In this document: positions 1-64,000 of the stretch, one piece after another
How the letters are laid out: each line of letters begins with the position of its first letter
How positions within the stretch are numbered: position 1 is the stretch's first letter
From: Hydrogenimonas thermophila
Lineage (GTDB): Bacteria; Campylobacterota; Campylobacteria; Campylobacterales; Hydrogenimonadaceae
DNA length: 64,000 nt
Assembly: GCF_900115615.1 (NCBI RefSeq)
Contig: NZ_FOXB01000003.1
Span: 62,001 to 126,000 of the forward strand
Direction of reading: 5' to 3'
Program-made: the position numbers and the translations under genes
Notes under the pieces: model-generated
The model's database searches: none
Told to the model about the DNA's origin: nothing
What the model saw: only the letters and a program-made list of their open reading frames with translations

Positions 1-355
1 CAGCAAAAAAGGGGCACACGAAAAGAGTAAGATTGAAGAGATGGAGTTTGCACCTTTCTTTGCTTATCAAATTATAAAAAATGAGTCTAATTACTCAAAA
101 ATTCGTGTAGCAATAGGTGAAGGAAAAAACAGAGAACTACGCCGTTTCTTTGGATATTTCGATCGTGAAGTGCTAGATTTGCATCGTGTCAGTTTTGGCG
201 GTATAAGTCTTAACAATCTGCCAAAAGGAAAAACCCGCTTTTTGAGCCAAAAAGAGTATGATGACTTGCATGCATTTATTAAAGCACAGCAGGAGAAAGA
301 GTACTTTGCTAAAAAAGATGGGAAGCAAATTCGAGGAGATGAACTAAATGATTGA
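1..355 (+). CDS. RsuA/RluB-family pseudouridine synthase, C-terminal part
   Basis: The reading frame is already open at base 2, so the gene begins before the window and only about the last 117 residues are present. The remaining part carries the C-terminal signature of the RsuA/RluB/RluE/RluF family: a basic EGKNRELRRFF segment, then HRVSFGGISLNNLPKG and a final leucine-rich stretch. Enzymes of this family isomerise specific uridines of 16S or 23S rRNA. The catalytic Asp motif and the S4 domain lie outside the window, so the target cannot be assigned; RluB is the usual member in this phylum. The last 8 bases overlap the start of the next gene, implying co-translation. Confidence 0.85.
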   Translation, partial: SKKGAHEKSKIEEMEFAPFFAYQIIKNESNYSKIRVAIGEGKNRELRRFFGYFDREVLDLHRVSFGGISLNNLPKGKTRFLSQKEYDDLHAFIKAQQEKEYFAKKDGKQIRGDELND

Positions 356-743
356 ACTTACTGTACAGACTAAACACACATCAGAGATGATAGATATTAC
401 CGAAATGGTTCACGAAGCGGTAATTAAAAAAGGAATAAAAAGCGGTATAGTTACGGTATTTGTGCCACATACTACAGCTAGCATTATTCTTTTTGAAAAT
501 ATTGATCCACAGCTTAGACGAGATTTTCTTGCTGCATTAGGACGTGTCGCACCGGCTGATATCAAGTATCACCATCAGGGAGAAAATGCTGCAGCTCACA
601 TTAAATCAGCTCTTTGTGGTGCTAGAATTGTTGTTCCAATGGAGAATGCAAAACTTCAGCTTGGTGAATGGCAGGGAATCTTTCTATGTGAATTTGATGG
701 TCCACGAGAACGCAAAGTAATTGTACAGGTTGTCAACGGCTAA
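348..743 (+). CDS. YjbQ / UPF0047 family protein (secondary thiamine-phosphate synthase type)
   Basis: The 131-residue length is typical of the YjbQ (UPF0047) family. Visible motifs are HTTAS near residue 42, ENIDP, the NAAAHIKSAL block with its histidine, and the closing LGEWQGIFLCEFDGPRER, which together form the conserved pocket. Family members show weak thiamine-phosphate synthase activity when overexpressed, but their physiological role is not settled. It overlaps the upstream pseudouridine synthase by 8 bp and is followed 15 bp later by rarA, so the three are probably one transcript. Family assignment is firm; function is open. Confidence 0.88.
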   Translation: MIELTVQTKHTSEMIDITEMVHEAVIKKGIKSGIVTVFVPHTTASIILFENIDPQLRRDFLAALGRVAPADIKYHHQGENAAAHIKSALCGARIVVPMENAKLQLGEWQGIFLCEFDGPRERKVIVQVVNG

Positions 744-758
744 AATGGGAATTGCTGT

Positions 759-1955
759 TTGAATCGAAACTTTGCCCTACTCTATCGACCAAAATCGTTA
801 GATGATTTTATTGGTCAAGAGCATCTGCTTGGAAAGTCTGCTCCACTGCGTGCTCTTATGGAACAAGAGTCTTTGCAACATAGCTTTTTTTATGGGCCAC
901 CAGGTGTAGGAAAAACTACCCTAGCCCGTATAATTGCCAATAAGCTTGATAGACCCTTTTATGAGTTAAATGCTACAACACTTAAAATTGATGAACTGAG
1001 ATCTATCTTCAAGCAATATAGTCAAGCACTTCAAAAGCCACTTATTTTTATAGATGAAGTACACAGGTTGACTAAAACGCAGCAAGAGGTTCTTTTACCT
1101 TTTATGGAGCGTTATGATGCACTTATTATTGGAGCATCGACTGAGAACCCCTACTTCTCACTAACTGCAGCTATGCGTTCACGATCTCTGCTTTTTGAGT
1201 TTAAACCTTTTACAACAGATCATTTAAAAATAATGCTAGAGAAAGTAACTTCAAATGAAGCGTTAACATTAAGTGAGGATGCAAAGCAGTATCTTCTTGA
1301 TTCAAGCGGTGGAGATATGCGTGCAATGTTAAATTTGCTTGATGCCGCAAGCTCTATAAATTCAACTATTGAAGTCGAAACTCTTAAACAACTGCGTCCT
1401 GTCTCTTTTCATGATAGCTCCAACAGTAGCGATACCCACTACAACCTAATTAGCGCTATGATTAAAAGTATGCGCGGAAGCGACATAGATGCAGCACTAT
1501 ATTATATGGCAAGACTCATAGTCGGAGGTGAGCCGCCTGAGTTTATTGCACGCCGTATGGTGATATTTGCCAGTGAAGATATTGGAAATGCCAATCCAAA
1601 TGCCTTAGGTATAGCTGTTGATACAATGACAGCTGTAAGTCGCATTGGTTACCCTGAAGCCCGTATTATTTTATCTCAATGCCTTGTTTATCTTACATCC
1701 TCTCCTAAATCCAATGCTGCTTATACAGCTATTAATAAAGCTATAAAATGTGTTGAACAAGGGGAGTTGTTACCAGTGCCTGAACACCTGCAAAGCCCTT
1801 TGCATAAAGGGTATCTATATCCGCACGATTTTGGCGGATGGGTAAAACAGGAATACCTGACAAAACCTTTGAATTTCTACAAATCCAAAGGTATGGCTTT
1901 TGAAAAACGGCTGGATGAGTGGATCGAAAAGATTACTAGAAGAGAACGCTCCTAA
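759..1955 (+). CDS. rarA: Replication-associated recombination protein A (RarA/MgsA), AAA+ ATPase
   Basis: A 398-residue clamp-loader-like AAA+ ATPase acting at stalled replication forks. The Walker A motif GPPGVGKT lies at residues 46-53 and Walker B LIFIDE at 95-100, followed by the ASTENP sensor 1 segment and the C-terminal tetramerisation region (GEPPEFIARRM, SEDIGNANP). The only in-frame start that fits is TTG at 759; the frame upstream is closed at 741-743, and a GGGA ribosome binding site sits at 747-750. The protein ends EKITRRERS. A degenerate copy of this 3' end occurs about 1 kb downstream (2961-3051), suggesting that a piece of DNA was inserted at the gene's tail. Confidence 0.95.
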   Translation: MNRNFALLYRPKSLDDFIGQEHLLGKSAPLRALMEQESLQHSFFYGPPGVGKTTLARIIANKLDRPFYELNATTLKIDELRSIFKQYSQALQKPLIFIDEVHRLTKTQQEVLLPFMERYDALIIGASTENPYFSLTAAMRSRSLLFEFKPFTTDHLKIMLEKVTSNEALTLSEDAKQYLLDSSGGDMRAMLNLLDAASSINSTIEVETLKQLRPVSFHDSSNSSDTHYNLISAMIKSMRGSDIDAALYYMARLIVGGEPPEFIARRMVIFASEDIGNANPNALGIAVDTMTAVSRIGYPEARIILSQCLVYLTSSPKSNAAYTAINKAIKCVEQGELLPVPEHLQSPLHKGYLYPHDFGGWVKQEYLTKPLNFYKSKGMAFEKRLDEWIEKITRRERS

Positions 1956-2258
1956 TAGAACTGATGAATCATAGTTATAACCTACAAAGTAGTCTTACTA
2001 TATTTTATATTCTGATAAACAATAATTTGTTCTAAAATGGAATATTAAAAAGTTTTGAAAATATGAGTTTTCAATGATATTTTGACCAGATTATTTAAAG
2101 TTTAGTGCAATTTTTAGCATTTTAAGGGGTTTTTGTAGAGTTTTCTTAAGCCTGTTACATCGTAGCATTTAGCCGTTTAAGGAAAGTTTGCTTAGTTGGT
2201 AAATATTCCATTCCGTAACAATAAATATTTCTTTTTTAGAAAATTAGAATTTAAAACA
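1956..2258. other. AT-rich intergenic stretch inside the presumed insertion behind rarA
   Basis: I see no gene here. It contains a perfect 11-bp inverted repeat (AATGGAATATT at 2036-2046 and its complement at 2202-2212) about 155 bp apart. The block lies between the intact rarA end and the broken toxin, within the segment bounded by the two rarA 3' ends. Confidence 0.4.
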
Positions 2259-2614
2259 TTATAACCCTAGATGAACTTTTATCTTCATCTCCAATTCTTT
2301 CATTTCATCAGAGGTTAAAACAGTAAGTATTTTAGAGAAATCTATTCTGCTTATATCAAGTGTACATAACTCATTTACACATATTTCACTATCTTTTTCT
2401 AAATGCTCTCTTTTTTTTATTAAAACTCTTATGGTCCCACCTGCTATATTTGTAGTAAGTGGCAATAGTGTAACACCTTTAAACTCTACCTTATCAATAT
2501 TTCTATTTGTCTATTTGCAACATCATTTTGAATGATGACTGCCGGTCTAATTTTTCCAAACTCACTATTGTACTTTTTTCCGAAATTTACCAGATAAATT
2601 TCACCTCGTTTCAC
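2259..2614 (-). pseudogene. MazF/PemK-family toxin, frameshifted
   Basis: Reading left from a GTG at 2614, the first frame gives 42 residues (KRGEIYLVNFGKK, then GKIRPAVIIQND) and stops at TAG 2486-2488. A second frame continues the same protein (NIDKVEFKGVTLLPL, then TTNIAGG and ICVNELCTLDISRI) to 2259. Together they form a complete MazF-like ribonuclease of about 118 residues; the frames switch near 2495-2510, consistent with one extra base in an A/T-rich stretch. The GTG overlaps the TGA of the upstream antitoxin by four bases, the usual toxin-antitoxin coupling. Without the frameshift it would be a sequence-specific mRNA interferase. A sequencing error is the alternative. Confidence 0.75.
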
Positions 2615-2865
2615 TTAACAATATCCTCACAAAAACTCTCTTCAATTTCTAAGAACTCATCTTGAGAACTTTTGGATAATGCTTTTTTATTTTGATAAAG
2701 ATATAGCTCATCTTCTATTTTTTCTTTTACAATCTCATAGAATTCATAAGGCAATACTACACTTTTTGTAATATGCTTTTTTGAATCTTCAATGAAGATG
2801 ATATCTTTTGGTTTAGTTATGTATGATGGCTTTTTTATAAAGTCACTTGAATTTATTACTATCAT
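2611..2865 (-). CDS. Small antitoxin-like protein paired with the broken MazF toxin
   Basis: An 84-residue acidic protein preceded by a good AGGAG ribosome binding site and ending in a GTGA overlap with the toxin reading frame. The N-terminal MIVINSSDFIKKPSYI resembles the opening strand of Phd/YefM-type antitoxins, and the C-terminal half (EFLEIEESFCEDIVK) is acidic, as expected for a toxin-neutralising tail. I infer an antitoxin from position and composition; family membership is tentative. Because its toxin is frameshifted, the module may survive only as a regulator, or to protect against a related toxin elsewhere in the genome. Confidence 0.6.
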   Translation of the reverse strand: MIVINSSDFIKKPSYITKPKDIIFIEDSKKHITKSVVLPYEFYEIVKEKIEDELYLYQNKKALSKSSQDEFLEIEESFCEDIVK

Positions 2866-2960
2866 AACTATCTCCTTTGTTTAAATACTTTTATATCATA
2901 CTATTTTTATTCACTATTTTAGAAAATATAAAAAAAGAATGTACAATGTTGATTAATAGT

Positions 2961-3051
2961 AATGTTTACAAAATATAGCACTAAGGGGAAATCTTTTGAG
3001 AAACGTTTAGATGAGTAGATCAAAAAAGATTACTCAAAAAAACGTACATAA
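2961..3051 (+). pseudogene. Decayed second copy of the rarA 3' end
   Basis: The translation STKGKSFEKRLDE-stop-IKK parallels the RarA tail KSKGMAFEKRLDEWIEKI, and the nucleotide match runs from AAT-TTAC-AAA to the final stop with roughly two thirds identity. It contains an internal TAG where RarA has Trp. It ends 7 bases before malic enzyme, where the true rarA end would sit in a simple convergent arrangement. It therefore looks like the original tail, displaced by an inserted block that supplied a replacement. Confidence 0.65.
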
Positions 3052-3057
3052 ATAAGA

Positions 3058-4338
3058 TTAGCAAGGTCCTGCTAAAACTAGACCAATTTCAGCTGCTAGC
3101 TTTGCTCTATATTTACAGTAATCAAAGTTATCTATTTGTGCTACTCCATCTTCTACTGCTGCTTTTGCTACAGCTGCTGATTCCCATAGTAAAACACGTT
3201 TGTCAAATGGTTTTGGTATTAGATAATCAGGTCCAAAAACTAGTTCTTCGCCATTATATGCATCTTTAACATATTGCGGTACAGGCTCTTTTGTTAAGTC
3301 TGCCAATGCTTTTGCAGCTGCCATCTTCATTTTCTCTGTTATGGCTGTTGCTCTTACATCTAATGCTCCACGAAAGATAAAAGGAAACCCTAAAACATTG
3401 TTTACTTGGTTAGGATAATCACTGCGACCAGTTCCCATCATTACATCATCTCTTACTTTTGCAACCTCTTCAGGCAAAATCTCAGGAACCGGGTTGGCTA
3501 ATGCAAATATAATAGGGTCTGGAGCCATTGAAGCAACCATATCTTTGGTAACAATTCCAGCACGAGAGAGCCCAAGAAGCATATCAGCTCCATTCATTGC
3601 GTCTTCAAGAGTCCTGTCATCTGTTTGTAGTGCAAATTGTGCTTTATAAGGGTTTAAATCATTTCGTCCGGTATGAATAACTCCCTTAGAATCAAGCATT
3701 ACAATATGTTTTGCGCCAAGCAGCCTGTACATTTTTGCACAAGCTATTCCAGCAGCTCCAGCACCAATAACAACTATTTTCATTTTAGAGATATCTTTGC
3801 CAGTCAACTCCAATGCATTCATTAGACCGGCTGTTGTAATGATGGCAGTACCGTGTTGATCATCATGCATAACAGGGATATTTGTTATCTGTTTTAACTT
3901 CTCTTCTATCTCAAAGCACTCAGGAGCTTTGATATCTTCAAGGTTAATACCGCCAAAAGTAGGTTCAAGCGCTTTGCATATCTCTATCAGTTTTTTGGGG
4001 TCTTTTTCATCTATCTCAATATCAAAAGCATCTACATTTGCAAACTTTTTAAAGAGTACAGACTTTCCTTCCATAACAGGTTTGCTGGCAGCTGCCCCTA
4101 TATCGCCCAAACCTAAAACAGCTGTACCATTTGTTATAACAGCAACAAGATTTGCTTTGTTTGTATAAGAGTAGGCTAAGGAGGAATCCTTCTCTATCTC
4201 TAAACAAGGATCTGCCACACCTGGTGTATATGCCATAGAGAGATCCCGTGCAGTATCGCACGGTTTTGTTATGGCAATACCTATTTTACCGCCCTTATGG
4301 TAGTTTAGTACCTCTTCTTTAGTTATGTTATTAGGCAC
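3058..4338 (-). CDS. maeB: Malic enzyme, short form lacking the phosphotransacetylase domain
   Basis: Oxidative decarboxylation of malate to pyruvate in the cytoplasm, supplying pyruvate and reduced pyridine nucleotide. The catalytic Tyr lies in MAYTPG near residue 37, the metal-binding acid cluster in NLEDIKAPE and MHDDQHG (residues 132-162), and the Rossmann loop GAGAAG at 192-197. At 426 residues it matches the stand-alone malic enzyme rather than the 750-residue MaeB fused to a phosphotransacetylase-like domain. The GTG start at 4338 overlaps the gltX stop by 8 bp and has an AAGGA site inside the gltX tail, so translation is coupled. NAD versus NADP preference cannot be read from the sequence. 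Confidence 0.93.
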
Positions 4339-5728
4339 TGGTTTCCTTCATATAATTTAATAAATTTTTTATTCTTCCTGCTGTTTCATATCTGCCTATG
4401 ATACTCATAATATCACTCAAATCAGGACCTCCAAGGCGACCAATTAGAGCTACTCTAAGAGGCATACCAATTTTTCCAAATCCAATCTCTTGCTCTTTTA
4501 CAAAATTTTCTAAAACTTTATGGTAATCAGTTGGTAGATGAAGAGTCTCTGCATTTTCAAGCTTTTTTACAAAGCTATCAAGAATCTGAACAGCATCACC
4601 TTTCATAGCCTTTTTGATTGCTTTACTATCGTAGCTTTCAGGAGCTTCAAGCACCTCTTTAATCTGCTCTGCCATCTCTTTTAAAGTTTTGCATCTCTCT
4701 TTAAATATATCGAGCAAAATCTCTCGTTTGTCATGACTTAAAAGGTATAATCCAAAATCCTCCAGTAACTTTGCCAGTCTGTCGTTTGAACTATTTTTAA
4801 TATAGTGAGAGTTCAGCCAAAGAAGTTTGTCAGGGTTATATTGTGAAGCAGAAGCATTTATGTCACATGGATCAAAATGTTCAAGCATCTCTTCCATACT
4901 GAAAATCTCTTGATCTCCGTGGCTCCATCCAAGTCTGACGAGGAAGTTTAAAAGTGCTTCAGGCAGATACCCCATACGCTTATAATCCATAACATCTGCC
5001 GCTCCGTCACGTTTGGAAAGCTTCTTACCGCCCTCACCTAGTATCATCGGTACATGATAAAAACGCGGCAACTTAAAGCCAAGAGCTTCATATACAATTA
5101 TTTGTTTAGGAGTATTGTAGAGATGATCATCTCCTCTTATGACATCTGTCATGCCCATAAGCGCATCATCTATTGCAACAACAAAGTTGTATGTTGGAGT
5201 ACCATCACTTCTGGCAATAATAAAGTCATCTACTTCATCTGCTTTTATGGTAATGGTTCCTTTTATACCATCTTCAAAGACAATCTCTCCATCTAAAGGT
5301 GCTTTGATTCTAACAACAGGATCAACTCCAGCAGGCGGTGTTCCTTTGAAATCTCTGTAACGACCATCGTATCTTGGGCGCTCTTTACGTGCCATCTGCT
5401 CCTCTCTCAAAGCATCAAGCTCCTCTTTTGTCATGTAGCAGTAGTAAGCTTTATCCTCATCCAACAATTGTTGAATATACTGTTTATACAGCTCAAAACG
5501 ATCAGACTGATAAACAGCATCTCCGTCATAATTCATTCCAACCCAGTCAAATGCCTCCAATATGGCTTTTGTAGCTTCAGCAGAGTTTCTGCTTTGGTCT
5601 GTATCTTCTATTCTAAGTTTGAACTTTCCACCATTTCTGCGTGCCCACAAGTAGTTATATAGTGCAGTTCTTAGTCCACCAATATGTAAAAATCCCGTCG
5701 GTGACGGAGCAAAACGTGTTACAACCAT
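4331..5728 (-). CDS. gltX: Glutamyl-tRNA synthetase (GltX1-like)
   Basis: A class I aminoacyl-tRNA synthetase charging tRNA-Glu. Starting at the ATG at 5728, which has a GGAGA site 8 bases upstream, gives 465 residues beginning [12 protein letters not shown]; the frame stays open for 25 codons further upstream but those do not belong to the family. The HIGH signature is LHIGG at residues 14-18 and the KMSKS-type loop is KKLSKR at 235-240. Campylobacterota usually carry two paralogues, one discriminating and one charging tRNA-Gln; the overall sequence most resembles the GltX1 type as I remember it from Helicobacter. It heads a two-gene operon with maeB. Confidence 0.93.
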
Positions 5729-5785
5729 ATTAATCTCTCCATCTAAAAAAATTATTTCCATTATAGTTTTTTTTAGATAAAAAGC

Positions 5786-5794
5786 TGATACAAT
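5786..5794 (+). promoter_or_regulatory. Extended -10 promoter of the SurA-like chaperone gene
   Basis: TGATACAAT matches the campylobacter sigma-70 extended -10 form (TGnTAnAAT) and lies about 35 bases before the start codon at 5829, in the divergent gap with gltX. No clear -35 box is seen, which is normal for this phylum. Confidence 0.5.
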
Positions 5795-5828
5795 ATCTTT
5801 CATATATTCAAGAAAGGTTCATATCATT

Positions 5829-6671
5829 ATGAAAAAAACTTTGAAACTCTTTTCGATTTCGCTTCTTTTTGGATTTACAACCTCTTTTGGGGGGCTTGTT
5901 GATGCTGTTAGTATTGTAGTTGATGGTGAACCAATTACACTTTATGAAGTTTATAAAACAGGACAAGAGACAGGATTGCCAAAAGAGAAAGCTGTAGAGT
6001 ACTTAATTAAAGAGCGTCTTAAAGATAAAGAGCTTAAACGCCTAGCAATTGTGATTGATGATTTTGATGTAAATCAGGAAATTGAGCGTATTGCACAGCA
6101 AAATGGAATAGACTCTCTGAAGCTTAGAACAATCCTTGTAAACAAAGGCGTAGACTGGGATAAATACAAACAAAGCATTAAAGAGAAACTTCAGCAACAA
6201 CGTCTCTATCAAAAGATTTTAAGTACAAAAATACAACAACCTAGTGAAGAGACTCTTAAAGAGTATTATCAGCTCCATAAAGATGAGTTTTCCATACCTG
6301 AAGCAATAAATGTTATACAATATTCAGCACCAAGCAGACAAGCTTTACAGCAGGTTATGCAAAACCCTATGGCGTCTGTTCCTGGAGTTACACAGCAAGC
6401 ACAAACGATTCCATCTGAAAAACTAAATCAACAACTTCTATTTATGCTGACAAAGACTCCAAAAGGAGAATTTACACAAATCATTCCAGCAGGTGGTCAG
6501 TTTGTTACTTTTTTTATTCAAGACTTTGTAAACAAAAAGCCTATTCCTTTTGAGAAGGTTAAAGAACGTGTTTATGCAAAGTGGATGGAAGAGAAACGAA
6601 AAGAGGCTATAGAGAGCCACTTTGAGAAGATGCGTGCTGCTGCAAATATAAAAGTACTTAGAATGCCTTAA
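5829..6671 (+). CDS. SurA/PEB4-like periplasmic chaperone / peptidyl-prolyl isomerase
   Basis: A 280-residue exported protein with a Sec signal peptide (KKTLKLFSISLLFGF, residues 2-16). The SurA N-domain follows (VSIVVDGEPITLYEVYK, then a helical EKAVEYLIKERLKDKELKR stretch) and then a short parvulin-like region around residues 155-240. The parvulin part is smaller than usual and lacks obvious FxxxA..S motifs, so it may act mainly as an outer-membrane-protein chaperone, as described for the Campylobacter SurA-like protein Cj1289. It precedes a small outer-membrane-type protein by 24 bp, which fits a shared role in envelope assembly. Confidence 0.82.
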   Translation: MKKTLKLFSISLLFGFTTSFGGLVDAVSIVVDGEPITLYEVYKTGQETGLPKEKAVEYLIKERLKDKELKRLAIVIDDFDVNQEIERIAQQNGIDSLKLRTILVNKGVDWDKYKQSIKEKLQQQRLYQKILSTKIQQPSEETLKEYYQLHKDEFSIPEAINVIQYSAPSRQALQQVMQNPMASVPGVTQQAQTIPSEKLNQQLLFMLTKTPKGEFTQIIPAGGQFVTFFIQDFVNKKPIPFEKVKERVYAKWMEEKRKEAIESHFEKMRAAANIKVLRMP

Positions 6672-6694
6672 GAAAAGATAGCAGGAAATAGTAA

Positions 6695-7456
6695 ATGATA
6701 AAGTTAACACGTTTTATTGCCCCACTGCTTGTAGCTGTTCCTCTTTTTGCTTATATAAATGTAACACCTATTGAAGTTGGAGAAGAGCCAGGTACTACTG
6801 GTTCACTGGCTTTCTCTTTATCTACTAAACGTGGCAATGTGGAAACTAATGAGTATACAGTAGATGCAGATATACGATATGATAGTAATAGCACATATGC
6901 TCTATGGTTTTTTGGTGGATATAATTATGCAAAGGCACATGATACTGAGATAGAAAATAGTTCATTTGCACATATGCGTTATTTGCATGTGTTAACACCT
7001 GAGCTTTATGGCGAAGCATTTATCCAGACAGAGCAGGATAAGTTTAAAGACCTTTCAAATCGTTCACTCATAGGAGCAGATGCACGTTACCGCTTCTTTT
7101 CAAGCTCAAAATATGGAAAAGGTTACATAAGCTTAGGTACTTTACTTGAAACTATTCGATATAAAAATCCGCAAATTGATCCTAATGAAGATAATATTCG
7201 CTTAAGTACTTATCTTTTTTATACTAAAAAGTTTGAGTCTAAAGCTACTTTTAATGCATTTGCTTACTATCAGCCATGTATTAATGAATTTTCTGACTAT
7301 ACTATTATATCTATGGCAGAAGTACAATTTCCAATATATAAAAACTTTCATCTTGTAGTCAGCATTAAAGCCAACTATGACTCAAGACCACCAAAATTCT
7401 CAGATATTAAAAATTATGATGTAACGCAAAAAACAGCTCTTATGTGGAAATTTTAG
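6695..7456 (+). CDS. DUF481-like outer-membrane beta-barrel protein
   Basis: A 253-residue protein with a signal peptide (residues 1-19, ending VPLFAY) followed by alternating aromatic and polar strands (YALWFFGGYNYAKA, RYRFFSSSKYGKG, HLVVSIKANYDSR) and a C-terminal Phe in ALMWKF, the classic BAM recognition end. The pattern fits the YdiY/DUF481 family of small outer-membrane proteins of unknown role. It is preceded by a GCAGGAA ribosome binding site and probably shares a transcript with the SurA-like chaperone. A strong hairpin terminator follows. Confidence 0.75.
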   Translation: MIKLTRFIAPLLVAVPLFAYINVTPIEVGEEPGTTGSLAFSLSTKRGNVETNEYTVDADIRYDSNSTYALWFFGGYNYAKAHDTEIENSSFAHMRYLHVLTPELYGEAFIQTEQDKFKDLSNRSLIGADARYRFFSSSKYGKGYISLGTLLETIRYKNPQIDPNEDNIRLSTYLFYTKKFESKATFNAFAYYQPCINEFSDYTIISMAEVQFPIYKNFHLVVSIKANYDSRPPKFSDIKNYDVTQKTALMWKF

Positions 7457-7465
7457 GACTATTTT

Positions 7466-7495
7466 AAAAGCCCGGATGATTTCCGGGCTTTTTTA
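7466..7495. terminator. Bidirectional rho-independent terminator
   Basis: The stem AAAGCCCGGA (7467-7476) pairs with TCCGGGCTTT (7482-7491) around a short loop, with T-runs on the right and A-runs on the left. It separates the convergent barrel-protein gene and accC and can stop transcription from both sides. Confidence 0.9.
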
Positions 7496-8833
7496 TTAAA
7501 GGTGAGATTCTAAATATTTTGTATCGAAACGATTCTCTATAAAATCAGGGTTTCTCATCATACGGCGATGAAAATCGATTACAGTTTTTACACCGCCTAT
7601 CTCAAATTCATCCATTGCACGACGCATCTTTTTAATGGCACGATCACGATCTTCACCCCAAACAATTACTTTGCCTATCATAGAGTCATAGTGCTGAGGA
7701 ATGATATAACCTGCATGTGCATGGCTGTCTATGCGAACATCTTTTCCTCCTGGAGCGATCCATTTATTGATCTTTCCAGGACATGGCATAAAGTTTACAG
7801 GATCTTCTGCTGTAATCCTACACTCAATAGCATGCCCTTTTAAGCAAACAGCACTTTGATCAAAAAGTTTTTCACCCTCAGCAATGCGGATCATCCATTC
7901 AATAATATCGATACCGCTTACCATTTCACTGACACAGTGTTCTACCTGCAAGCGTGTATTCATCTCCATAAAGTAGAAGTTTTTATGCTTGTCAACCAAA
8001 AACTCAAATGTTCCTGCACTCTCATAACCTATGTGCTTGGTTGCTTTTACTGCTGCTTCGTGTAGTCTGGCACGTGTTTCGTCATCTAAAAATAGAGCTG
8101 GTGACTCTTCAATGAGTTTTTGGTGACGACGCTGCATAGAGCAATCCCGTTCACCTATATGTACTGCATTTCCGTGACTGTCAGCAAGTACTTGTACCTC
8201 TATGTGGCGCGGATTTTCAATAAATTTTTCCATATAGATAGTTCCATCGCCAAATGCAGTAATAGCTTCACTCTCAGCTGCTAAAAAAGCATTTTCGATG
8301 TAGCTTTCATCTTCAACAACACGCATACCACGTCCACCGCCACCTGCTGCTGCTTTAAGAATGACAGGAAATCCCATCTCTTTTGCAAGTTTCTTTGCTT
8401 CATCAACAGATTTAACAGCACCGTCACTTCCTGGAATAACAGGTACGCCAGCCTCTTTCATAACCTGTTTTGCTTTTGATTTATCGCTCATAAGAGCCAT
8501 AACTTCAACGCTTGGACCAATAAATTTTATATTATGATATTGGCAGATTTCTACAAAACTCTGATTTTCACTTAAAAAACCGTAACCGGGAAAGATCGCA
8601 TCACATTCACTAACTTCAGCTGCAGCTATGATGGCTGGAATGTTCAAATAACTATCACTACTTTTTGGTCCACCTATACAGATAGTTGCATCTGCAAGAT
8701 GAAGATATGATGCATCTTTATCGGCAGTAGAGTAGACTGCAACTGCCTCTTTACCCATCTCTTTAATTGTACGGATAGCCCGTAGTGCAATCTCACCTCT
8801 GTTGGCGATTAGAATACGTTTGATTTCAGCCAT
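7496..8833 (-). CDS. accC: Acetyl-CoA carboxylase, biotin carboxylase subunit
   Basis: ATP-dependent carboxylation of biotin carried on AccB, the first half-reaction of malonyl-CoA synthesis. The 445-residue ATP-grasp enzyme shows the N-terminal ILIANRGEIA, the glycine-rich AAGGGGRGMR loop near residue 164, the EKFIENPRHIEVQ strand and FMEMNTRLQVEH with metal- and bicarbonate-binding residues. The carboxyltransferase subunits AccA and AccD are not in the window, as is common. It lies 4 bp after accB, so the two form a tight operon. Confidence 0.97.
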   Translation of the reverse strand: MAEIKRILIANRGEIALRAIRTIKEMGKEAVAVYSTADKDASYLHLADATICIGGPKSSDSYLNIPAIIAAAEVSECDAIFPGYGFLSENQSFVEICQYHNIKFIGPSVEVMALMSDKSKAKQVMKEAGVPVIPGSDGAVKSVDEAKKLAKEMGFPVILKAAAGGGGRGMRVVEDESYIENAFLAAESEAITAFGDGTIYMEKFIENPRHIEVQVLADSHGNAVHIGERDCSMQRRHQKLIEESPALFLDDETRARLHEAAVKATKHIGYESAGTFEFLVDKHKNFYFMEMNTRLQVEHCVSEMVSGIDIIEWMIRIAEGEKLFDQSAVCLKGHAIECRITAEDPVNFMPCPGKINKWIAPGGKDVRIDSHAHAGYIIPQHYDSMIGKVIVWGEDRDRAIKKMRRAMDEFEIGGVKTVIDFHRRMMRNPDFIENRFDTKYLESHL

Positions 8834-8837
8834 AGGC

Positions 8838-9293
8838 TCAAACCTTCTCTACTAAAAAGAGTGGCATATCATACTCAACTGGCTGACCATCTTCAACAAG
8901 AATATCAAGAATTTTGCAATCAAACTCAGCTTCAAGCTCATTCATAATCTTCATTGCTTCTAAAATACAGAGAGTCTGCCCTTTTCTAACAGTATCTCCC
9001 ACATTTACAAATGGAGGTGAGTCTGGAGATGGTGCACGATAAAATGTTCCAACCATAGGTGAAGTTATTTTGTCAGCATTGTCTGCAACTTTCTTTTCAG
9101 CCTCTGCTACAGGTGCTTCAACAGGAGCTGAAGCTTGAACTTGCTGAACAGGAGCAGCCTGCACAGGTGCTGTTGCAACTGCTACACCACCCTTTTCGAG
9201 AGTCAATCCAAAGTCGCCATTTTCAACTTTCAATTTACTCAAATCACTACTATTAAATACTTTTATAAGCTCTTTTATCTCTTTCAAATTCAT
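8838..9293 (-). CDS. accB: Acetyl-CoA carboxylase, biotin carboxyl carrier protein
   Basis: Carries the biotin carboxylated by AccC. From the ATG at 9293 it has 151 residues: an N-terminal helical segment, an Ala/Pro/Val-rich flexible linker (about residues 38-68) and a C-terminal biotinyl domain with the EAMKIMNE motif, the biotin-accepting lysine being about residue 115. The ATG at 9299 is also in frame, but its GGAG site would be only one or two bases away; the second ATG has a normal 7-base spacing, so I prefer it. Confidence 0.96.
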
Positions 9294-9358
9294 TAACATT
9301 CTCCAAAAATTAAAGTAAGGTGTACTATAATATCACAATTTAATTTAGAGGATAATTG

Positions 9359-9925
9359 ATGGGTCTTAAAAGCGATAGCTGGATACGAGAAATTGCGCTT
9401 AAAGAGAAGATGATCGAACCATTTTGTGAAGATCAGGTAGGTAAAGGTGTAGTTAGTTACGGACTCAGCAGTTACGGTTATGATATTCGTGTAAGTGATG
9501 AGTTTAAAATCTTTACCAATGTTAATGCTGAAGTGGTTGATCCAAAACACTTTGATGAGCGTAATGTTGTTGATTTTAAAGGTGATGTCTGCATAGTACC
9601 ACCAAACTCTTTTGCTTTAGCAAGGACTGTTGAATACTTTAGAATTCCAAGAAATGTATTGGCAATCTGTCTGGGCAAAAGCACATATGCACGCTGTGGA
9701 ATCATTGTCAATGTTACTCCATTTGAGCCAGAATTTGAAGGCCACATCACGATAGAGATATCAAACACCACCCCTCTTCCGGCAAAAATATATGCTAATG
9801 AAGGTATAGCACAAGTTCTCTTCTTTGAAGGTGATGAGATGTGTGAAGTAAGCTATAAAGACAAATCAGGAAAATATCAAGCACAAACAGGCATTACACT
9901 GCCTCGTATTTTGGATGGGGAGTGA
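9359..9925 (+). CDS. dcd: dCTP deaminase
   Basis: Converts dCTP to dUTP in thymidylate precursor synthesis. The 188-residue protein shows [10 protein letters not shown], the [11 protein letters not shown] loop, and the [17 protein letters not shown] segment with the catalytic Glu and substrate contacts, ending in the QTGITLPRI tail that closes over the triphosphate. I chose the ATG at 9359 over the TTG immediately before it because the AGAGGA site at 9347-9352 is six bases from the ATG. A divergent TATAAT at 9326-9331 probably drives this gene. Its stop overlaps the next gene by 4 bp. Confidence 0.96.
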
Positions 9926-10386
9926 AACAGAACCTCATCCTAATTTTCATCATATTATTTGCTACTGTCGCATTCCTCATCAACCGATCACGCTTGCATA
10001 CTACACAAAGCAACCTTAATCATATTGACCATAAAAAAGAGAAACATTTACACCAAAATAGTAAAGAAAAGATTGAAGATATACATTCAGTAAAGTATCT
10101 AGAATCCTATATAGAGGATGTCATAAATAACGGCTCATCTCAAAAACTTGGATTTGCATATGGAGATATGCAAGCAGGTTTTGCCGACAAAGATGCTGCC
10201 AAAAAGATAGCAGCTTATGTCGTAACACTCTCTGGCAAACAACCAACACATCCAGAATGGGTTAAAGAGGGACACACATTCTACATAAGCAACTGCGGAG
10301 GGTGCCACGGCGAAGATGGCAAAGGTATTCACGGCACATTTCCTGATCTTACAAGAGAAACTCTTCTTGGCATAGAACGCCGCTGA
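9922..10386 (+). CDS. Membrane-anchored c-type cytochrome with unusual domain layout
   Basis: A 154-residue protein starting at GTG, which overlaps the dcd stop (GTGA). It has an N-terminal membrane anchor ([16 protein letters not shown], residues 5-20) and a single haem site CGGCH at residues 125-129 followed by only 25 residues, with no Met after it. Instead, the stretch before the haem site ([27 protein letters not shown]) looks like the end of a cytochrome domain and includes Met83. The layout matches the junction between the two haem domains of CcoP: the tail of domain one joined to the head of domain two. It is probably periplasmic; its redox partner is unknown. Confidence 0.8.
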
Positions 10387-10390
10387 AAAA

Positions 10391-12166
10391 CTAATGCTTT
10401 TCAATCCACCGGCAAAGAAACCAAACCGCATAAAGGTGGTGTTTAAAACGTCCCTTTTTTGATTTTTCTATCATAAATTTTAGAGCTTCACTGTCAAAAA
10501 GCTTCAGTTTTGCATTAATTTGTTTTAGCTTATCCAACTCTCCAGCAGCAGTTAGCCACTCTATAAAAGGATAGGAAAATCCTTTTTTCTTTCGCTCTAT
10601 TATCTCTATAGGTAAGTATCGTTTTGCTACCTTTTTTAAAAGCCATTTTGGTTTTTCACCAATTCGCCATTTAGGATCGCAAGAAAAGAGTTTTTGAACA
10701 AGCACTCTGTCCATAAAAGGACTTCTTGCCTCTATACCATGTGCCATACTAACTCTATCTAGCTTTTTTAAAAAAACCTCTCCAAGTTGAACTTTAATAT
10801 CTATATAGCTATACCACCAGGGACCAGTCACCTCTTTGGATCGTTTAGCATAATGCTCTATCCACAAAAGAGACTGATCATCTTTTACATTTTGCTTTAA
10901 AAGCCTGTTTTGCTGTAAATCTGTAAATAGTTCTGCTGAAGATCTAAAAAGAATTGAGTCATCAAAAATGCGTTTATACCACTCCCACTCTCTGTTTGGG
11001 CTGTAATTGCTTCTAAAGTAGTTACGCAGCCAGTTTTTATATTTTAAATCTCTTGCCTTTTCAATGTCGATCATCTCATAATATGGACGATATCCAAAAA
11101 AGAGTTCATCTGCTCCATCACCGCTAAGAATTACTTTAACACCCTGCTCTTTTATCTTTTTGGTTAAAAACCAAAGAGGTATAGCCGCTGGGTCGCCAAA
11201 TGGTTCATCCATATGCGAAATTAACTCTTCGCTAGATTCCAAAAAGTCATCCATTCCCATCTCAAATGAGTGATGATCACTTCCAATATGATTTGCAACT
11301 ATTTCAGCAAACTTGCGTTCATCATACTTTTCAAAACCTTTATACCCTACTGTAAATGTCGGAAGAGGATCTTTTGAAAGCTTACAAGCCAATGCCGCAA
11401 CAAGTGAACTGTCAACACCTCCGCTTAAAAGTGCACCGATGGTTACATCACTTACCAGCCTGTATCTGATACTCTCTATTAAGAGTTTTTCAAGCTGATC
11501 AATATCTAATTTATCACTTCCATATGTAAAGATATCTTCCTCATCAACACTAACATAAATCTCTTTGCCATCATACTTAAGATAGCTACCTGGTTCTAAT
11601 TGATGAATCTCTTTAAAAAATGTATTTGGACTGATTGTGGATTGATATGAAAGATAGGAAGTTATGCTATCTCTAGACCATTTAATTTGAGGGTACATTG
11701 CAAGGATAGCCTTTATTTCAGAAGCAAATATAAAGCTATCTTCCATTTTTGCATAATAGAGTGGTTTTTTGCCAAAAGGATCACGAAATAGATGCACTAA
11801 ACCATCCTCTATGATTGCTATGGCATACATTCCACGAAGATGTTTTGGCATCTTTTCACCCCACTGCTTAAATGCAGCTACTGCAACTTCTGTATCGCTT
11901 TGGGTTTTAAAAGCTGTGTCAAGCTTGCTCTTTAGTTCACGGTAATTATAGATTTCACCATTCATCAAGATGGTTGTATTATCGATTTGCATAGGCTGAT
12001 TGGCTTCAGGCAAAGGATCTATAATGCTTAAACGATAATGACCTAAAAAAAGATTATCTTTGGCTACCACTCCACAACTGTCTGGTCCACGATGAGAAAG
12101 AGTTTCGTAAGCTTTTTTTGCTTTGGTTTTGTCATACTTGCCTATGATTCCAAATATTCCACACAC
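10391..12166 (-). CDS. asnB: Asparagine synthase (glutamine-hydrolysing)
   Basis: A two-domain amidotransferase of 591 residues. Cys2 is the glutaminase nucleophile in MCGIFGIIG, with RGPD and MNGEIYNY as further class II glutaminase motifs. The synthetase domain has the PP-loop SGGVDSS at residues 248-254 and the GDGADELFFGY motif. It makes asparagine from aspartate via an aspartyl-AMP intermediate. Paralogues of this family also amidate sugars or cell-wall precursors; since the gene lies near a glycan cluster, that is possible but not required. It is convergent with the cytochrome gene, with 4 bp between the stops. Confidence 0.92.
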   Translation of the reverse strand: MCGIFGIIGKYDKTKAKKAYETLSHRGPDSCGVVAKDNLFLGHYRLSIIDPLPEANQPMQIDNTTILMNGEIYNYRELKSKLDTAFKTQSDTEVAVAAFKQWGEKMPKHLRGMYAIAIIEDGLVHLFRDPFGKKPLYYAKMEDSFIFASEIKAILAMYPQIKWSRDSITSYLSYQSTISPNTFFKEIHQLEPGSYLKYDGKEIYVSVDEEDIFTYGSDKLDIDQLEKLLIESIRYRLVSDVTIGALLSGGVDSSLVAALACKLSKDPLPTFTVGYKGFEKYDERKFAEIVANHIGSDHHSFEMGMDDFLESSEELISHMDEPFGDPAAIPLWFLTKKIKEQGVKVILSGDGADELFFGYRPYYEMIDIEKARDLKYKNWLRNYFRSNYSPNREWEWYKRIFDDSILFRSSAELFTDLQQNRLLKQNVKDDQSLLWIEHYAKRSKEVTGPWWYSYIDIKVQLGEVFLKKLDRVSMAHGIEARSPFMDRVLVQKLFSCDPKWRIGEKPKWLLKKVAKRYLPIEIIERKKKGFSYPFIEWLTAAGELDKLKQINAKLKLFDSEALKFMIEKSKKGRFKHHLYAVWFLCRWIEKH

Positions 12167-12177
12167 ATAAATTCCTT

Positions 12178-12525
12178 CTAAAAGTCTCCAACAAGTGCTA
12201 ATATATTTTTTTGAACCTTTTGTACTACACTGTTTGGTAATTTACATATAAAAGTTACATCTCTTGCCATAAAATCAAGGTTTTTTACTTGATCAGACAA
12301 AATAACCCCTTCTATAGGTAATTTTTTGGGCAAGCTTACTTCAAAAGGGTAACCTTTTACTTTAGAAGTTATCGGCACACAGATACATAAAGAAGTCTTT
12401 TCATTATAGATTTTTGGAGATATTACTAAAGCTGGTCTCTTACCTTTTTGTTCGTGTCCTGCTTGTGGTGTAAAATTTAACCAAACAATATCTCCTCTAT
12501 CAGGAATATAACTACCACTCTTCAT
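12178..12525 (-). CDS. mazF: MazF/PemK-type endoribonuclease toxin
   Basis: An intact 115-residue toxin with the family's core: GDIVWLNFTPQAGHEQKGKR, PALVISP, VPITSKVKGYPFEV and DQVKNLDF, matching the RNA-binding and catalytic loops of MazF. It would cleave single-stranded mRNA at short sequence motifs unless bound by its antitoxin. Its ATG lies inside the end of the antitoxin gene (14-bp overlap), the typical translational coupling. It differs from the frameshifted MazF relative at 2259-2614, so the window holds one live and one dead module. Confidence 0.93.
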   Translation of the reverse strand: MKSGSYIPDRGDIVWLNFTPQAGHEQKGKRPALVISPKIYNEKTSLCICVPITSKVKGYPFEVSLPKKLPIEGVILSDQVKNLDFMARDVTFICKLPNSVVQKVQKNILALVGDF

Positions 12526-12745
12526 TGCCTACCTTGCCTGTATCTATCTCTTTATGTAAGTTATCAGAGTTAATTTGAGATACAAGTTTCTCTAATAAAG
12601 TATTACTTTTAGGCTCAAGTACAATCTTGCCACTCTCAACTTTAAGTTCTAGGGTAGAATTATCATCTATACAAAGAGTTTTAGCTACATCTTTAGGTAT
12701 GCGTAGTGCAAGAGAGTTTCCCCACTTTTTCAATGCTACTGTCAT
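12512..12745 (-). CDS. mazE: MazE/AbrB-type antitoxin
   Basis: A 77-residue protein with the SpoVT/AbrB swapped-hairpin DNA-binding fold: VALKKWGNSLALRIPK, then KTLCIDDNSTLELKVE. The C-terminal part (LLEKLVSQINSDNLHKEID) is acidic and would wrap the MazF dimer. It binds its own promoter; the gap upstream of 12745 is short and contains AT-rich sequence with a probable operator. First gene of the two-gene mazEF operon. Confidence 0.93.
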   Translation of the reverse strand: MTVALKKWGNSLALRIPKDVAKTLCIDDNSTLELKVESGKIVLEPKSNTLLEKLVSQINSDNLHKEIDTGKVGNEEW

Positions 12746-12800
12746 ATACCACCCTTTTTTAAATGTATATACAAAATAATACTAGCAATTTTTAGCATTG

Positions 12801-13376
12801 TCAAACTCTTCTTATAACAACTGTAAAATCGCCGTCTAAATAGCCCTCTATGATCTTCACATCTCCCAACTTACGACAAGATTTACTAATTTCATCAGGC
12901 ATCCAGTAGTTATATGTTTTACTTCTATCTTTACCCTTTAAAAGATTAAATACAATTCCTTTATTTGCTACATCAAAACATCTTTTAATTGCTAAAAGTG
13001 TCTCAAAACGTGTTAAAAGATTTAACGAACCGCTTGCTACATACCAGTCAGCTTCTGGCAATGGACTCTTTAAAAGATCACACTTTAAAATGGTTTGCCC
13101 TGTTCTATTCTTAGCCTCTTCTACCATCACATCCAAAGCATCTATTCCAATATATTTTTTTGGCAAAAGATTATGCTCTTTCATATAAAGGTAAAGATCT
13201 CCAAAACCACATCCTGCATCTACTAGTGTAATCTCTTTAATACTCTTTATTGGCTTTAAAAGTGCATTGAATCTCTTCTTTTGACGAACTTCATCAATCC
13301 AAGCTACTCCTTTAGCAGTTTTTCCATATCTTTTTATGGCATTTTCATAGAAACGTATTTGATCTATTCGAGCCAT
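12801..13376 (-). CDS. Class I SAM-dependent methyltransferase
   Basis: A 191-residue protein with the SAM-binding glycine loop VDAGCGFGD at about residues 52-60, the acidic post-II residue in YIGIDALD, and a motif IV-like ASGSLNLL. There is no family-specific tail to name a substrate. It lies divergently beside pseB with 75 bp between the starts, so it may belong functionally to the glycan region, but nothing in the sequence proves it. Confidence 0.8.
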   Translation of the reverse strand: MARIDQIRFYENAIKRYGKTAKGVAWIDEVRQKKRFNALLKPIKSIKEITLVDAGCGFGDLYLYMKEHNLLPKKYIGIDALDVMVEEAKNRTGQTILKCDLLKSPLPEADWYVASGSLNLLTRFETLLAIKRCFDVANKGIVFNLLKGKDRSKTYNYWMPDEISKSCRKLGDVKIIEGYLDGDFTVVIRRV

Positions 13377-13394
13377 TAATAATTTTCCTTTTAG

Positions 13395-14447
<1,053 letters not shown>

Positions 14448-15578
14448 ATGAGTTTTATACCTTATGGCAAACAAAGCATTGATGAAGATGACATAAAAGC
14501 AGTAGTTGAAGTTTTAAAAGCAGATTTTTTAACTACTGGTCCTAAAATAGAAGAGTTTGAAAAGGCGTTAGCAAACTATTGCGGTTCTAAATATGCTGTT
14601 GCTGTCTCAAACGGTACAGCTGCTTTACATTTGGCATCACTCTCTCTTCTAAATCCTGGTGATAAAGTTTTAACTACACCAAATACATTTCTTGCTACTG
14701 CAAACTCCATACTTTATGCTGGTGCTAAACCAATATTTATAGATATTCAAGAGAATGGAAATATTGATCTTGATCTGTGTGAAGAGGCACTAAAAAAAGA
14801 CAATAGCATAAAAGCGTTGTATGCCGTACACTTTTCAGGCAATCCAGTAGAGAAAGAAAAGCTTGAAAGACTAAAAAGCGAATATGGTATTTTGATACTA
14901 GAAGATTGCGCGCATAGTTTGGGGGCAGAGTATAATGGAATCAAAACTGGTAGTTGCACAAACAGTGATCTATCTATATTCTCATTTCATCCGGTAAAAC
15001 CTATAACAGCAGGTGAAGGCGGTGCCATTACTACCAATGATTTTAAACTCTATGAAAAACTTAAAATTTTGCGAAATCACGGTATGGTAAAAGAGAAAAA
15101 TATGGCTCCTTGGGAGTATGAGATGCAAGAACTTGGATTTAATTACAGAATTACAGATATTCAGTGTGCTCTTGCACTGTCGCAACTAAAAAGGTTAGAT
15201 GAATTCACTGCAAAAAGACGTAAAATAGCTTCCAGATATGACAAAGCTTTTAAAAATAGTGATTTTATCAAACCTTTATACCCATTAAATGATAGATCAT
15301 CTTACCATCTGTATGTGGTTTTAGTAGAGTTTGATCGATTAAACATAACAAAAGAAGAGCTATTTAAGCAGATGAGAAAACAGGGTATTGGACTTCAACT
15401 GCACTATATTCCAGTAAACAAACAACCATACTATCGTAAACTAGGGTTTGGAAATGAAAAACACCCAGTAATGCAAAACTACTATAAAAAGGCCTTCTCT
15501 TTACCGATATATCCAGCCCTTACAGAACAGAACCAAGAGTATGTCATAAACAAATTGTTGGAGACTCTGAATGTGTAA
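14448..15578 (+). CDS. pseC: UDP-4-amino-4,6-dideoxy-AltNAc aminotransferase
   Basis: PLP-dependent DegT/DnrJ/EryC1-family aminotransferase that puts the C4 amino group on the PseB product. Of 376 residues, the PLP lysine is Lys184 in FSFHPVKPITAGEGG; SNGTAALHLA (54-63) and EDCAHSLGA (152-160) hold the cofactor phosphate and ring. The length and the lysine position match Helicobacter PseC. It begins directly after the pseB stop and overlaps pseF by 8 bp. Confidence 0.96.
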   Translation: MSFIPYGKQSIDEDDIKAVVEVLKADFLTTGPKIEEFEKALANYCGSKYAVAVSNGTAALHLASLSLLNPGDKVLTTPNTFLATANSILYAGAKPIFIDIQENGNIDLDLCEEALKKDNSIKALYAVHFSGNPVEKEKLERLKSEYGILILEDCAHSLGAEYNGIKTGSCTNSDLSIFSFHPVKPITAGEGGAITTNDFKLYEKLKILRNHGMVKEKNMAPWEYEMQELGFNYRITDIQCALALSQLKRLDEFTAKRRKIASRYDKAFKNSDFIKPLYPLNDRSSYHLYVVLVEFDRLNITKEELFKQMRKQGIGLQLHYIPVNKQPYYRKLGFGNEKHPVMQNYYKKAFSLPIYPALTEQNQEYVINKLLETLNV

Positions 15579-16272
15579 AAAGGTATGTATCATTCCTGCT
15601 AGAGGCGGAAGTAAACGAATTCCAAAAAAAAATATCAAACCTTTTTACGGTAAACCACTAATTGCTTACTCTATTGAAACTGCAAAGCAATCAGAGCTTT
15701 TTGATCGAATAATCGTCTCAACAGATGATGAAGAGATAGCAAAAATTGCAAAAGAGTATGGAGCAGAAGTTCCATTTATGCGTCCAAAAGAGTTGGCAGA
15801 TGACTATAGTGGAACAGACAAAGTAACAAAACATGCTATTGGTTGGCTTGAAAGCATAGGTGAAAAGTATGATTATGTTTGTACAATTTATGCTACAGCA
15901 CCACTACTGCAAGCACAATACTTAGTAGAAGGATATGAAAAGCTGAAACACTCTGATGCTGTTTATGCATTTTCAGTTACTTCTATGCCTTTCCCAATAC
16001 AAAGAACTTTTAAAATTACAAAAAATGGTCGATGTGAAATGTTCTTTCCCGAATATTACTCTGCAAGAAGTCAAGATTTAGAAGAGGCTTACCAGGATGC
16101 AGGACAGTTTTATTGGCAAAAGCTTTCCAAAAAATCTGATGAACCGATATTTGGTAAAGACTCTATTCCTATCATACTTCCACGCCATTTAGTACAAGAC
16201 ATTGATACATTAGAAGATTGGGAAAGAGCTGAAAAGTTATACAAAATTTTACAGATGGAAAAAATCCAATGA
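15571..16272 (+). CDS. pseF: CMP-pseudaminic acid cytidylyltransferase
   Basis: Activates the finished nonulosonic acid with CTP for transfer to flagellin or surface glycan. The 233-residue protein opens with the nucleotide-binding ARGGSKRIPKKN, followed by STDDEEIAKIA, the ATAPLLQ loop and the QDIDTLEDW metal-binding end. The gene order pseB-C-F-G agrees with assignment to pseudaminic rather than legionaminic or sialic acid. It overlaps both neighbours (8 bp and 4 bp). Confidence 0.95.
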   Translation: MCKKVCIIPARGGSKRIPKKNIKPFYGKPLIAYSIETAKQSELFDRIIVSTDDEEIAKIAKEYGAEVPFMRPKELADDYSGTDKVTKHAIGWLESIGEKYDYVCTIYATAPLLQAQYLVEGYEKLKHSDAVYAFSVTSMPFPIQRTFKITKNGRCEMFFPEYYSARSQDLEEAYQDAGQFYWQKLSKKSDEPIFGKDSIPIILPRHLVQDIDTLEDWERAEKLYKILQMEKIQ

Positions 16273-17183
16273 AATCAGTAATAATCCGTGCTGACAGCTC
16301 TTCAACAATTGGTGCCGGTCATATTATGCGTGACTTAGTCTTGGCTAAAGAGTTTAAAGATAAAAGAGTCATTTTTGCTACTCGAAACCTACCAGGGAAC
16401 ATTAATTACAAAATAGAAGAAGCCGGCTATGAACTAGCAAGTTTAAAAACCAATTCTCTAGAAGAGTTCATAGGTCTGATTGAAAAATATAATGCTCAAA
16501 TAGTAATAATTGACAACTATGAGATAGATGAAACTTTTGAAAAAGCTTTAAAGCAAAAAACTGGTGTTACGATTATGGTACTTGATGACACATATGAAAA
16601 ACACTACTGCGACATACTTCTAAATCATAACATATACGCGGATCCAAACCGCTACAAAGACCTTGTTCCAGATCATTGTGAGTTAAGATGTGGTAAAGAG
16701 TATACTCTACTTAGAGATGAATTCATTGAAGCCAAGAAAAATCTTTCTAAATTCAACATTCAACACTCAACATTCAACATCTTCATATCAATGGGCGGTG
16801 CTGATCACAGTAATATAACAAGCAAAATACTCAAAGCACTAGAAGAGTTTGACGATATACAATTCAATGTAGTGACCACTACATCAAACAGAAATCTGGA
16901 GCAGCTAAAAGAGTACGTCACTTCTAAAAACAATGTAACTCTTCATATAAATACAGACAAAATAGCTGAACTTATGGCAAAATCCGACCTTGCTATCGTT
17001 ACTCCAAGCGTAACGCTTAATGAAGTCTTTTTTATGGAGTTGCCGTTTATTGCCATTCAAACAGCTGACAATCAGCGTGAAATGACAAGATACCTTGAAA
17101 AAAATAATTATGCTGTATTACGTCAATTTGAAGATACCATTTTAAAAAAATATTTAGCCAATGTAATTAAAGGCATAAAATGA
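16269..17183 (+). CDS. pseG: UDP-2,4-diacetamido-trideoxy-altropyranose hydrolase
   Basis: Removes UDP from the acylated sugar nucleotide before condensation with phosphoenolpyruvate. It is a GT-B-like, MurG-related protein of 304 residues: the N-terminal RADSSSTIGAGHIMRDL has the catalytic His of the family, and ISMGGADHSN and TPSVTLNEVFFMELP form the nucleotide-binding C-domain. The linker between the two domains contains four 7-bp repeat units (16752-16779) giving an odd FNIQHSTFNI segment. A change in repeat number would break the frame. Confidence 0.92.
   Translation: MKSVIIRADSSSTIGAGHIMRDLVLAKEFKDKRVIFATRNLPGNINYKIEEAGYELASLKTNSLEEFIGLIEKYNAQIVIIDNYEIDETFEKALKQKTGVTIMVLDDTYEKHYCDILLNHNIYADPNRYKDLVPDHCELRCGKEYTLLRDEFIEAKKNLSKFNIQHSTFNIFISMGGADHSNITSKILKALEEFDDIQFNVVTTTSNRNLEQLKEYVTSKNNVTLHINTDKIAELMAKSDLAIVTPSVTLNEVFFMELPFIAIQTADNQREMTRYLEKNNYAVLRQFEDTILKKYLANVIKGIK
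16752..16779 (+). repeat. Heptanucleotide tandem repeat within pseG
   Basis: Four tandem 7-mers (TTCAACA, TTCAACA, CTCAACA, TTCAACA) lie in the coding region of pseG, codons 162-171, in the interdomain linker. Seven is not a multiple of three, so gain or loss of one unit would shift the frame. Confidence 0.8.
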
Positions 17184-17821
17184 AGATTGGAATTTTAACT
17201 TCACCTAATCAATGGTTTATACCTTATGCCAAACGACTATCAAAACAGATAAAAGATTCAAAATTACTTTTTTGTCATGCAGAAATAGAAGATGGATTTG
17301 ATGTTTTATTTATATTAAGTTACCATAAAATTATTCCTGAAAATATTTTACAAAAAAATCGTCACAATATTGTAATCCATGCAAGCGATCTACCAAAAGG
17401 AAAAGGATGGGCACCAATGTTCTGGCAGATATTAGAAGGAAAAAATGAGATCCCTTTTACTATGTTTGAGGCAAGTACAGGTGTAGATGATGGTGATGTA
17501 TATATGAAAAAGACGTTACAGCTTGATGGATTTGAGCTAAATGAAGAGCTTCGTAAAAAACAAGCCAATTTTACTATAGAAATGTGCCTTGAATTTTTAA
17601 ATAATTATGAAAAATACAAGACACCAAAACCTCAAATTGGTGAGGAATCCTTTTATCCTAAAAGAACAGCAAAAGATAGTCGTTTAGATATTGATAAAAC
17701 AATTAGAGAACAATTTAATTTACTCCGTATTGTCAATAATACCGAATATCCCGCTTTTTTTGAAATAGATGGTCATAGATATATTTTAAAAATCGAAAAG
17801 GCTGACAGTGAAAATAGGTAA
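17180..17821 (+). CDS. Formyltransferase of the pseudaminic acid cluster (PseJ-like)
   Basis: A 213-residue protein with the formyltransferase core seen in Fmt and sugar N-formyltransferases: IHASDLPKGKGWAP (residues 66-79), WQILEGKNEIPFT and the catalytic Asp loop TGVDDGDVYMK (100-110). His67 is kept, but the Asn normally two positions before it is Val65. It takes the slot between pseG and pseI where pseH, the N-acetyltransferase, usually lies, and no PseH is visible in the window. I infer that it N-formylates the 4-amino group of the PseC product, giving a 7-formamido pseudaminic acid, as reported for PseJ-type enzymes in other bacteria. Confidence 0.75.
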   Translation: MKIGILTSPNQWFIPYAKRLSKQIKDSKLLFCHAEIEDGFDVLFILSYHKIIPENILQKNRHNIVIHASDLPKGKGWAPMFWQILEGKNEIPFTMFEASTGVDDGDVYMKKTLQLDGFELNEELRKKQANFTIEMCLEFLNNYEKYKTPKPQIGEESFYPKRTAKDSRLDIDKTIREQFNLLRIVNNTEYPAFFEIDGHRYILKIEKADSENR

Positions 17822-18845
17822 TTTTGATCTTAATGGCAATAAGACATTTATCATCGCAGAGCTTAGTGCAAATCATAATGGTAGTTTACAAAATGCTGTA
17901 GACACAATTAAAGCAGCAAAAGAAGTTGGTGCCAATGCAATCAAGTTACAAACTTATACAGCTGATACATTGACACTTGACTGTAATAAAAAAGATTTCA
18001 TTATCAAAGGTGGAACCCTTTGGGATGGTAAAACTATGTATGAGTTGTACAAAAAAGCATATACCCCTTGGGAGTGGCATAAAGAGCTTTTTGATTATGG
18101 AAGAAAAATAGGGATCGATATCTTCTCATCACCTTTTGATAAAAGTGCAGTCGATTTTTTAGAGCAGTTTGAACCAAGTGCCTATAAGATAGCATCATTT
18201 GAAATTACTGACTATGAACTTATTCGTTATGCGGCATCAAAAGGACGACCTATGATCATCTCTACAGGTATAGCTACGATTGATGAGATTCAGGATGCCG
18301 TTGATATCTGTAAAAGCGAAGGAAACAATGACATTGTGCTTCTAAAGTGTACCAGTGCCTACCCTGCTCCACTTGAAGATGCAAACTTAAGAACAATTCC
18401 AAACCTTGCAGAGACTTTTGGAGTAATAGCCGGTTTTTCAGATCATACTTTAGGAATAACCGCTCCAATAGCCGCCGTAACACTTGGAGCTAAAGTAATA
18501 GAAAAACATTTTATACTTGATAAAAGTATAGGCGGACCGGATGCTGACTTTTCTCTTGATAAAAAAGAGTTTGCCCAAATGGTAAAGGCTGTAAGAGATA
18601 CAGAAAAACTGTTAGGAAAAGTTGACTACTCTATGACAGACAAAAAGAAAAAAAGCAGACAGTTTGCAAGAAGCCTTTATATAGCTGAAGATGTAAAAGT
18701 TGGCAATATAGTTACTTCAAAAAATGTACGCTCTGTAAGACCAGGGTTCGGACTGCACCCAAAATATTTCAAAGATATTCTTGGAAAAAGGTTTCGTTTA
18801 GATTTAGAAAAAGGAACAGCACTCAAATGGGAACATCTGCAATGA
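17808..18845 (+). CDS. pseI: Pseudaminic acid synthase
   Basis: Condenses the free trideoxy sugar with phosphoenolpyruvate to the nine-carbon acid. The NeuB-family TIM barrel begins with IAELSANHNGS and contains YKIASFEITD, IISTGIA and SDHTLGITAP, with EKHFILDKSIGGPDADFSL for metal and substrate binding. A C-terminal SAF antifreeze-like domain (SLYIAEDVKVG to EHLQ) completes the 345 residues. The start is GTG at 17808, overlapping the formyltransferase gene by 14 bp. Confidence 0.95.
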   Translation: MKIGNFDLNGNKTFIIAELSANHNGSLQNAVDTIKAAKEVGANAIKLQTYTADTLTLDCNKKDFIIKGGTLWDGKTMYELYKKAYTPWEWHKELFDYGRKIGIDIFSSPFDKSAVDFLEQFEPSAYKIASFEITDYELIRYAASKGRPMIISTGIATIDEIQDAVDICKSEGNNDIVLLKCTSAYPAPLEDANLRTIPNLAETFGVIAGFSDHTLGITAPIAAVTLGAKVIEKHFILDKSIGGPDADFSLDKKEFAQMVKAVRDTEKLLGKVDYSMTDKKKKSRQFARSLYIAEDVKVGNIVTSKNVRSVRPGFGLHPKYFKDILGKRFRLDLEKGTALKWEHLQ

Positions 18846-20257
18846 GTATAGCCAAACTATTTTTTCACAATGTCCAAAAAAATCCTAAAAAAACGGCTCT
18901 AATATTTAATGACAATGCCATAAGCTATGGCGATCTATCAAAAATGGTTTGTCAAATTTCAGCAAACATAAAAGATGCTAAAAATGTCCACATAGCAGTT
19001 TTACTGGAAAACTCCATAGAGTTTGCAGCACTGCTCATATCTGCGGCACAAACTGGAGCAGTCCTTGTTCCTTTTCCGGCAACTATGAGTTCCTCTCAAC
19101 TTGAACACCTTTTTAAAAAAAACTCTATTGATTTCTTTATAGGTGACCACTCTTTTAAAGATATTAAAAAACTTGAAATTTTAGAAAGAAAACCACCGCT
19201 AACAGATATTTTAAATGACGATATAGACAATAACTACATAATAGTCTCAACTTCAGGCTCTACAAGCGAACCAAAGCCAATAGTCTTAACCCAGTCAATA
19301 AAATTGAAACGCATAGAGATAGCTTGTAAAACTTATGGATTAGATAGCAGTGATACTATTTTAGTGTCTACACCAATGCACCATTCACTAGCACAACGCG
19401 GCGTACTGCTTGGGCTTACTCTTGGAGCAACTGTAGTGCTGATGGACCGTTTTTCACCTGCTAAATACCTTGAGACTATAGAGCTAACACGTGCAACATT
19501 CTCTTTTTCCGTATCAAATCAATTAGAGAGTATAGTAGATTTCATTGATCAATATAATGTAAGTTCTATAAAAAAGATGGTCTCTTCTTCTTATGCCATA
19601 AAACCAGAAGTCAAAAACAGACTATTAAACTATTTTGATATTCACGAATGTTATGGAACAAGCGAAGTTGGCTGTGTAACAGAGTTAGCCCCAAAAGATT
19701 TGAATGAACATCTTGAATCTGTCGGAAAGCCTATGGATGGTATTGAGATCAAAATTTTAGATCCAAATGAGCAGGGAATTGGAGAAATTGCAGTTAAATC
19801 GCCTTGGAAATTTAAAGAGTACTACGAACTGCTAGAAATCACACATGAAAGTTTTGAAGATGGTTACTTTAAAACGGGGGATCTTGGAGTATTAAAAGAT
19901 GGATTTCTCTACTATACCGGCAGGAAAAAAGAGATGATTAAAACCGGCGGTATTAGCGTTTATCCTATGGACATTGAAAAGGTTATAAAAGAGGTTGACG
20001 GAGTGGATGAGGTAGCAGTTATTGGTATAGAGGACAGCTACTTTGGAGAGGCTGTTATTGCTGTATTTACCGGTACTGCAAAAATTGCCGATATTAGAAG
20101 TGTAGCAAAAGAGAAGTTATTGTCTTATCAACAACCCTTATTTTACGATAGAGTAGATGCTTTACCAAAAAACAGTCTGGGCAAACTGCAAAAATTTAAA
20201 CTAAAAGAAAAGTATAAAAACCTTGATTTGGGAAGAAGATTAAAAGGGCTATTATGA
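18842..20257 (+). CDS. Acyl-AMP ligase / adenylate-forming enzyme of the glycan operon
   Basis: A 471-residue ANL-superfamily enzyme; the ATG at 18842 overlaps the pseI stop (ATGA). The P-loop STSGSTSEPKP is near residue 137, ECYGTSEVGCV forms the adenylate pocket, and YTGRKKEMIKTGG is the hinge and C-domain with the catalytic Lys in NSLGKLQKFK. It would activate a carboxylic acid as acyl-AMP and load it on CoA or a carrier protein. Because a free-standing acyl carrier protein is encoded four genes later, I infer ACP loading. The acid is unknown. Confidence 0.85.
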   Translation: MSIAKLFFHNVQKNPKKTALIFNDNAISYGDLSKMVCQISANIKDAKNVHIAVLLENSIEFAALLISAAQTGAVLVPFPATMSSSQLEHLFKKNSIDFFIGDHSFKDIKKLEILERKPPLTDILNDDIDNNYIIVSTSGSTSEPKPIVLTQSIKLKRIEIACKTYGLDSSDTILVSTPMHHSLAQRGVLLGLTLGATVVLMDRFSPAKYLETIELTRATFSFSVSNQLESIVDFIDQYNVSSIKKMVSSSYAIKPEVKNRLLNYFDIHECYGTSEVGCVTELAPKDLNEHLESVGKPMDGIEIKILDPNEQGIGEIAVKSPWKFKEYYELLEITHESFEDGYFKTGDLGVLKDGFLYYTGRKKEMIKTGGISVYPMDIEKVIKEVDGVDEVAVIGIEDSYFGEAVIAVFTGTAKIADIRSVAKEKLLSYQQPLFYDRVDALPKNSLGKLQKFKLKEKYKNLDLGRRLKGLL

Positions 20258-21294
20258 AAAAAGCTATTTATGGAGCCGGTCAGTTTGGTCGTTACTTTTT
20301 TAAAATTTTAGATAAAAAGATAGGCATAGATTTTTTTATAGATGCATATACTACATCTGATGAATTATACGGTAAACAGATTTTTAGACCGGAAAATGCT
20401 CCAACCGCTACTGTTTATAACTCCGTACACTTCCATGATGATGAAATCGTAAAGTTATTAAAAACAGAAGGTTTTGAAGTTAAAAGTTTTACAGAGACTC
20501 TAAAAGAGTTTCCAGAAATTTTCTCTGTTTTTAGAAAAAAAAGGTTTTTATGGCTTGATGAAACCAAGAGTTTGATTGATGAAAAACTAGATAAAGTTTT
20601 AAAACTATTAAAAGATAGTGAAAGCTTGGAAATATTTAACAAAATTGTAGAGTTTAGAAAAAGTTTCAATATGGAGTATTATCCATACCCAAACTCCAAA
20701 CTTAGTGAACAATACTTTCCAAAAGATGTGCCTGTAATTCCTGAAACTGATGAACTTCGTTTTATAGATTGTGGAGCATTTACTGGAGATACTATTGAAT
20801 TAATTAATAATAATGTACAAAAAAGCAAAAAAGTTAGCGTTGTTTCATTTGAACCTGATCCAAACAATTTGAATACTTTGCAGAAAAATATAAAAAAATT
20901 TCCAAATATTGATACTGTTGTTATACCAATGGGAGTTTACTCTGAAACTAAGATTTTAAAGTTTTCTCTATCTGGCAGTGGTTCGGCTATTAGTAAAGAT
21001 GGTGATGTATCTGTACCGGTTACAAGTTTAGATGAAACAGTATATAGTTTTAAACCAAACTACATAAAGATGGATGTAGAGGGTGCTGAAAAAGAGGCTC
21101 TTTGTGGTGCAAAAAATATTATCAGAGATTTTACTCCAAATCTAGCAATTTCTCTTTATCACAAGCCTGAAGATTTATGGGAATTACCTCTATTAATTAA
21201 TGAATTAAACCCTAACTATGATTTTTATATTCGAGTACATGCTCATCTGGCAATAGAAACTGTCTTTTACTGTATAAGGAAAAATCGTGATTAA
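20254..21294 (+). CDS. FkbM-family methyltransferase with an N-terminal extension
   Basis: The 346-residue protein has two parts. The N-terminal 150 residues begin KKAIYGAGQFGRYFF, a nucleotide-binding-like strand-loop-helix often attached to FkbM enzymes in glycan loci. The C-terminal part is the FkbM methyltransferase: FIDCGAFTGDT (SAM loop), SFEPDPNN and IKMDVEGAEKEAL. FkbM enzymes O-methylate hydroxyls of sugars or polyketides. It overlaps the ligase gene by 4 bp and the next gene by 8 bp, so it belongs to the same operon. The likely target is the decorated nonulosonic acid or its acyl group, by inference. Confidence 0.85.
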   Translation: MKKAIYGAGQFGRYFFKILDKKIGIDFFIDAYTTSDELYGKQIFRPENAPTATVYNSVHFHDDEIVKLLKTEGFEVKSFTETLKEFPEIFSVFRKKRFLWLDETKSLIDEKLDKVLKLLKDSESLEIFNKIVEFRKSFNMEYYPYPNSKLSEQYFPKDVPVIPETDELRFIDCGAFTGDTIELINNNVQKSKKVSVVSFEPDPNNLNTLQKNIKKFPNIDTVVIPMGVYSETKILKFSLSGSGSAISKDGDVSVPVTSLDETVYSFKPNYIKMDVEGAEKEALCGAKNIIRDFTPNLAISLYHKPEDLWELPLLINELNPNYDFYIRVHAHLAIETVFYCIRKNRD

Positions 21295-22351
21295 ACTTGG
21301 ATTTTTAGGCGGTGGTTATGACAGCATCGCAGGACCGGTACACTTTATAGCATCACAAATGGATAACTGTTTTGAAGTAGTCGGGGGAATCTTCAGCCAC
21401 AATAGTTTACGCTCAAAAGAGAGTGCTGAAATTTATAAAGTAAAACAGTTTGACACTTTGGAAGAGATGTGCAAAGAGGTTGACATAGTTGTTTTACTTA
21501 CGCCTACGCCTATGCACTACCAAAATCTATTGGAGCTCTCAAAATATAATGTTGGAGTAATATGTGACAAACCGCTGGTATCAAACCTGCAAGAAGCTGA
21601 AGAGATAAAAAAGCTTTATGAAAATAGATTTATAGTTGTAACGCATAACTACAATGGCTACCCGATGGTTAGAGAGCTTAGAGCATTGATCGAACAACAA
21701 AAGTTTGGAGTAGTTAAAAATATTATAGTAAATATGCCTCAAGAGTCATTTTTTAGACCTCCAAAAAGTATCAAATATCCGCAAAAATGGCGTTTGCAAG
21801 ATGGGAAAATTCCTACAATAGCACTAGATCTAGGTGTTCATGTTTATAATTTGGCATACTTTTTGCTTCAAATTAATCCAAACAGAGTTTTTACAGAAGT
21901 TAGTAAATTTTCCAAATATGATGTTGTTGATGATATGAAGATATGGTTTAGCTATGAAAACTCCACTAAAGGAAGCTTTTGGATAAGTAAAACAGCTTTA
22001 GGCAATGCCAATGCTCTTAGCATAGAGATTTACGGTGAAAAAGCTGGTGCAAAATGGACACAAGAGAACCCTGAAGAGTTAACTATAGCTTACAATAATG
22101 GTAAAAAAGAGATAATCAACCGCAGTTGCGATCTATTGGAAGCAGGAAAAAGAAAGTACAACAGAATGACACCGGGACATCCGGCTGGATTTATAGAAGC
22201 ATTTGCAAATCTTTATATAGACATAGCTTCATTTTACGAAAATGGTAAAAACCCTTATGTTTTTGGGCTTGACCATACGATCGATAATTTGAAATTTTTT
22301 GAATCTGCAATGCAAAGCTACAAAAGAGGAGAGTGGATTGAAGCCTATTGA
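21287..22351 (+). CDS. Gfo/Idh/MocA-family oxidoreductase
   Basis: A 354-residue NAD(P)-dependent sugar or cyclitol dehydrogenase. The N-terminal Rossmann strand IKLGFLGGGYDS, the CDKPLVSN loop (family EKP motif with Asp in place of Glu) and the C-terminal alpha/beta substrate domain are clear. In glycan operons such enzymes oxidise a sugar ring or a sugar-derived acid. It could make the acid activated by the acyl-AMP ligase or modify the sugar itself; the sequence does not decide. It overlaps the carrier-protein gene by 14 bp. Confidence 0.87.
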   Translation: MIKLGFLGGGYDSIAGPVHFIASQMDNCFEVVGGIFSHNSLRSKESAEIYKVKQFDTLEEMCKEVDIVVLLTPTPMHYQNLLELSKYNVGVICDKPLVSNLQEAEEIKKLYENRFIVVTHNYNGYPMVRELRALIEQQKFGVVKNIIVNMPQESFFRPPKSIKYPQKWRLQDGKIPTIALDLGVHVYNLAYFLLQINPNRVFTEVSKFSKYDVVDDMKIWFSYENSTKGSFWISKTALGNANALSIEIYGEKAGAKWTQENPEELTIAYNNGKKEIINRSCDLLEAGKRKYNRMTPGHPAGFIEAFANLYIDIASFYENGKNPYVFGLDHTIDNLKFFESAMQSYKRGEWIEAY

Positions 22352-22580
22352 TTTTCTAAGGAACTATCTAAATGAGATAAAACCAATTGAGATGGATGAT
22401 AATACATTTTTAAAATATCGATATCTTGATAACCATTTAGATTCCTTCGCAATCATTCAATTTATAATGGCAATAGAAGATGAGTTTGGCATATCACTTC
22501 TACCTGAAGATACAGAGAGTGAAGAGTTTAGAACAATTGAAGGTGTTATAAAAATTATAGAAACTAAGAAAGAGTTATGA
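22338..22580 (+). CDS. Acyl carrier protein of the glycan operon
   Basis: An 80-residue carrier protein beginning at TTG 22338, preceded by GAGGAG six bases upstream and overlapping the oxidoreductase stop by 14 bp; an upstream in-frame ATG would have no ribosome site and would add residues foreign to the family. The phosphopantetheine attachment motif is LDSFAII with Ser36, followed by the acidic recognition helix MAIEDEFGI. It is not the housekeeping ACP (usual DSLD motif), and its location between an oxidoreductase and an acyltransferase implies service as the carrier for an acyl group passed to the glycan. Confidence 0.85.
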   Translation: MKPIDFLRNYLNEIKPIEMDDNTFLKYRYLDNHLDSFAIIQFIMAIEDEFGISLLPEDTESEEFRTIEGVIKIIETKKEL

Positions 22581-23842
22581 GATATAGTAGAGATGACATT
22601 ATTAACGCTCTTTTAGAGGCTGGATTAGAGAAAGATGATACAGTCTTTTTCTCTACCTCTCTTGGTATGGTTGGTCTGCCTCCATCAAACATTAAGAGCC
22701 AAGATGCACTGAATGAACTCTTTCTAGATGCTATACGTGAAGTGCTAAGCGAAGGCAACATCATTGTTCCTACATACTCATATACGTTTGGTAAAAGTAC
22801 AGCAAGTAATCCAGCTGTTTTTGACGTAGAGAAAACCAAAGCTGAAATCGGTCCTTTTCCTGAATTTGTACGTAAACAAAAAGATGCTGTAAGAAGTTTA
22901 GACCCATTTATGTCTGTAGTTTGTATTGGTAAAAACTGCAAAGAGTTGATAGATGAGATCTCAAACATATCTTACGGTGAAAACTCATTTTTTGAAAAGT
23001 TTGTAACTTTTCCAAAAAGCAAATGCTGTAGCATAGGGTTAGGACCAAACTGGACACCATTCATCCATTATGCAGATTATCTGGCAAAAGTACCTCATCG
23101 TTATGACAAACTTTTTTGGGGTTATATTCAGACTGAGAATGAAAAATTTTTTACCCCTTGGATCTATAGTGTAAGATTTGTTGGAGAGGAGTCCTACCCA
23201 TATGCGCATATTGCAGGAAGAGAGGCTGAAAAAGCTGGAATTTGGAAATATGCGCCACTTGGAAGAGCAAGAGTTTATGCTGCTGATACAAAAGAGTACT
23301 TTGACTTTGTAATGAAAAAACTACAATACAATCCTTTTTACCTTGCAAAAGGGCCGGCTTGTAATGTCATTGAAAAAGAGAAGAGAAGGGTAAAATATAA
23401 AGATATTGAACTAAATGGATTTGATGAAGTTTTTGAAATGCAAACAGGTGAGTGGCTTGGAAATTTTCTTGTTCCAGAACGTTGGGGGGTAAGCAGAGCT
23501 ACATTAAGCGAAAATGAAAATAGTTGCATCAATATAACCCCTATGATACACTCTTTGAGTATTGAAAAAGAGCTTAGTATTAAAGAGTTGTTAGCCCACT
23601 CACACAAGGAGTTGAAAAACTTTTTTTTCAATCGTGACTGGGGGTTTGTAAAAAAACAAGAGTTACCGGCAGATAGATATAAAATTTCCATAAAAAGCGA
23701 GTTTGGAAAAGGTGTAGTAAAAATAGCAAGAAAAGGTGACAGATACTACGCTTACCTTGAAAAACTTGAGGATATTACTCACTTAGTAAATGGAAAATCA
23801 CTGAAACGTACCATATATTTAAAGAGTAATGATGATTGGTAA
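22577..23842 (+). CDS. AAC(3)-family acyltransferase with an extra C-terminal domain
   Basis: Residues 1-270 match the aminoglycoside 3-N-acetyltransferase (YokD-type) fold: FFSTSLGMVGLP, IIVPTYSYTFGK, RSLDPFMSV and the catalytic histidine region IHYADYLAKVPHR. Here I expect transfer of an acyl group to an amino sugar rather than drug resistance. The tail (residues 285-390) is not part of AAC(3); it aligns with residues 48-160 of the following protein (GEWLGNFLVPERW against VFDWTVPDEW; DWGFVKKQELPADRYKISIKS against RWGFCISHKERQ). The gene overlaps the ACP gene by 4 bp and the next by 14 bp. Confidence 0.82.
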   Translation: MRYSRDDIINALLEAGLEKDDTVFFSTSLGMVGLPPSNIKSQDALNELFLDAIREVLSEGNIIVPTYSYTFGKSTASNPAVFDVEKTKAEIGPFPEFVRKQKDAVRSLDPFMSVVCIGKNCKELIDEISNISYGENSFFEKFVTFPKSKCCSIGLGPNWTPFIHYADYLAKVPHRYDKLFWGYIQTENEKFFTPWIYSVRFVGEESYPYAHIAGREAEKAGIWKYAPLGRARVYAADTKEYFDFVMKKLQYNPFYLAKGPACNVIEKEKRRVKYKDIELNGFDEVFEMQTGEWLGNFLVPERWGVSRATLSENENSCINITPMIHSLSIEKELSIKELLAHSHKELKNFFFNRDWGFVKKQELPADRYKISIKSEFGKGVVKIARKGDRYYAYLEKLEDITHLVNGKSLKRTIYLKSNDDW

Positions 23843-25103
23843 TCAAATGCATAATCTCTGCAAAGAGCTTTTCCCCATAAACAGATCTCTAAGCGGAGAT
23901 GGAGTAAGAGAGACTCTAAAGATTTTACAAAGAGAGAACCCTGAATTAAAAGTTCACAGTATAAAGAGTGGAACAGAGGTTTTTGATTGGACAGTACCTG
24001 ATGAGTGGAACTGTAAAGAGGCTTACATCATTACACCAGATGGTGAGAAAATTTGTGACTACAGCGTCAACAATCTACACATAGTGCAATACTCTACACC
24101 ACAAGAACTTGAATTAGAGCTAGAAGAGTTGCAAGAATATCTCTACTCACAGCCTGAACTACCAGAAGCCATACCTTACGTTACAAGCTACTATACACCA
24201 AGATGGGGGTTTTGCATATCACACAAAGAGCGTCAAAACCTAAAACCTGGTAAATACAAAGTAGTTATAAAGAGTGAACTAAAAAAAGGGGTTTTAAACT
24301 ATGCAGACTTAGTAATTCCAGGAGAGAGTGAAGATGAAATATTTTTCTCTACATACATTTGCCACCCTTCAATGGCAAATAATGAACTCTCCGGTCCAGT
24401 TCTAGCCACATTTTTAGCAAAATATGTTAAATCTTTAGAAAAAAGGCGATATACCTACCGCTTTGTTTTTGCACCAGAAACCATAGGTTCACTAATATAC
24501 CTTAGCCGTCATTTAGATCATCTCAAGAAAAGAGTAAAAGCCGGTTTCATTTTAACCTGCGTTGGAGATGACAGAAACTATTCATACCTTTCATCAAGAT
24601 ATGCAAATACATTAGCTGACAAAGTAGCTGTGAATGTTTTGAAATATGAAGTCGATGCATTTAAAGAGTACTCTTTTTTAAAAAGAGGAAGTGATGAGCG
24701 TCAATACTGTGCTCCGGGTGTTGACCTTCCGGTTTGTAGCATAATGAGAACAAAGTATGCCGAATTTCCAGAGTACCATACATCTCTTGATAATCTTGAG
24801 CTAGTAACTCCAAAAGGTTTAGAAGGTAGCTTTGATATTTATACAAAGATGATCGATATTTTAGAAAATAACTTCTATTTTAAAACAACAACCATAGGAG
24901 AACCACAACTAGGCAAAAGAGGACTTTACCCATCTATGACAACAAACCATACAGACTATAGTGAAGCCTTTTTATATCGAAATTTCCTAGCATATGCAGA
25001 TGGTGCAAATGATTTAATAGATATAGCCAACATTATAAATGTAAGTGCCTATATTCTTATTCCAATTGTAAAAAAATTTAAAAATTATGGGCTTATTTTA
25101 TGA
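23829..25103 (+). CDS. DUF2172/DUF4910 aminopeptidase-like protein
   Basis: A 424-residue protein of the aminopeptidase-like group found in surface-glycan loci. It has an N-terminal DUF2172-type insert domain (about residues 48-160) and an M28-like catalytic part with STYICHPSMANNELSGP (174-190) and APETIGSLIYLSRH, where His and Glu would bind zinc, plus a C-terminal winged-helix-like end. Asn replaces an expected Asp in the NNELSG motif. The substrate is unknown; hydrolysis of an amide in the glycan is possible. Last gene of the operon that starts at pseB. Confidence 0.8.
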   Translation: MMIGNQMHNLCKELFPINRSLSGDGVRETLKILQRENPELKVHSIKSGTEVFDWTVPDEWNCKEAYIITPDGEKICDYSVNNLHIVQYSTPQELELELEELQEYLYSQPELPEAIPYVTSYYTPRWGFCISHKERQNLKPGKYKVVIKSELKKGVLNYADLVIPGESEDEIFFSTYICHPSMANNELSGPVLATFLAKYVKSLEKRRYTYRFVFAPETIGSLIYLSRHLDHLKKRVKAGFILTCVGDDRNYSYLSSRYANTLADKVAVNVLKYEVDAFKEYSFLKRGSDERQYCAPGVDLPVCSIMRTKYAEFPEYHTSLDNLELVTPKGLEGSFDIYTKMIDILENNFYFKTTTIGEPQLGKRGLYPSMTTNHTDYSEAFLYRNFLAYADGANDLIDIANIINVSAYILIPIVKKFKNYGLIL

Positions 25104-25132
25104 GTAAAAATAGCTTATTCATAAATGAAAAG

Positions 25133-25170
25133 AGCTAACAAGCTGCCTTGCGGCTAACTTGTAGCTAAAG
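25133..25170. terminator. Imperfect hairpin between convergent genes, probable terminator
   Basis: GAGCTAACAAGCTGCC and GGCTAACTTGTAGCTAAAGAGCT form an imperfect GC-containing stem around TTGC, followed by a T-rich tract to the right. It separates the end of the glycan operon from the convergent gene at 25173. Confidence 0.5.
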
Positions 25171-25172
25171 AG

Positions 25173-26279
25173 CTATTTATCTATTTTATTTTTATAAGCT
25201 TCTGCCATTTTAATAGCTTTTTTCCAAGCTTTTGTACCTAATTTTTTTGCTTCACTGGTTAACTGCTCTTTAATCTCTGCACCTTTGATTGCTGCTTCTT
25301 TTGCAAGCAGGGTTAATTTTTTCTTTGCGAGCTCTATTGTTTCATTGCTAATGCGTTTTAATTCGGCAAAATTATCACCTATAACATTTGCGCTTTGAGT
25401 TAGTATTTCACTTACAAAGGTGGAGTTTTTGGAAGCTACATCATCTATGATCTCTTTATAAAGCTCATCACTTCTAGAGAGCATTTTAATTAACTCTTCC
25501 CAGTTTGCTACGTGACTTGTTTTAATCTCTTCAGGTGCAAAATTCAACTGCTCTTTTAACTGTTTGACAGTAGAGATAAGAGCATCATTTATACCATAAA
25601 CTGTTCCATGAATAATATCTTTTGCATTGGTTGGTGTTGCTTCTGCAAGTTCAGATGCTTTCATTAAAATAGTTGTAAGGATTGCACGAACACGAGCGGC
25701 ACTAAGCAATCCTTCACTTAATGCTTTATGAGTAATTTGTCGTATAACTTCTCTAATGGCACTCTCTATCTCTTCAGCCTCTTCATATGCTGCGATCAGA
25801 GCAGCTTCAACTGTTTCATTTAAGATACCTAACCCTTCTACATGTTCAAGCTCTGTATTTTCTAATGCCTCTTGCCATAGCTCCCGTTCGTTAGGATCAA
25901 GTCTAGCTGCACTGCGTTCAATACCGGCAAATAGAGCACGTAGAGTACGTTGTAACTCTTCCTCTTCTGTGCTTAAATGTCTTTGCAGACGATCTATTTC
26001 AATAATTAGCCTCTCAATCTCTTTCTCTTTTGGCTTTTGGACTGTATCTATGAGTATTTCAAATGCATATTTTAAAAGTGCTTCATCTTTTTTACCAAGT
26101 AGTGAAAGCTCTTTATATAGTGCAGAAGATACCTGTTCGCTGAGGTTTTGAACAGATATACCACGATGCAAATGAACATAGCTTTCTATAGATTTTTCTA
26201 TTGCCTCTTTTATTGCATCATCACTGCTTTTACCATTTTCAACTGCTTTATCATAAAAGCTTTTTAATTCAAGTTCCAT
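25173..26279 (-). CDS. Long alpha-helical protein of unknown function
   Basis: A 368-residue, highly charged protein made almost entirely of predicted helix, with coiled-coil-like stretches (LIIEIDRLQRHLSTEEEELQ near residues 90-110) and a Lys-rich C-terminus (KKLGTKAWKKAIKMAEAYKN). There is no signal peptide or membrane segment. Two halves show related helical patterns (KAVENGKSSDDAIKEAIEK and similar later segments). It is followed on the same strand by the DUF493 and moaC genes only in the sense that they lie upstream, 9 bp away, so it is probably the third gene of that operon. I do not recognise its function. Confidence 0.75.
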   Translation of the reverse strand: MELELKSFYDKAVENGKSSDDAIKEAIEKSIESYVHLHRGISVQNLSEQVSSALYKELSLLGKKDEALLKYAFEILIDTVQKPKEKEIERLIIEIDRLQRHLSTEEEELQRTLRALFAGIERSAARLDPNERELWQEALENTELEHVEGLGILNETVEAALIAAYEEAEEIESAIREVIRQITHKALSEGLLSAARVRAILTTILMKASELAEATPTNAKDIIHGTVYGINDALISTVKQLKEQLNFAPEEIKTSHVANWEELIKMLSRSDELYKEIIDDVASKNSTFVSEILTQSANVIGDNFAELKRISNETIELAKKKLTLLAKEAAIKGAEIKEQLTSEAKKLGTKAWKKAIKMAEAYKNKIDK

Positions 26280-26288
26280 TTTTTTCCC

Positions 26289-26558
26289 TTATAGTACCAT
26301 TTTTACGTCATCATGTTTTTTTAATTGACGGAAAAGTTCTGTACGATCATCTTCATTGTGAACAAGTGTACAAAGTTCATAGCTGTGGTATGAGCCTTTG
26401 TTAGATGTTTTAGAAAAGTCAAGTGTATGTGGACGCTCTCCCATAACATATTTGACTGCTTCTTCTATTTTATCTTTATCTTCACCAATTACTTTATATT
26501 TCCATTCACAAGGATAGGTTATTTCAACTTTTTTATCACTGTCGTTGATAATTACCAC
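26289..26558 (-). CDS. DUF493 (YbeD-like) protein
   Basis: An 89-residue ferredoxin-fold protein; [38 protein letters not shown] and [14 protein letters not shown] match the DUF493/YbeD family present in most Campylobacterota. YbeD resembles regulatory ACT-like domains, but a function is not established. It starts with GTG at 26558 behind a perfect GGAGGA site and overlaps the moaC end by 23 bp. Confidence 0.88.
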
Positions 26559-27015
26559 TTTTTCCTCCTTCTTTGGATTCGAGTTGTATATTTAAAATCT
26601 GCATTCCCTTGTCAATAGCTTTTACCATATCATAAATTGTCAAAAGACCAATGCTTACACCGGTGAGTGCTTCCATTTCTACACCAGTTTTACCGTTTAG
26701 TTTCGCTGTGACATAAAGCTTAAACCCTGGTAACTCAGGTAACTCTTCTATATCACAATCGATACCAGTAAGCAGAAGAGGGTGACACATAGGGATGAGT
26801 TCAGGTGTCTTTTTTGTTCCTTGTATTGCAGCAATAACAGCAGTTTGCAATACAGGACCCTTTTTTGCTTTATTATTAACCACAGTATTGAATGCTTCTT
26901 GGCTCATTTTAATAATACCACTTGCTACGGCTACACGTTTGGTTGGTTCTTTTGAGCCTACATCAACCATTTTAGGACGATCGTTTTCATCAAGATGTGT
27001 TAAGTTTAAGTCCAC
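26536..27015 (-). CDS. moaC: Cyclic pyranopterin monophosphate synthase
   Basis: Second step of molybdenum cofactor synthesis, converting the MoaA product to cyclic pyranopterin monophosphate. The 159-residue protein shows the family motifs [26 protein letters not shown] with the active-site Cys-His pair, and [20 protein letters not shown]. It starts with GTG at 27015 preceded by AAAGGA. It supports molybdoenzymes such as nitrate or formate reductases, none of which is encoded in the window. Confidence 0.96.
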
Positions 27016-27073
27016 TTTTGCTAGTCCTTTTTAATTTAAATTTTAGCATAAATTTATTACTTATTACTATTTG

Positions 27074-27132
27074 TGACGAAATTATGACATTTTTTGACGA
27101 TTTAATAAAAATTTAATTGACTATTTTCGTCA
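27074..27132 (+). promoter_or_regulatory. Candidate operator: three TGACGA boxes before the recombinase-like regulator
   Basis: TGACGA occurs as direct copies at 27074-27079 and 27095-27100 and inverted (TCGTCA) at 27127-27132, the last between the -35 and -10 of the gene's likely promoter. The arrangement suits autoregulation by the downstream DNA-binding protein; this is inference. Confidence 0.4.
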
Positions 27133-27146
27133 TTATAGTGTATGAT
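27117..27146 (+). promoter_or_regulatory. Promoter of the recombinase-like regulator
   Basis: TTGACT (27117-27122) and TATGAT (27141-27146) are separated by 18 bp; a strong GGGAGGA site (27161-27167) and the ATG at 27170 follow. Confidence 0.55.
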
Positions 27147-27169
27147 TATAAAAAATATTCGGGAGGATT

Positions 27170-27820
27170 ATGACATACGCATATCTTAGACAGGTACCTG
27201 GAACCAAAAGTCTAACACTGCAGCAAAAAGATGTCATTGGTTATGCTTTGGCAAATGGTCTGGAGATAGACAAAGAGGTTGTTGAACACTCCAGTAAAAA
27301 CCGTCCGATTGAAGAGCGAAAACAGTTTGAAGAGTTTATGCATTCAATAAAAGAGGGTGATAATCTTATTGTTAATGAAATTTGGACTCTAAGTAATAGA
27401 GTTGATGAAATCATAAAAATAATATGTTGCACCATAAGTCGAAAAATAAACCTTCATATTGTTAGTCAGGGAATACTGATTACCAAAGAGACGCAATTAG
27501 GACAGGTTTTACCACTTTTAAATGAAGAGAGGGAGGAAATAGAAGAGAAAAGAGTTAGTGTTGGGAGACCAAAAGGGAGTAAATCACGCTCAAAATTTGA
27601 TGCTTTACAGCCTAAAATTATACAGCTGCTTAAAGATGGTTTAAGTGTGAGTGCTATTGCTCGTGAACTTAATGTCAGTAGAAGTTCATTAAAAGATTAC
27701 ATAGAGTCACGTTCTCTAAAAGAACTGATTGATAATACATTTGTTGCAATAGGAAAACCTTTGCAAACAGATATTATAAGCGATGAAATGTTAATATGTC
27801 CATTTGAACAGAAAAGTTAA
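27170..27820 (+). CDS. Serine-recombinase-like DNA-binding protein lacking catalytic residues
   Basis: The 216 residues follow the resolvase/invertase layout: N-terminal recombinase fold, the connecting helix (EEREEIEEKRVSVGRPKGSK) and a C-terminal helix-turn-helix (DGLSVSAIARELNVSRSSLKDYI). Aligned with gamma-delta resolvase, however, the nucleophile Ser10 is Val9, and Asp67, Arg68 and Arg71 are Trp72, Thr73 and Asn76; only Arg7 remains. It cannot perform strand exchange and is more likely a transcription regulator. It lies 24 bp upstream of ccoG in the same direction, suggesting control of the respiratory genes that follow or simply co-transcription. Confidence 0.85.
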   Translation: MTYAYLRQVPGTKSLTLQQKDVIGYALANGLEIDKEVVEHSSKNRPIEERKQFEEFMHSIKEGDNLIVNEIWTLSNRVDEIIKIICCTISRKINLHIVSQGILITKETQLGQVLPLLNEEREEIEEKRVSVGRPKGSKSRSKFDALQPKIIQLLKDGLSVSAIARELNVSRSSLKDYIESRSLKELIDNTFVAIGKPLQTDIISDEMLICPFEQKS

Positions 27821-27844
27821 AATTAAATTAAAAGGAGTCAACTG

Positions 27845-29311
27845 ATGCAAGCAACAGCCGGCGCTTCTGCGTCAAATAAAAAAGGTGCCAAAGAGTATTT
27901 AAAAAATTGGATACCTTATCGTATAAAAAGATATTGGCTTTTTGGGATAGTTACAATTGTAGCTCTTGTGCTGCCATTTATAAAAATAAACGGTAACCAC
28001 TTCTTTTTGCTTAACTTTGACCACAAACAGCTTCATTTTCTGTTTGTTAGATTTGATATGCAAGAGTTATATTTGATGCCATTTTTGTTGATGCTTCTCT
28101 TTTTGGGTATATTTTTTATGACAACACTTGGCGGTCGTGTGTGGTGTGGATGGGCTTGTCCACAGACAATTTTCAGAGTTATATATCGTGATTTATTTGA
28201 GACAAAACTTTTACATCTTCGTAAACGAATTACAAATAAACAGCAAGAACCAGACTGGTCTAAGCCTCAAAATAGAGCTAAACAGGGTATTGCTATTTTA
28301 TTGTGGTCTGTTTTAGCTTTTATTGCGGCAGCTGATTTTGTATGGTATTTTGTACCACCTGAAGATTTTTTTCAATATATTCAAAATCCAGGTGAACATA
28401 CTGTTCTTATAGGTTTTTGGATTGGTATTGCTCTATTTTTGATTGTAGATGTTGTATGGTTAAAAGAGAATTTCTGTGTATATATCTGCCCATATAGCAG
28501 GGTTCAGTCTGTTATGTATGATGATGATACAATTATGGCTATCTACAATACTCATCGTGGTGGACATATTTATGATCACGAAGGACAAGATGCTAAAAAA
28601 ATTGTAAACAGTGTCAAAGAGTTGAAAGAGAAAGAGCCTGAAGCAGAGTGTACGGCTTGTGAAAGTTGTGTCAAAGTTTGTCCTACGCATATTGACATTA
28701 GACAGGGTATGCAGCTTGAGTGTATTAACTGTTTAGAGTGTGTTGATGCCTGTACTAAAGTCATGGGTGCACTTGGCAAAGAGAGTCTTGTTGTATGGTC
28801 AAGTCCAAGAGAGATAGAGAAGCAAGAGGGTAAAACTAAATTTATCCGCCCAAGAACTATTGCATATTCAGTAGCTTTGACAATAGTCTTTGTAGCATTG
28901 TTGGTAATGGGAACAAAGAAAGAGCATATGCTGTTAAACATCAATAAAACAGCACAGCTTTACAGGTTTACTCATGATGGACGAATAGTAAACGACTATA
29001 CATTCCTTTTCCAAAATACAGACAGCAAAGATCACAAATACTATTTTGAAGTAGTGAATCGTCCTGAGATTAAAATTATTAAACCTAGTAAGCCATTTAA
29101 ATTGACAGCAGGTAAAAAAGCTAAAAAGATTGTTCAGCTTGAAGCTGTAAAACCATTGGCTAAAGATTCAAGAAAAGATACACCTGTTCCGGTTACAATA
29201 AAAGCATATGCAGTTGATGATCCTGAAAAGATTGTTGTTGAAAGAAATACTGTCTTTGTCTATCCAAGATGGGATATCGTCCAGAAAAAATTGAAAAATA
29301 TGGATGAGTAG
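27845..29311 (+). CDS. ccoG: Cytochrome cbb3 oxidase accessory protein CcoG (FixG/RdxA)
   Basis: A 488-residue membrane ferredoxin that reduces copper for delivery to cbb3 oxidase. Membrane segments lie around residues 34-52, 80-98, 155-175 and 187-208, and another near 342-360. The polyferredoxin motif GRVWCGWACPQT precedes CVYICPYSRVQS, and two 4Fe-4S clusters are bound by CTACESCVKVCP and CINCLECVDAC. The C-terminal 120 residues form the periplasmic Ig-like domain of FixG. The structural ccoNOQP genes are not in the window. Confidence 0.94.
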   Translation: MQATAGASASNKKGAKEYLKNWIPYRIKRYWLFGIVTIVALVLPFIKINGNHFFLLNFDHKQLHFLFVRFDMQELYLMPFLLMLLFLGIFFMTTLGGRVWCGWACPQTIFRVIYRDLFETKLLHLRKRITNKQQEPDWSKPQNRAKQGIAILLWSVLAFIAAADFVWYFVPPEDFFQYIQNPGEHTVLIGFWIGIALFLIVDVVWLKENFCVYICPYSRVQSVMYDDDTIMAIYNTHRGGHIYDHEGQDAKKIVNSVKELKEKEPEAECTACESCVKVCPTHIDIRQGMQLECINCLECVDACTKVMGALGKESLVVWSSPREIEKQEGKTKFIRPRTIAYSVALTIVFVALLVMGTKKEHMLLNINKTAQLYRFTHDGRIVNDYTFLFQNTDSKDHKYYFEVVNRPEIKIIKPSKPFKLTAGKKAKKIVQLEAVKPLAKDSRKDTPVPVTIKAYAVDDPEKIVVERNTVFVYPRWDIVQKKLKNMDE

Positions 29312-29339
29312 ATAAAGACTCCTAGGGGGACTCGAAGAT

Positions 29340-30530
29340 ATGGAGATGAAGAGTGTATTGGTTCTGGGGGGAGGGTTTGCTGGTCTTGAGGCAGCAATAT
29401 TTTTAAGAAAAAAAGGTTTTAAAGTCACGATGATTTCAAATCGTGACTATTTTTATATCTATCCTACATCTATTTGGATCCCAACAGGTGAGGCTGAGTT
29501 TGAAGATATTTGTGTACCTCTTAAAGAGCTTTCAGATGTTCACGGATTTGAATTGATAGTAGATGAGGTAAAAGAGATTTATTCTAAAGAGCGACGAGTT
29601 GTTTGTGCCAATGGCGAGTATGGATGTGAATATCTAGTAATAGCCATAGGCAGCGGTAAAATGAAGCATGAGGGAAGTGAACATTTCCTTTCTATATGCG
29701 GGGAGCCAAAAGAGGCTATAAAGATAAAAGAGCGTATAGATGAACTAATAAAAAAGGGTGGTGGAAAGATTGCTATGGGTTTTGGGGGTAATCCAAAAGA
29801 TCCAAGCAACGTTCGTGGCGGTCCAGCTTTTGAAGTACTTTTTAATGTCCATAACCATCTAAAAAAACTGGGTATTCGTGATAAGTTTGAACTAACTTTT
29901 TTTGCTCCTATGGAGAAGCCTGGTGCAAGACTTGGAGAACAGGCTCTTAAAATGATGGATATTTTTTTCAAACGTCTCGATATCAAACGCCATTTTGGTA
30001 AAAAAATAAAACGTTTTGAGAGTGATGGGATCATTTTTGAAGATGATAGTAAATTAGAAAGTGATTTTACAATGTTTATTCCTGCCGGAAATGGTCACCC
30101 TGTCTTTAAAAACTCTGATCTGCCACTTAATGAAGCAGGTTTAATTAAGATCAATGACTATTGTGAAGTAATTCATGACTATGATGAATCACCGGAATTT
30201 TACAATGTTTTTGCTATTGGTGACTCTGTTGCACTTGATGGTCCTGATTGGCGTGCAAAACAGGGACATGTTGCTGAAGTAATGGCTCGTAATGTAGCGT
30301 TTAACATCGATGCTATCTCCAAAGGGAGTGAAGAGCGCAAAGGTTATATGAGTCATATCAACATTCTTTGTGTTATGGATAGTGGTGATGGGGCTGCTTT
30401 TGTTTACAGGAATGACAAAGGTGGTAAAATGATCCCTATGCCTGTTGTAGGTCACTGGATCAAGAAGGCTTGGGGTTGGTATTGCAGAAACTCAAAATTG
30501 GAAAAAATTCCAAGAATACCAGGACTTTAA
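29340..30530 (+). CDS. FAD-dependent oxidoreductase, sulfide:quinone oxidoreductase type
   Basis: A 396-residue flavoprotein of the SQR/NDH-2 superfamily. The FAD-binding LVLGGGFAGLEAA is at residues 7-19 and the second flavin motif NVFAIGDSVAL near 300. A GFGGNPKDPSNVRGGP insert follows the NAD-like fold, and the C-terminus is amphipathic (HWIKKAWGWYCRN), suggesting peripheral membrane attachment. Classical SQR has two or three redox cysteines in set places; here I see only Cys in SICGEPK, ILCVMD and WYCRN, so sulfide oxidation is not certain. It probably feeds electrons from sulfide or another reductant to the quinone pool. Located 28 bp after ccoG. Confidence 0.75.
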   Translation: MEMKSVLVLGGGFAGLEAAIFLRKKGFKVTMISNRDYFYIYPTSIWIPTGEAEFEDICVPLKELSDVHGFELIVDEVKEIYSKERRVVCANGEYGCEYLVIAIGSGKMKHEGSEHFLSICGEPKEAIKIKERIDELIKKGGGKIAMGFGGNPKDPSNVRGGPAFEVLFNVHNHLKKLGIRDKFELTFFAPMEKPGARLGEQALKMMDIFFKRLDIKRHFGKKIKRFESDGIIFEDDSKLESDFTMFIPAGNGHPVFKNSDLPLNEAGLIKINDYCEVIHDYDESPEFYNVFAIGDSVALDGPDWRAKQGHVAEVMARNVAFNIDAISKGSEERKGYMSHINILCVMDSGDGAAFVYRNDKGGKMIPMPVVGHWIKKAWGWYCRNSKLEKIPRIPGL

Positions 30531-30555
30531 TAAATTTTAGACAGGAGTTGGGGGA

Positions 30556-30948
30556 ATGACACAAAAAATCTTTAAAGAGAAGTATCCTATCTATGAATTG
30601 ATAATAGATAAGAGTGAAACTACATACAAAACAGTTGATGAGATAATAAACTATTTTAAAGGAAAGATAGAAGAGCATCCGGTAACAGCTTATATTGCTA
30701 TATTTGATCACTATGCACATACCAGTTCATTGAGTGTAGGTAATATAAGTGAAAATATTAAAGATGCTAAAAATATAGTTTTTTGTTTCGGAAAAGAGCT
30801 TCCTACACCTGAAGTAATGGCTGTTCGTCCTCGTTCAATTGGTGTAACTGATATTGGAGATAAATTTGTAATAATTTTTATGGAAGCTCCAAATCCACAG
30901 GCAAATGAAACTATGGAGAATTGGGCAAAATCTATTAAAAATATTTAG
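30556..30948 (+). CDS. Conserved small protein (DUF6858-like)
   Basis: A 130-residue soluble protein with conserved-looking blocks KEKYPIYELIIDKSET, AYIAIFDHYAHTSSL and VMAVRPRSIGVTD. I recall close relatives in Campylobacterota annotated only as DUF6858. The FDHYAHT segment with two histidines could bind a metal, but this is speculative. It lies 25 bp behind the SQR-type gene with a GGAGTTGGGGG leader, and a terminator follows, so it closes the ccoG-SQR operon. Confidence 0.7.
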   Translation: MTQKIFKEKYPIYELIIDKSETTYKTVDEIINYFKGKIEEHPVTAYIAIFDHYAHTSSLSVGNISENIKDAKNIVFCFGKELPTPEVMAVRPRSIGVTDIGDKFVIIFMEAPNPQANETMENWAKSIKNI

Positions 30949-30962
30949 TGTAACCTAAATAT

Positions 30963-30995
30963 AAGTGTCGAAACTTTTCGGCACTTCTTTCTTTT
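30963..30995 (+). terminator. Rho-independent terminator after the ccoG-SQR operon
   Basis: AAGTGTCGAA (30963-30972) pairs with TTCGGCACTT (30977-30986) around a four-base loop, followed by the T-rich CTTTCTTTTTA. It spans an apparent upstream GTG start for the next gene, which argues against that start. Confidence 0.8.
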
Positions 30996-31036
30996 TACAA
31001 GCCTTTGATATAATCGGTATAAAAAAAGGACCGGTA

Positions 31037-32656
31037 ATGGCCTATTTACCGATTATATTGGCAGGTATCTTTCTATCTGTTGCTATCAATTCACTTCTTA
31101 AGCGAATAGGTATTCCTACTGTTATAGGTTATATTGCTACTGGTATAGCTATCTCTGCTGTTTTTGGCCTTCATCATGATCATAATAATGAATTGAGTGA
31201 GATTGCTGAGTTTGGTATTGTCTTTTTAATGTTTACTATTGGACTGGAGTTCTCTTTCCGTCAGCTTGTGGCAATGAGAAAAGAGGTAATGGTTTTTGGG
31301 TCACTTCAGTTGGGATTGTCTGCTCTTGTTTTTGGATCAGTAGCCTATTTTTTTGGTATGGAGCAAGAGGGTGCAATTATTACTGGATTGGCTTTAGGTC
31401 TCTCTTCTACAGCAATAGTGCTAAAGACTTTAAATGAAAATGATGATATACAAACCCCTTATGGACGAAAATCTGTAGGAATTTTAATATTTCAGGATTT
31501 AGCTGTAATTCCTATTTTATTGATGATTACAATTTTCTCTTCTAATAATAATGATATTTTTATGATGTTACAAAAAATAGCAATTGATGCTGTTATAGTT
31601 GGAATAATTATTTATCTGGTTGGTAAGTATATTATAGATTGGCTTTTACAGTGGGTTACTCGAACAGATTCATCAGAGATATTTTTAGGAACAGTTCTCT
31701 TTTTAGTTATAGGATCAGCTGAACTTGCGCACCTGTTTGGTTTTACATACTCACTAGGAGCATTTTTGGCAGGTATGATGATTGCAGAGACACACTATAA
31801 ATACCAAATAGAAGCAGAATTGGCACCTTTTAGAGATTTGCTTTTAGGACTCTTTTTTGCCACTGTAGGTATGCAGATTAATTTAAATATTGTTGCAGAT
31901 AACATTGGATTGATTCTCCTTGTTACACTTGTTGTAATGGCTGCAAAGTTTGGAATTATACTACTTTTTATGCAGTTTTTTACCAGACCTCGTGTAGCGT
32001 TAAAAACTGCTCTTGCACTTTCACAGGTAGGTGAGTTTGCGTTGGCTGTCTTTTCTCTAGCCCAATCAAATCTTCTTATCGATAATGAACAGTCTCAAAT
32101 TCTTTTGAGTGCAGTTGTTATCTCTATGATCTTTTCTGTCTTTATTCTTGCCCGTGTACGTGATATAGCCGATCTTTTTACTCCAGAGCCTGAGCCAGAA
32201 GTTTCAAAATTGGAGTCTACAGGATTTAAAGATCACATAATTGTTTGTGGATTTGGACCATTGGGGCGTAAAGTAGCAGCAGAGTTAAAGTGTCAAGGAG
32301 TCAGTTATGTTATTCTTGAGCATAATATTCACAGAATGGAGAGTGGTAGAAAGATGGGTGAACCTATCTTTTTTGCCAATGCTGCTAACAAAGATGTTTT
32401 AAAACAGTTTGATGTAAGCAAAGCAAGTGCTGTCATTGTGGCAGTAGATCATATAAGACATTTGCGACTTATATGCGAAGCTTTGGTTCAAGTAGCCCCA
32501 AATGCAAATATTGTTGTTAAATTAAGAAGTGAAGATGAGAGGGAAATGATAGGTGATCTTAAAATAGATCATATTTTAATACAGAGTAGGGAAATGGCAA
32601 GGTTATTAGTAATTGAAGCAATGAGATGTCAGTTAAAAATACAAAAGAGAGGATAA
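31037..32656 (+). CDS. Kef-type monovalent cation:proton antiporter with RCK/TrkA-N domain
   Basis: A 539-residue CPA2-family transporter. I use the ATG at 31037, six bases after AAAGGA; a longer frame begins inside the upstream terminator. About 12 membrane helices span residues 5-365, with the conserved GLALGLSSTAIVLKTL and FTYSLGAFLAGMMIAET blocks. The C-terminus has a TrkA-N nucleotide-binding domain (HIIVCGFGPLGRKVA, with HNIHRMESG). Such proteins exchange K+ or Na+ for protons and respond to NAD(H) or glutathione adducts. It shares a transcript with the following DUF420 gene. Confidence 0.9.
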   Translation: MAYLPIILAGIFLSVAINSLLKRIGIPTVIGYIATGIAISAVFGLHHDHNNELSEIAEFGIVFLMFTIGLEFSFRQLVAMRKEVMVFGSLQLGLSALVFGSVAYFFGMEQEGAIITGLALGLSSTAIVLKTLNENDDIQTPYGRKSVGILIFQDLAVIPILLMITIFSSNNNDIFMMLQKIAIDAVIVGIIIYLVGKYIIDWLLQWVTRTDSSEIFLGTVLFLVIGSAELAHLFGFTYSLGAFLAGMMIAETHYKYQIEAELAPFRDLLLGLFFATVGMQINLNIVADNIGLILLVTLVVMAAKFGIILLFMQFFTRPRVALKTALALSQVGEFALAVFSLAQSNLLIDNEQSQILLSAVVISMIFSVFILARVRDIADLFTPEPEPEVSKLESTGFKDHIIVCGFGPLGRKVAAELKCQGVSYVILEHNIHRMESGRKMGEPIFFANAANKDVLKQFDVSKASAVIVAVDHIRHLRLICEALVQVAPNANIVVKLRSEDEREMIGDLKIDHILIQSREMARLLVIEAMRCQLKIQKRG

Positions 32657-32658
32657 AA

Positions 32659-33129
32659 ATGTTTGAAAATGGATTTTTAGGAACAAGTGCACCATTTTAT
32701 ATGGACCTTTCAACACTATATTTTGCACTATTGCCTGTATTAATGGCAATGGCCGTACTTTTGGCAGTAAAAAAATTATTTAAAGCTCATGCATATTCAC
32801 AGATGGGACTATTTATTTTGACAATTATAGTAGTATTGTATTTTGAAATTGGTGTTAGATTGGATGGTGGTTATTTTGCTTATATTGAAAAAACATCTCT
32901 TCCCAAAGATAAAATGGCAATTTATATGATTGTACATATATTTATAGCTTTAGTTTCAACACTTGTATGGGGTTATCATACGATTAGATCTTTTAAAGAG
33001 TTTATTAAGACAAAATCTGTATATATAAATCATAAAGTAGTAGGTCGTTTTATTTTTACAGGTATGACTATAACATCATTTATGGGGGTTGGAGTATACT
33101 GGCTTTTATTTGTCCAAGGCATCTCTTAG
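32659..33129 (+). CDS. DUF420-like membrane protein
   Basis: A 156-residue integral membrane protein with four predicted helices (about residues 20-40, 52-72, 92-112 and 132-152). Histidines in HAYSQMG, IVHIFIALVS, GYHTIRSF and NHKVVGR suggest haem or copper binding, as proposed for DUF420/YozB proteins near cytochrome oxidases. The start is ATG 32659, two bases after the antiporter stop, with AGAGGA inside the antiporter's last codons. Confidence 0.72.
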   Translation: MFENGFLGTSAPFYMDLSTLYFALLPVLMAMAVLLAVKKLFKAHAYSQMGLFILTIIVVLYFEIGVRLDGGYFAYIEKTSLPKDKMAIYMIVHIFIALVSTLVWGYHTIRSFKEFIKTKSVYINHKVVGRFIFTGMTITSFMGVGVYWLLFVQGIS

Positions 33130-33134
33130 CGGTA

Positions 33135-33160
33135 GTTTGTTAAAATAACAAAACTTTCTT
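33135..33160 (+). terminator. Weak hairpin before pyrG, possible terminator or attenuator
   Basis: TTTGTTA (33136-33142) and TAACAAA (33146-33152) pair around AAA, followed by CTTTCTTTT. It lies between the DUF420 stop and pyrG, only about 15 bases before the pyrG start. It may end the antiporter transcript or attenuate pyrG. Confidence 0.35.
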
Positions 33161-33174
33161 TTGATGAGGCGTAC

Positions 33175-34809
33175 ATGACCAAATATATCTTTGTAACCGG
33201 TGGAGTTCTAAGTTCTCTTGGTAAGGGAATTACGGCAGCAAGTATAGGAACACTTCTAAAGCAGACGGGACTTGATGTCTCTATTTTGAAAATGGACCCA
33301 TACTTGAATATGGATCCAGGCACTATGAGTCCTCTTGAACATGGTGAAGTATTTGTTACAGCAGACGGTGCAGAGACAGACCTAGATCTTGGACATTATG
33401 AGCGTTTTTTAAATGTTGATCTTGGCAAAAAAAATAACTTTACAACAGGGCAGGTTTACCATACTGTTTTGACAAAAGAGCGTAAAGGTGAATACCTTGG
33501 TAAAACAATACAGGTAATTCCTCATATCGTTGGAGAAGTCAAACAGAGGATTTTTGAAGCAGGAAAAGGTAAAGATGTTCTGATTGTAGAGCTTGGAGGT
33601 ACCGTTGGAGATATAGAGGGGCTTCCATTTCTTGAAACAATTCGACAAATCAAACACGAACTTGGCAGTGATAGGGTAATCAATATTCACGTTACACTTA
33701 TTCCATTTATTAAAGCGGCAGGTGAATTGAAGACCAAACCTACGCAACACAGTGTGCAAGAGTTACGTCGTATTGGTATTACTCCACACATGATCATTGC
33801 TCGTTGTGAAAAGCCCCTTCCTAAAGATGTTCGTAAAAAGATAGCAATGAGTTGTGATGTCGATTTAGAGAGTGTAATAGAGTGTGTAGATGCACAAACT
33901 ATCTATCAGGTTCCTTTGAATTTCTTAAAAGATGGCATTATGAATCCTCTTGCTAAACGCTTTGTCTTAACCCATAAAGAGCCAAATATGCAAGAGTGGG
34001 ATATTTTGGTAAAACGCATTATTGCACCAAGAGATGAGATCACAATAGCATTTGTAGGAAAGTATACAAACCTAAAAGAGTCTTATAAATCACTTACAGA
34101 AGCTCTGATTCACGCAGGAGCTGCTCTTGATACTCGTATTAATATCCACTGGGTAGACAGTGAAGATATTGAAGAGAAGGGTATTGAAGAGACTATAGGA
34201 GAGGTAGACGGTATTTTAGTTGCTGGCGGATTTGGTGTGCGTGGTGTTGAAGGTAAAATAATGGCAATTCAACATGCTCGTGAAAATAAGATACCATACC
34301 TTGGAATATGTCTTGGAATGCAGTTAAGTCTAATTGAGTATGCACGTAATGTTTTAGGTATTAAAGATGCAAACTCTGTAGAGTTTGATCCTGAAACAAA
34401 AGAGCCAATTATCTATTTAATAGATGAGTTTATAGATCAGTCAGGTCAAAAGCAGGTACGTACACATAAGAGTCCATTGGGTGGAACAATGCGTTTGGGT
34501 GCATATCCGTGTGAAACAAGAGAGGGTACCAAACTATTTGAAGCTTACAATGGTAAAAAGATTATCTATGAGCGACATAGACACAGATATGAAGCAAACC
34601 CAGTTTACCGTGAGCGTCTTGAAAAAGCTGGTATGACCATTTCAGGTGAATCAAATGGACTTATAGAGGCTGTTGAAGTTAAAGATCACCCTTGGTTTTT
34701 AGGTGTGCAGTTCCATCCGGAGTTTACATCACGATTACAAAATCCAAACCCATCAATTCTTGCATTTGCCAAGGCATCACTGGCGGCAAAAAACGCCGAT
34801 AATGAGTAA
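33175..34809 (+). CDS. pyrG: CTP synthase
   Basis: Amidates UTP to CTP using glutamine. The 544-residue protein has the synthetase domain ([17 protein letters not shown] with the P-loop-like element, then [15 protein letters not shown]) and a C-terminal class I glutaminase with GICLGMQ (nucleophile Cys near 379) and FHPEFTSR carrying the His-Glu dyad. It overlaps recJ by 8 bp, so the two are translated together. Confidence 0.97.
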
Positions 34810-36379
34810 TCTTCAAAGACTGACCAAAGCTAAAATTGCCGCTATACTTGCGTCGCGTTTTAGCGATGGTTTTAAGTCTCTTAAAGAGCTTCCCAACCCT
34901 TTTGAACTTCATGATATGGATCGTGCCAGTGAGCGCATAGCTCTTGCTGTAAAAAATAGAGAACGAATAGTTGTGATTGGAGATTATGATGTCGATGGTG
35001 TAGTCTCAACAGCTTTGATGGAAGAGTTTTTTGAAATCATAAACTACCCTGTCAAAGTTATAATTCCAAATAGATTCAGTGATGGTTATGGTATTTCTCC
35101 AAAAATTTTGGAGCGCATAGAGGCTAATGTCATAATAACTGTAGATAATGGAATTTCTGCACATGAGGCAGCTGATATTTGTAAACAGCGCGGTATTGAT
35201 TTAATAATTACCGATCACCATACCCCCGGAGACATGCTTCCCAAAGCTTTTGCAATAGTAAATCCAAAAAAGTCTGTATGCAGTTTTGCGTATCCAGAAA
35301 TTTGCGGAGCGCAGATTGCTTGGTTTTTAATTGGAGCCCTTAAAGCCAAGATGGGATTGTCTATCAGAATGGCTGAGTTCCTTGATCTATTGGCACTAGC
35401 AATTATTGCTGATGTTATGCCTCTTGTTTCTATTAATCGCCCTTTGGTTCAAAAAGGTCTTGAAATGCTCTCAAGGTCAAACCGACCAGCTTTTGAAGCT
35501 GTAAGGGCATATCTTGGAAAAAGCCATTTTAGTGCTGAAGATATAGGTTATGGAATAGCACCTCGTATTAACAGTGCAGGACGTATGGAAGATGCTACTG
35601 TAGCATTGCGGTTTTTACGAGCTCATACTTTAAGTGAAGCAAGTAACAATTGGCTTATTCTTGATAATTTTAATCAGATACGCAGGCAGACAGAATCAGA
35701 GACTACAGAAGAAGCTATATCTATGGTGAATCCTGAAGACCCGGTAATAGTAGTTGCCGGAGATGGCTGGCATGAAGGGGTGGTAGGAATAGTAGCATCA
35801 CGTTTGGTAGATCGTTTTAAAAGGCCTGCTATTGTACTTTCTATAGAAGAAAATAGAGCAAAAGGTAGTGGAAGAAGTATAGGAGATGTTAATCTTTTTG
35901 AACTTTTAGATAGATGTAAAATGCATCTTGACGGTTTTGGTGGTCATAAAATGGCTGCCGGACTCTCTTTAGAGGCTAAAAAGATAGATCTTTTTAGAGA
36001 AGCTATATGTAAAGAGGCTTCAAAACTTCCTTCTGAAATGTTTTTACCAAAAGAGCAGATAATGGGAGAGCTTCCAATAAGTGAAGTTGATTGGGAGTTG
36101 ATGGAGATTTTATCAAGTTTTGAGCCATATGGTGAGGCAAACAGCAGGCCTAAGTTTCTAATGAAAAATTTGAGTGTAGTTGAGTCTAAAGCAATTGGAG
36201 CTGATAAAAATCATTTAAGACTTATATTGGCAGATGGGAATGTAAGGTTGCAGGCTATCCAGTTTGGATTTGACAAAATGGTAGATATTGGTCAAAGAGT
36301 TAATGTAACAGGGACATTACAGATAAATGAGTTTAATAACCAAAGATCAATACAGTTTCTTATAGATTACATAGAATAA
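34802..36379 (+). CDS. recJ: Single-stranded-DNA-specific exonuclease RecJ
   Basis: A 5'-3' exonuclease acting in recombination and mismatch repair. From the ATG at 34802 the protein has 525 residues. The DHH phosphoesterase motifs are [34 protein letters not shown] and [11 protein letters not shown]; the DHHA1 part shows [15 protein letters not shown] and [12 protein letters not shown], and a C-terminal OB-like domain follows. The frame extends further upstream inside pyrG but without family similarity. The hypF start follows after 5 bp. Confidence 0.96.
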
Positions 36380-36384
36380 ACACT

Positions 36385-38643
36385 ATGATAAAACATTTTC
36401 ATATAACTGTAACAGGAGTAGTTCAGGGGGTTGGCTTTCGTCCTTTTGTTTACAGAGTTGCCAAAAATCTTGGCTTAAAAGGGAGTGTAAGCAATACAGC
36501 AACGGGAGTTAAAATCCACATAGAGGGTCCAAAAGAGAGAATAGATAAGTTTTTAGAGTCACTTGAACAAAAACCTCCTCCTTTGGCAAAAGTGGAAAAT
36601 ATCATTGCAAAAGAGTTAGAGTTAGCAGGATTTGAGACATTTGAGATTATCTCTTCTGATGATAAAAATGAAAAAGTAACTTCCGTAAGTCCAGATGTTA
36701 CTCTTTGTGAAGCGTGTCTAAATGAGATGCGTGACCCTTCAAATCGCCGTTATCGTTATCCTTTCATAAATTGTACTGATTGTGGACCACGCTATACAAT
36801 TACAAAAACGGTACCTTACGATCGTCCAAATACATCAATGGCAAAATTTGAAATGTGTCCTGACTGCAAGAAAGAGTATGAGGATCCGATGAATAGGCGA
36901 TATCACGCTCAGCCTATCAGTTGTTGGAATTGTGGTCCAAAACTATCTTTGCTGAACAATTCTGGAAATATTTTAGAGTGTGATGATCCTATAAAAGAGA
37001 GTGCCAAACGGCTTAAAAATGGTGAAATTGTAGCTGTTAAAGGTTTAGGCGGTTTTCATTTGATGTGTAATGCTTGCGATGAAAATAGTGTACAACTTTT
37101 AAGAGAGAGAAAAAGAAGACCATCTAAACCATTGGCTATTATGGTTAAAGGTGTTAAAGAAGCCAAAATATTGGCAGATTTCAGTGAGATAGAGAAAGAG
37201 TGGCTAACAAGCAAAGAGCGGCCTATTGTTTTGTTGAAAAAAAGAGAAGGCTCAAATCTTGCACCTTCTGTCGCTCCCAATATTGATCGAATAGGAGTGA
37301 TGCTTCCTTATACTCCACTGCATGAGCTTCTTTTTGATTATATTGATTTTCCGCTTGTAGCTACCAGCGCCAACTTGAGTGATGAACCTATTATACGAGA
37401 TTCAAAAGAGCTTATTGAAAAACTTGGATCTGTTGTTGATGCAGTTTTAGATCATGATCGTGATATAGTCAATGCTTGTGATGATTCTGTAATGCAAGTA
37501 GCTGGTTCTCAACCACTGTGGCTCCGTGTTGCCAGAGGAATTGCACCGTTAACTTTTTCATTGAAAAAGCCAATAGAGCGTAAAATAGTTGCAGTTGGTG
37601 CCAATCAAAAAAGTACCATTGCACTTGGTTTTAGTGATCGTATAGTTCTCTCTCCTCATATTGGTGATTTAAACACTATTGAAGCAATGGATTATTTTGA
37701 GAGAACTATCAATACTTTCAAAAACTTTTATGATTTTACTCCTGATACGATAGTTCACGATAAGCACCCTGGATATGAGACGACTAAGTGGGCAAAAGAG
37801 CAAAATAGCAAAAGTAAAGATTTGGGAATTTTGGAAGTACAGCATCACTATGCACATGCTTTAGGGGTAATGGCTGAGTATGGACTATATGATGAGCAGG
37901 TAGTGGCATTTTGCTGGGATGGTACCGGTTATGGTGATGATGGTACTATATGGGGAGGTGAGGTAATGCTTGCTGATGCAAAAGGTTTTGAGCGAATAGC
38001 AACTATTTCACCATTTAAGCTCATAGGCGCTGATCGAGCTGTAAAAGAGCCAAGACGTGTAGCATTGTCACTTCTATTTGAAATATTTACACTTGAAGAG
38101 ATTTTAGCATTATCATTGCCTACAGTAAAAGCTTTTAGCAGTAGTGAGATTAAGATGCTTTACAAGGCGTGGGAAAGAGGAATAAATTCACCAAAAACTT
38201 CATCTATGGGACGATTATTTGATGCCATCTCCAGTCTTTGCGGTATCTGTCAAAGAAGTGGTTTTGAAGGAGAGAGCGGTATGCTCATAGAAGCAGCAGC
38301 AACTGTGCCAGATGCAAAACCATATTCGTTTAACATAGAGGATGGAGAGATTAAGTGGCAAAACATGGTGTGTGAAATAGTTAAAAACCCTGATCAAGAA
38401 ACTGTAGCATCCAGATTTTTAGCAACACTTATTGAAATAGTTTTTGTTATAGCATCAAAATATCCAGACAAACCTTTACTTTTTGCAGGAGGAGTCTTTC
38501 AAAACAGAACACTTATAGAGAAAATTTTAGCCAGATGTAAAAAGGATGGTAGAAAGTTTTATTTTCCATCTAAAGTTTCACCAAATGATGGTGCAGTTGC
38601 TTTAGGACAGGTTTGGTATGGAATAAACCAGTATATAATATAA
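36385..38643 (+). CDS. hypF: Carbamoyltransferase HypF
   Basis: Makes the thiocarbamate that becomes the cyanide ligand of [NiFe] hydrogenase iron. The 752 residues show all HypF domains in order: acylphosphatase (GVVQGVGFRPFVYR, 11-24), two zinc fingers (Cys108/111/130/133 and Cys158/161/180/183), the YrdC-like domain (KRRPSKPLAIMVKG, then TSANLSDEP) and the Kae1-like domain (VQHHYAHALGVM, ending LFAGGVFQN). It sits 3 kb from the hydrogenase island and is read with recJ. The other hyp genes must lie outside the window. Confidence 0.97.
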   Translation: MIKHFHITVTGVVQGVGFRPFVYRVAKNLGLKGSVSNTATGVKIHIEGPKERIDKFLESLEQKPPPLAKVENIIAKELELAGFETFEIISSDDKNEKVTSVSPDVTLCEACLNEMRDPSNRRYRYPFINCTDCGPRYTITKTVPYDRPNTSMAKFEMCPDCKKEYEDPMNRRYHAQPISCWNCGPKLSLLNNSGNILECDDPIKESAKRLKNGEIVAVKGLGGFHLMCNACDENSVQLLRERKRRPSKPLAIMVKGVKEAKILADFSEIEKEWLTSKERPIVLLKKREGSNLAPSVAPNIDRIGVMLPYTPLHELLFDYIDFPLVATSANLSDEPIIRDSKELIEKLGSVVDAVLDHDRDIVNACDDSVMQVAGSQPLWLRVARGIAPLTFSLKKPIERKIVAVGANQKSTIALGFSDRIVLSPHIGDLNTIEAMDYFERTINTFKNFYDFTPDTIVHDKHPGYETTKWAKEQNSKSKDLGILEVQHHYAHALGVMAEYGLYDEQVVAFCWDGTGYGDDGTIWGGEVMLADAKGFERIATISPFKLIGADRAVKEPRRVALSLLFEIFTLEEILALSLPTVKAFSSSEIKMLYKAWERGINSPKTSSMGRLFDAISSLCGICQRSGFEGESGMLIEAAATVPDAKPYSFNIEDGEIKWQNMVCEIVKNPDQETVASRFLATLIEIVFVIASKYPDKPLLFAGGVFQNRTLIEKILARCKKDGRKFYFPSKVSPNDGAVALGQVWYGINQYII

Positions 38644-38716
38644 AATATGAAGAAAATTTATTATTAATGATAATTTAAGTATGTTGTCAATAAAATTGAT
38701 AAAGAGGAGATTGTAA

Positions 38717-40666
38717 ATGTTTAAAAATCTTAAAATAGCACAAAAAGTTCATATACCATTAATTATTGCTATACTGACAACATCAATTATCATTGTGGTT
38801 AACTCATATATATCCATTAATAAAGTTGAAAAAGAGGCCTTTGAAAAAGAGAGAATTATATTAACTAGATATTTTGAGCAAAAGTTTCAAGCAAAGAAAG
38901 ATGTAGGTTTAACAAATGCAATAAATATTGCAAATAATTTATATGTAAAAAAAGCATTAAAAGAGAACAATAGAGAGATAGTAATAAATGGTTTAAAAAG
39001 TTTAAGCAATGACTTCAAAAATTATACAAAATATAAGAATATAAAAATACATATTCATACCAAAGATCTTCACTCTTTTGCAAGACTTTGGAAATTGAAA
39101 AAATATGGAGATGATTTAAGTGGCTTTAGAAAAACTATTGTTGAGATTAAAAGAACACATAAGCCTTTTAGTGCTATTGAAATAGGGCGGGCAGGTTTAG
39201 TTCTTAGAGGGCTGGCTCCTGTTCTTGATAATGGTAATTATCTTGGAAGCGTAGAGTTTATTCAAGGTTTAAACTCTATTTCAAAAGATGCTAGAAAAGA
39301 TGGATTTGAGATTATTACCATTATGGATAAAAAGTTTTCAAGTATTGCTACCTTTTTAAAGAGTCAAAAAAGTCTTTTTGGAAGTTACGCAGTTGTTACA
39401 AAAAATGGAGCTTACAATAAAAATTTTGTAGATGATATATCATCAGTTGCAAAATTAACACCAACTTTTAAAAGTTCAAAATATTTTGTTGTCTCATTAC
39501 CTATTAAAGATTTTAGTAATATTGTAGTTGGATACGCTCTTGTAGGGGTAGACCTTAAAACAGTAGAGTCAATTATAGATGAAACATCAAGTGCATTAAT
39601 AAATCAGCTAATAATAATGTTGATAGCAGACATTATTATGCTTTTGGTTCTTCTTTTAATTATTTCTAAAGGTATAACAAAGCCTGTAAATGAGTTAAAA
39701 GATAGAACAAGGGAGATATCTCAGGGTGATGGTGATTTAACTAAGAGGATAAAAGTAGATACAAATGATGAAATAGGAGAAACGGCTTCATTTATTAATG
39801 AGTTTATTAAAAAAGTCCAAGATGTAATTGTAAATATTAGAAGTTTATCGACAGATGCACTCAGTTCTTCTAGGGAGTTAAAAAGAGATGCAGAAGAGAC
39901 AATTAAGAGTACATTGTTACAAAACAGTATTGTAAACAGCACTAAAGAGCTTTCGGCAGAAGCTAAAGAGAATTTAAAAACTGCTGAAACATCAGTTTTG
40001 GATACATCTAAAAATATTGAGGAAGCATATACTGTTTTGGAAAAAATGCAAAAAACTCTTAATGATATGGCATCCAAAATAGTTGAGGATGCTATTGGTG
40101 CTAAAGAGGTAGCACAAAATGTTACATCTCTAGCTGATCAGACAAATCAGATAAAAGAGGTAATAGAAATTATTAAAGATATTGCAGATCAGACAAACCT
40201 TTTAGCACTTAATGCAGCCATTGAAGCAGCCCGTGCAGGTGAACATGGTCGTGGGTTTGCTGTTGTTGCTGATGAGGTAAGAAAGCTTGCTGAACGTACA
40301 CAGAAATCTCTTACAGAGATTGATGCTGCAATTTCTGTTATTGTTCAAGGTGTAGTAGAGGCTCAACAAGAGATAAACTTAATGGCTAATAATGCAGAGT
40401 TAGTAAGTGAAACTACAGGAAATGTCGTAAATGAGAGTACAAAAGCCATTAAATGGATGCAGGAGACTATAGAGTTATCTAAAAAAGCTGTTGAGGAGAC
40501 TAGAAACGTAGATAGTAATCTAGACAAGTTAGTTTCTGAAAACGATAAGTTATCTCTTGCTGCAAATAGTAGTGAAGAGTTAGCAAAAAACCTTGAATTA
40601 GTATCTAAAAGACTTCAGCAGATAACAGATGCATTAAATTCTGAGATGAATAAATTTAAAGTTTAA
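38717..40666 (+). CDS. Methyl-accepting chemotaxis protein with dCACHE-type sensor
   Basis: A 649-residue transmembrane receptor. The first membrane helix spans about residues 13-30; the periplasmic sensor (30-290) resembles the dCACHE_3 class, with [15 protein letters not shown] and [17 protein letters not shown]. The second helix is near 294-318, then HAMP and the signalling domain whose tip reads [20 protein letters not shown]. There is no terminal CheR pentapeptide. The ligand is unknown. A strong AGAGGAGA site precedes the start. The gene lies alone between hypF and the transposase-like gene. Confidence 0.93.
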
Positions 40667-40680
40667 TAAATAGTTTTATT

Positions 40681-41352
40681 TTAAGTTAAATAGAGTGAAT
40701 ATAATATATTCTTTTGTTCTTCAATATTGTAATTAAATTTGAATTCAACTTCTTTAAGGTAGTAGATAAAGTATTCTTTATCTACACCTCTGTATCTTTT
40801 AATACTCTCTTCAAAAAAATTCCAGAATTTAATAATAGTATTGTCTAAATGTTCAAGTTTTGCAACCCTCCTGAAGGTTATGAAGCGTGAAAGCTGATTG
40901 TAATATTTATGTTGCATTCCATCATCAAGAAGATGGGTACGATATTTTCTAAGGGATGGCATAAGGATATTATAAACCTTTCCACCATAATCGAATGTCA
41001 AAAAGTTTTGAATATCAAAAATTGTATTTTCACTCTTCTTTTTACTCTTTTCAAGGTAAAAGTATTCATCAAATTCTTTAATCTCACCTGCATGTTTGTT
41101 GTACTGCTCTTCTAAATATTGTGTTATAAGTAAGCGTATTTGATCATAATGTGTTTTAGCAGTCATATAGCTGCATTTACACTCTTTTGAAGCTTCTCTG
41201 GCTGTCAAGTTTTTACAGAATGCATTAATAATATTTTTAGTTTTTTCAATTTTTGCTGGGCTTATTTTACGCTTACATAATGCACATTTTAGATGACCAT
41301 TTGCTAGTTTATACAGTTTAGTATGATTGCAATATATACATTGAGTGATCAT
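40681..41352 (-). CDS. IS1595-like transposase, solitary copy
   Basis: A 223-residue protein with an N-terminal zinc ribbon (CIYCNHTKLYKLANGHLKCALC), an HTH-like segment (LTAREASKECKCSYMTAKTHY) and a C-terminal ISXO2-like catalytic region: EFDEYFY with the first acidic residue, LLDDGMQHKYY with the second, and DNTIIKFWNFFEESIKRYRGVDKEY, the IS1595-type N-x-IE-x-W block. The DDE core is shorter than in active IS1595 elements and I see no terminal inverted repeats beside it. It may be a decayed insertion or a domesticated transposase next to the hydrogenase island. Confidence 0.65.
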   Translation of the reverse strand: MITQCIYCNHTKLYKLANGHLKCALCKRKISPAKIEKTKNIINAFCKNLTAREASKECKCSYMTAKTHYDQIRLLITQYLEEQYNKHAGEIKEFDEYFYLEKSKKKSENTIFDIQNFLTFDYGGKVYNILMPSLRKYRTHLLDDGMQHKYYNQLSRFITFRRVAKLEHLDNTIIKFWNFFEESIKRYRGVDKEYFIYYLKEVEFKFNYNIEEQKNILYSLYLT

Positions 41353-41441
41353 AGCCTCATTTTAACATAGTTTAGTTCCGAAATTAGCTAAGAGTAGTGT
41401 TTCATCAGTTCATTTTTAGTCAAAAGTTACTATTATTACAA

Positions 41442-41500
41442 TATTGAAAGTAGAGCACCGCACGTATCCTTGGACGGTTCCGAGCGTCCGGGGTATCTTC
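41442..41500. other. GC-rich hairpin and short repeat at the end of the sensor-hydrogenase operon
   Basis: CCTTGGACG (41468-41476) can pair with CGTCCGGGG (41485-41493) in a nine-pair stem with two G-U pairs, in an otherwise AT-rich gap. Next to it, 41442-41456 is the exact reverse complement of 44670-44684 in the leader of the uptake hydrogenase. The stem lies about 20-50 bases beyond the large-subunit stop and has no T-run on that strand, so it may stabilise the 3' end rather than terminate. Confidence 0.45.
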
Positions 41501-41515
41501 TCATTTTTATACATC

Positions 41516-42814
41516 TTAATGTGTTGTACAGACTGAGCATACATCAAAAGTTCTAAAAACAAATTCTGCAACTTCAGTGTCTTTCAAGCCAATCATTGCT
41601 TTTTGGGCAATACCTGGATTTTGTACTGATGAGGTGCTAAGGTTCCATTGGGTAGGTGTAATTATTTGAGAAGATTTTATTGTACCGTTTTCTATTGAAA
41701 TTTTATGAATAAGAGATCCTCTTGGTGCCTCTATAACTCCAATGCCTTTGCCACTTATTGATTGCCAAGATATTTTTGGATTTATATAAGATGGTTCATC
41801 TATATTTATAGTGGAAATTAATCGTCTGCACTCATGTAAAAGTATTGCTATCTCATATACTCTAGCTGTAATGCGTGTAGTTATAGTATCTTTATTGCGA
41901 CGGAACATGTCTCTTATTAGTGCAACTTTTTTTGTTAATGCTCTAGCAAGAGGTCCTGTTTCATAAAATTTTCCATTAAATTTAACCTTTTTGGCAAATG
42001 TCTTTTCTCCATAGTATAAAGATTCTTCCTCTTCTATTTTATCAATATCTAAACTATGGTAAATATTTGTTGCCATTTTTGCTTTTGAGAAAATAGAGTG
42101 TTCTCCTAATACTATAAATCTTCCATGGCTTTTGCCAATCGTGCCCAACTCCTCTTTTTCTAATAGTCTTAACATATCAGGTAGATCACCAGTTAATCTT
42201 AGTAGTTGTTCGCATCTTTTCATACTTAGGATATTATCTAAACTATCTTTTATTATTTTTTCTTCGAAAAATTCAATAACACTGCATAAAAGTGCATCTG
42301 CGTGCATTAATTCAAGAGGTGTTGGATCGCATACTACCCCTCCAGGAATTGCATAAGATGAGTGAGGCCACTGTCCTGCAAAAATGGCAATAACAGATGT
42401 AATTTGTGTAACGGCATAATGCATTTTTAGATATGAAGGAGGTTCAGTTTTTGTCAGACTTGCCAGTTTTGGAGACAAAGTAAGATAAAACCATTTAAGA
42501 TGATTTTGTATAATTTCACAATATAAAGTAATATCTCTAATAACTTTTGCTTTTAGAGTTAAATCAACAGTAATAGAGCTGTTTTCTAAAATTGATTCAA
42601 GTGACCTTACTGCTGCCATTAGATGAGAATGACCGCAAATACCACAAACTCTTGGAGAGATTACTAGTGCATCAAGAGCAGGTTTTCTTTTAAGAATTAA
42701 TTCTATGCCTCTGAAATTTGGAAAATCTATCTGTACATCTCTGATTTTCCCCCATTGATTATGAAAAGTTAGTACAGCTTCTCCTTCTATATGTTCTACT
42801 AATTGTTTAATCAT
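41516..42814 (-). CDS. [NiFe] hydrogenase large subunit, sensory/cytosolic type without C-terminal extension
   Basis: A 432-residue large subunit, shorter than the 578-residue uptake enzyme nearby. The nickel-binding motif L1 is RVCGICGHSH (Cys57, Cys60), and L2 at the very end is DVCSVCTTH (Cys426, Cys429). Two things stand out: Pro of the usual DPC is Val, and translation ends exactly at the final His, so no maturation peptide needs removal, as in the regulatory hydrogenases HoxC/HupV. The N-terminal HIEGEAVLTF replaces the usual RIEGH. With its small subunit and TetR it forms an overlapping three-gene operon (8-bp overlap here). I infer an H2 sensor or a low-activity cytosolic hydrogenase. 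Confidence 0.88.
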   Translation of the reverse strand: MIKQLVEHIEGEAVLTFHNQWGKIRDVQIDFPNFRGIELILKRKPALDALVISPRVCGICGHSHLMAAVRSLESILENSSITVDLTLKAKVIRDITLYCEIIQNHLKWFYLTLSPKLASLTKTEPPSYLKMHYAVTQITSVIAIFAGQWPHSSYAIPGGVVCDPTPLELMHADALLCSVIEFFEEKIIKDSLDNILSMKRCEQLLRLTGDLPDMLRLLEKEELGTIGKSHGRFIVLGEHSIFSKAKMATNIYHSLDIDKIEEEESLYYGEKTFAKKVKFNGKFYETGPLARALTKKVALIRDMFRRNKDTITTRITARVYEIAILLHECRRLISTINIDEPSYINPKISWQSISGKGIGVIEAPRGSLIHKISIENGTIKSSQIITPTQWNLSTSSVQNPGIAQKAMIGLKDTEVAEFVFRTFDVCSVCTTH

Positions 42815-43697
42815 CTAGTAACCTCTTTTTTAACCTAGGAATTGAAAATGTTTTTGCTACACTACTAACTGTAAGGTAAATTCGTTTGGATACTCCAAGA
42901 GGTACTTCTGCTGGAATTGACATATTTTTAGGAGTATAGAAAAAGGAGAAGTTAGGGAAGTTGGGTTCAGTGCAACCAAAGCAAGGTTGACCAGTTCTTG
43001 TTTTTGAGCTAGTTTCATTCCAGAGTGTTATATTGCAGTTTCCTCGACTCATAGGTCCTCTGCACCCTTGCTCGTAAAAGAGACATCCTTCTTTAAGTCC
43101 AAAATCTTTTGCATCCACTTTCCATTCAAAATATTCATTACGACTGCAACCGTGATGAATTGTATGGGCATATATCTCTTTTGGACGTTTCATGTTGTCA
43201 AGAGGAATTGGTTGTTTTGATTTTATAGCCATTAGAACTGTTGCAAGATTTTTTGGGTGTATAGGGCATCCAGGTATATTAATAACATTACTTTTTAAAA
43301 TATGTGGATTTTTTAGTTTTTGTTCATGTCTAAATAAAATTCCAGTTGCATTTCTTTTATTTTGAGAGAAAATACCACCAAATGATGCACAAGTTCCTGC
43401 TGCAATTACAGTATCTACCTTACCATCAAATCTTTTTATAAGTTTGTCAATTGAAATTCCTGCTCTATAAAAATTTGGATCAATTGTCCCTTCTATAATA
43501 AGAATATCACATTGTATTGATTTATCATTAACAATTTTTTTAAGTGAAATAGGTGAAGGAATTATAGGATGATATATAAGGTCAAATGAGTTAAGTACAG
43601 TTTTTAGGTAGGGATAGTTAAAGAAAGAGTGACTGTTTCCATTACAAGTTGCACCTTGTAACCATATAATTTTAGGTTTTTTGTGGTAGTTCATCAT
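42807..43697 (-). CDS. [NiFe] hydrogenase small subunit, soluble, with altered proximal cluster motif
   Basis: A 296-residue iron-sulfur subunit without a Tat signal, so the complex should stay in the cytoplasm. The proximal cluster motif, CxGC in standard enzymes, is Cys18-Asn-Gly-Asn21 (QGATCNGNSHSF); the remaining ligands GTCASFGG and PGCPIHP are present. The medial/distal cluster residues appear in HHGCSRNEYF, GCLFYEQGCRGP, GNCNITLWN and CFGCTEPNFP. I believe similar CNGN motifs occur in some group 2 hydrogenases of Aquificae and Campylobacterota, but cannot confirm it here. The start lies inside the end of the TetR gene (26-bp overlap). Confidence 0.88.
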   Translation of the reverse strand: MMNYHKKPKIIWLQGATCNGNSHSFFNYPYLKTVLNSFDLIYHPIIPSPISLKKIVNDKSIQCDILIIEGTIDPNFYRAGISIDKLIKRFDGKVDTVIAAGTCASFGGIFSQNKRNATGILFRHEQKLKNPHILKSNVINIPGCPIHPKNLATVLMAIKSKQPIPLDNMKRPKEIYAHTIHHGCSRNEYFEWKVDAKDFGLKEGCLFYEQGCRGPMSRGNCNITLWNETSSKTRTGQPCFGCTEPNFPNFSFFYTPKNMSIPAEVPLGVSKRIYLTVSSVAKTFSIPRLKKRLLDD

Positions 43698-44280
43698 TTT
43701 TTAGAGCTCTATATATATTCTCTGCAATTGACTCTTCGTAATGCTCTAATGGTTCGGGTAAAATAGCCTCTCCATTTAAAAATACCATTCCTCCAAGATA
43801 TCCCATAAAAAGACCAAATGCAGAGAAAAAGTCTTGGTTTCTTAGTTCTCCAGATTGCACACCATTGTCAAAAAAGATCATCAATTCTGTAACAAAAGCC
43901 GTTATGCATGTAATTCCTTCACACCGCTCTTTGTATATTTCACGATTGGAAAGATAAACACGAAGGAAAAAATCAAGCATCTCAGGCTCTTCTTTTGCTG
44001 TTTGAAAATAGACATTTACAATTTTACGGATTTTATCTTTTGTAGATATTGGTGAGTCATTAATAACACGAAGTTTTGCCCCCAATGATTCAGAAATATG
44101 ACGAATTATCTCTTCCGCCAGACTCTCTTTTGAAGAGAAGTAGTTATAAAAATTTCCAGCACTCATTCCTAATGATTTTGCAATTTCAGGTATAGTTGTT
44201 GAATAAAACCCTCTTCTTGAAAATAGTCGAAGAGCAGCTTTTATAATGTCTATTTTTTTTCTCTCTTTAGATTTTCTCAT
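43672..44280 (-). CDS. TetR-family regulator heading the sensor-hydrogenase operon
   Basis: A 202-residue TetR protein: N-terminal helix-turn-helix with TTIPEIAKSLGMSAGNFYNYFSSKESL, then a ligand-binding domain containing LDFFLRVYLSNREIYKERC. Two paralogues at 50890 and 51503 share this last motif (FFLRVYLANRE/D). It is translationally coupled to the hydrogenase small subunit, so regulator and hydrogenase are made together. A probable operator, ATTGTT-6-AACAAT, lies at 44327-44344 just upstream. The effector is unknown; direct or indirect response to hydrogenase state is an attractive inference. Confidence 0.9.
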   Translation of the reverse strand: MRKSKERKKIDIIKAALRLFSRRGFYSTTIPEIAKSLGMSAGNFYNYFSSKESLAEEIIRHISESLGAKLRVINDSPISTKDKIRKIVNVYFQTAKEEPEMLDFFLRVYLSNREIYKERCEGITCITAFVTELMIFFDNGVQSGELRNQDFFSAFGLFMGYLGGMVFLNGEAILPEPLEHYEESIAENIYRALKNDELPQKT

Positions 44281-44694
44281 ATTAGTCTCTTATCCCAATA
44301 AAATTGTTAGCTCTAAATAATACCAAATTGTTTCTTTGAACAATAAGTTTTTTCTTTTTTTAAATAACATTTTGAATAAAAAGAGTTGCATTAATATAAT
44401 AAAGAAAAAAATTTATTATTATTTCCATCAATAATTATGTTATATACAAAGACGATAAATACTATTTAATAAAAAATGAAGAATAAGCAGTGTTACTTAA
44501 ATAAAACTTCAAAAAAATATATTTTTAAAAATTATTATTGCAAATAAGCATTCATTCATAAAAATTTAAGTTCAAACGAATTATCATTCATTCACAGGCC
44601 ATATAAAAGTCATAATATTTATACTTGCGAAAGTTTAAGAGTTAAATATTATGATTATGAATAGCGGCCGCTCTACTTTCAATAAGGAGTAACA
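44281..44694. promoter_or_regulatory. Divergent regulatory region between the sensor and uptake hydrogenase operons
   Basis: 414 AT-rich bases without a gene separate the TetR gene from hydA. Visible elements: an inverted repeat ATTGTT-TCTTTG-AACAAT at 44327-44344; direct copies of CATTCATTCA at 44549-44558 and 44585-44594; a GCTCTACTTTCAATA segment at 44670-44684 whose inverted copy lies at 41442-41456; and an AAGGAG ribosome site at 44684-44689. A -10-like CATAATAT lies near 44611. The length and repeats imply complex control of both operons. Confidence 0.6.
44549..44594 (+). promoter_or_regulatory. Paired CATTCATTCA boxes, candidate TetR operator
   Basis: Two identical 10-mers 36 bp apart upstream of hydA. 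The same half-site forms a palindrome, TGAATG-GG-CATTCA, at 52125-52138 after the last TetR gene. TetR proteins often bind such palindromes, so these may be sites for the local regulators. Confidence 0.45.
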
Positions 44695-45846
44695 ATGAAT
44701 GAATCAAGTTTGCTTCAGCGATTCTCGGAAAGAATCAATGCGCTGAAAAAGCTTCCTAAAATTCAGGATAATAAATCAATCCCTGAGTTATTGGAAGAGA
44801 AAGGTTTCTCTAGACGTGACTTTATGAAGTGGGCAAGTGCAATGACAGCTGTATTGTCACTTCCTGCTACATTTGCACCTACTGTAGCTGCAGCAGCAGA
44901 AGTTGCTGACAGATTACCAATTGTTTGGTTGCATATGGCAGAGTGTACAGGATGTAGTGAAAGTTTACTACGTACATCATATCCAACTATTGACAGTCTC
45001 ATTTTTGATTATATCTCTCTTGAGTATCATGAGACAATTATGGCTGCTGCAGGATGGCAAGCAGAGCATAATCTTGAGCAAGCAATTGAAAAATATAAGG
45101 GACGCTACATTTTAATGGTTGAAGGTGGTATCCCAACCGGAATGCACGGTAACTATTTGACAATTGGGGCACATGGCCATACTGGACTCCATTCAGCAGA
45201 GAAAGCAGCTGAAGATGCAGCAGCAATTTTTGCTATTGGTACTTGTTCAGCATTTGGTGGTATTCAGGCAGCTGCACCAAATCCAACTGGCGCTGTTCCA
45301 ATGAGTAAAGTAACACATAAACCTGTTATCAATGTTCCTGGATGTCCTCCAAGTGAGAAAAATATTGTAGGAACACTTCTACACTATATTCTTTATGGAA
45401 CACTTCCAGCACTTGATGCATTCAATCGTCCAAAATGGGCTTATGGTCTTCGAATTCATGATCTATGTGAACGACGTGGTCACTTTGATGCTGGTGAATT
45501 TGTTGAAGAGTTCGGTGATGCAAATGCAATGGAAGGATTCTGTCTATACAAAGTTGGATGTAAAGGACCATATACATTCAATAACTGCTCAAGAGAACGA
45601 TTTAATGACCACACATCTTGGCCAATTCAAGCTGGACATGGATGTATTGGATGTAGTGAACCAGATTTCTGGGATACTATGGGGCCATATGAAGAGCCAT
45701 TAGCAGACAGACTTTATGAAACAGTATTTGGCGGTCTTGGAGCTGATGCAACAGCAGATAAGATAGGTATGGGTGTCTTAACAGCAGTTGGTATCGGTAT
45801 TGCCGCGCATGCAGCCATTTCAGCTATTAAAAATCCTAAGGAGTAG
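44695..45846 (+). CDS. hydA: Uptake [NiFe] hydrogenase small subunit, Tat-exported
   Basis: The 383-residue electron-transfer subunit of the membrane-bound H2-oxidising hydrogenase. A twin-arginine signal SRRDFMKW (Arg40-Arg41) and hydrophobic stretch precede the mature protein. The standard proximal cluster motif is ECTGCSES (Cys84, Cys87), in contrast to the divergent homologue; GTCSAFGG and PGCPPSEKN complete it, with medial/distal ligands in FCLYKVGCKGP and CIGCSEPDFW. The C-terminal hydrophobic helix (IGMGVLTAVGIGIAAHAAI) anchors it to the membrane. First gene of the hydABC operon. Confidence 0.96.
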   Translation: MNESSLLQRFSERINALKKLPKIQDNKSIPELLEEKGFSRRDFMKWASAMTAVLSLPATFAPTVAAAAEVADRLPIVWLHMAECTGCSESLLRTSYPTIDSLIFDYISLEYHETIMAAAGWQAEHNLEQAIEKYKGRYILMVEGGIPTGMHGNYLTIGAHGHTGLHSAEKAAEDAAAIFAIGTCSAFGGIQAAAPNPTGAVPMSKVTHKPVINVPGCPPSEKNIVGTLLHYILYGTLPALDAFNRPKWAYGLRIHDLCERRGHFDAGEFVEEFGDANAMEGFCLYKVGCKGPYTFNNCSRERFNDHTSWPIQAGHGCIGCSEPDFWDTMGPYEEPLADRLYETVFGGLGADATADKIGMGVLTAVGIGIAAHAAISAIKNPKE

Positions 45847-45849
45847 TAG

Positions 45850-47586
45850 ATGGGGAAAAAAAGAGTCGTAGTAGATCCTATTACCAGAATTGAGGGACAC
45901 CTTCGTGCAGAAGTTGTCGTAAATGATGAGGGAGTAGTAGAAAATGCTTATGTAAGTTCTACTCTCTGGCGTGGACTTGAAGTAATTGCAAAAGGTCGTG
46001 ATCCAAGAGATGTACCTTTTATGATGCAGAGAATCTGCGGTGTTTGTACATTTTCTCACTATCTTAAAAGTACAATGGCTGTAGAAGATGCACTTGGAAT
46101 CAAAATTCCTTTGAATGCTGAGCTAACCCGTACCCTTATGAATATTTCTCTTTTCCTTCATGACCATGTTGTTCACTTTTATCAGCTTCATGGACTTGAT
46201 TGGGTTGACATTGTTTCAGCGCTTAAAGCTGATCCTAAAAAAGCTAGTGAGTTAGCATTTAAATATGCTGATGATCCTATTGCTACAGGTGTTAATGACC
46301 TGATTCGTGTTCAGGAAAAAGTTAAAAAATTTGCTGAAAATCCTCAAGGTCTTGGACCATTTGCCAATGCATACTGGGGGCATCCAACATATCGCTTTAC
46401 TCCTGAGCAAAACTTAATTGCACTTTCACACTACCTAAAAGCACTTGAGCTTCAGCGTGTAGCAGCACGTATGATGGCTATTTTTGGTGGTAAAAACCCA
46501 CACCCACAAAGTCTTACTGTTGGTGGTGTTACTTGTATTATGGACCTTCAAGATCCTGCACGTATGGGTGAGTGGATGGCTCAATTCCAGGAGATGGCAA
46601 ACTTTGTTATTAATGCTTATCAGGCTGATATTATTATGGCAGCTGAAATGTATAAAGATGAGCCATCTGTAACTAAGCCTATTGGTGTTAAAAACTTCAT
46701 GGCACATGAAGATATGCTAATAGGACGTGGTGATTATCTGTTTAGTTCAGGTTATGTTTTAAATGGAGATTTGAGTAAAGCTTTTGATATTAATGAAGAT
46801 TTGATTACTGAAGAAGCAACTCACTCTTGGTATAAAGATAATCAACCGCTTCATCCATATGATGGAAAGACAAATCCAAACTATACTGGATTGAGAGATG
46901 GAGAGAGTGTCGGTCCTGATGGTAAAATGGCACACTCTAAATTGATTGATGAGAGTAAAAAATATAGCTGGATCAAATCTCCACGCTATGATGGCCAACC
47001 AATGGAAGTTGGACCATTAGCTTGTATGGTTGTTAGCTATGCTAAAGGTAATAAGCGAGTACAAAAAGCTGTTAACGACTTCTTAAAGCGAACAGGATTA
47101 CCTGTTGAAGCTCTATTTACAACTCTTGGACGTACAGCAGGTCGTATGTTGCAAGCAAAAATTATTGCTGAAAATGGATTGACTGCATTCAATAACCTTG
47201 TTGAGAACCTAAAAGTTGACCAAACAACTTGTGCTCCATATGTTATTGATAAAAATAAAGAGTACAAAGGACGTGGTATTGGTGATGTTCCACGAGGTAT
47301 GTTGAGCCACTGGATTCGCATTAAAAATGGTGTTGTTGAAAACTATCAGGCAGTTGTTCCTTCTACTTGGAATGCAGGTCCGATGGATGCAAATGGAAGA
47401 CAAGGGCCATATGAAGCAGATCTTGTAGGCTTAAAGATACATGATCTAACTCAGCCTCTTGAGATTATCCGAATTATCCACTCTTATGACCCTTGTATTG
47501 CTTGTGCCGTACATGTAATGGATACTAAAGGAAATAAACTTAGTGAGTATAAGCTAGATCCACTTTATGGCACTTGTTCTGTCTGA
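45850..47586 (+). CDS. hydB: Uptake [NiFe] hydrogenase large subunit
   Basis: The 578-residue catalytic subunit. The active-site cysteines lie in RICGVCTFSH near residue 60 and in DPCIACAVH near the end; a tail of about 23 residues (VMDTKGNKLSEYKL and on) follows the His and must be removed by the protease HydD after nickel insertion. RIEGHLRAE at the start is the usual form. With HydA and HydC it oxidises H2 at the periplasmic face and passes electrons to the quinone pool. It begins 3 bp after the hydA stop. Confidence 0.97.
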   Translation: MGKKRVVVDPITRIEGHLRAEVVVNDEGVVENAYVSSTLWRGLEVIAKGRDPRDVPFMMQRICGVCTFSHYLKSTMAVEDALGIKIPLNAELTRTLMNISLFLHDHVVHFYQLHGLDWVDIVSALKADPKKASELAFKYADDPIATGVNDLIRVQEKVKKFAENPQGLGPFANAYWGHPTYRFTPEQNLIALSHYLKALELQRVAARMMAIFGGKNPHPQSLTVGGVTCIMDLQDPARMGEWMAQFQEMANFVINAYQADIIMAAEMYKDEPSVTKPIGVKNFMAHEDMLIGRGDYLFSSGYVLNGDLSKAFDINEDLITEEATHSWYKDNQPLHPYDGKTNPNYTGLRDGESVGPDGKMAHSKLIDESKKYSWIKSPRYDGQPMEVGPLACMVVSYAKGNKRVQKAVNDFLKRTGLPVEALFTTLGRTAGRMLQAKIIAENGLTAFNNLVENLKVDQTTCAPYVIDKNKEYKGRGIGDVPRGMLSHWIRIKNGVVENYQAVVPSTWNAGPMDANGRQGPYEADLVGLKIHDLTQPLEIIRIIHSYDPCIACAVHVMDTKGNKLSEYKLDPLYGTCSV

Positions 47587-47597
47587 AAGGAGTCAAA

Positions 47598-48287
47598 ATG
47601 GCAAACCATGAAAACAAAAATCTTATGGAGCGTGAGAAAGAGTTCTCCGCTTCATATCGATGGCAGCACTGGATTAGAGCATTCTCTATTGTTGCTTTAA
47701 TCTTTACAGGGTTTTATATTGCGGATCCTTTTCTAACTCCAGAACCAAATGCTGAGCCTACAAACTTTCAGCAAGCATTAATGAGAGGATGGCATGAAAT
47801 AATTGGCTGGGTTTTGGTAGCAGTCTTTATCTTTAAGTCATATCTTTTCCTATTTACTCGTGAACATCGTGGAGAGATGGCTTCACTTAAAGATTTGGTT
47901 GATCCAAAAGTATGGATTCAGCAAGTTGGATATTATATGCTTATAGCAAAGCATCCAAAGCTGAAAGGGACTTATAACCCTATACAGTTTGTTGCATATG
48001 CAGGTTTTTATTTAATGCTTTTTGGAATTATAGTTACAGGGCTTGTTTTATATGTGCATACAACACATCTTGGTCTTGGTGATATGCTTTATGGACCAAT
48101 GCGTTCACTTGAAGTAATGATGGGTGGATTAGCAAATGTTCGTGAAATTCACCATATTCTTATGTGGGGTATAATCATATTCGTTGTTGGACATATCTAT
48201 ATGGCTGTCTATAATGCTGTCTTTGGTAAAGAAGGGGCTATGGACGCTGTATTCAGTGGTATGAAGTGGAAACACGAAGATCATTGA
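47598..48287 (+). CDS. hydC: Hydrogenase cytochrome b subunit
   Basis: A 229-residue integral membrane dihaem cytochrome b carrying electrons from HydA to menaquinone. The ATG at 47598 has a strong AAAGGAG site; an earlier in-frame start within hydB lacks one. Four membrane helices are visible, with haem-ligand histidines in RWQHWIRAFS, RGWHEIIGW, REIHHILMW and VGHIYMAVYN. It is followed by a clear hairpin, so the structural operon hydABC probably has its own transcription end. Confidence 0.95.
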   Translation: MANHENKNLMEREKEFSASYRWQHWIRAFSIVALIFTGFYIADPFLTPEPNAEPTNFQQALMRGWHEIIGWVLVAVFIFKSYLFLFTREHRGEMASLKDLVDPKVWIQQVGYYMLIAKHPKLKGTYNPIQFVAYAGFYLMLFGIIVTGLVLYVHTTHLGLGDMLYGPMRSLEVMMGGLANVREIHHILMWGIIIFVVGHIYMAVYNAVFGKEGAMDAVFSGMKWKHEDH

Positions 48288-48322
48288 TTTTAACTGCTAC
48301 ATATGCTATTCTTCCGATAAAT

Positions 48323-48356
48323 TACTCCCCCTTTTTTTGGGGAGTACCTTCCTTTC
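48323..48356 (+). terminator. Hairpin terminator after hydC
   Basis: TACTCCCC (48323-48330) pairs with GGGGAGTA (48339-48346) around a T-rich loop, followed by pyrimidine-rich CCTTCCTTTC. It may reduce expression of the accessory genes hydD-hydE-tetR relative to hydABC. Confidence 0.7.
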
Positions 48357-48442
48357 TGCGCATTATAAAAGATTTTGAGATTTAAAATTTTTTCTGATTC
48401 GCTGAAGGGAGAATTGCTTCAGAAAAAAGGAGATATTTATAT

Positions 48443-48988
48443 ATGAAAATTTTAATTTTAGGAATAGGTAATATACTATTTGGAGATGAGGGTATTGGAC
48501 CACATATGGTGCACTATCTTGAAAAGAAGTATGAGTTTAAATCAGATGAACATACAATAGATTTAGTAGATGGTGGTACACTGGCTCAAAGATTGATTCC
48601 TATAATTACAGATTATGATCATGTCATTATTATAGATTGTGTTACAACTGAAGGTGGTGAAGTAGGGGATGTATACTTTTTTGATTTTAATGCTGTGCCA
48701 TCTTGTGTTACATGGCAAGGGAGTGCACATGAGGTTGAAATGCTTCAAACTCTGCAAATGATTGAAATGTTTGGAGATTTGCCACCTGTAAAAATTGTAG
48801 GTGTAGTACCTTTTGTAATAGGTGAAGATTCAACTTTTTCATTAACTAATGAAGTTATTGAAGCATCTAAAACAATGGAAAAAGCAATTATTGATCATCT
48901 TGCCACTTTAGGAGTGGAATCAAAACAGATTGCATCTCCTTTGCTTCAAGAAGTTGCTAAAGAGACATATATTAGGGAAGTAAGATGA
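48443..48988 (+). CDS. hydD: Hydrogenase maturation endopeptidase
   Basis: Cleaves the C-terminal tail of HydB once nickel is in place. The 181-residue HyaD/HupD-type protease has the nickel-sensing ligands Glu in FGDEGIG (near residue 16), Asp in IIIDCVTTEGG and His in GSAHEVEM. A small hairpin (CTGAAG/CTTCAG around 48402-48422) precedes its AAAAGGAG site. Only HydB has a tail to cut; the sensor-type large subunit does not need it. It overlaps hydE by 4 bp. Confidence 0.94.
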   Translation: MKILILGIGNILFGDEGIGPHMVHYLEKKYEFKSDEHTIDLVDGGTLAQRLIPIITDYDHVIIIDCVTTEGGEVGDVYFFDFNAVPSCVTWQGSAHEVEMLQTLQMIEMFGDLPPVKIVGVVPFVIGEDSTFSLTNEVIEASKTMEKAIIDHLATLGVESKQIASPLLQEVAKETYIREVR

Positions 48989-50865
48989 TTTTAGTTTTTA
49001 AATTTGTAAATATTACAGAAAATGGTGTTTTAGAAAGAGTTTTACTTCGTACTTTATCAAACTCGTCTTGCAATGGTCATTTGATACGAAAAGATGATAA
49101 TACTGAACTTTATGTTGAGAGTGACAGTGCAGAAGAGCTTGAAAACTTTGCAAATGAACTGGCTTTGTCTGTTCCTCACTCTATATTTATGAAAGATTAT
49201 AGTGTTGAAGCAGTTGAAAGCATACCAGAATTGCCGGATTGGGAAGATAAATTTTCTAAACCTGACGCAATACCTCCTTGTCCTAAATGTCTTTTGGATG
49301 TAGAAAATTCTGAAAGTAAACAGTTTGGAAATATCTTTACTAGTTGTGAAGTATGCGGATATTCTGTTGAGCCAGCTAATGTAAAATTGACAAATTTTGC
49401 TAAAGAGATAGAACTTCCAGCAGACTCGAATCATAATGAAATTTTTGATTCACTAGCTAAAGTCATACATAATGGCGGATGTGCAACAGTAACTACAATG
49501 AATGGCACTGTAACTGTTTCAGCATTGACACAAAAAAATATTGTGAAGTTTCCTGTAGATGAAGTAGTAACATATGATGTTCATACAGCATCACGCTTCT
49601 TTGAGATGCAAAAAGGGGAAGTACTTGCACTAGGAAGCATAGAAAAACCAAGAATACGTTTACAAATTACAGCAGCACTTAAAGAGAAATATCCTTTTTT
49701 TAACAGTGCATTTGCAAATGTAAAACTGCCTGATGATATGGTACTTTTTTTACTTATGAGAGCATTGAAAAAAATGGGAGATGAACTCTTTTATATCTCT
49801 AAAAGAGTTGATCCGTCATTGCCAATATCTTTTACCTTTAGTTCAAATACACCTTCTTTAAAACCTCTTAATGTTGTTGTTACAGATGCAGGTAATGCTA
49901 TTGTTGCATCAGGTGAACGTACTATATTGCCTTGGAGAGGTAAAGGTTTTGGTAAAAAAAGTTTGAGTCTTTGTAGTGAATATGTCGGTATAATGGAAGG
50001 TGACTTTGCTGAAGTTGTACACCAAGATCAGTTAGCTGGAAAAGATATAGAAGTTGATGAACTACTTGTAAGTGAAAATGAAGAAGCTCCAGAAACAAAA
50101 GCACCTATTATTCGTTACTCTCATAGACATGCAGCATTTTTCTCTGTATTAGGGCAGCATAATCTTCTAGATAAGAAATTAGCAGGTATATATATAAGTA
50201 AGTCTTACGATAGTGCTATTATGATTCACTCTCAAAAGTTTGGTCTGGTTGATTTTATTCGTTTTGATTTTGATTATCAAACATTTGATGAAATCTTTTC
50301 TGGTATAGAAAATATGGATGAAACCGGAGCTAAACTTCTCTCTAACTTTAAAAAGAAATTTCCAGATAGATTGGAACAGCTAGCAGATAATACTATTAAA
50401 AAAGATGGTTCAAGCATAATGACTCTATTTGGAGTAATAGGAGTTATTCTTGGATTTGGAGAAGATAATATAGAAGCTGCAAGAAACCTTCTTGATAATG
50501 CTGCAGAGTTTAAAGGTAAAAAAGGCCCTAGAATAGACTATAAATTAAAAGAGGAGAGACAGCTAAATCCTCTTTGGAGCATTCGTACAGCAATGAGTTT
50601 TAAACTTGCAGGTGTAGATGATCTTACTCTATCATTTGGAGTTGTAGAGAGCTTTTCAGAGTTTTTAAGCACGATGATAGACGATATAGAGACCGATATG
50701 GGGTTAGATGGCGTAGTTTTTTGTGGTTCTCTTTTTGGAGAGAAGAAGATTTTACAAAAAAGTAATATGCTGATTGCAAAAAATCACTCTGTATATTTCA
50801 ATAAAGCTATGCCTCTTGATGATATAAATATAGCATATGGATCATTATTACTGACTCTTCGCTAG
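48985..50865 (+). CDS. hydE: Hydrogenase accessory protein HydE, a degenerate HypF paralogue
   Basis: A 626-residue protein matching the epsilonproteobacterial HydE, required for hydrogenase activity in Helicobacter and Wolinella by mechanisms not fully known. Its layout echoes HypF: an acylphosphatase-like N-terminus, a single zinc finger with Cys99/102/121/124 (HypF has two), then YrdC-like and Kae1-like regions. The finger aligns well with the first finger of the HypF in this window (PCPKCLLDV, SCEVCG against LCEACLNEM, NCTDCG), but HypF's catalytic GFRP and HHYAH motifs are absent. I infer a scaffold or iron-ligand carrier role. This HydE is unrelated to the radical-SAM HydE of [FeFe] hydrogenases. 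Confidence 0.88.
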   Translation: MILVFKFVNITENGVLERVLLRTLSNSSCNGHLIRKDDNTELYVESDSAEELENFANELALSVPHSIFMKDYSVEAVESIPELPDWEDKFSKPDAIPPCPKCLLDVENSESKQFGNIFTSCEVCGYSVEPANVKLTNFAKEIELPADSNHNEIFDSLAKVIHNGGCATVTTMNGTVTVSALTQKNIVKFPVDEVVTYDVHTASRFFEMQKGEVLALGSIEKPRIRLQITAALKEKYPFFNSAFANVKLPDDMVLFLLMRALKKMGDELFYISKRVDPSLPISFTFSSNTPSLKPLNVVVTDAGNAIVASGERTILPWRGKGFGKKSLSLCSEYVGIMEGDFAEVVHQDQLAGKDIEVDELLVSENEEAPETKAPIIRYSHRHAAFFSVLGQHNLLDKKLAGIYISKSYDSAIMIHSQKFGLVDFIRFDFDYQTFDEIFSGIENMDETGAKLLSNFKKKFPDRLEQLADNTIKKDGSSIMTLFGVIGVILGFGEDNIEAARNLLDNAAEFKGKKGPRIDYKLKEERQLNPLWSIRTAMSFKLAGVDDLTLSFGVVESFSEFLSTMIDDIETDMGLDGVVFCGSLFGEKKILQKSNMLIAKNHSVYFNKAMPLDDINIAYGSLLLTLR

Positions 50866-50889
50866 TACAAATTCGGGAAGGAAAAGGTT

Positions 50890-51492
50890 ATGACCAAAGA
50901 TATAAAAGCTAAAGAAGAACGTAAATTTGATATTGTATTAGCAGCAATAAGACTCTTTTCTCGTGATGGCTTTTATGCGACAAGAGTTCCTGACATAGCC
51001 AAAGAAGTAGGTATGAGTGCAGGAAATATATATAACTATTTTAAATCTAAAGAAGATTTGGCAAAGTGTGCCATTCGATACTGTACAAATGTTTTAGCAA
51101 ATAAGTTGCGTGAAATAAATAATATGGATATAACTACAAGAGAGAAGATAGAGCATTTTGTAAAAGGTTACTTTGAAGTTGTTGAGAAGTTCCCTGAGTT
51201 GACAGAGTTCTTTTTACGAGTATATCTGGCAAACAGGGAAGTTTTTTCAAAAAGATGTGATAATGGATATGAGTGTGCTTCTGAATTTATTGAAGAGGTA
51301 GGTCGATTACTTGATAATGGTGCTGCTGCTGGCGATTTACAAAAGCAGGATTTTCATGTTGCTTTCAGTATGATTATGGGACCTTTAGGATGTTTTACTT
51401 TTCTTACCGGAGAGAATGTACTTGAAAAAAATGTGATAAAATATGCTCCAGATATTGCTGAAAATATCTATTTAGCATTAAGTAAACGTTAA
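50890..51492 (+). CDS. TetR-family regulator, second paralogue
   Basis: A 200-residue TetR protein 24 bp after hydE, with the HTH RVPDIAKEVGMSAGNIYNYFKSKEDL and the shared core TEFFLRVYLANREVF. The preceding AAGGAAAAGG site is good. It is closest to the following gene and clearly homologous to the TetR protein at 43672, so one ancestral regulator was duplicated twice around the hydrogenase genes. Its place at the end of the operon implies feedback control. Confidence 0.92.
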   Translation: MTKDIKAKEERKFDIVLAAIRLFSRDGFYATRVPDIAKEVGMSAGNIYNYFKSKEDLAKCAIRYCTNVLANKLREINNMDITTREKIEHFVKGYFEVVEKFPELTEFFLRVYLANREVFSKRCDNGYECASEFIEEVGRLLDNGAAAGDLQKQDFHVAFSMIMGPLGCFTFLTGENVLEKNVIKYAPDIAENIYLALSKR

Positions 51493-51502
51493 AGGAAACA
51501 TC

Positions 51503-52087
51503 ATAAAAAGTAATAAAAAACGTGATTCAATCCTGTCTTGTTCATTAAAGCTTTTTGCAAAAAAAGGGTTTTACCATACAACAATACCTCTTTTGGCAAA
51601 AGAGCTTAAGATGAGTGTAGGGAATATATATAATTATTTCCCTTCTAAGATAAACTTAGCTAAAAGTGCTATAAGGTTTGCTTCAGGAATTTTAGCATCA
51701 TCACTTCAAGATATAAATAAAAAGAATATACCGGCAAGAGAAAAGATAGAACTTTTTGTTCAAGATTATCTTGAAATAATTCAACATTCACCCGAAGTTA
51801 TAGAATTTTTTCTAAGAGTATATCTTGCAAATAGAGATCTTTTTGAAGAGAATGAAGATGGTGGATTTCAGCTTGCAGAAGCTTTTGTTAAAGAGGTAGA
51901 AGAGTTGATCCAGTATGGAATTAGAAACTATGAATTTCGTAAAAGTCAAGATTTTTTTGTCTCTTTTAGTGTTTTAACAGGAATTTTGGGAGCTTTTACG
52001 TTTTTGTCTGGAGAAAATGTTTTAGATAGAGATGTTTCATCTTATAAGAAAGAAATATCGGATGCAATATATAAAGGATTGTCTTAG
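51503..52087 (+). CDS. TetR-family regulator, third paralogue, apparently without a standard start codon
   Basis: The protein similarity to the second TetR begins at about 51503 (KSNKKRDSILSCSLKLFAKKGFYHTT split over the HTH) and runs to 52087, about 194 residues with FFLRVYLANRDLF and LAKELKMSVGNIYNYFPSK. The codon at the expected start, six bases after AAAGGA, is ATA instead of ATG. CTG at 51533 or TTG at 51593 are possible alternatives, but TTG would remove half of the DNA-binding domain. Either translation starts at a rare codon, giving low expression, or the start has been lost and the gene is decaying. Confidence 0.8.
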   Translation: MKSNKKRDSILSCSLKLFAKKGFYHTTIPLLAKELKMSVGNIYNYFPSKINLAKSAIRFASGILASSLQDINKKNIPAREKIELFVQDYLEIIQHSPEVIEFFLRVYLANRDLFEENEDGGFQLAEAFVKEVEELIQYGIRNYEFRKSQDFFVSFSVLTGILGAFTFLSGENVLDRDVSSYKKEISDAIYKGLS

Positions 52088-52439
52088 ATTTAAGGTAAGT
52101 AAAAGCTCTTAAGAGATATTATTTTGAATGGGCATTCATTTATAATGATCAATTTATGCAACCTCCTCCTATAATAAAAATGAATCCCATAATCAAAGGT
52201 TGTAAGAAGAGCCATTAATTTCTGCTATGTGGAAATAGCTGATCCCTGCTTCCATAAAAATATTACCACTCCTTGTTAGGCAACTACTCTTTTACAGCCT
52301 TTGATAACTATAATAAAAAATATTCATACATTAAATCTTATTGTTATTTATTAACTTTCTTAAGTAAAAAAGCCATATAATTACTAAAAATATGCATATT
52401 TTATATGTATTATTAATAATTTTAATTCAAAAGAGTTTT
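52088..52439. other. Intergenic region between the hydrogenase island and the porin gene
   Basis: 352 AT-rich bases without a convincing gene. It contains the palindrome CTCTTAAGAG near 52106, the TGAATG-GG-CATTCA palindrome at 52125-52138, and a long imperfect inverted repeat at 52192-52306. A short reverse-strand frame inside the repeat (about 30 codons, ending ISYFHIAEINGSSYNL) is too small to call a gene. Confidence 0.5.
52192..52306. repeat. 115-bp element with 20-bp imperfect inverted ends
   Basis: ATCAAAGGTTGTAAGAAGAG (52192-52211) is mirrored by CTCTTTTACAGCCTTTGAT (52288-52306), differing by one transition and one indel region. Inside, GCTAT/ATAGC forms a further hairpin on the reverse strand. 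It could be a miniature transposable element or a structured RNA; no clear target-site duplication is visible. Confidence 0.55.
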
Positions 52440-53780
52440 ATGGCAAAAATATTATTTTTAATTGTAATTATTATATATGGAAATTCTGTTTATGGCTCTA
52501 AATCAATTGCTGAAGCTCTAAAAGATGGGAGTTTTAGAGGACAGCTTAGATTATTTTATATTGATAGAAATTATAATGGACATACTAATTATCATAAGTC
52601 AGCATTTGCCAGTGGTGGATATTTAAACTACAAAACAGGTTTTTTTCAAGGAATGTGTAGTGGAATTTCTTTTTATTCTACTAACAATTTTGGAATAAGG
52701 TCAGATAATTTACCAGGAGAAGTTTTAGATCCTACACTTTTTGGTGAAGGCTTAAGTAGTTATACGATTGTTGGTGAAGCATATTTAAAATATAAATATG
52801 AAAATATGATGTTAAAAATTGGTAGGCAAAAAATAAATACTCCTATGCTAAGAGAGCATGATATACGTATGATTCCTAATTTTTATGAAGCTTATCTTTT
52901 TATCAGTAATGACATAAAAGATATAACTTTTACTTTTGCACATATTACAAAGTTTGCAGCAGGTACTTTTGCTAATGCATATCTAGGTGGGATAAGTGCA
53001 GCTACAGGTGGATATAGTTATATAAATTCTGATATGGGAACTTTTTCAAATATTGGTGAATATGCAGTAGGCATTAAAACTAATGGTATAACATTTATAG
53101 GTATTAAATATTTAGATTTTAAAAACGTGCAGTTGCAAATTTGGGACTATTATGTTCATAATATTTTAAATGCTATTTATTTACAGGGAGATTATAGTTT
53201 TTTTGTAGGCTCAATTAAGCTGAATGCATCTACTCAATATATTAAAGAGAATAACATTGGCAATGCTTTAGAGGAAGCAAAAAGTTTGGGAAATATAGAG
53301 TTTGATAAAATTAACTCATATTATTTAGCTATGAAATTAGCTATGAAGTATAAAAATATGAGCGGTTATGTAGCTTTCTCTTTTACTGGTGCAAATAACA
53401 ATAATGTAGAAGGTTCAAGTATTATAAATATGTGGGGTTCAACTTTAGGATTTACAAATGGAATGGTTGCTCATCATGAGTTTTATTCAGATACAAAAAG
53501 TTGGAAAGTAGGAGTTGCTTATAATCTTAAAAGCTTTGGTATAAATGGAAATGTATCAATTTATCACTGTAATTTTGATTTAGGAGAAGATAACCCTTAC
53601 GTAAATGGTGTAGGTTGGACAGCAAAAGAGAGTGGTTTTGATATTAAATATTATCCTTCTGTAATTAAAAATATACAGTTTCGATTTAGAGGAAATTTTC
53701 CAAGAGATTTTAAATATTATTCAGATATGGAAAATTTAAGTTGGGATGAGTATCGTTTTATTATAAATTATAATTTTTAA
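52440..53780 (+). CDS. OprD-family outer-membrane porin
   Basis: A 446-residue barrel protein. The ATG at 52440 gives a normal signal peptide (AKILFLIVIIIYGNSVYG) with AAAGAG upstream; an earlier ATG at 52392 would add an odd hydrophobic stretch. After it come SIAEALKDGSFRGQLRLFYIDRN and many amphipathic strands, with GRQKINTPMLREHDIRMIPNFYEA, the typical OprD loop in Campylobacterota, and a terminal Phe (RFIINYNF). It probably passes small anionic or peptide substrates; the substrate cannot be stated. It is convergent with pgeF. Confidence 0.88.
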   Translation: MAKILFLIVIIIYGNSVYGSKSIAEALKDGSFRGQLRLFYIDRNYNGHTNYHKSAFASGGYLNYKTGFFQGMCSGISFYSTNNFGIRSDNLPGEVLDPTLFGEGLSSYTIVGEAYLKYKYENMMLKIGRQKINTPMLREHDIRMIPNFYEAYLFISNDIKDITFTFAHITKFAAGTFANAYLGGISAATGGYSYINSDMGTFSNIGEYAVGIKTNGITFIGIKYLDFKNVQLQIWDYYVHNILNAIYLQGDYSFFVGSIKLNASTQYIKENNIGNALEEAKSLGNIEFDKINSYYLAMKLAMKYKNMSGYVAFSFTGANNNNVEGSSIINMWGSTLGFTNGMVAHHEFYSDTKSWKVGVAYNLKSFGINGNVSIYHCNFDLGEDNPYVNGVGWTAKESGFDIKYYPSVIKNIQFRFRGNFPRDFKYYSDMENLSWDEYRFIINYNF

Positions 53781-53790
53781 AAAGATCAGT

Positions 53791-54492
53791 TTAGTATGAC
53801 TTCTCTACCCAAATAACTCCTGCAAATCTTCCTGTTGTTCCCTCTTTTCTATATGAAAAGTAGTCTGAGTTACAACAGGTGCATATTTTAGAGATTTTTA
53901 TATGATTTTTATTGATCTGAGCTTCTATTAGTTGATCACAATTAAGTTTTTGTAAATCAAGCATCCGACCATTCAAATAATTTTTGCTAAAATTTTTTTC
54001 TACTATAGAAGCAAGGTCATCTCCTATTTCATAACAACAGCTATGAATTGAAGGTCCCATAATAACCTGAATATCAGTTGGTACACTACCAAACTCTTTT
54101 TGCATTACCTTTACTGTTTTAGGTGCAATTTGTAAAAAAGTTCCATTACGTCCTGCATGTATAGCAGCAATAATGTTACGTTTTGGATCAAACATTAAAA
54201 TGGGGATGCAGTCTGCAACCATAACTGCTAAAGCAATATTAGGTTGATTTGTAATTATTGCATCGCAAGCTGATAATGGTTTAGTTTGTGGCGATGAAAC
54301 AGTTTGTACATTATCACTATGGACTTGATCCATCCAGACAATGTTTTGAAGGTTGAATTTATTTTGAAGTATTTTACGATTTTGTATGACATTTTCTTGA
54401 TTGTCACCAACGTGAAATGCAAGATTTAATGAATCGTATGGCGGAGTGCTGACTCCGCCATGTCGATTTGTAAAGCAGTATTTGATTTTCAC
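53791..54492 (-). CDS. pgeF: Peptidoglycan editing factor PgeF (laccase-domain YfiH family)
   Basis: A 233-residue member of the multicopper-oxidase-like YfiH/DUF152 family, which removes mis-incorporated L-Ser residues from muropeptide precursors in E. coli. Zinc/copper-type ligands are in MDQVHSDN, VADCIPI and AAIHAGRNG, with GPSIHSCCYEIGDD further on and CTCCNSDYFSYR near the end. It starts 4 bp inside the end of the upstream gene. Older annotations call it polyphenol oxidase or laccase. Confidence 0.92.
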   Translation of the reverse strand: MKIKYCFTNRHGGVSTPPYDSLNLAFHVGDNQENVIQNRKILQNKFNLQNIVWMDQVHSDNVQTVSSPQTKPLSACDAIITNQPNIALAVMVADCIPILMFDPKRNIIAAIHAGRNGTFLQIAPKTVKVMQKEFGSVPTDIQVIMGPSIHSCCYEIGDDLASIVEKNFSKNYLNGRMLDLQKLNCDQLIEAQINKNHIKISKICTCCNSDYFSYRKEGTTGRFAGVIWVEKSY

Positions 54493-55307
54493 AGTCGTTT
54501 AGCTGAAGTTAGAGAATATTTGCTATAAATGATGTTTTTATTATCTTCAACCCACATCTCTTCTACCTCTTTAGGCAGGTTTAGTCCGTCAAATTTGTCA
54601 TAAGAGATAACTTTCATTTTCCAAGCGGTTTTTTGCAGTTTTTTCTTTATTGGGCGAAATCTGTCATTGCTTTGAACTTCTATGATTTTACCGCTTCTGT
54701 CACTGACAAAAATAACACTAGCATCTATTTTTCCATCAGTTATTGTGGCTTTTGTATGGGTTGCATCCAGCGGTTCATATTTAATATTTTCATACTTAAG
54801 CAAAGCAGGGTTAAAAACAGAATAGGCTAATAGACGAGCTAGTTCTGAACGGGCAAATTTTTCATCATTAAAGTCACCTGTTGGAACAATTCCAAAAAGC
54901 AGCATTTGCATATTTGCCTGACCTTTATGATAAGTCTCTATCGCATTAAACGTAACAATGAGATTACTGTCAAGTCGTATACCCAAAAGCATATCTGGTG
55001 TAGGGCGAAGAAGTGCAAGTGTATGCATTTTCATTGATTTAGAAGGTTTGGGAGTATACTCTCCATCAAATTGAATAGCTAAAGCTTTGTAACTGTTTTG
55101 TGAAAGATTTGATTTGTCAATATATTGATCTATTGGTACTGGAAGTTTTTGCACAACAGATGAAGATGTTACATTATTTTCAACAAAAGCTTTACCAAGT
55201 GATTTTATAGTTGCCTCAAAGTTTGCCTGACCATACCAGATAAAGCCAACATTTAGAATTATTAAAACAATAAAAACAGTAAGCAGTTTTTTAATTAATG
55301 ATATCAC
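54489..55307 (-). CDS. Membrane-anchored periplasmic protein of unknown function
   Basis: A 272-residue protein with one N-terminal helix (LLTVFIVLIILNVGFIWYG) and a periplasmic domain. HTLALLRPTPDMLLGIRL and ELARLLAYSVFNPALL recall the DUF6544 family, which in my memory has a similar RPSPDM segment, but I am not sure. It overlaps pgeF by 4 bp. No catalytic motif is recognised. A role in the envelope is likely from its position between pgeF and htrA. Confidence 0.65.
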   Translation of the reverse strand: MISLIKKLLTVFIVLIILNVGFIWYGQANFEATIKSLGKAFVENNVTSSSVVQKLPVPIDQYIDKSNLSQNSYKALAIQFDGEYTPKPSKSMKMHTLALLRPTPDMLLGIRLDSNLIVTFNAIETYHKGQANMQMLLFGIVPTGDFNDEKFARSELARLLAYSVFNPALLKYENIKYEPLDATHTKATITDGKIDASVIFVSDRSGKIIEVQSNDRFRPIKKKLQKTAWKMKVISYDKFDGLNLPKEVEEMWVEDNKNIIYSKYSLTSAKRL

Positions 55308-55414
55308 AAAAGACTCCTTATTTTATAGATTGGGAATTATAGCATTAACTTTCTGTTTACAATTCATTTCTATGTGTTTACTATCGCTCCTGTAGAATAC
55401 ACGTTAGCTTTTGG

Positions 55415-55502
55415 TTTATACATAAGCTCCGGGAGCATGCATCTTACTCCTTATAGCAAAACTCCTGACAAAAACCAATTTTTCCCGGAGCTTATGTATA
55501 AA
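55415..55502. repeat. Perfect 19-bp inverted repeat in the htrA leader
   Basis: TTTATACATAAGCTCCGGG (55415-55433) is repeated exactly as its reverse complement at 55484-55502, with 50 bp between. The right arm ends six bases before the AAAAAGGAG site of htrA. The intervening bases contain several CTCC(T) motifs complementary to that site. No flanking direct repeat is seen. Confidence 0.8.
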
Positions 55503-55528
55503 TCTGAGAAAAAGGAGAATTTATAATA

Positions 55529-56923
55529 ATGAAAAAAGTATGGCTTATTTCTACTGTTTTAGCAGCTTCACTAATGGCTGGAAATATAGGATTTAAAGAG
55601 GCACCTCATGCTGAAAGAGTTATGCCAGAAGCAGGTAAGATTTTGTCTTTCAACAAGGCAATAGAACACGCTGGCAAATGTGTTGTAAATATTTCAGCAA
55701 AAAAACGAGTGAGACAAAATATTCCACAAGCATTTATGGATCCGTTTTTTAGAGAATTTTTCAATATGCCTTTTGGTCAAATGATGCCACGTGAAAGAGT
55801 ACAGCGTTCACTAGGTTCTGGTGTTATAGTAACATCAGATGGTTACATTATTACAAATAACCATGTTATAGATGGAGCTGATGAAGTGCATGTTACACTT
55901 CCTGGAAGCTCTAAAGACTATATGGCTAAAGTTATTGGAAACGATCCAAAAACTGACATTGCTGTCATTAAAATTGATGCAAAAGATTTACCAACAATTA
56001 TGTTGGGAGACTCTGATGAGCTTAAAACAGGAGATCTTGTTTTTGCAATCGGTAACCCATTTGGTGTAGGAGAGAGTGTAAGTCAGGGAATAATTTCAGC
56101 ACTTGGTAAAGATAGTGTTGGTATTAATCAGTATGAGAACTTTATACAAACTGATGCAGCTATAAATCCTGGAAACAGCGGTGGAGCACTTGTTGACAGT
56201 AGAGGAGCACTTATAGGCATAAACAGTGCTATAATTACTAGAAGTGGAGCCAATAATGGTATTGGATTTGCTATTCCTGTAAATATGGTCAAACGTGTTG
56301 CATTACAACTGATTGAACATGGAAAAGTAGAGTATGGATATCTTGGAGTCAGCATAAGTGAGTTAACCCATGATTTGCAAAAAATCTATAAAAATAAAGA
56401 GGGTGCAGTTATTTTAGATGTAGACAAAAATACACCAGCACAAAAAGCTGGCTTAAAACGAGGTGATTTAGTTATTAGAGTCAACGGAACTCCTGTTAAA
56501 GATGCCAGTGATTTAAAAAATGCCATAGGAGCAATACCTCCAGGTAAAGATGTAGAATTGACTTTTGAGCGTAATAAAAAAATTAAAACTGTTAAAGTAA
56601 CGTTGGCAAAATTCCCTGAAAACAGACTTAAAGTTACTGGTAACAAAGGGTTTGTAGATGGATTGACACTGCAAAATATTACACCGCAAATTAGAAAGCA
56701 GATAGGCATTCCTGATGATATTAAAGGAGTAATTGTTTCAGAGGTAAAACCTGAAAGTAAAGCCGATAAAGCAGGATTTATGCCAGGAGACATTATTATT
56801 CAAATAGAAGATACAATGATCAAAAATGTATCTGATGTACAACAGGCAATGAAAAAGTATACAGGTAGTAAACGTATTTACATAAACAGAAGAGGAATGA
56901 TACGCATTTTGGTTGTTGACTAA
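55529..56923 (+). CDS. htrA: Periplasmic serine protease/chaperone HtrA (DegP)
   Basis: A 464-residue exported protease that degrades misfolded envelope proteins. The signal peptide (residues 1-18, ending AASLMAG) is followed by the trypsin-like domain with the triad His in TNNHVID, Asp in DPKTDIAV and Ser in PGNSGGALV, and then two PDZ domains (YGYLGVSIS onward and GVIVSEVKPES onward). The neighbouring two-component genes match the Campylobacter htrA-cprRS arrangement. The leader carries a long inverted repeat that may regulate expression. Confidence 0.96.
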   Translation: MKKVWLISTVLAASLMAGNIGFKEAPHAERVMPEAGKILSFNKAIEHAGKCVVNISAKKRVRQNIPQAFMDPFFREFFNMPFGQMMPRERVQRSLGSGVIVTSDGYIITNNHVIDGADEVHVTLPGSSKDYMAKVIGNDPKTDIAVIKIDAKDLPTIMLGDSDELKTGDLVFAIGNPFGVGESVSQGIISALGKDSVGINQYENFIQTDAAINPGNSGGALVDSRGALIGINSAIITRSGANNGIGFAIPVNMVKRVALQLIEHGKVEYGYLGVSISELTHDLQKIYKNKEGAVILDVDKNTPAQKAGLKRGDLVIRVNGTPVKDASDLKNAIGAIPPGKDVELTFERNKKIKTVKVTLAKFPENRLKVTGNKGFVDGLTLQNITPQIRKQIGIPDDIKGVIVSEVKPESKADKAGFMPGDIIIQIEDTMIKNVSDVQQAMKKYTGSKRIYINRRGMIRILVVD

Positions 56924-56943
56924 AAAATTTAAGGGAATGAAGT

Positions 56944-57618
56944 ATGGTCAAAGTGCTGATGATCGAAGATGATGAAGAGTTAGCAGAAATTTTAAGTGAA
57001 TATTTACAACGATTCAATATTGAGACAGTTAATGTCCCTGACCCCTTTTTGGGGCTCAGTAAACTTGAGACTCAGCCTTTTGACCTTGTTATATTAGATC
57101 TATCTCTTCCTGGTATGGATGGACTTGATGTATGTGAACAGATACGAAAGAGAAATGATATACCTATTATTATTTCATCTGCCAGAAATGATTTAACAGA
57201 CAAAATAGTTGGACTTGAAAAAGGTGCTGATGACTACCTTCCAAAGCCATATGATCCCAGAGAGTTGGTGGCTCGCATAAAGACAATTTTGCGACGTATA
57301 GGACGAGAAAAGAGTGAAGATTCTAAAAACAGTGCTGAGTTGAGATTCGATAAAAACTCTAGAATGATCTATTTTAGAGGAGAACCTCTACATCTTACAG
57401 CAGCTGAGTATGGCATTCTTACATATCTTTTAGAACATGCCAATGAAGTAGTCTCCAGAGAAGACCTTATCTATAATGTTGATGCTATTCATGAAGATAG
57501 TTCACTAAAAAGCATAGATGTAATTATTAGCCGCATAAGACATAAACTAGAAGATAATCCAAAGCAGCCACGATTTATTCGATCAGTACGCGGGTTAGGA
57601 TATCGGCTTACCCCATGA
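56944..57618 (+). CDS. cprR: OmpR-family response regulator, CprR-like
   Basis: A 224-residue regulator: receiver domain with acidic pair Asp-Asp in MIEDDEELAE, phospho-acceptor Asp in LVILDLSLPGMDG, switch Lys in YLPKPYDPREL, and a C-terminal winged helix (LHLTAAEYGILTYLLEHANEVVSREDL). The order htrA-regulator-sensor is the same as Campylobacter jejuni htrA-cprR-cprS, where CprR controls envelope and biofilm traits and is essential. Ortholog assignment rests on this order and similarity. It starts 20 bp after htrA. Confidence 0.88.
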   Translation: MVKVLMIEDDEELAEILSEYLQRFNIETVNVPDPFLGLSKLETQPFDLVILDLSLPGMDGLDVCEQIRKRNDIPIIISSARNDLTDKIVGLEKGADDYLPKPYDPRELVARIKTILRRIGREKSEDSKNSAELRFDKNSRMIYFRGEPLHLTAAEYGILTYLLEHANEVVSREDLIYNVDAIHEDSSLKSIDVIISRIRHKLEDNPKQPRFIRSVRGLGYRLTP

Positions 57619-58829
57619 GACGTATCTCTATTTTTGTTTTTATCTCTGCAATTTTTACAATAGCATTTCTTGCTGCAGGTACTGCATTCTATTTTTATGG
57701 GATCAATGACAAATATCGCCACTCACAGATGATAGTTCAGAGAAATATTCTTTTTGCACAAAATATTTTACTTCGATTAGATAGAGGAAATGCAAAAGAG
57801 CAGATAGAAGAGACATCAAAAAAATATGGTATGAAATGGATCAAAGATGAGAAAAAAGGAATTTCGCTTCTAAAAGGAGCCAAGCTTTTAGGTCGTCAGC
57901 CAATACCATTTGGATTTATTGATATGCTTGAAAAAGATGATCGAATATATCTTTTAATAAACACATTTGGACGGCTTATTCTTTTTGAAGATGAAAGATA
58001 TCGCCCTTATAACCCTAAGATAGTATGGATCTATTTTATATTGACAGCTCTTTTGATAATGCTGATCTTTTGGGCAATTTGGTTTAAGCTAAAGCCTCTA
58101 AAGTCTTTGCAACGTTGTATTCGAAAATTTGGAGAGGGTGAGTTAGATGTTCACTGTAGAATTGAAGGAAGTGATGAGATAGCTCAAGTATCTATTAGTT
58201 TGGATGAGGCAATAGGAAGAATCCGGATGCTTATAAATTCACGCAACCTTTTTATACGAAATATTATGCATGAGTTAAAAACGCCTCTAACAAAAGGGTT
58301 GTTGACAGTACAGATGTTACCTGAGTCAAAACAGAAAGAGAGGCTTGAGAGGATTTTTATGCGTTTAGATAGTACCATAAGTGAGTTTGGTACCATAGAA
58401 CAACTTAGCAGTGGCAAATTTCCTCTTAAACTTAGACCTGTAACAATGGAAGATTTAATAGACCAGGCAATAGACTTGGCTATGATTGAAAAAGATCGTG
58501 GAACTTTTGATATTAAACCGCAAAGAGTAGAAGCTGATTTCAAACTTCTAAGTATTGCTCTAAAAAATTTGATTGATAATGCCATCAAGTATTCAAGTGA
58601 TCGAAAGTTTCATATTATAGCTGATGAAACAGGTATAGTAGTAGAGAGTAATGGTAATCCTCTATCACACCCTTTGAGTTACTATATTCAGCCATATACT
58701 CAAGGAAGTGAAGCTATTAGTGGTTTAGGACTAGGGCTTTACATTGTAGATATGATTGCCAAAGTACATGGATTTAGCTTTGAATATGAAAATAAAGAGA
58801 AAAAAAACAGGTTTATAATCAAATTTTAA
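57615..58829 (+). CDS. cprS: Sensor histidine kinase, CprS-like
   Basis: A 404-residue membrane kinase overlapping cprR by 4 bp. The first membrane helix is at about residues 5-27, a periplasmic loop to about 135, and the second helix at 137-157 (IYFILTALLIMLIFWAIW). HAMP then precedes the H-box IMHELKTPLTKG. The catalytic N-box is LKNLIDNAIKYSS and the G-box GLGLGLYIVD. The periplasmic sensor is short (about 105 residues), with no known ligand motif. Envelope stress is the likely cue, by analogy with Campylobacter. Confidence 0.88.
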   Translation: MRRISIFVFISAIFTIAFLAAGTAFYFYGINDKYRHSQMIVQRNILFAQNILLRLDRGNAKEQIEETSKKYGMKWIKDEKKGISLLKGAKLLGRQPIPFGFIDMLEKDDRIYLLINTFGRLILFEDERYRPYNPKIVWIYFILTALLIMLIFWAIWFKLKPLKSLQRCIRKFGEGELDVHCRIEGSDEIAQVSISLDEAIGRIRMLINSRNLFIRNIMHELKTPLTKGLLTVQMLPESKQKERLERIFMRLDSTISEFGTIEQLSSGKFPLKLRPVTMEDLIDQAIDLAMIEKDRGTFDIKPQRVEADFKLLSIALKNLIDNAIKYSSDRKFHIIADETGIVVESNGNPLSHPLSYYIQPYTQGSEAISGLGLGLYIVDMIAKVHGFSFEYENKEKKNRFIIKF

Positions 58830-58834
58830 AGATT

Positions 58835-58845
58835 TTGAGGTATAA
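58835..58845 (+). promoter_or_regulatory. Promoter of the tRNA pair
   Basis: TGAGGTATAAT is a good extended -10, 16 bases before tRNA-Lys; it overlaps no gene because cprS ends at 58829. Confidence 0.6.
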
Positions 58846-58860
58846 TTTCGACTCAATTAT

Positions 58861-58936
<76 letters not shown>

Positions 58937-58960
58937 CTAAGTTTTATCTTTTTTTGCGGT

Positions 58961-59037
58961 GCGGTGGTAGTTCAGTTGGTTAGAATACCGCCCTGTCACG
59001 GCGGGGGTCGCGAGTTCGAGTCTCGTCCACCGCGCCA
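58961..59037 (+). tRNA. tRNA-Asp (anticodon GTC)
   Basis: A 77-base cloverleaf with encoded CCA: acceptor GCGGTGG with CCACCGC, anticodon GTC at 58995-58997 in loop CTGTCAC, and T-arm AGTTCGAGTCT. It lies 24 bases after tRNA-Lys and is probably processed from the same transcript. Confidence 0.98.
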
Positions 59038-59139
59038 CTTCTTTTTTATTCTACTTAATAATTAACACAAATCAAACCTGACAATTGGCATAACTATTAT
59101 TCATTTGTGTTTATAAAATCAAAAATATGTAGAATTTAT

Positions 59140-59177
59140 AAACAAAAATCTGCTGTCTACTTTCATAGGCAGCAGAT
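59140..59177 (-). terminator. Terminator of purM
   Basis: ATCTGCTGTCTA (59148-59159) pairs with TAGGCAGCAGAT (59166-59177) in a 12-pair stem; on the reverse strand it is followed by TTTTTGTTTAT. It lies just past the purM stop. Confidence 0.85.
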
Positions 59178-59185
59178 ATTAAATT

Positions 59186-60181
59186 TTAAAGCAGTGTTAC
59201 ACCTTTTTCACCTGCTTTTAATTCACCAATTATATAACCGTCACTGTTTTCAAGAACATTGTCAACATTTTCTGGGTTTACAACAAGAACCATTCCAACT
59301 CCCATGTTGAACGTTCTGAACATCTCCTCTTTTTCAACATGTTTACCGATAAGTTCAAAAATAGGAAGAACTTTTATCTTGGAAGTATCTATAACAGCAT
59401 GCATATTGTCAGGTAAGACACGTGGAAGGTTTTCTACCAAACCACCGCCTGTAATATGGGCTAATGCATTAATTTTACTCTTTAATGCTTTAAATGTTTT
59501 TACATAGATTCTTGTAGGTGTCAACAACGTGTCAATCAATGGTTTACCATTAAACTCATCTTCAAACTTCATGCCAAGTTTTTCAAAAAGAAGTTTACGC
59601 ACAAGTGAAAAACCATTTGAGTGTATACCGCTGCTTGGAAGTGCAATAAGAACATTCCCATCTTTTACATGCTCTAAACGGTTCATTTCACTCTTTTCAG
59701 CAATTCCAACTGAAAATCCAGCAAGGTCAAAATCCTCTTCACTGTACATTCCTGGCATTTCAGCTGTCTCACCGCCGATCAATGCACATTCGCTTTGGCG
59801 ACACCCTTCAGCAATTCCTTCTACAACAGCTTTTGCATCTTCTACTTTTAGTTTGCCTGTTGCATAGTAGTCCAGGAAAAATAGAGGTGTTCCAAAGTTA
59901 CAGATAAGGTCATTAACACACATAGCGACAAGATCAATTCCAACAGTGTCTAATTTTTTGCTTTCAATAGCAAGTTTAAGTTTTGTTCCAACTCCATCTG
60001 TAGCAGCTAGCATTACTGGCTCTTTGTAGCCTCCAGGAATTGCATAGGCACCGGCAAAAGAGCCGATACCACCTATGACATTGCTGTCAAATGTTGATTT
60101 GACAGCTGGTTTGATTGCTTCTACAAAAGCATTGCCTGCATCAATGTCTACACCCGCATCTTTATAACTTACATTACTCAT
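59186..60181 (-). CDS. purM: Phosphoribosylformylglycinamidine cyclo-ligase
   Basis: Fifth step of purine synthesis, ATP-dependent closure to aminoimidazole ribotide. The 331-residue AIR-synthase-fold protein shows SYKDAGVDIDAGN at the start, the glycine-rich SFAGAYAIPGGYKEPVM, GVGTKLKLA, CVNDLICNFG, GGETAEMPGMY and LAHITGGGLVENLPR. The length is slightly under the usual 345 because the tail ends at GVTLL. Probable operon head for the small genes upstream on the same strand, or an independent unit. Confidence 0.96.
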   Translation of the reverse strand: MSNVSYKDAGVDIDAGNAFVEAIKPAVKSTFDSNVIGGIGSFAGAYAIPGGYKEPVMLAATDGVGTKLKLAIESKKLDTVGIDLVAMCVNDLICNFGTPLFFLDYYATGKLKVEDAKAVVEGIAEGCRQSECALIGGETAEMPGMYSEEDFDLAGFSVGIAEKSEMNRLEHVKDGNVLIALPSSGIHSNGFSLVRKLLFEKLGMKFEDEFNGKPLIDTLLTPTRIYVKTFKALKSKINALAHITGGGLVENLPRVLPDNMHAVIDTSKIKVLPIFELIGKHVEKEEMFRTFNMGVGMVLVVNPENVDNVLENSDGYIIGELKAGEKGVTLL

Positions 60182-60196
60182 TATTTACTCTTTTCT

Positions 60197-60424
60197 CTAT
60201 TTTTCTTTATTCCAGTTACATGGTCCAAAAACTTTGTTAAAAAACCAAAGTGATGGACAAAAGTTTGTAAATGCCCACACAAGTATCATAATTATAATGA
60301 ATACTTGTAATGCAACACCTATTTGCAGATAAAGTGTATTACCTGCAGCACCTTGTGCAAGGAACATTAGGGCAATACCAAGCATAATTGCTGTCAAGAT
60401 TCTTTGGATTCTTTCAGCACACAT
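60197..60424 (-). CDS. DUF2892/YgaP-like small membrane protein
   Basis: A 75-residue protein starting MCAERIQR at 60424 behind GGAGG; the frame runs ten codons further without a ribosome site. It has two membrane helices (AIMLGIALMFLAQGA, LQIGVALQVFIIIMILVWAFT) and a C-terminal CPSLWFFNKVFGPC with two cysteines, as in the membrane domain of YgaP rhodanese. It may take part in sulfur or redox chemistry at the membrane. The spacing to purM is 15 bp. Confidence 0.8.
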   Translation of the reverse strand: MCAERIQRILTAIMLGIALMFLAQGAAGNTLYLQIGVALQVFIIIMILVWAFTNFCPSLWFFNKVFGPCNWNKEK

Positions 60425-60465
60425 TGTGATGCCTCCATAGATAAATTTTTGCAAATTATATCACA

Positions 60466-60771
60466 TTAATGATCATCCAAGTGTTTTTGTATTGAGGCAA
60501 TTTTCTGTTTCATCCGGCCTGATTTTCCTTTTCTTATATCCATTTTAATTGAAGTATAGACACGGTTGCAGTCAGGTTCAAGGACAGAGTATGCTAAGTT
60601 TATGACTTTTGTCGCATCTTCAACTGTTTCACACTCAAAAATTGTTCCCATCGGAGTCAATTGAAAGTCTATGTCATTTTCTTTGAAAACTTTCATAATC
60701 CTACTTACATAAGCACTAACACTTTCACCTTTATCTGTTGGAAACATTGCAAACTCTACCAATGCACTCAT
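60466..60771 (-). CDS. MTH1187/UPF0045-type thiamine-binding protein
   Basis: A 101-residue ferredoxin-like protein; SALVEFAMFPTDKGESVSAYV, TPMGTIFECETVEDA and the C-terminal SIKMDIRKGKSGRM match the MTH1187/YkoF-related thiamine-binding family. It probably buffers thiamine or a related pyrimidine rather than being an enzyme. It has an AAGGAGAAAG site and lies 41 bp upstream of the DUF2892 gene on the same strand. Confidence 0.85.
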   Translation of the reverse strand: MSALVEFAMFPTDKGESVSAYVSRIMKVFKENDIDFQLTPMGTIFECETVEDATKVINLAYSVLEPDCNRVYTSIKMDIRKGKSGRMKQKIASIQKHLDDH

Positions 60772-60832
60772 TCTTTCTCCTTATCAATTTTTTGTTATTA
60801 TATAAAATATTTTTCGTAAGGATTGATTTGTA

Positions 60833-61132
60833 TTGATACGACATAGCAGTAAAGTTCAGACTCTTTTTTGGTTATTCTCTTTTTCGGTGATGATTTTTAT
60901 ATGGATTATTTGGATAGTTGTACAGACATTTGTACTTTCAACACCGCAAATAGAGCTTCCAGAAGATAGAATAGCACTTATATTTATACTTTATGGAGTA
61001 CTTGTTCTTTTTGTATTGGCTGGTACAGTTATTTCTATATTTATAAATAATAAAAGATATACAAACAGGTTTGGAGCTCTCTTCTTAGTTATATTCATAT
61101 CCTTTCTTGTTGGTAAAAGCATTTTTGGCTAG
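60833..61132 (+). CDS. Small membrane protein of unknown function
   Basis: A 99-residue protein starting at TTG 60833 with AAGGA ten bases ahead. Three predicted helices: LFWLFSFSVMIFIWIIWIV, IALIFILYGVLVLFVLAGTV and FGALFLVIFISFLVG. No motif is recognised. It diverges from the MTH1187-type gene and precedes the speE leader; the strong hairpins between make co-transcription doubtful. Confidence 0.65.
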   Translation: MIRHSSKVQTLFWLFSFSVMIFIWIIWIVVQTFVLSTPQIELPEDRIALIFILYGVLVLFVLAGTVISIFINNKRYTNRFGALFLVIFISFLVGKSIFG

Positions 61133-61160
61133 TATGCACTTAAAATATCTTTAAAGCGTT

Positions 61161-61171
61161 TTTGATACAAT
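61161..61171 (+). promoter_or_regulatory. Promoter of speE-coaE
   Basis: TTTGATACAAT fits the campylobacter extended -10 (TTTTTGnTAnAAT form). The predicted transcription start near 61178 falls inside the left arm of the first leader hairpin. Confidence 0.5.
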
Positions 61172-61173
61172 CG

Positions 61174-61258
61174 GCAAAAAGCGTTAAGCAAAAGTGAACT
61201 GCTTCACTTTTGTAGCTTTTTGCGAGTTTTTGGTATGCATACTTGCATCCAAAAACTC
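61174..61258 (+). ncRNA. Two adjacent strong hairpins in the speE leader, possible structured RNA
   Basis: Hairpin one (61174-61223): outer GCAAAAAGC/GCTTTTTGC and inner CAAAAGTGAA/TTCACTTTTG, separated by a small internal loop. Hairpin two (61224-61258): GAGTTTTTGG/CCAAAAACTC, plus ATGC/GCAT around a six-base loop. They abut with no linker, and 31 bases then lead to the speE start. No known riboswitch consensus is recognised. Confidence 0.55.
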
Positions 61259-61289
61259 CGGATACTGTTTAAAATTTAAGGGGAATATT

Positions 61290-62105
61290 ATGTGGTTGAC
61301 TCAGGGAGTCGTTGATATTGTAAAAAATGAGTACAAAGTTAAAGAGAAAGTTTTTGAGCAAGGTGGAGTTGAAGTATATAACTCTGGGTATTTTGGAAAG
61401 ATTATAGTTTCTAATGGAAAAGCACTTTACTGTGAACATGACAGTATGATTCGTCATGAGATAGCAGCGCATACTGCAATGTGTTCTCATGAAGAGCCTA
61501 AACGTGTTCTTGTTGTTGATGGTGGTGATGGGGCTATTGCAGCTGAGTTGCTTAAGCATAAAGATATTACAATCGATGTTGTTGAGAGAGATGCAAATAT
61601 TGTAGATGCTGCAAAAGTGTTTGGCTGCTATGATAAAGCTTTAGAAGATGAGCGTGTAAATCTAATCATTGAAGATACAGTTCAATTTCTTGGAAATGCA
61701 AAAGATGGAGCGTATGATATTGTAATTATCAACCGTTTTGATGAAATTTATCTAAATGACAAAGCTGTTATGGCTCATGTTAATAGAATACTATCTGAAA
61801 AAGGGTTGGTAGTAATGGATGCTAGCAGCCAACTCTTTGATATGGCTGGACATAAAGAGGTTCTTTCGGCATTTTGCTGTGAATTTAAAATTGTTATGCC
61901 ATTTAGATATACTTCAATGGTTCGACCTGGAGGAGAGCAGTGGTTTGCTCTTGGAAGTAAATTTTTCCATCCAACAGCAGATGTAAATTTACAAAGAGCT
62001 GATTTGACAGATGGGTTTAAATGGTATAACAGCGATATTCATGTTTCTCAGTTTGCGCTTCCAACAGCAACTTTCAATCTTTTAAAAGCATATATAAAAC
62101 GATAA
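61290..62105 (+). CDS. speE: Spermidine synthase-like aminopropyltransferase
   Basis: A 271-residue protein from the ATG at 61290 (AAGGGGAA site); an upstream ATG lies in the leader hairpins and is not used. The nucleotide-binding motif is VLVVDGGDGAIAAELLKH, with VVERDANIVDAAK, and an acidic loop IVIINRFDEIY; the normal catalytic DSTDP-like loop is altered to NRFDE. It would transfer aminopropyl groups from decarboxylated SAM to putrescine, or a related diamine. It overlaps coaE by 1 base (TAATG). Confidence 0.88.
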   Translation: MWLTQGVVDIVKNEYKVKEKVFEQGGVEVYNSGYFGKIIVSNGKALYCEHDSMIRHEIAAHTAMCSHEEPKRVLVVDGGDGAIAAELLKHKDITIDVVERDANIVDAAKVFGCYDKALEDERVNLIIEDTVQFLGNAKDGAYDIVIINRFDEIYLNDKAVMAHVNRILSEKGLVVMDASSQLFDMAGHKEVLSAFCCEFKIVMPFRYTSMVRPGGEQWFALGSKFFHPTADVNLQRADLTDGFKWYNSDIHVSQFALPTATFNLLKAYIKR

Positions 62106-62695
62106 TGGCTTACGAATATGCTATTGCCCTAACAGGCGGGATTGCAAGCGGAAAATCAACCGTTTGCAATCTTCTCAGGCTATATGGTCTTCGTATTATA
62201 GATGCTGATGCTATAGCAAGGCAGATGTTAGATAATGAATCTGATGCTATTTCAAAGCTTTTTGGAAAAGAGTATATTGTTGATGGAAAAGTAGATAGAA
62301 AAGCATTGGGTCGTCTGATCTTTTCAGATAAAGATGCCCGTAAAAAACTTGAAGAACTTCTTCATCCAAAAATCAGGGCAGAAATTGAACGGCAAAGTGA
62401 AGAACAAGATCGCCTTAAAGGACCATATATAGTAGATATACCTCTATTCTTTGAAACTGGTAACTACCCTATAGAAAAAGTTATTGTTGTCTATGCCCCA
62501 AGAGAGATACAAAAAAGAAGGCTTATAGATCGTGAAGGATTAAGCGATGAAGAGGCTGAAGCAAGATTGAATGCACAAATTGACATAGAAGAGAAGAAAA
62601 AACTTGCAACCTGGGTTATAGATAATAGTAAAAACCTTAAACATCTACAACAAGAAACTGAACAGATTTTCAACAAAATCACCAAATATAGGTAA
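62105..62695 (+). CDS. coaE: Dephospho-CoA kinase
   Basis: Last step of coenzyme A synthesis. A 196-residue P-loop kinase: GGIASGKSTV (residues 11-20), DADAIARQML and HPKIRAEIERQ with substrate-binding residues, IVDIPLFFETG, and RRLIDREGLSDEEAEAR in the lid. Start coupled to the speE stop. Confidence 0.96.
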   Translation: MAYEYAIALTGGIASGKSTVCNLLRLYGLRIIDADAIARQMLDNESDAISKLFGKEYIVDGKVDRKALGRLIFSDKDARKKLEELLHPKIRAEIERQSEEQDRLKGPYIVDIPLFFETGNYPIEKVIVVYAPREIQKRRLIDREGLSDEEAEARLNAQIDIEEKKKLATWVIDNSKNLKHLQQETEQIFNKITKYR

Positions 62696-62737
62696 TCAAA
62701 CTAATAATTTCACTTAATATAAGCTAGCCTTAAGCTA

Positions 62738-62746
62738 TGGTATAAT
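62738..62746 (+). promoter_or_regulatory. Promoter of dapF
   Basis: TGGTATAAT is a clean extended -10 about 30 bases before the dapF start at 62775, with a TTGGAGA ribosome site following. Confidence 0.6.
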
Positions 62747-62774
62747 TCGCTCAATTTTTTATTGGAGACAACTA

Positions 62775-63527
62775 ATGACCATAGCAAAATATTCTGCAAA
62801 TGGCAATGATTTTGTCATTTTTCACACTTTTGTCAAAAAAGAGCAAAATACTTTAGCAAAAGAGCTTTGTCACAGACAAAATGGTGTGGGTGCAGATGGT
62901 TTAATTGTCCTAGTTCCTCATGAAAAATATGACTTTGAATGGCAGTTTTACAATGCTGACGGAAGCGATGCTGCAATGTGCGGCAATGGAAGCCGAGCAG
63001 CAGCGCATTATGCGTATAAACATGGTCTTGCTTCAAAGAGTATGCGTTTTTTAACCGGAGCTGGTGTTATAGAAGCTGAGGTTGACGGTGACATTGTCAC
63101 TAGTGAATTGACACCTCCTAAAATTATAAATCAAGACATTGAAGAGTTTGGAAAAAAATGGTGGCTTATAGATACAGGTGTACCACACCTTGTCGGTTTA
63201 GTTGACACTGTTGACACTTTTGATCTGCAAGAAGCTAGAGAACTTAGGTATAAATTCAATGCAAATATCAATATAGCAGCAGTTAAAGACAATACTCTTT
63301 ATGTACGCACATATGAGCGTGGAGTTGAAGATGAGACACTTGCTTGTGGTACTGGAATGGCAGCCTGCTTCTACCGTACCAATTTAGAAGAGAAAGCAGG
63401 AGAAAGTATGGTGGTTATACCAACTAGTGGTGAAAAACTTGAACTTGCTAAAAAGGGTAACACACTAACACTAAAAGGCGAAGTACGCCATACATTTGAT
63501 GCAATAATGGAGAGAGAAATTGACTAA
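62775..63527 (+). CDS. dapF: Diaminopimelate epimerase
   Basis: Converts LL- to meso-diaminopimelate for lysine and peptidoglycan. The 250-residue protein begins IAKYSANGNDFVIF and has both catalytic cysteines, in AAMCGNGSRAAAHYA and TLACGTGMAAC, with the GVPHLVG segment between. It overlaps the next gene by 8 bp, so cell-wall precursor synthesis and a cell-wall hydrolase are coupled. Confidence 0.96.
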   Translation: MTIAKYSANGNDFVIFHTFVKKEQNTLAKELCHRQNGVGADGLIVLVPHEKYDFEWQFYNADGSDAAMCGNGSRAAAHYAYKHGLASKSMRFLTGAGVIEAEVDGDIVTSELTPPKIINQDIEEFGKKWWLIDTGVPHLVGLVDTVDTFDLQEARELRYKFNANINIAAVKDNTLYVRTYERGVEDETLACGTGMAACFYRTNLEEKAGESMVVIPTSGEKLELAKKGNTLTLKGEVRHTFDAIMEREID

Positions 63528-64000
63528 ATTAATTACAGGAGTTTTATTAGCTCAGGCACTACTTTTTGCCGATGCTCTTAAAACATTTCCAAAAGAGTAC
63601 TACTCTATAAAGAAGAGTGAAAAACAGAAAGAGAAATTTGTAGAAATTCTCTATCCTTTAATTTTAAAAGAGGAAGAGAAGATTCGTAAAGAACGACAGT
63701 TTGTCAAATCTTTTTTTACAAAATTTCAAAGTGTTGGTATTGTAACACCGAATGAGGTTAAAAAACTAGAAGCAATAGCTAAAAAGTATCGTATAAAATC
63801 TCTTTATGATAAAGAAGAGTACCTTAAAAGAGTAGATACTATACCGGTTTCTATGGTGCTTGCACAAGCAGCTATAGAGAGCAACTGGGGTAAAAGCCGC
63901 TTTGCTCGTGAAGCAAACAATCTTTTTGGAGAATGGACATGGGGAAAAAAGGGAATTATTCCAAAAAACAGACCAGAAGGAAAACGCTATAAAATACGAA
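63520..64000 (+). CDS. Bax-like glucosaminidase, N-terminal part
   Basis: Starts at TTG 63520, inside the dapF end with GGAGAG ahead, and runs off the window after 160 residues. A signal peptide (TKLITGVLLAQALLFADA) leads to the helical front part, and then QAAIESNWGKSRFAREANNLFGEW, the core of the mannosyl-glycoprotein endo-beta-N-acetylglucosaminidase family (Glu as catalytic acid). Bax relatives trim periplasmic peptidoglycan, often during flagellar assembly. The C-terminus is not present. Confidence 0.88.
   Translation, partial: MTKLITGVLLAQALLFADALKTFPKEYYSIKKSEKQKEKFVEILYPLILKEEEKIRKERQFVKSFFTKFQSVGIVTPNEVKKLEAIAKKYRIKSLYDKEEYLKRVDTIPVSMVLAQAAIESNWGKSRFAREANNLFGEWTWGKKGIIPKNRPEGKRYKIR

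Follow-up and report, generated by a model that had tools for sequence, protein, structure and literature searches.

Resolvases of the small serine recombinase family are able to repress their own promoters. The family, which includes the Tn3/gamma-delta resolvases and the Hin, Gin and Mpi invertases, is characterized by an N-terminal resolvase fold, a GRP linker and a C-terminal helix-turn-helix (HTH), and its sites are inverted repeats with conserved hexamers at their outer edges. These features recur in a gene that we designate R and that resides on the plus strand at positions 27170-27820 of the window, i.e., the whole 64-kb stretch of Hydrogenimonas thermophila DNA analyzed here. R differs from small serine recombinases in lacking the catalytic Ser/Arg set, in its chromosomal and syntenic location, in a C-terminal tail bearing a cysteine, and in that its predicted operator of 38-40 bp lies within a host promoter and recurs at several host genes. 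Host transcription factors derived from mobile genetic elements have been described, such as SfsB of the Ner repressor lineage, an exapted mobile-element DNA-binding protein (PMC8987985). R resembles SfsB as a mobile-element DNA-binding protein apparently exapted for host regulation; however, SfsB-type factors began as repressors, while R would be an enzyme that has lost catalysis. No serine recombinase appears among the regulators treated in the passages considered from that review, inactive recombinases acting as regulators were not found in the open-access literature searched, and a review from 2019 on how respiration is regulated in Campylobacterota (PMC6682613) mentions neither recombinases nor ccoG. 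A third group for comparison comprises the dithiol sensors of per- and polysulfides SqrR (Cys41/Cys107), BigR and CstR (PMC9774590). The targets of SqrR and BigR (ArsR family) and CstR (CsoR family) include genes for sulfide oxidation and sulfur transfer (PMC9774590, PMC7315123). R shares with them two conserved cysteines, whose use in sensing is known for the repressors, and predicted targets that overlap in type. It is set apart by an unrelated fold, that of resolvases instead of ArsR or CsoR, and by a predicted regulon that includes ccoG and cydAB-type genes.

R is an intact open reading frame of a Hydrogenimonas-like member of the Campylobacterales and encodes 216 amino acids. Its product matches the Pfam families Resolvase (PF00239, 40.4 bits, cut-off 23.3) and HTH_7 (PF02796, 27.6 bits, cut-off 23.8), so that both the N-terminal resolvase domain and the C-terminal HTH are recognizable, and it scores below the equivalog cut-off for the Mpi-family master DNA invertase (NF009949; 62.3 bits versus 272). 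The model built by AlphaFold from four sequences has moderate confidence (pLDDT 64, pTM 0.51) and predicts a resolvase fold, a short helix ahead of the linker, an HTH and, at low confidence (pLDDT below 50), a tail carrying Cys210. The best Foldseek matches of this model are gamma-delta/Tn3 resolvase-DNA complexes (E 2e-8). A preliminary description of the locus had stated that Ser10, Asp67, Arg68 and Arg71 of resolvase are Val, Trp, Thr and Asn in R. Alignment to gamma-delta resolvase gave exactly these exchanges: the nucleophile Ser10 corresponds to Val9, Asp67 to Trp72, Arg68 to Thr73 and Arg71 to Asn76. Arg8, Gln19 and Arg45 are retained as R7, Q18 and R50. The genome also encodes an intact serine recombinase paralogue (L073, on the 5-kb contig C70), which served as control for the catalytic residues; it possesses Ser10, Arg68 and Arg71 together with Ser at position 67, and Asp67 alone is thus not diagnostic. 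Cys87 (codon 27428-27430, plus strand) in the remnant of the catalytic domain and Cys210 (codon 27797-27799, plus strand) in the tail past the HTH are both absent from gamma-delta resolvase.

Strong homologues of R (E<1e-28) were found in many Campylobacterales families. Wherever the contig permitted the check, they directly precede ccoG in the same orientation, mostly within 60 bp or with overlapping genes; exceptions are a few genes truncated at a contig end and two homologues in f17 (f1, f5, f8 and f17 are family codes for GTDB genomes). The linkage to ccoG, which along with the substitutions the preliminary description had proposed to follow across the Campylobacterota, holds within the order Campylobacterales, a group of sulfur- and hydrogen-metabolizing bacteria. 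Among 397 genomes sampled from the phylum, no R homologue was detected in other orders. Homologues from phages and plasmids are distant (24-29% identity) and are either ordinary recombinases or unannotated phage sequence. Residue conservation was assessed for 114 ccoG-linked orthologues from many Campylobacterales families, and the counts given here refer to related, not independent, genomes. Ser10 is kept in two of the 114, Asp67 in one, and Arg68 and Arg71 in none; 111 orthologues retain none of the four residues, three retain one, and none retains more. Homologues with intact catalysis at the same place, named earlier as a sign of recent decay, are therefore not found in this set. Gln19 and Arg45 are present in 114/114, and the position of Arg8 is occupied by Arg or Lys in 113/114. 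At least 97% invariant are Q18, R50, C87 (114/114), the linker (GRPxG...SxSKxD), the HTH residues R171, S173, D176, S180 and R181, and C210 (113/114); the linker and HTH, already judged well preserved in R itself, are near-invariant across the whole set. Conservation of linker, HTH and cysteines without the catalytic residues indicates, at the level of sequence, that R is under purifying selection for a non-catalytic function. In the two f17 homologues (L062:3010-3561 and L065:1315-1869), both cysteines are missing along with the C-terminal tail, and neither gene adjoins ccoG; the one in L065 is divergent from a TehA-like gene, and an operator sits between the pair. A second resolvase-like protein is encoded in family f8 (L066, L068, L069, L075, L191), mostly with Ser10 changed to Asn, Arg68 to Val and Arg45 to Glu and with Arg71 kept. 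At the three loci read, its gene is flanked by rplI-hslVU on one side and by a cluster containing coaD-like and tmk-like genes on the other, and it may represent another non-catalytic recombinase family.

The R promoter contains three TGACGA boxes, just as the preliminary description had reported, two on the plus strand (27074-27079 and 27095-27100) and one on the minus strand (TCGTCA, 27127-27132). Three boxes were reached in none of 20,000 mononucleotide shuffles. The boxes at 27095 and 27127 form one inverted repeat that is conserved across the order, and this predicted operator, TGACGA-N26-TCGTCA at 27095-27132, is the best site in the window, with a score of 29.5 versus 8.1 for the next. 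The third box, a half-site in direct orientation, precedes the operator by 21 bp. It is conserved in only two families, f1 and f5, whose promoters carry additional direct half-sites at distances of about 20 and 40 bp on the upstream side of the operator (11 occurrences at -20/-21 in 12 f1 promoters, 18 at -19/-20 in 24 f5 promoters). The upstream regions of the orthologues have in common the inverted repeat TGACGA(A/T-rich)-N-(A/T-rich)TCGTCA, with a TGGCGA/TCGCCA variant in some families. Hexamers at the outer edges and adjacent A/T tracts correspond to the arrangement of a resolvase dimer site. When up to one mismatch was allowed, 61 promoters yielded 14, 29 and 4 matches for spacings of 26, 27 and 28, respectively, versus 0.0 in dinucleotide shuffles, and other spacings were not enriched in these promoters. 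TGACGA-N26..28-TCGTCA with no more than one mismatch is present in 84 of the 114 R promoters, where essentially none is expected; with up to two mismatches the number rises to 106, a level that is not specific by itself. A promoter is predicted on the plus strand at 27117-27146 (TTGACT-N18-TATGAT), and the TCGTCA half-site falls within its spacer. The same holds for TTGA(C/T)-N16..19-TANNNT promoters in 102/114 cases. Auto-repression is predicted from this position of the half-site, and R thus likely represses its own operon. Activation of the MerR type, acting via the spacer, is less favored, because the -35/-10 spacer measures 18 bp instead of 19-20 bp and one half-site lies upstream of -35.

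R is the first gene of a predicted operon on the plus strand. It is followed after 24 bp by ccoG (27845-29311; Fer4_18, FixG_C), which encodes a FixG/CcoG protein of the cbb3 oxidase assembly, cupric reductase family, by a gene for an SQR-like FAD oxidoreductase (29340-30530), putatively so named for its PDB matches to sulfide-quinone reductases (about 1e-21 to 1e-26), and by a gene for a DUF6858 protein (30556-30948), after which a terminator-like hairpin is located (30963-30986, plus strand). The last two genes bear operators of their own in other genomes and ride in the R operon here, which provides an independent cross-check. SQR-like orthologues outside the ccoG operon are preceded by an operator in nine of 14 cases, at -74 to -114 or ahead of a NifX-like gene heading the operon, and DUF6858 orthologues in L079/L270 and L263. 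An operator is also found ahead of cydA operons, with a NifX-like or DUF4492 gene first, in six of 13 cydA-bearing genomes and is absent from the other seven, while none of 30 ccoN loci carries one at a score of at least 17 (128 kb searched). The resulting Fisher values of 3e-6 for SQR-like genes and 3e-4 for cydA, each compared with ccoN, are optimistic because genomes are not independent samples. Further operators precede an operon for a small membrane protein and an M48 protease in at least ten genomes of one family, and a rhodanese-like and a TehA-like gene, so named from their sequences. The spacing of these operators matches that at R, and several of the cyd and SQR-like promoters also display the TTGAC-in-site geometry of the R promoter.

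Exact operator sites are rare genome-wide. Among the matches listed, sites scoring at least 24 are confined to R-bearing genomes (22 of 34 sites, versus 0 of 14 in genomes without detected R), a co-occurrence that is partly circular for sites at R, since the matrix was trained on R promoters, and not for those at cyd, sqr, M48 and other genes. The genome of H. thermophila itself, searched with up to two mismatches, gave seven matches besides the R operator versus 16 for a control pattern, and an operator was not found at its cydA promoter. With one clear operator and none at cydA, the R regulon of this species may consist of a single operon, and our claim for a target here is limited to the candidate R-ccoG-SQR-DUF6858 operon. 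A conserved site in G003 and G008 (TGACGAAAAAAGGGGAGAAAATGG...), which overlaps a gene start, was left out of the targets. The protein encoded ahead of the M48 protease (L078, L080, L081, L082, L208-L212, L216, L217) has a single transmembrane segment, about 65-70 amino acids and the motif DY(D/N)xLKGxKK, and matched no Pfam family. In L097, L099 and L244, the first gene of cydA operons and of an SQR-like operon under R-type operators encodes the small NifX-like (Nitro_FeMo-Co) protein.

The preliminary description had read R as a recombinase fold converted into a transcription factor for respiratory genes. Dead orthologues and operators at its own promoter and at cydAB-type and SQR-like genes argue for this reading. 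We consider it very probable that R is a dedicated transcription factor, and have good confidence that this factor was exapted from a small serine recombinase and acts at the TGACGA-N26..28-TCGTCA operator. From the loss of catalysis, the conservation, the operator, the promoter geometry, the operator-bearing genes and the cysteines, all read from sequence, we infer DNA binding by a dimer, direction of regulation, thiol switching and signal as follows. A dimer of R, its HTHs pointing outward as in resolvases, would bind TGACGA-N26..28-TCGTCA. At the R promoter and, in relatives, at the cydAB and SQR-like promoters, the operator overlaps the -35, the -35/-10 spacer or both, or the start region, so that R most likely acts there as a repressor. 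It may activate at M48-protease promoters, where about 17 bp separate the operator from the -35 downstream of it. Cys87 and Cys210 probably form the sensor, and we lean towards R being a two-cysteine thiol switch. Oxidation or per/polysulfidation of the cysteines would free R from DNA, whereupon the SQR-like, oxidase and copper-reductase genes would be turned on. Reactive sulfur as the main signal is put forward tentatively. With the same reserve, we suggest that the family may coordinate cbb3 assembly (ccoG), a bd-type oxidase and SQR-like sulfide oxidation across the Campylobacterales via a two-cysteine reactive-sulfur switch. In E. coli, the haem-copper oxidase is strongly inhibited by sulfide and the bd oxidases are not (PMC4815019), and by analogy it would be coherent for reactive sulfur to control an SQR-like protein, the cbb3 copper reductase and a bd-type oxidase jointly.

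In principle, R could be a transcription factor responding to a different cue, and two alternatives concern the signal only. One holds that the cysteines sense copper(I) or bind another metal or cofactor and that low copper derepresses CcoG and the copper-free oxidase; two cysteines are enough for Cu(I), and the linkage of R to ccoG is near-obligate. CcoG is a cupric reductase (PMC8267372) and bd oxidases are devoid of copper (PMC8951039). However, sulfur fits the SQR-like and rhodanese targets better and not one copA- or csoR-like target occurs among the sites examined, which leaves copper rather unlikely. We attach equally little weight to the idea that oxygen or a general oxidant is the cue and the cysteines form a plain disulfide: it agrees with oxidase assembly and oxidase genes as predicted targets, but ccoN lacks the operator in all 30 loci and the SQR-like and rhodanese targets would go unexplained.

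It is improbable that R binds the operator at its own promoter only and that the counterparts at the cyd, sqr and M48 genes are read by another protein. These sites are known by motif only and f17 genomes possess an R-like protein without the two cysteines, but strong sites occurred only in R-bearing genomes among the matches listed, and the two sets agree in spacing and, for several of the cyd and SQR-like promoters, in TTGAC-in-site geometry. Even less credible is a recombinase that still works, with another nucleophile or an active partner, at the TGACGA repeats: operator and fold are resolvase-like and Arg8, Gln19 and Arg45 persist, yet Arg68 and Arg71 are lost from all 114 orthologues and Ser10 from 112, R is inherited in synteny, and a single operator resides in a fixed chromosomal promoter with no second site in the 64-kb window. 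A decaying mobile-element relic that came to lie beside ccoG by chance would account for the lost catalytic residues and is refuted by uninterrupted homologues, a near-invariant HTH and cysteines, and synteny fixed across the order.

While resolvases doubling as repressors of their own genes are already known, no conserved dead-recombinase host regulator with a regulon and an apparent cysteine switch turned up in the literature searched. Database models label R-type proteins recombinases, and if these proteins are regulators, many 'recombinase family' annotations in Campylobacterales are misnamed. The regulator reading is directly testable now that the R operator is defined. If true, R would clearly exemplify the conversion of a DNA-cutting enzyme into a dedicated transcription factor that probably responds to a ligand or to redox state, and an unrecognized switch would join oxygen, copper and sulfide respiration in bacteria that are characteristic of sulfidic redox gradients.
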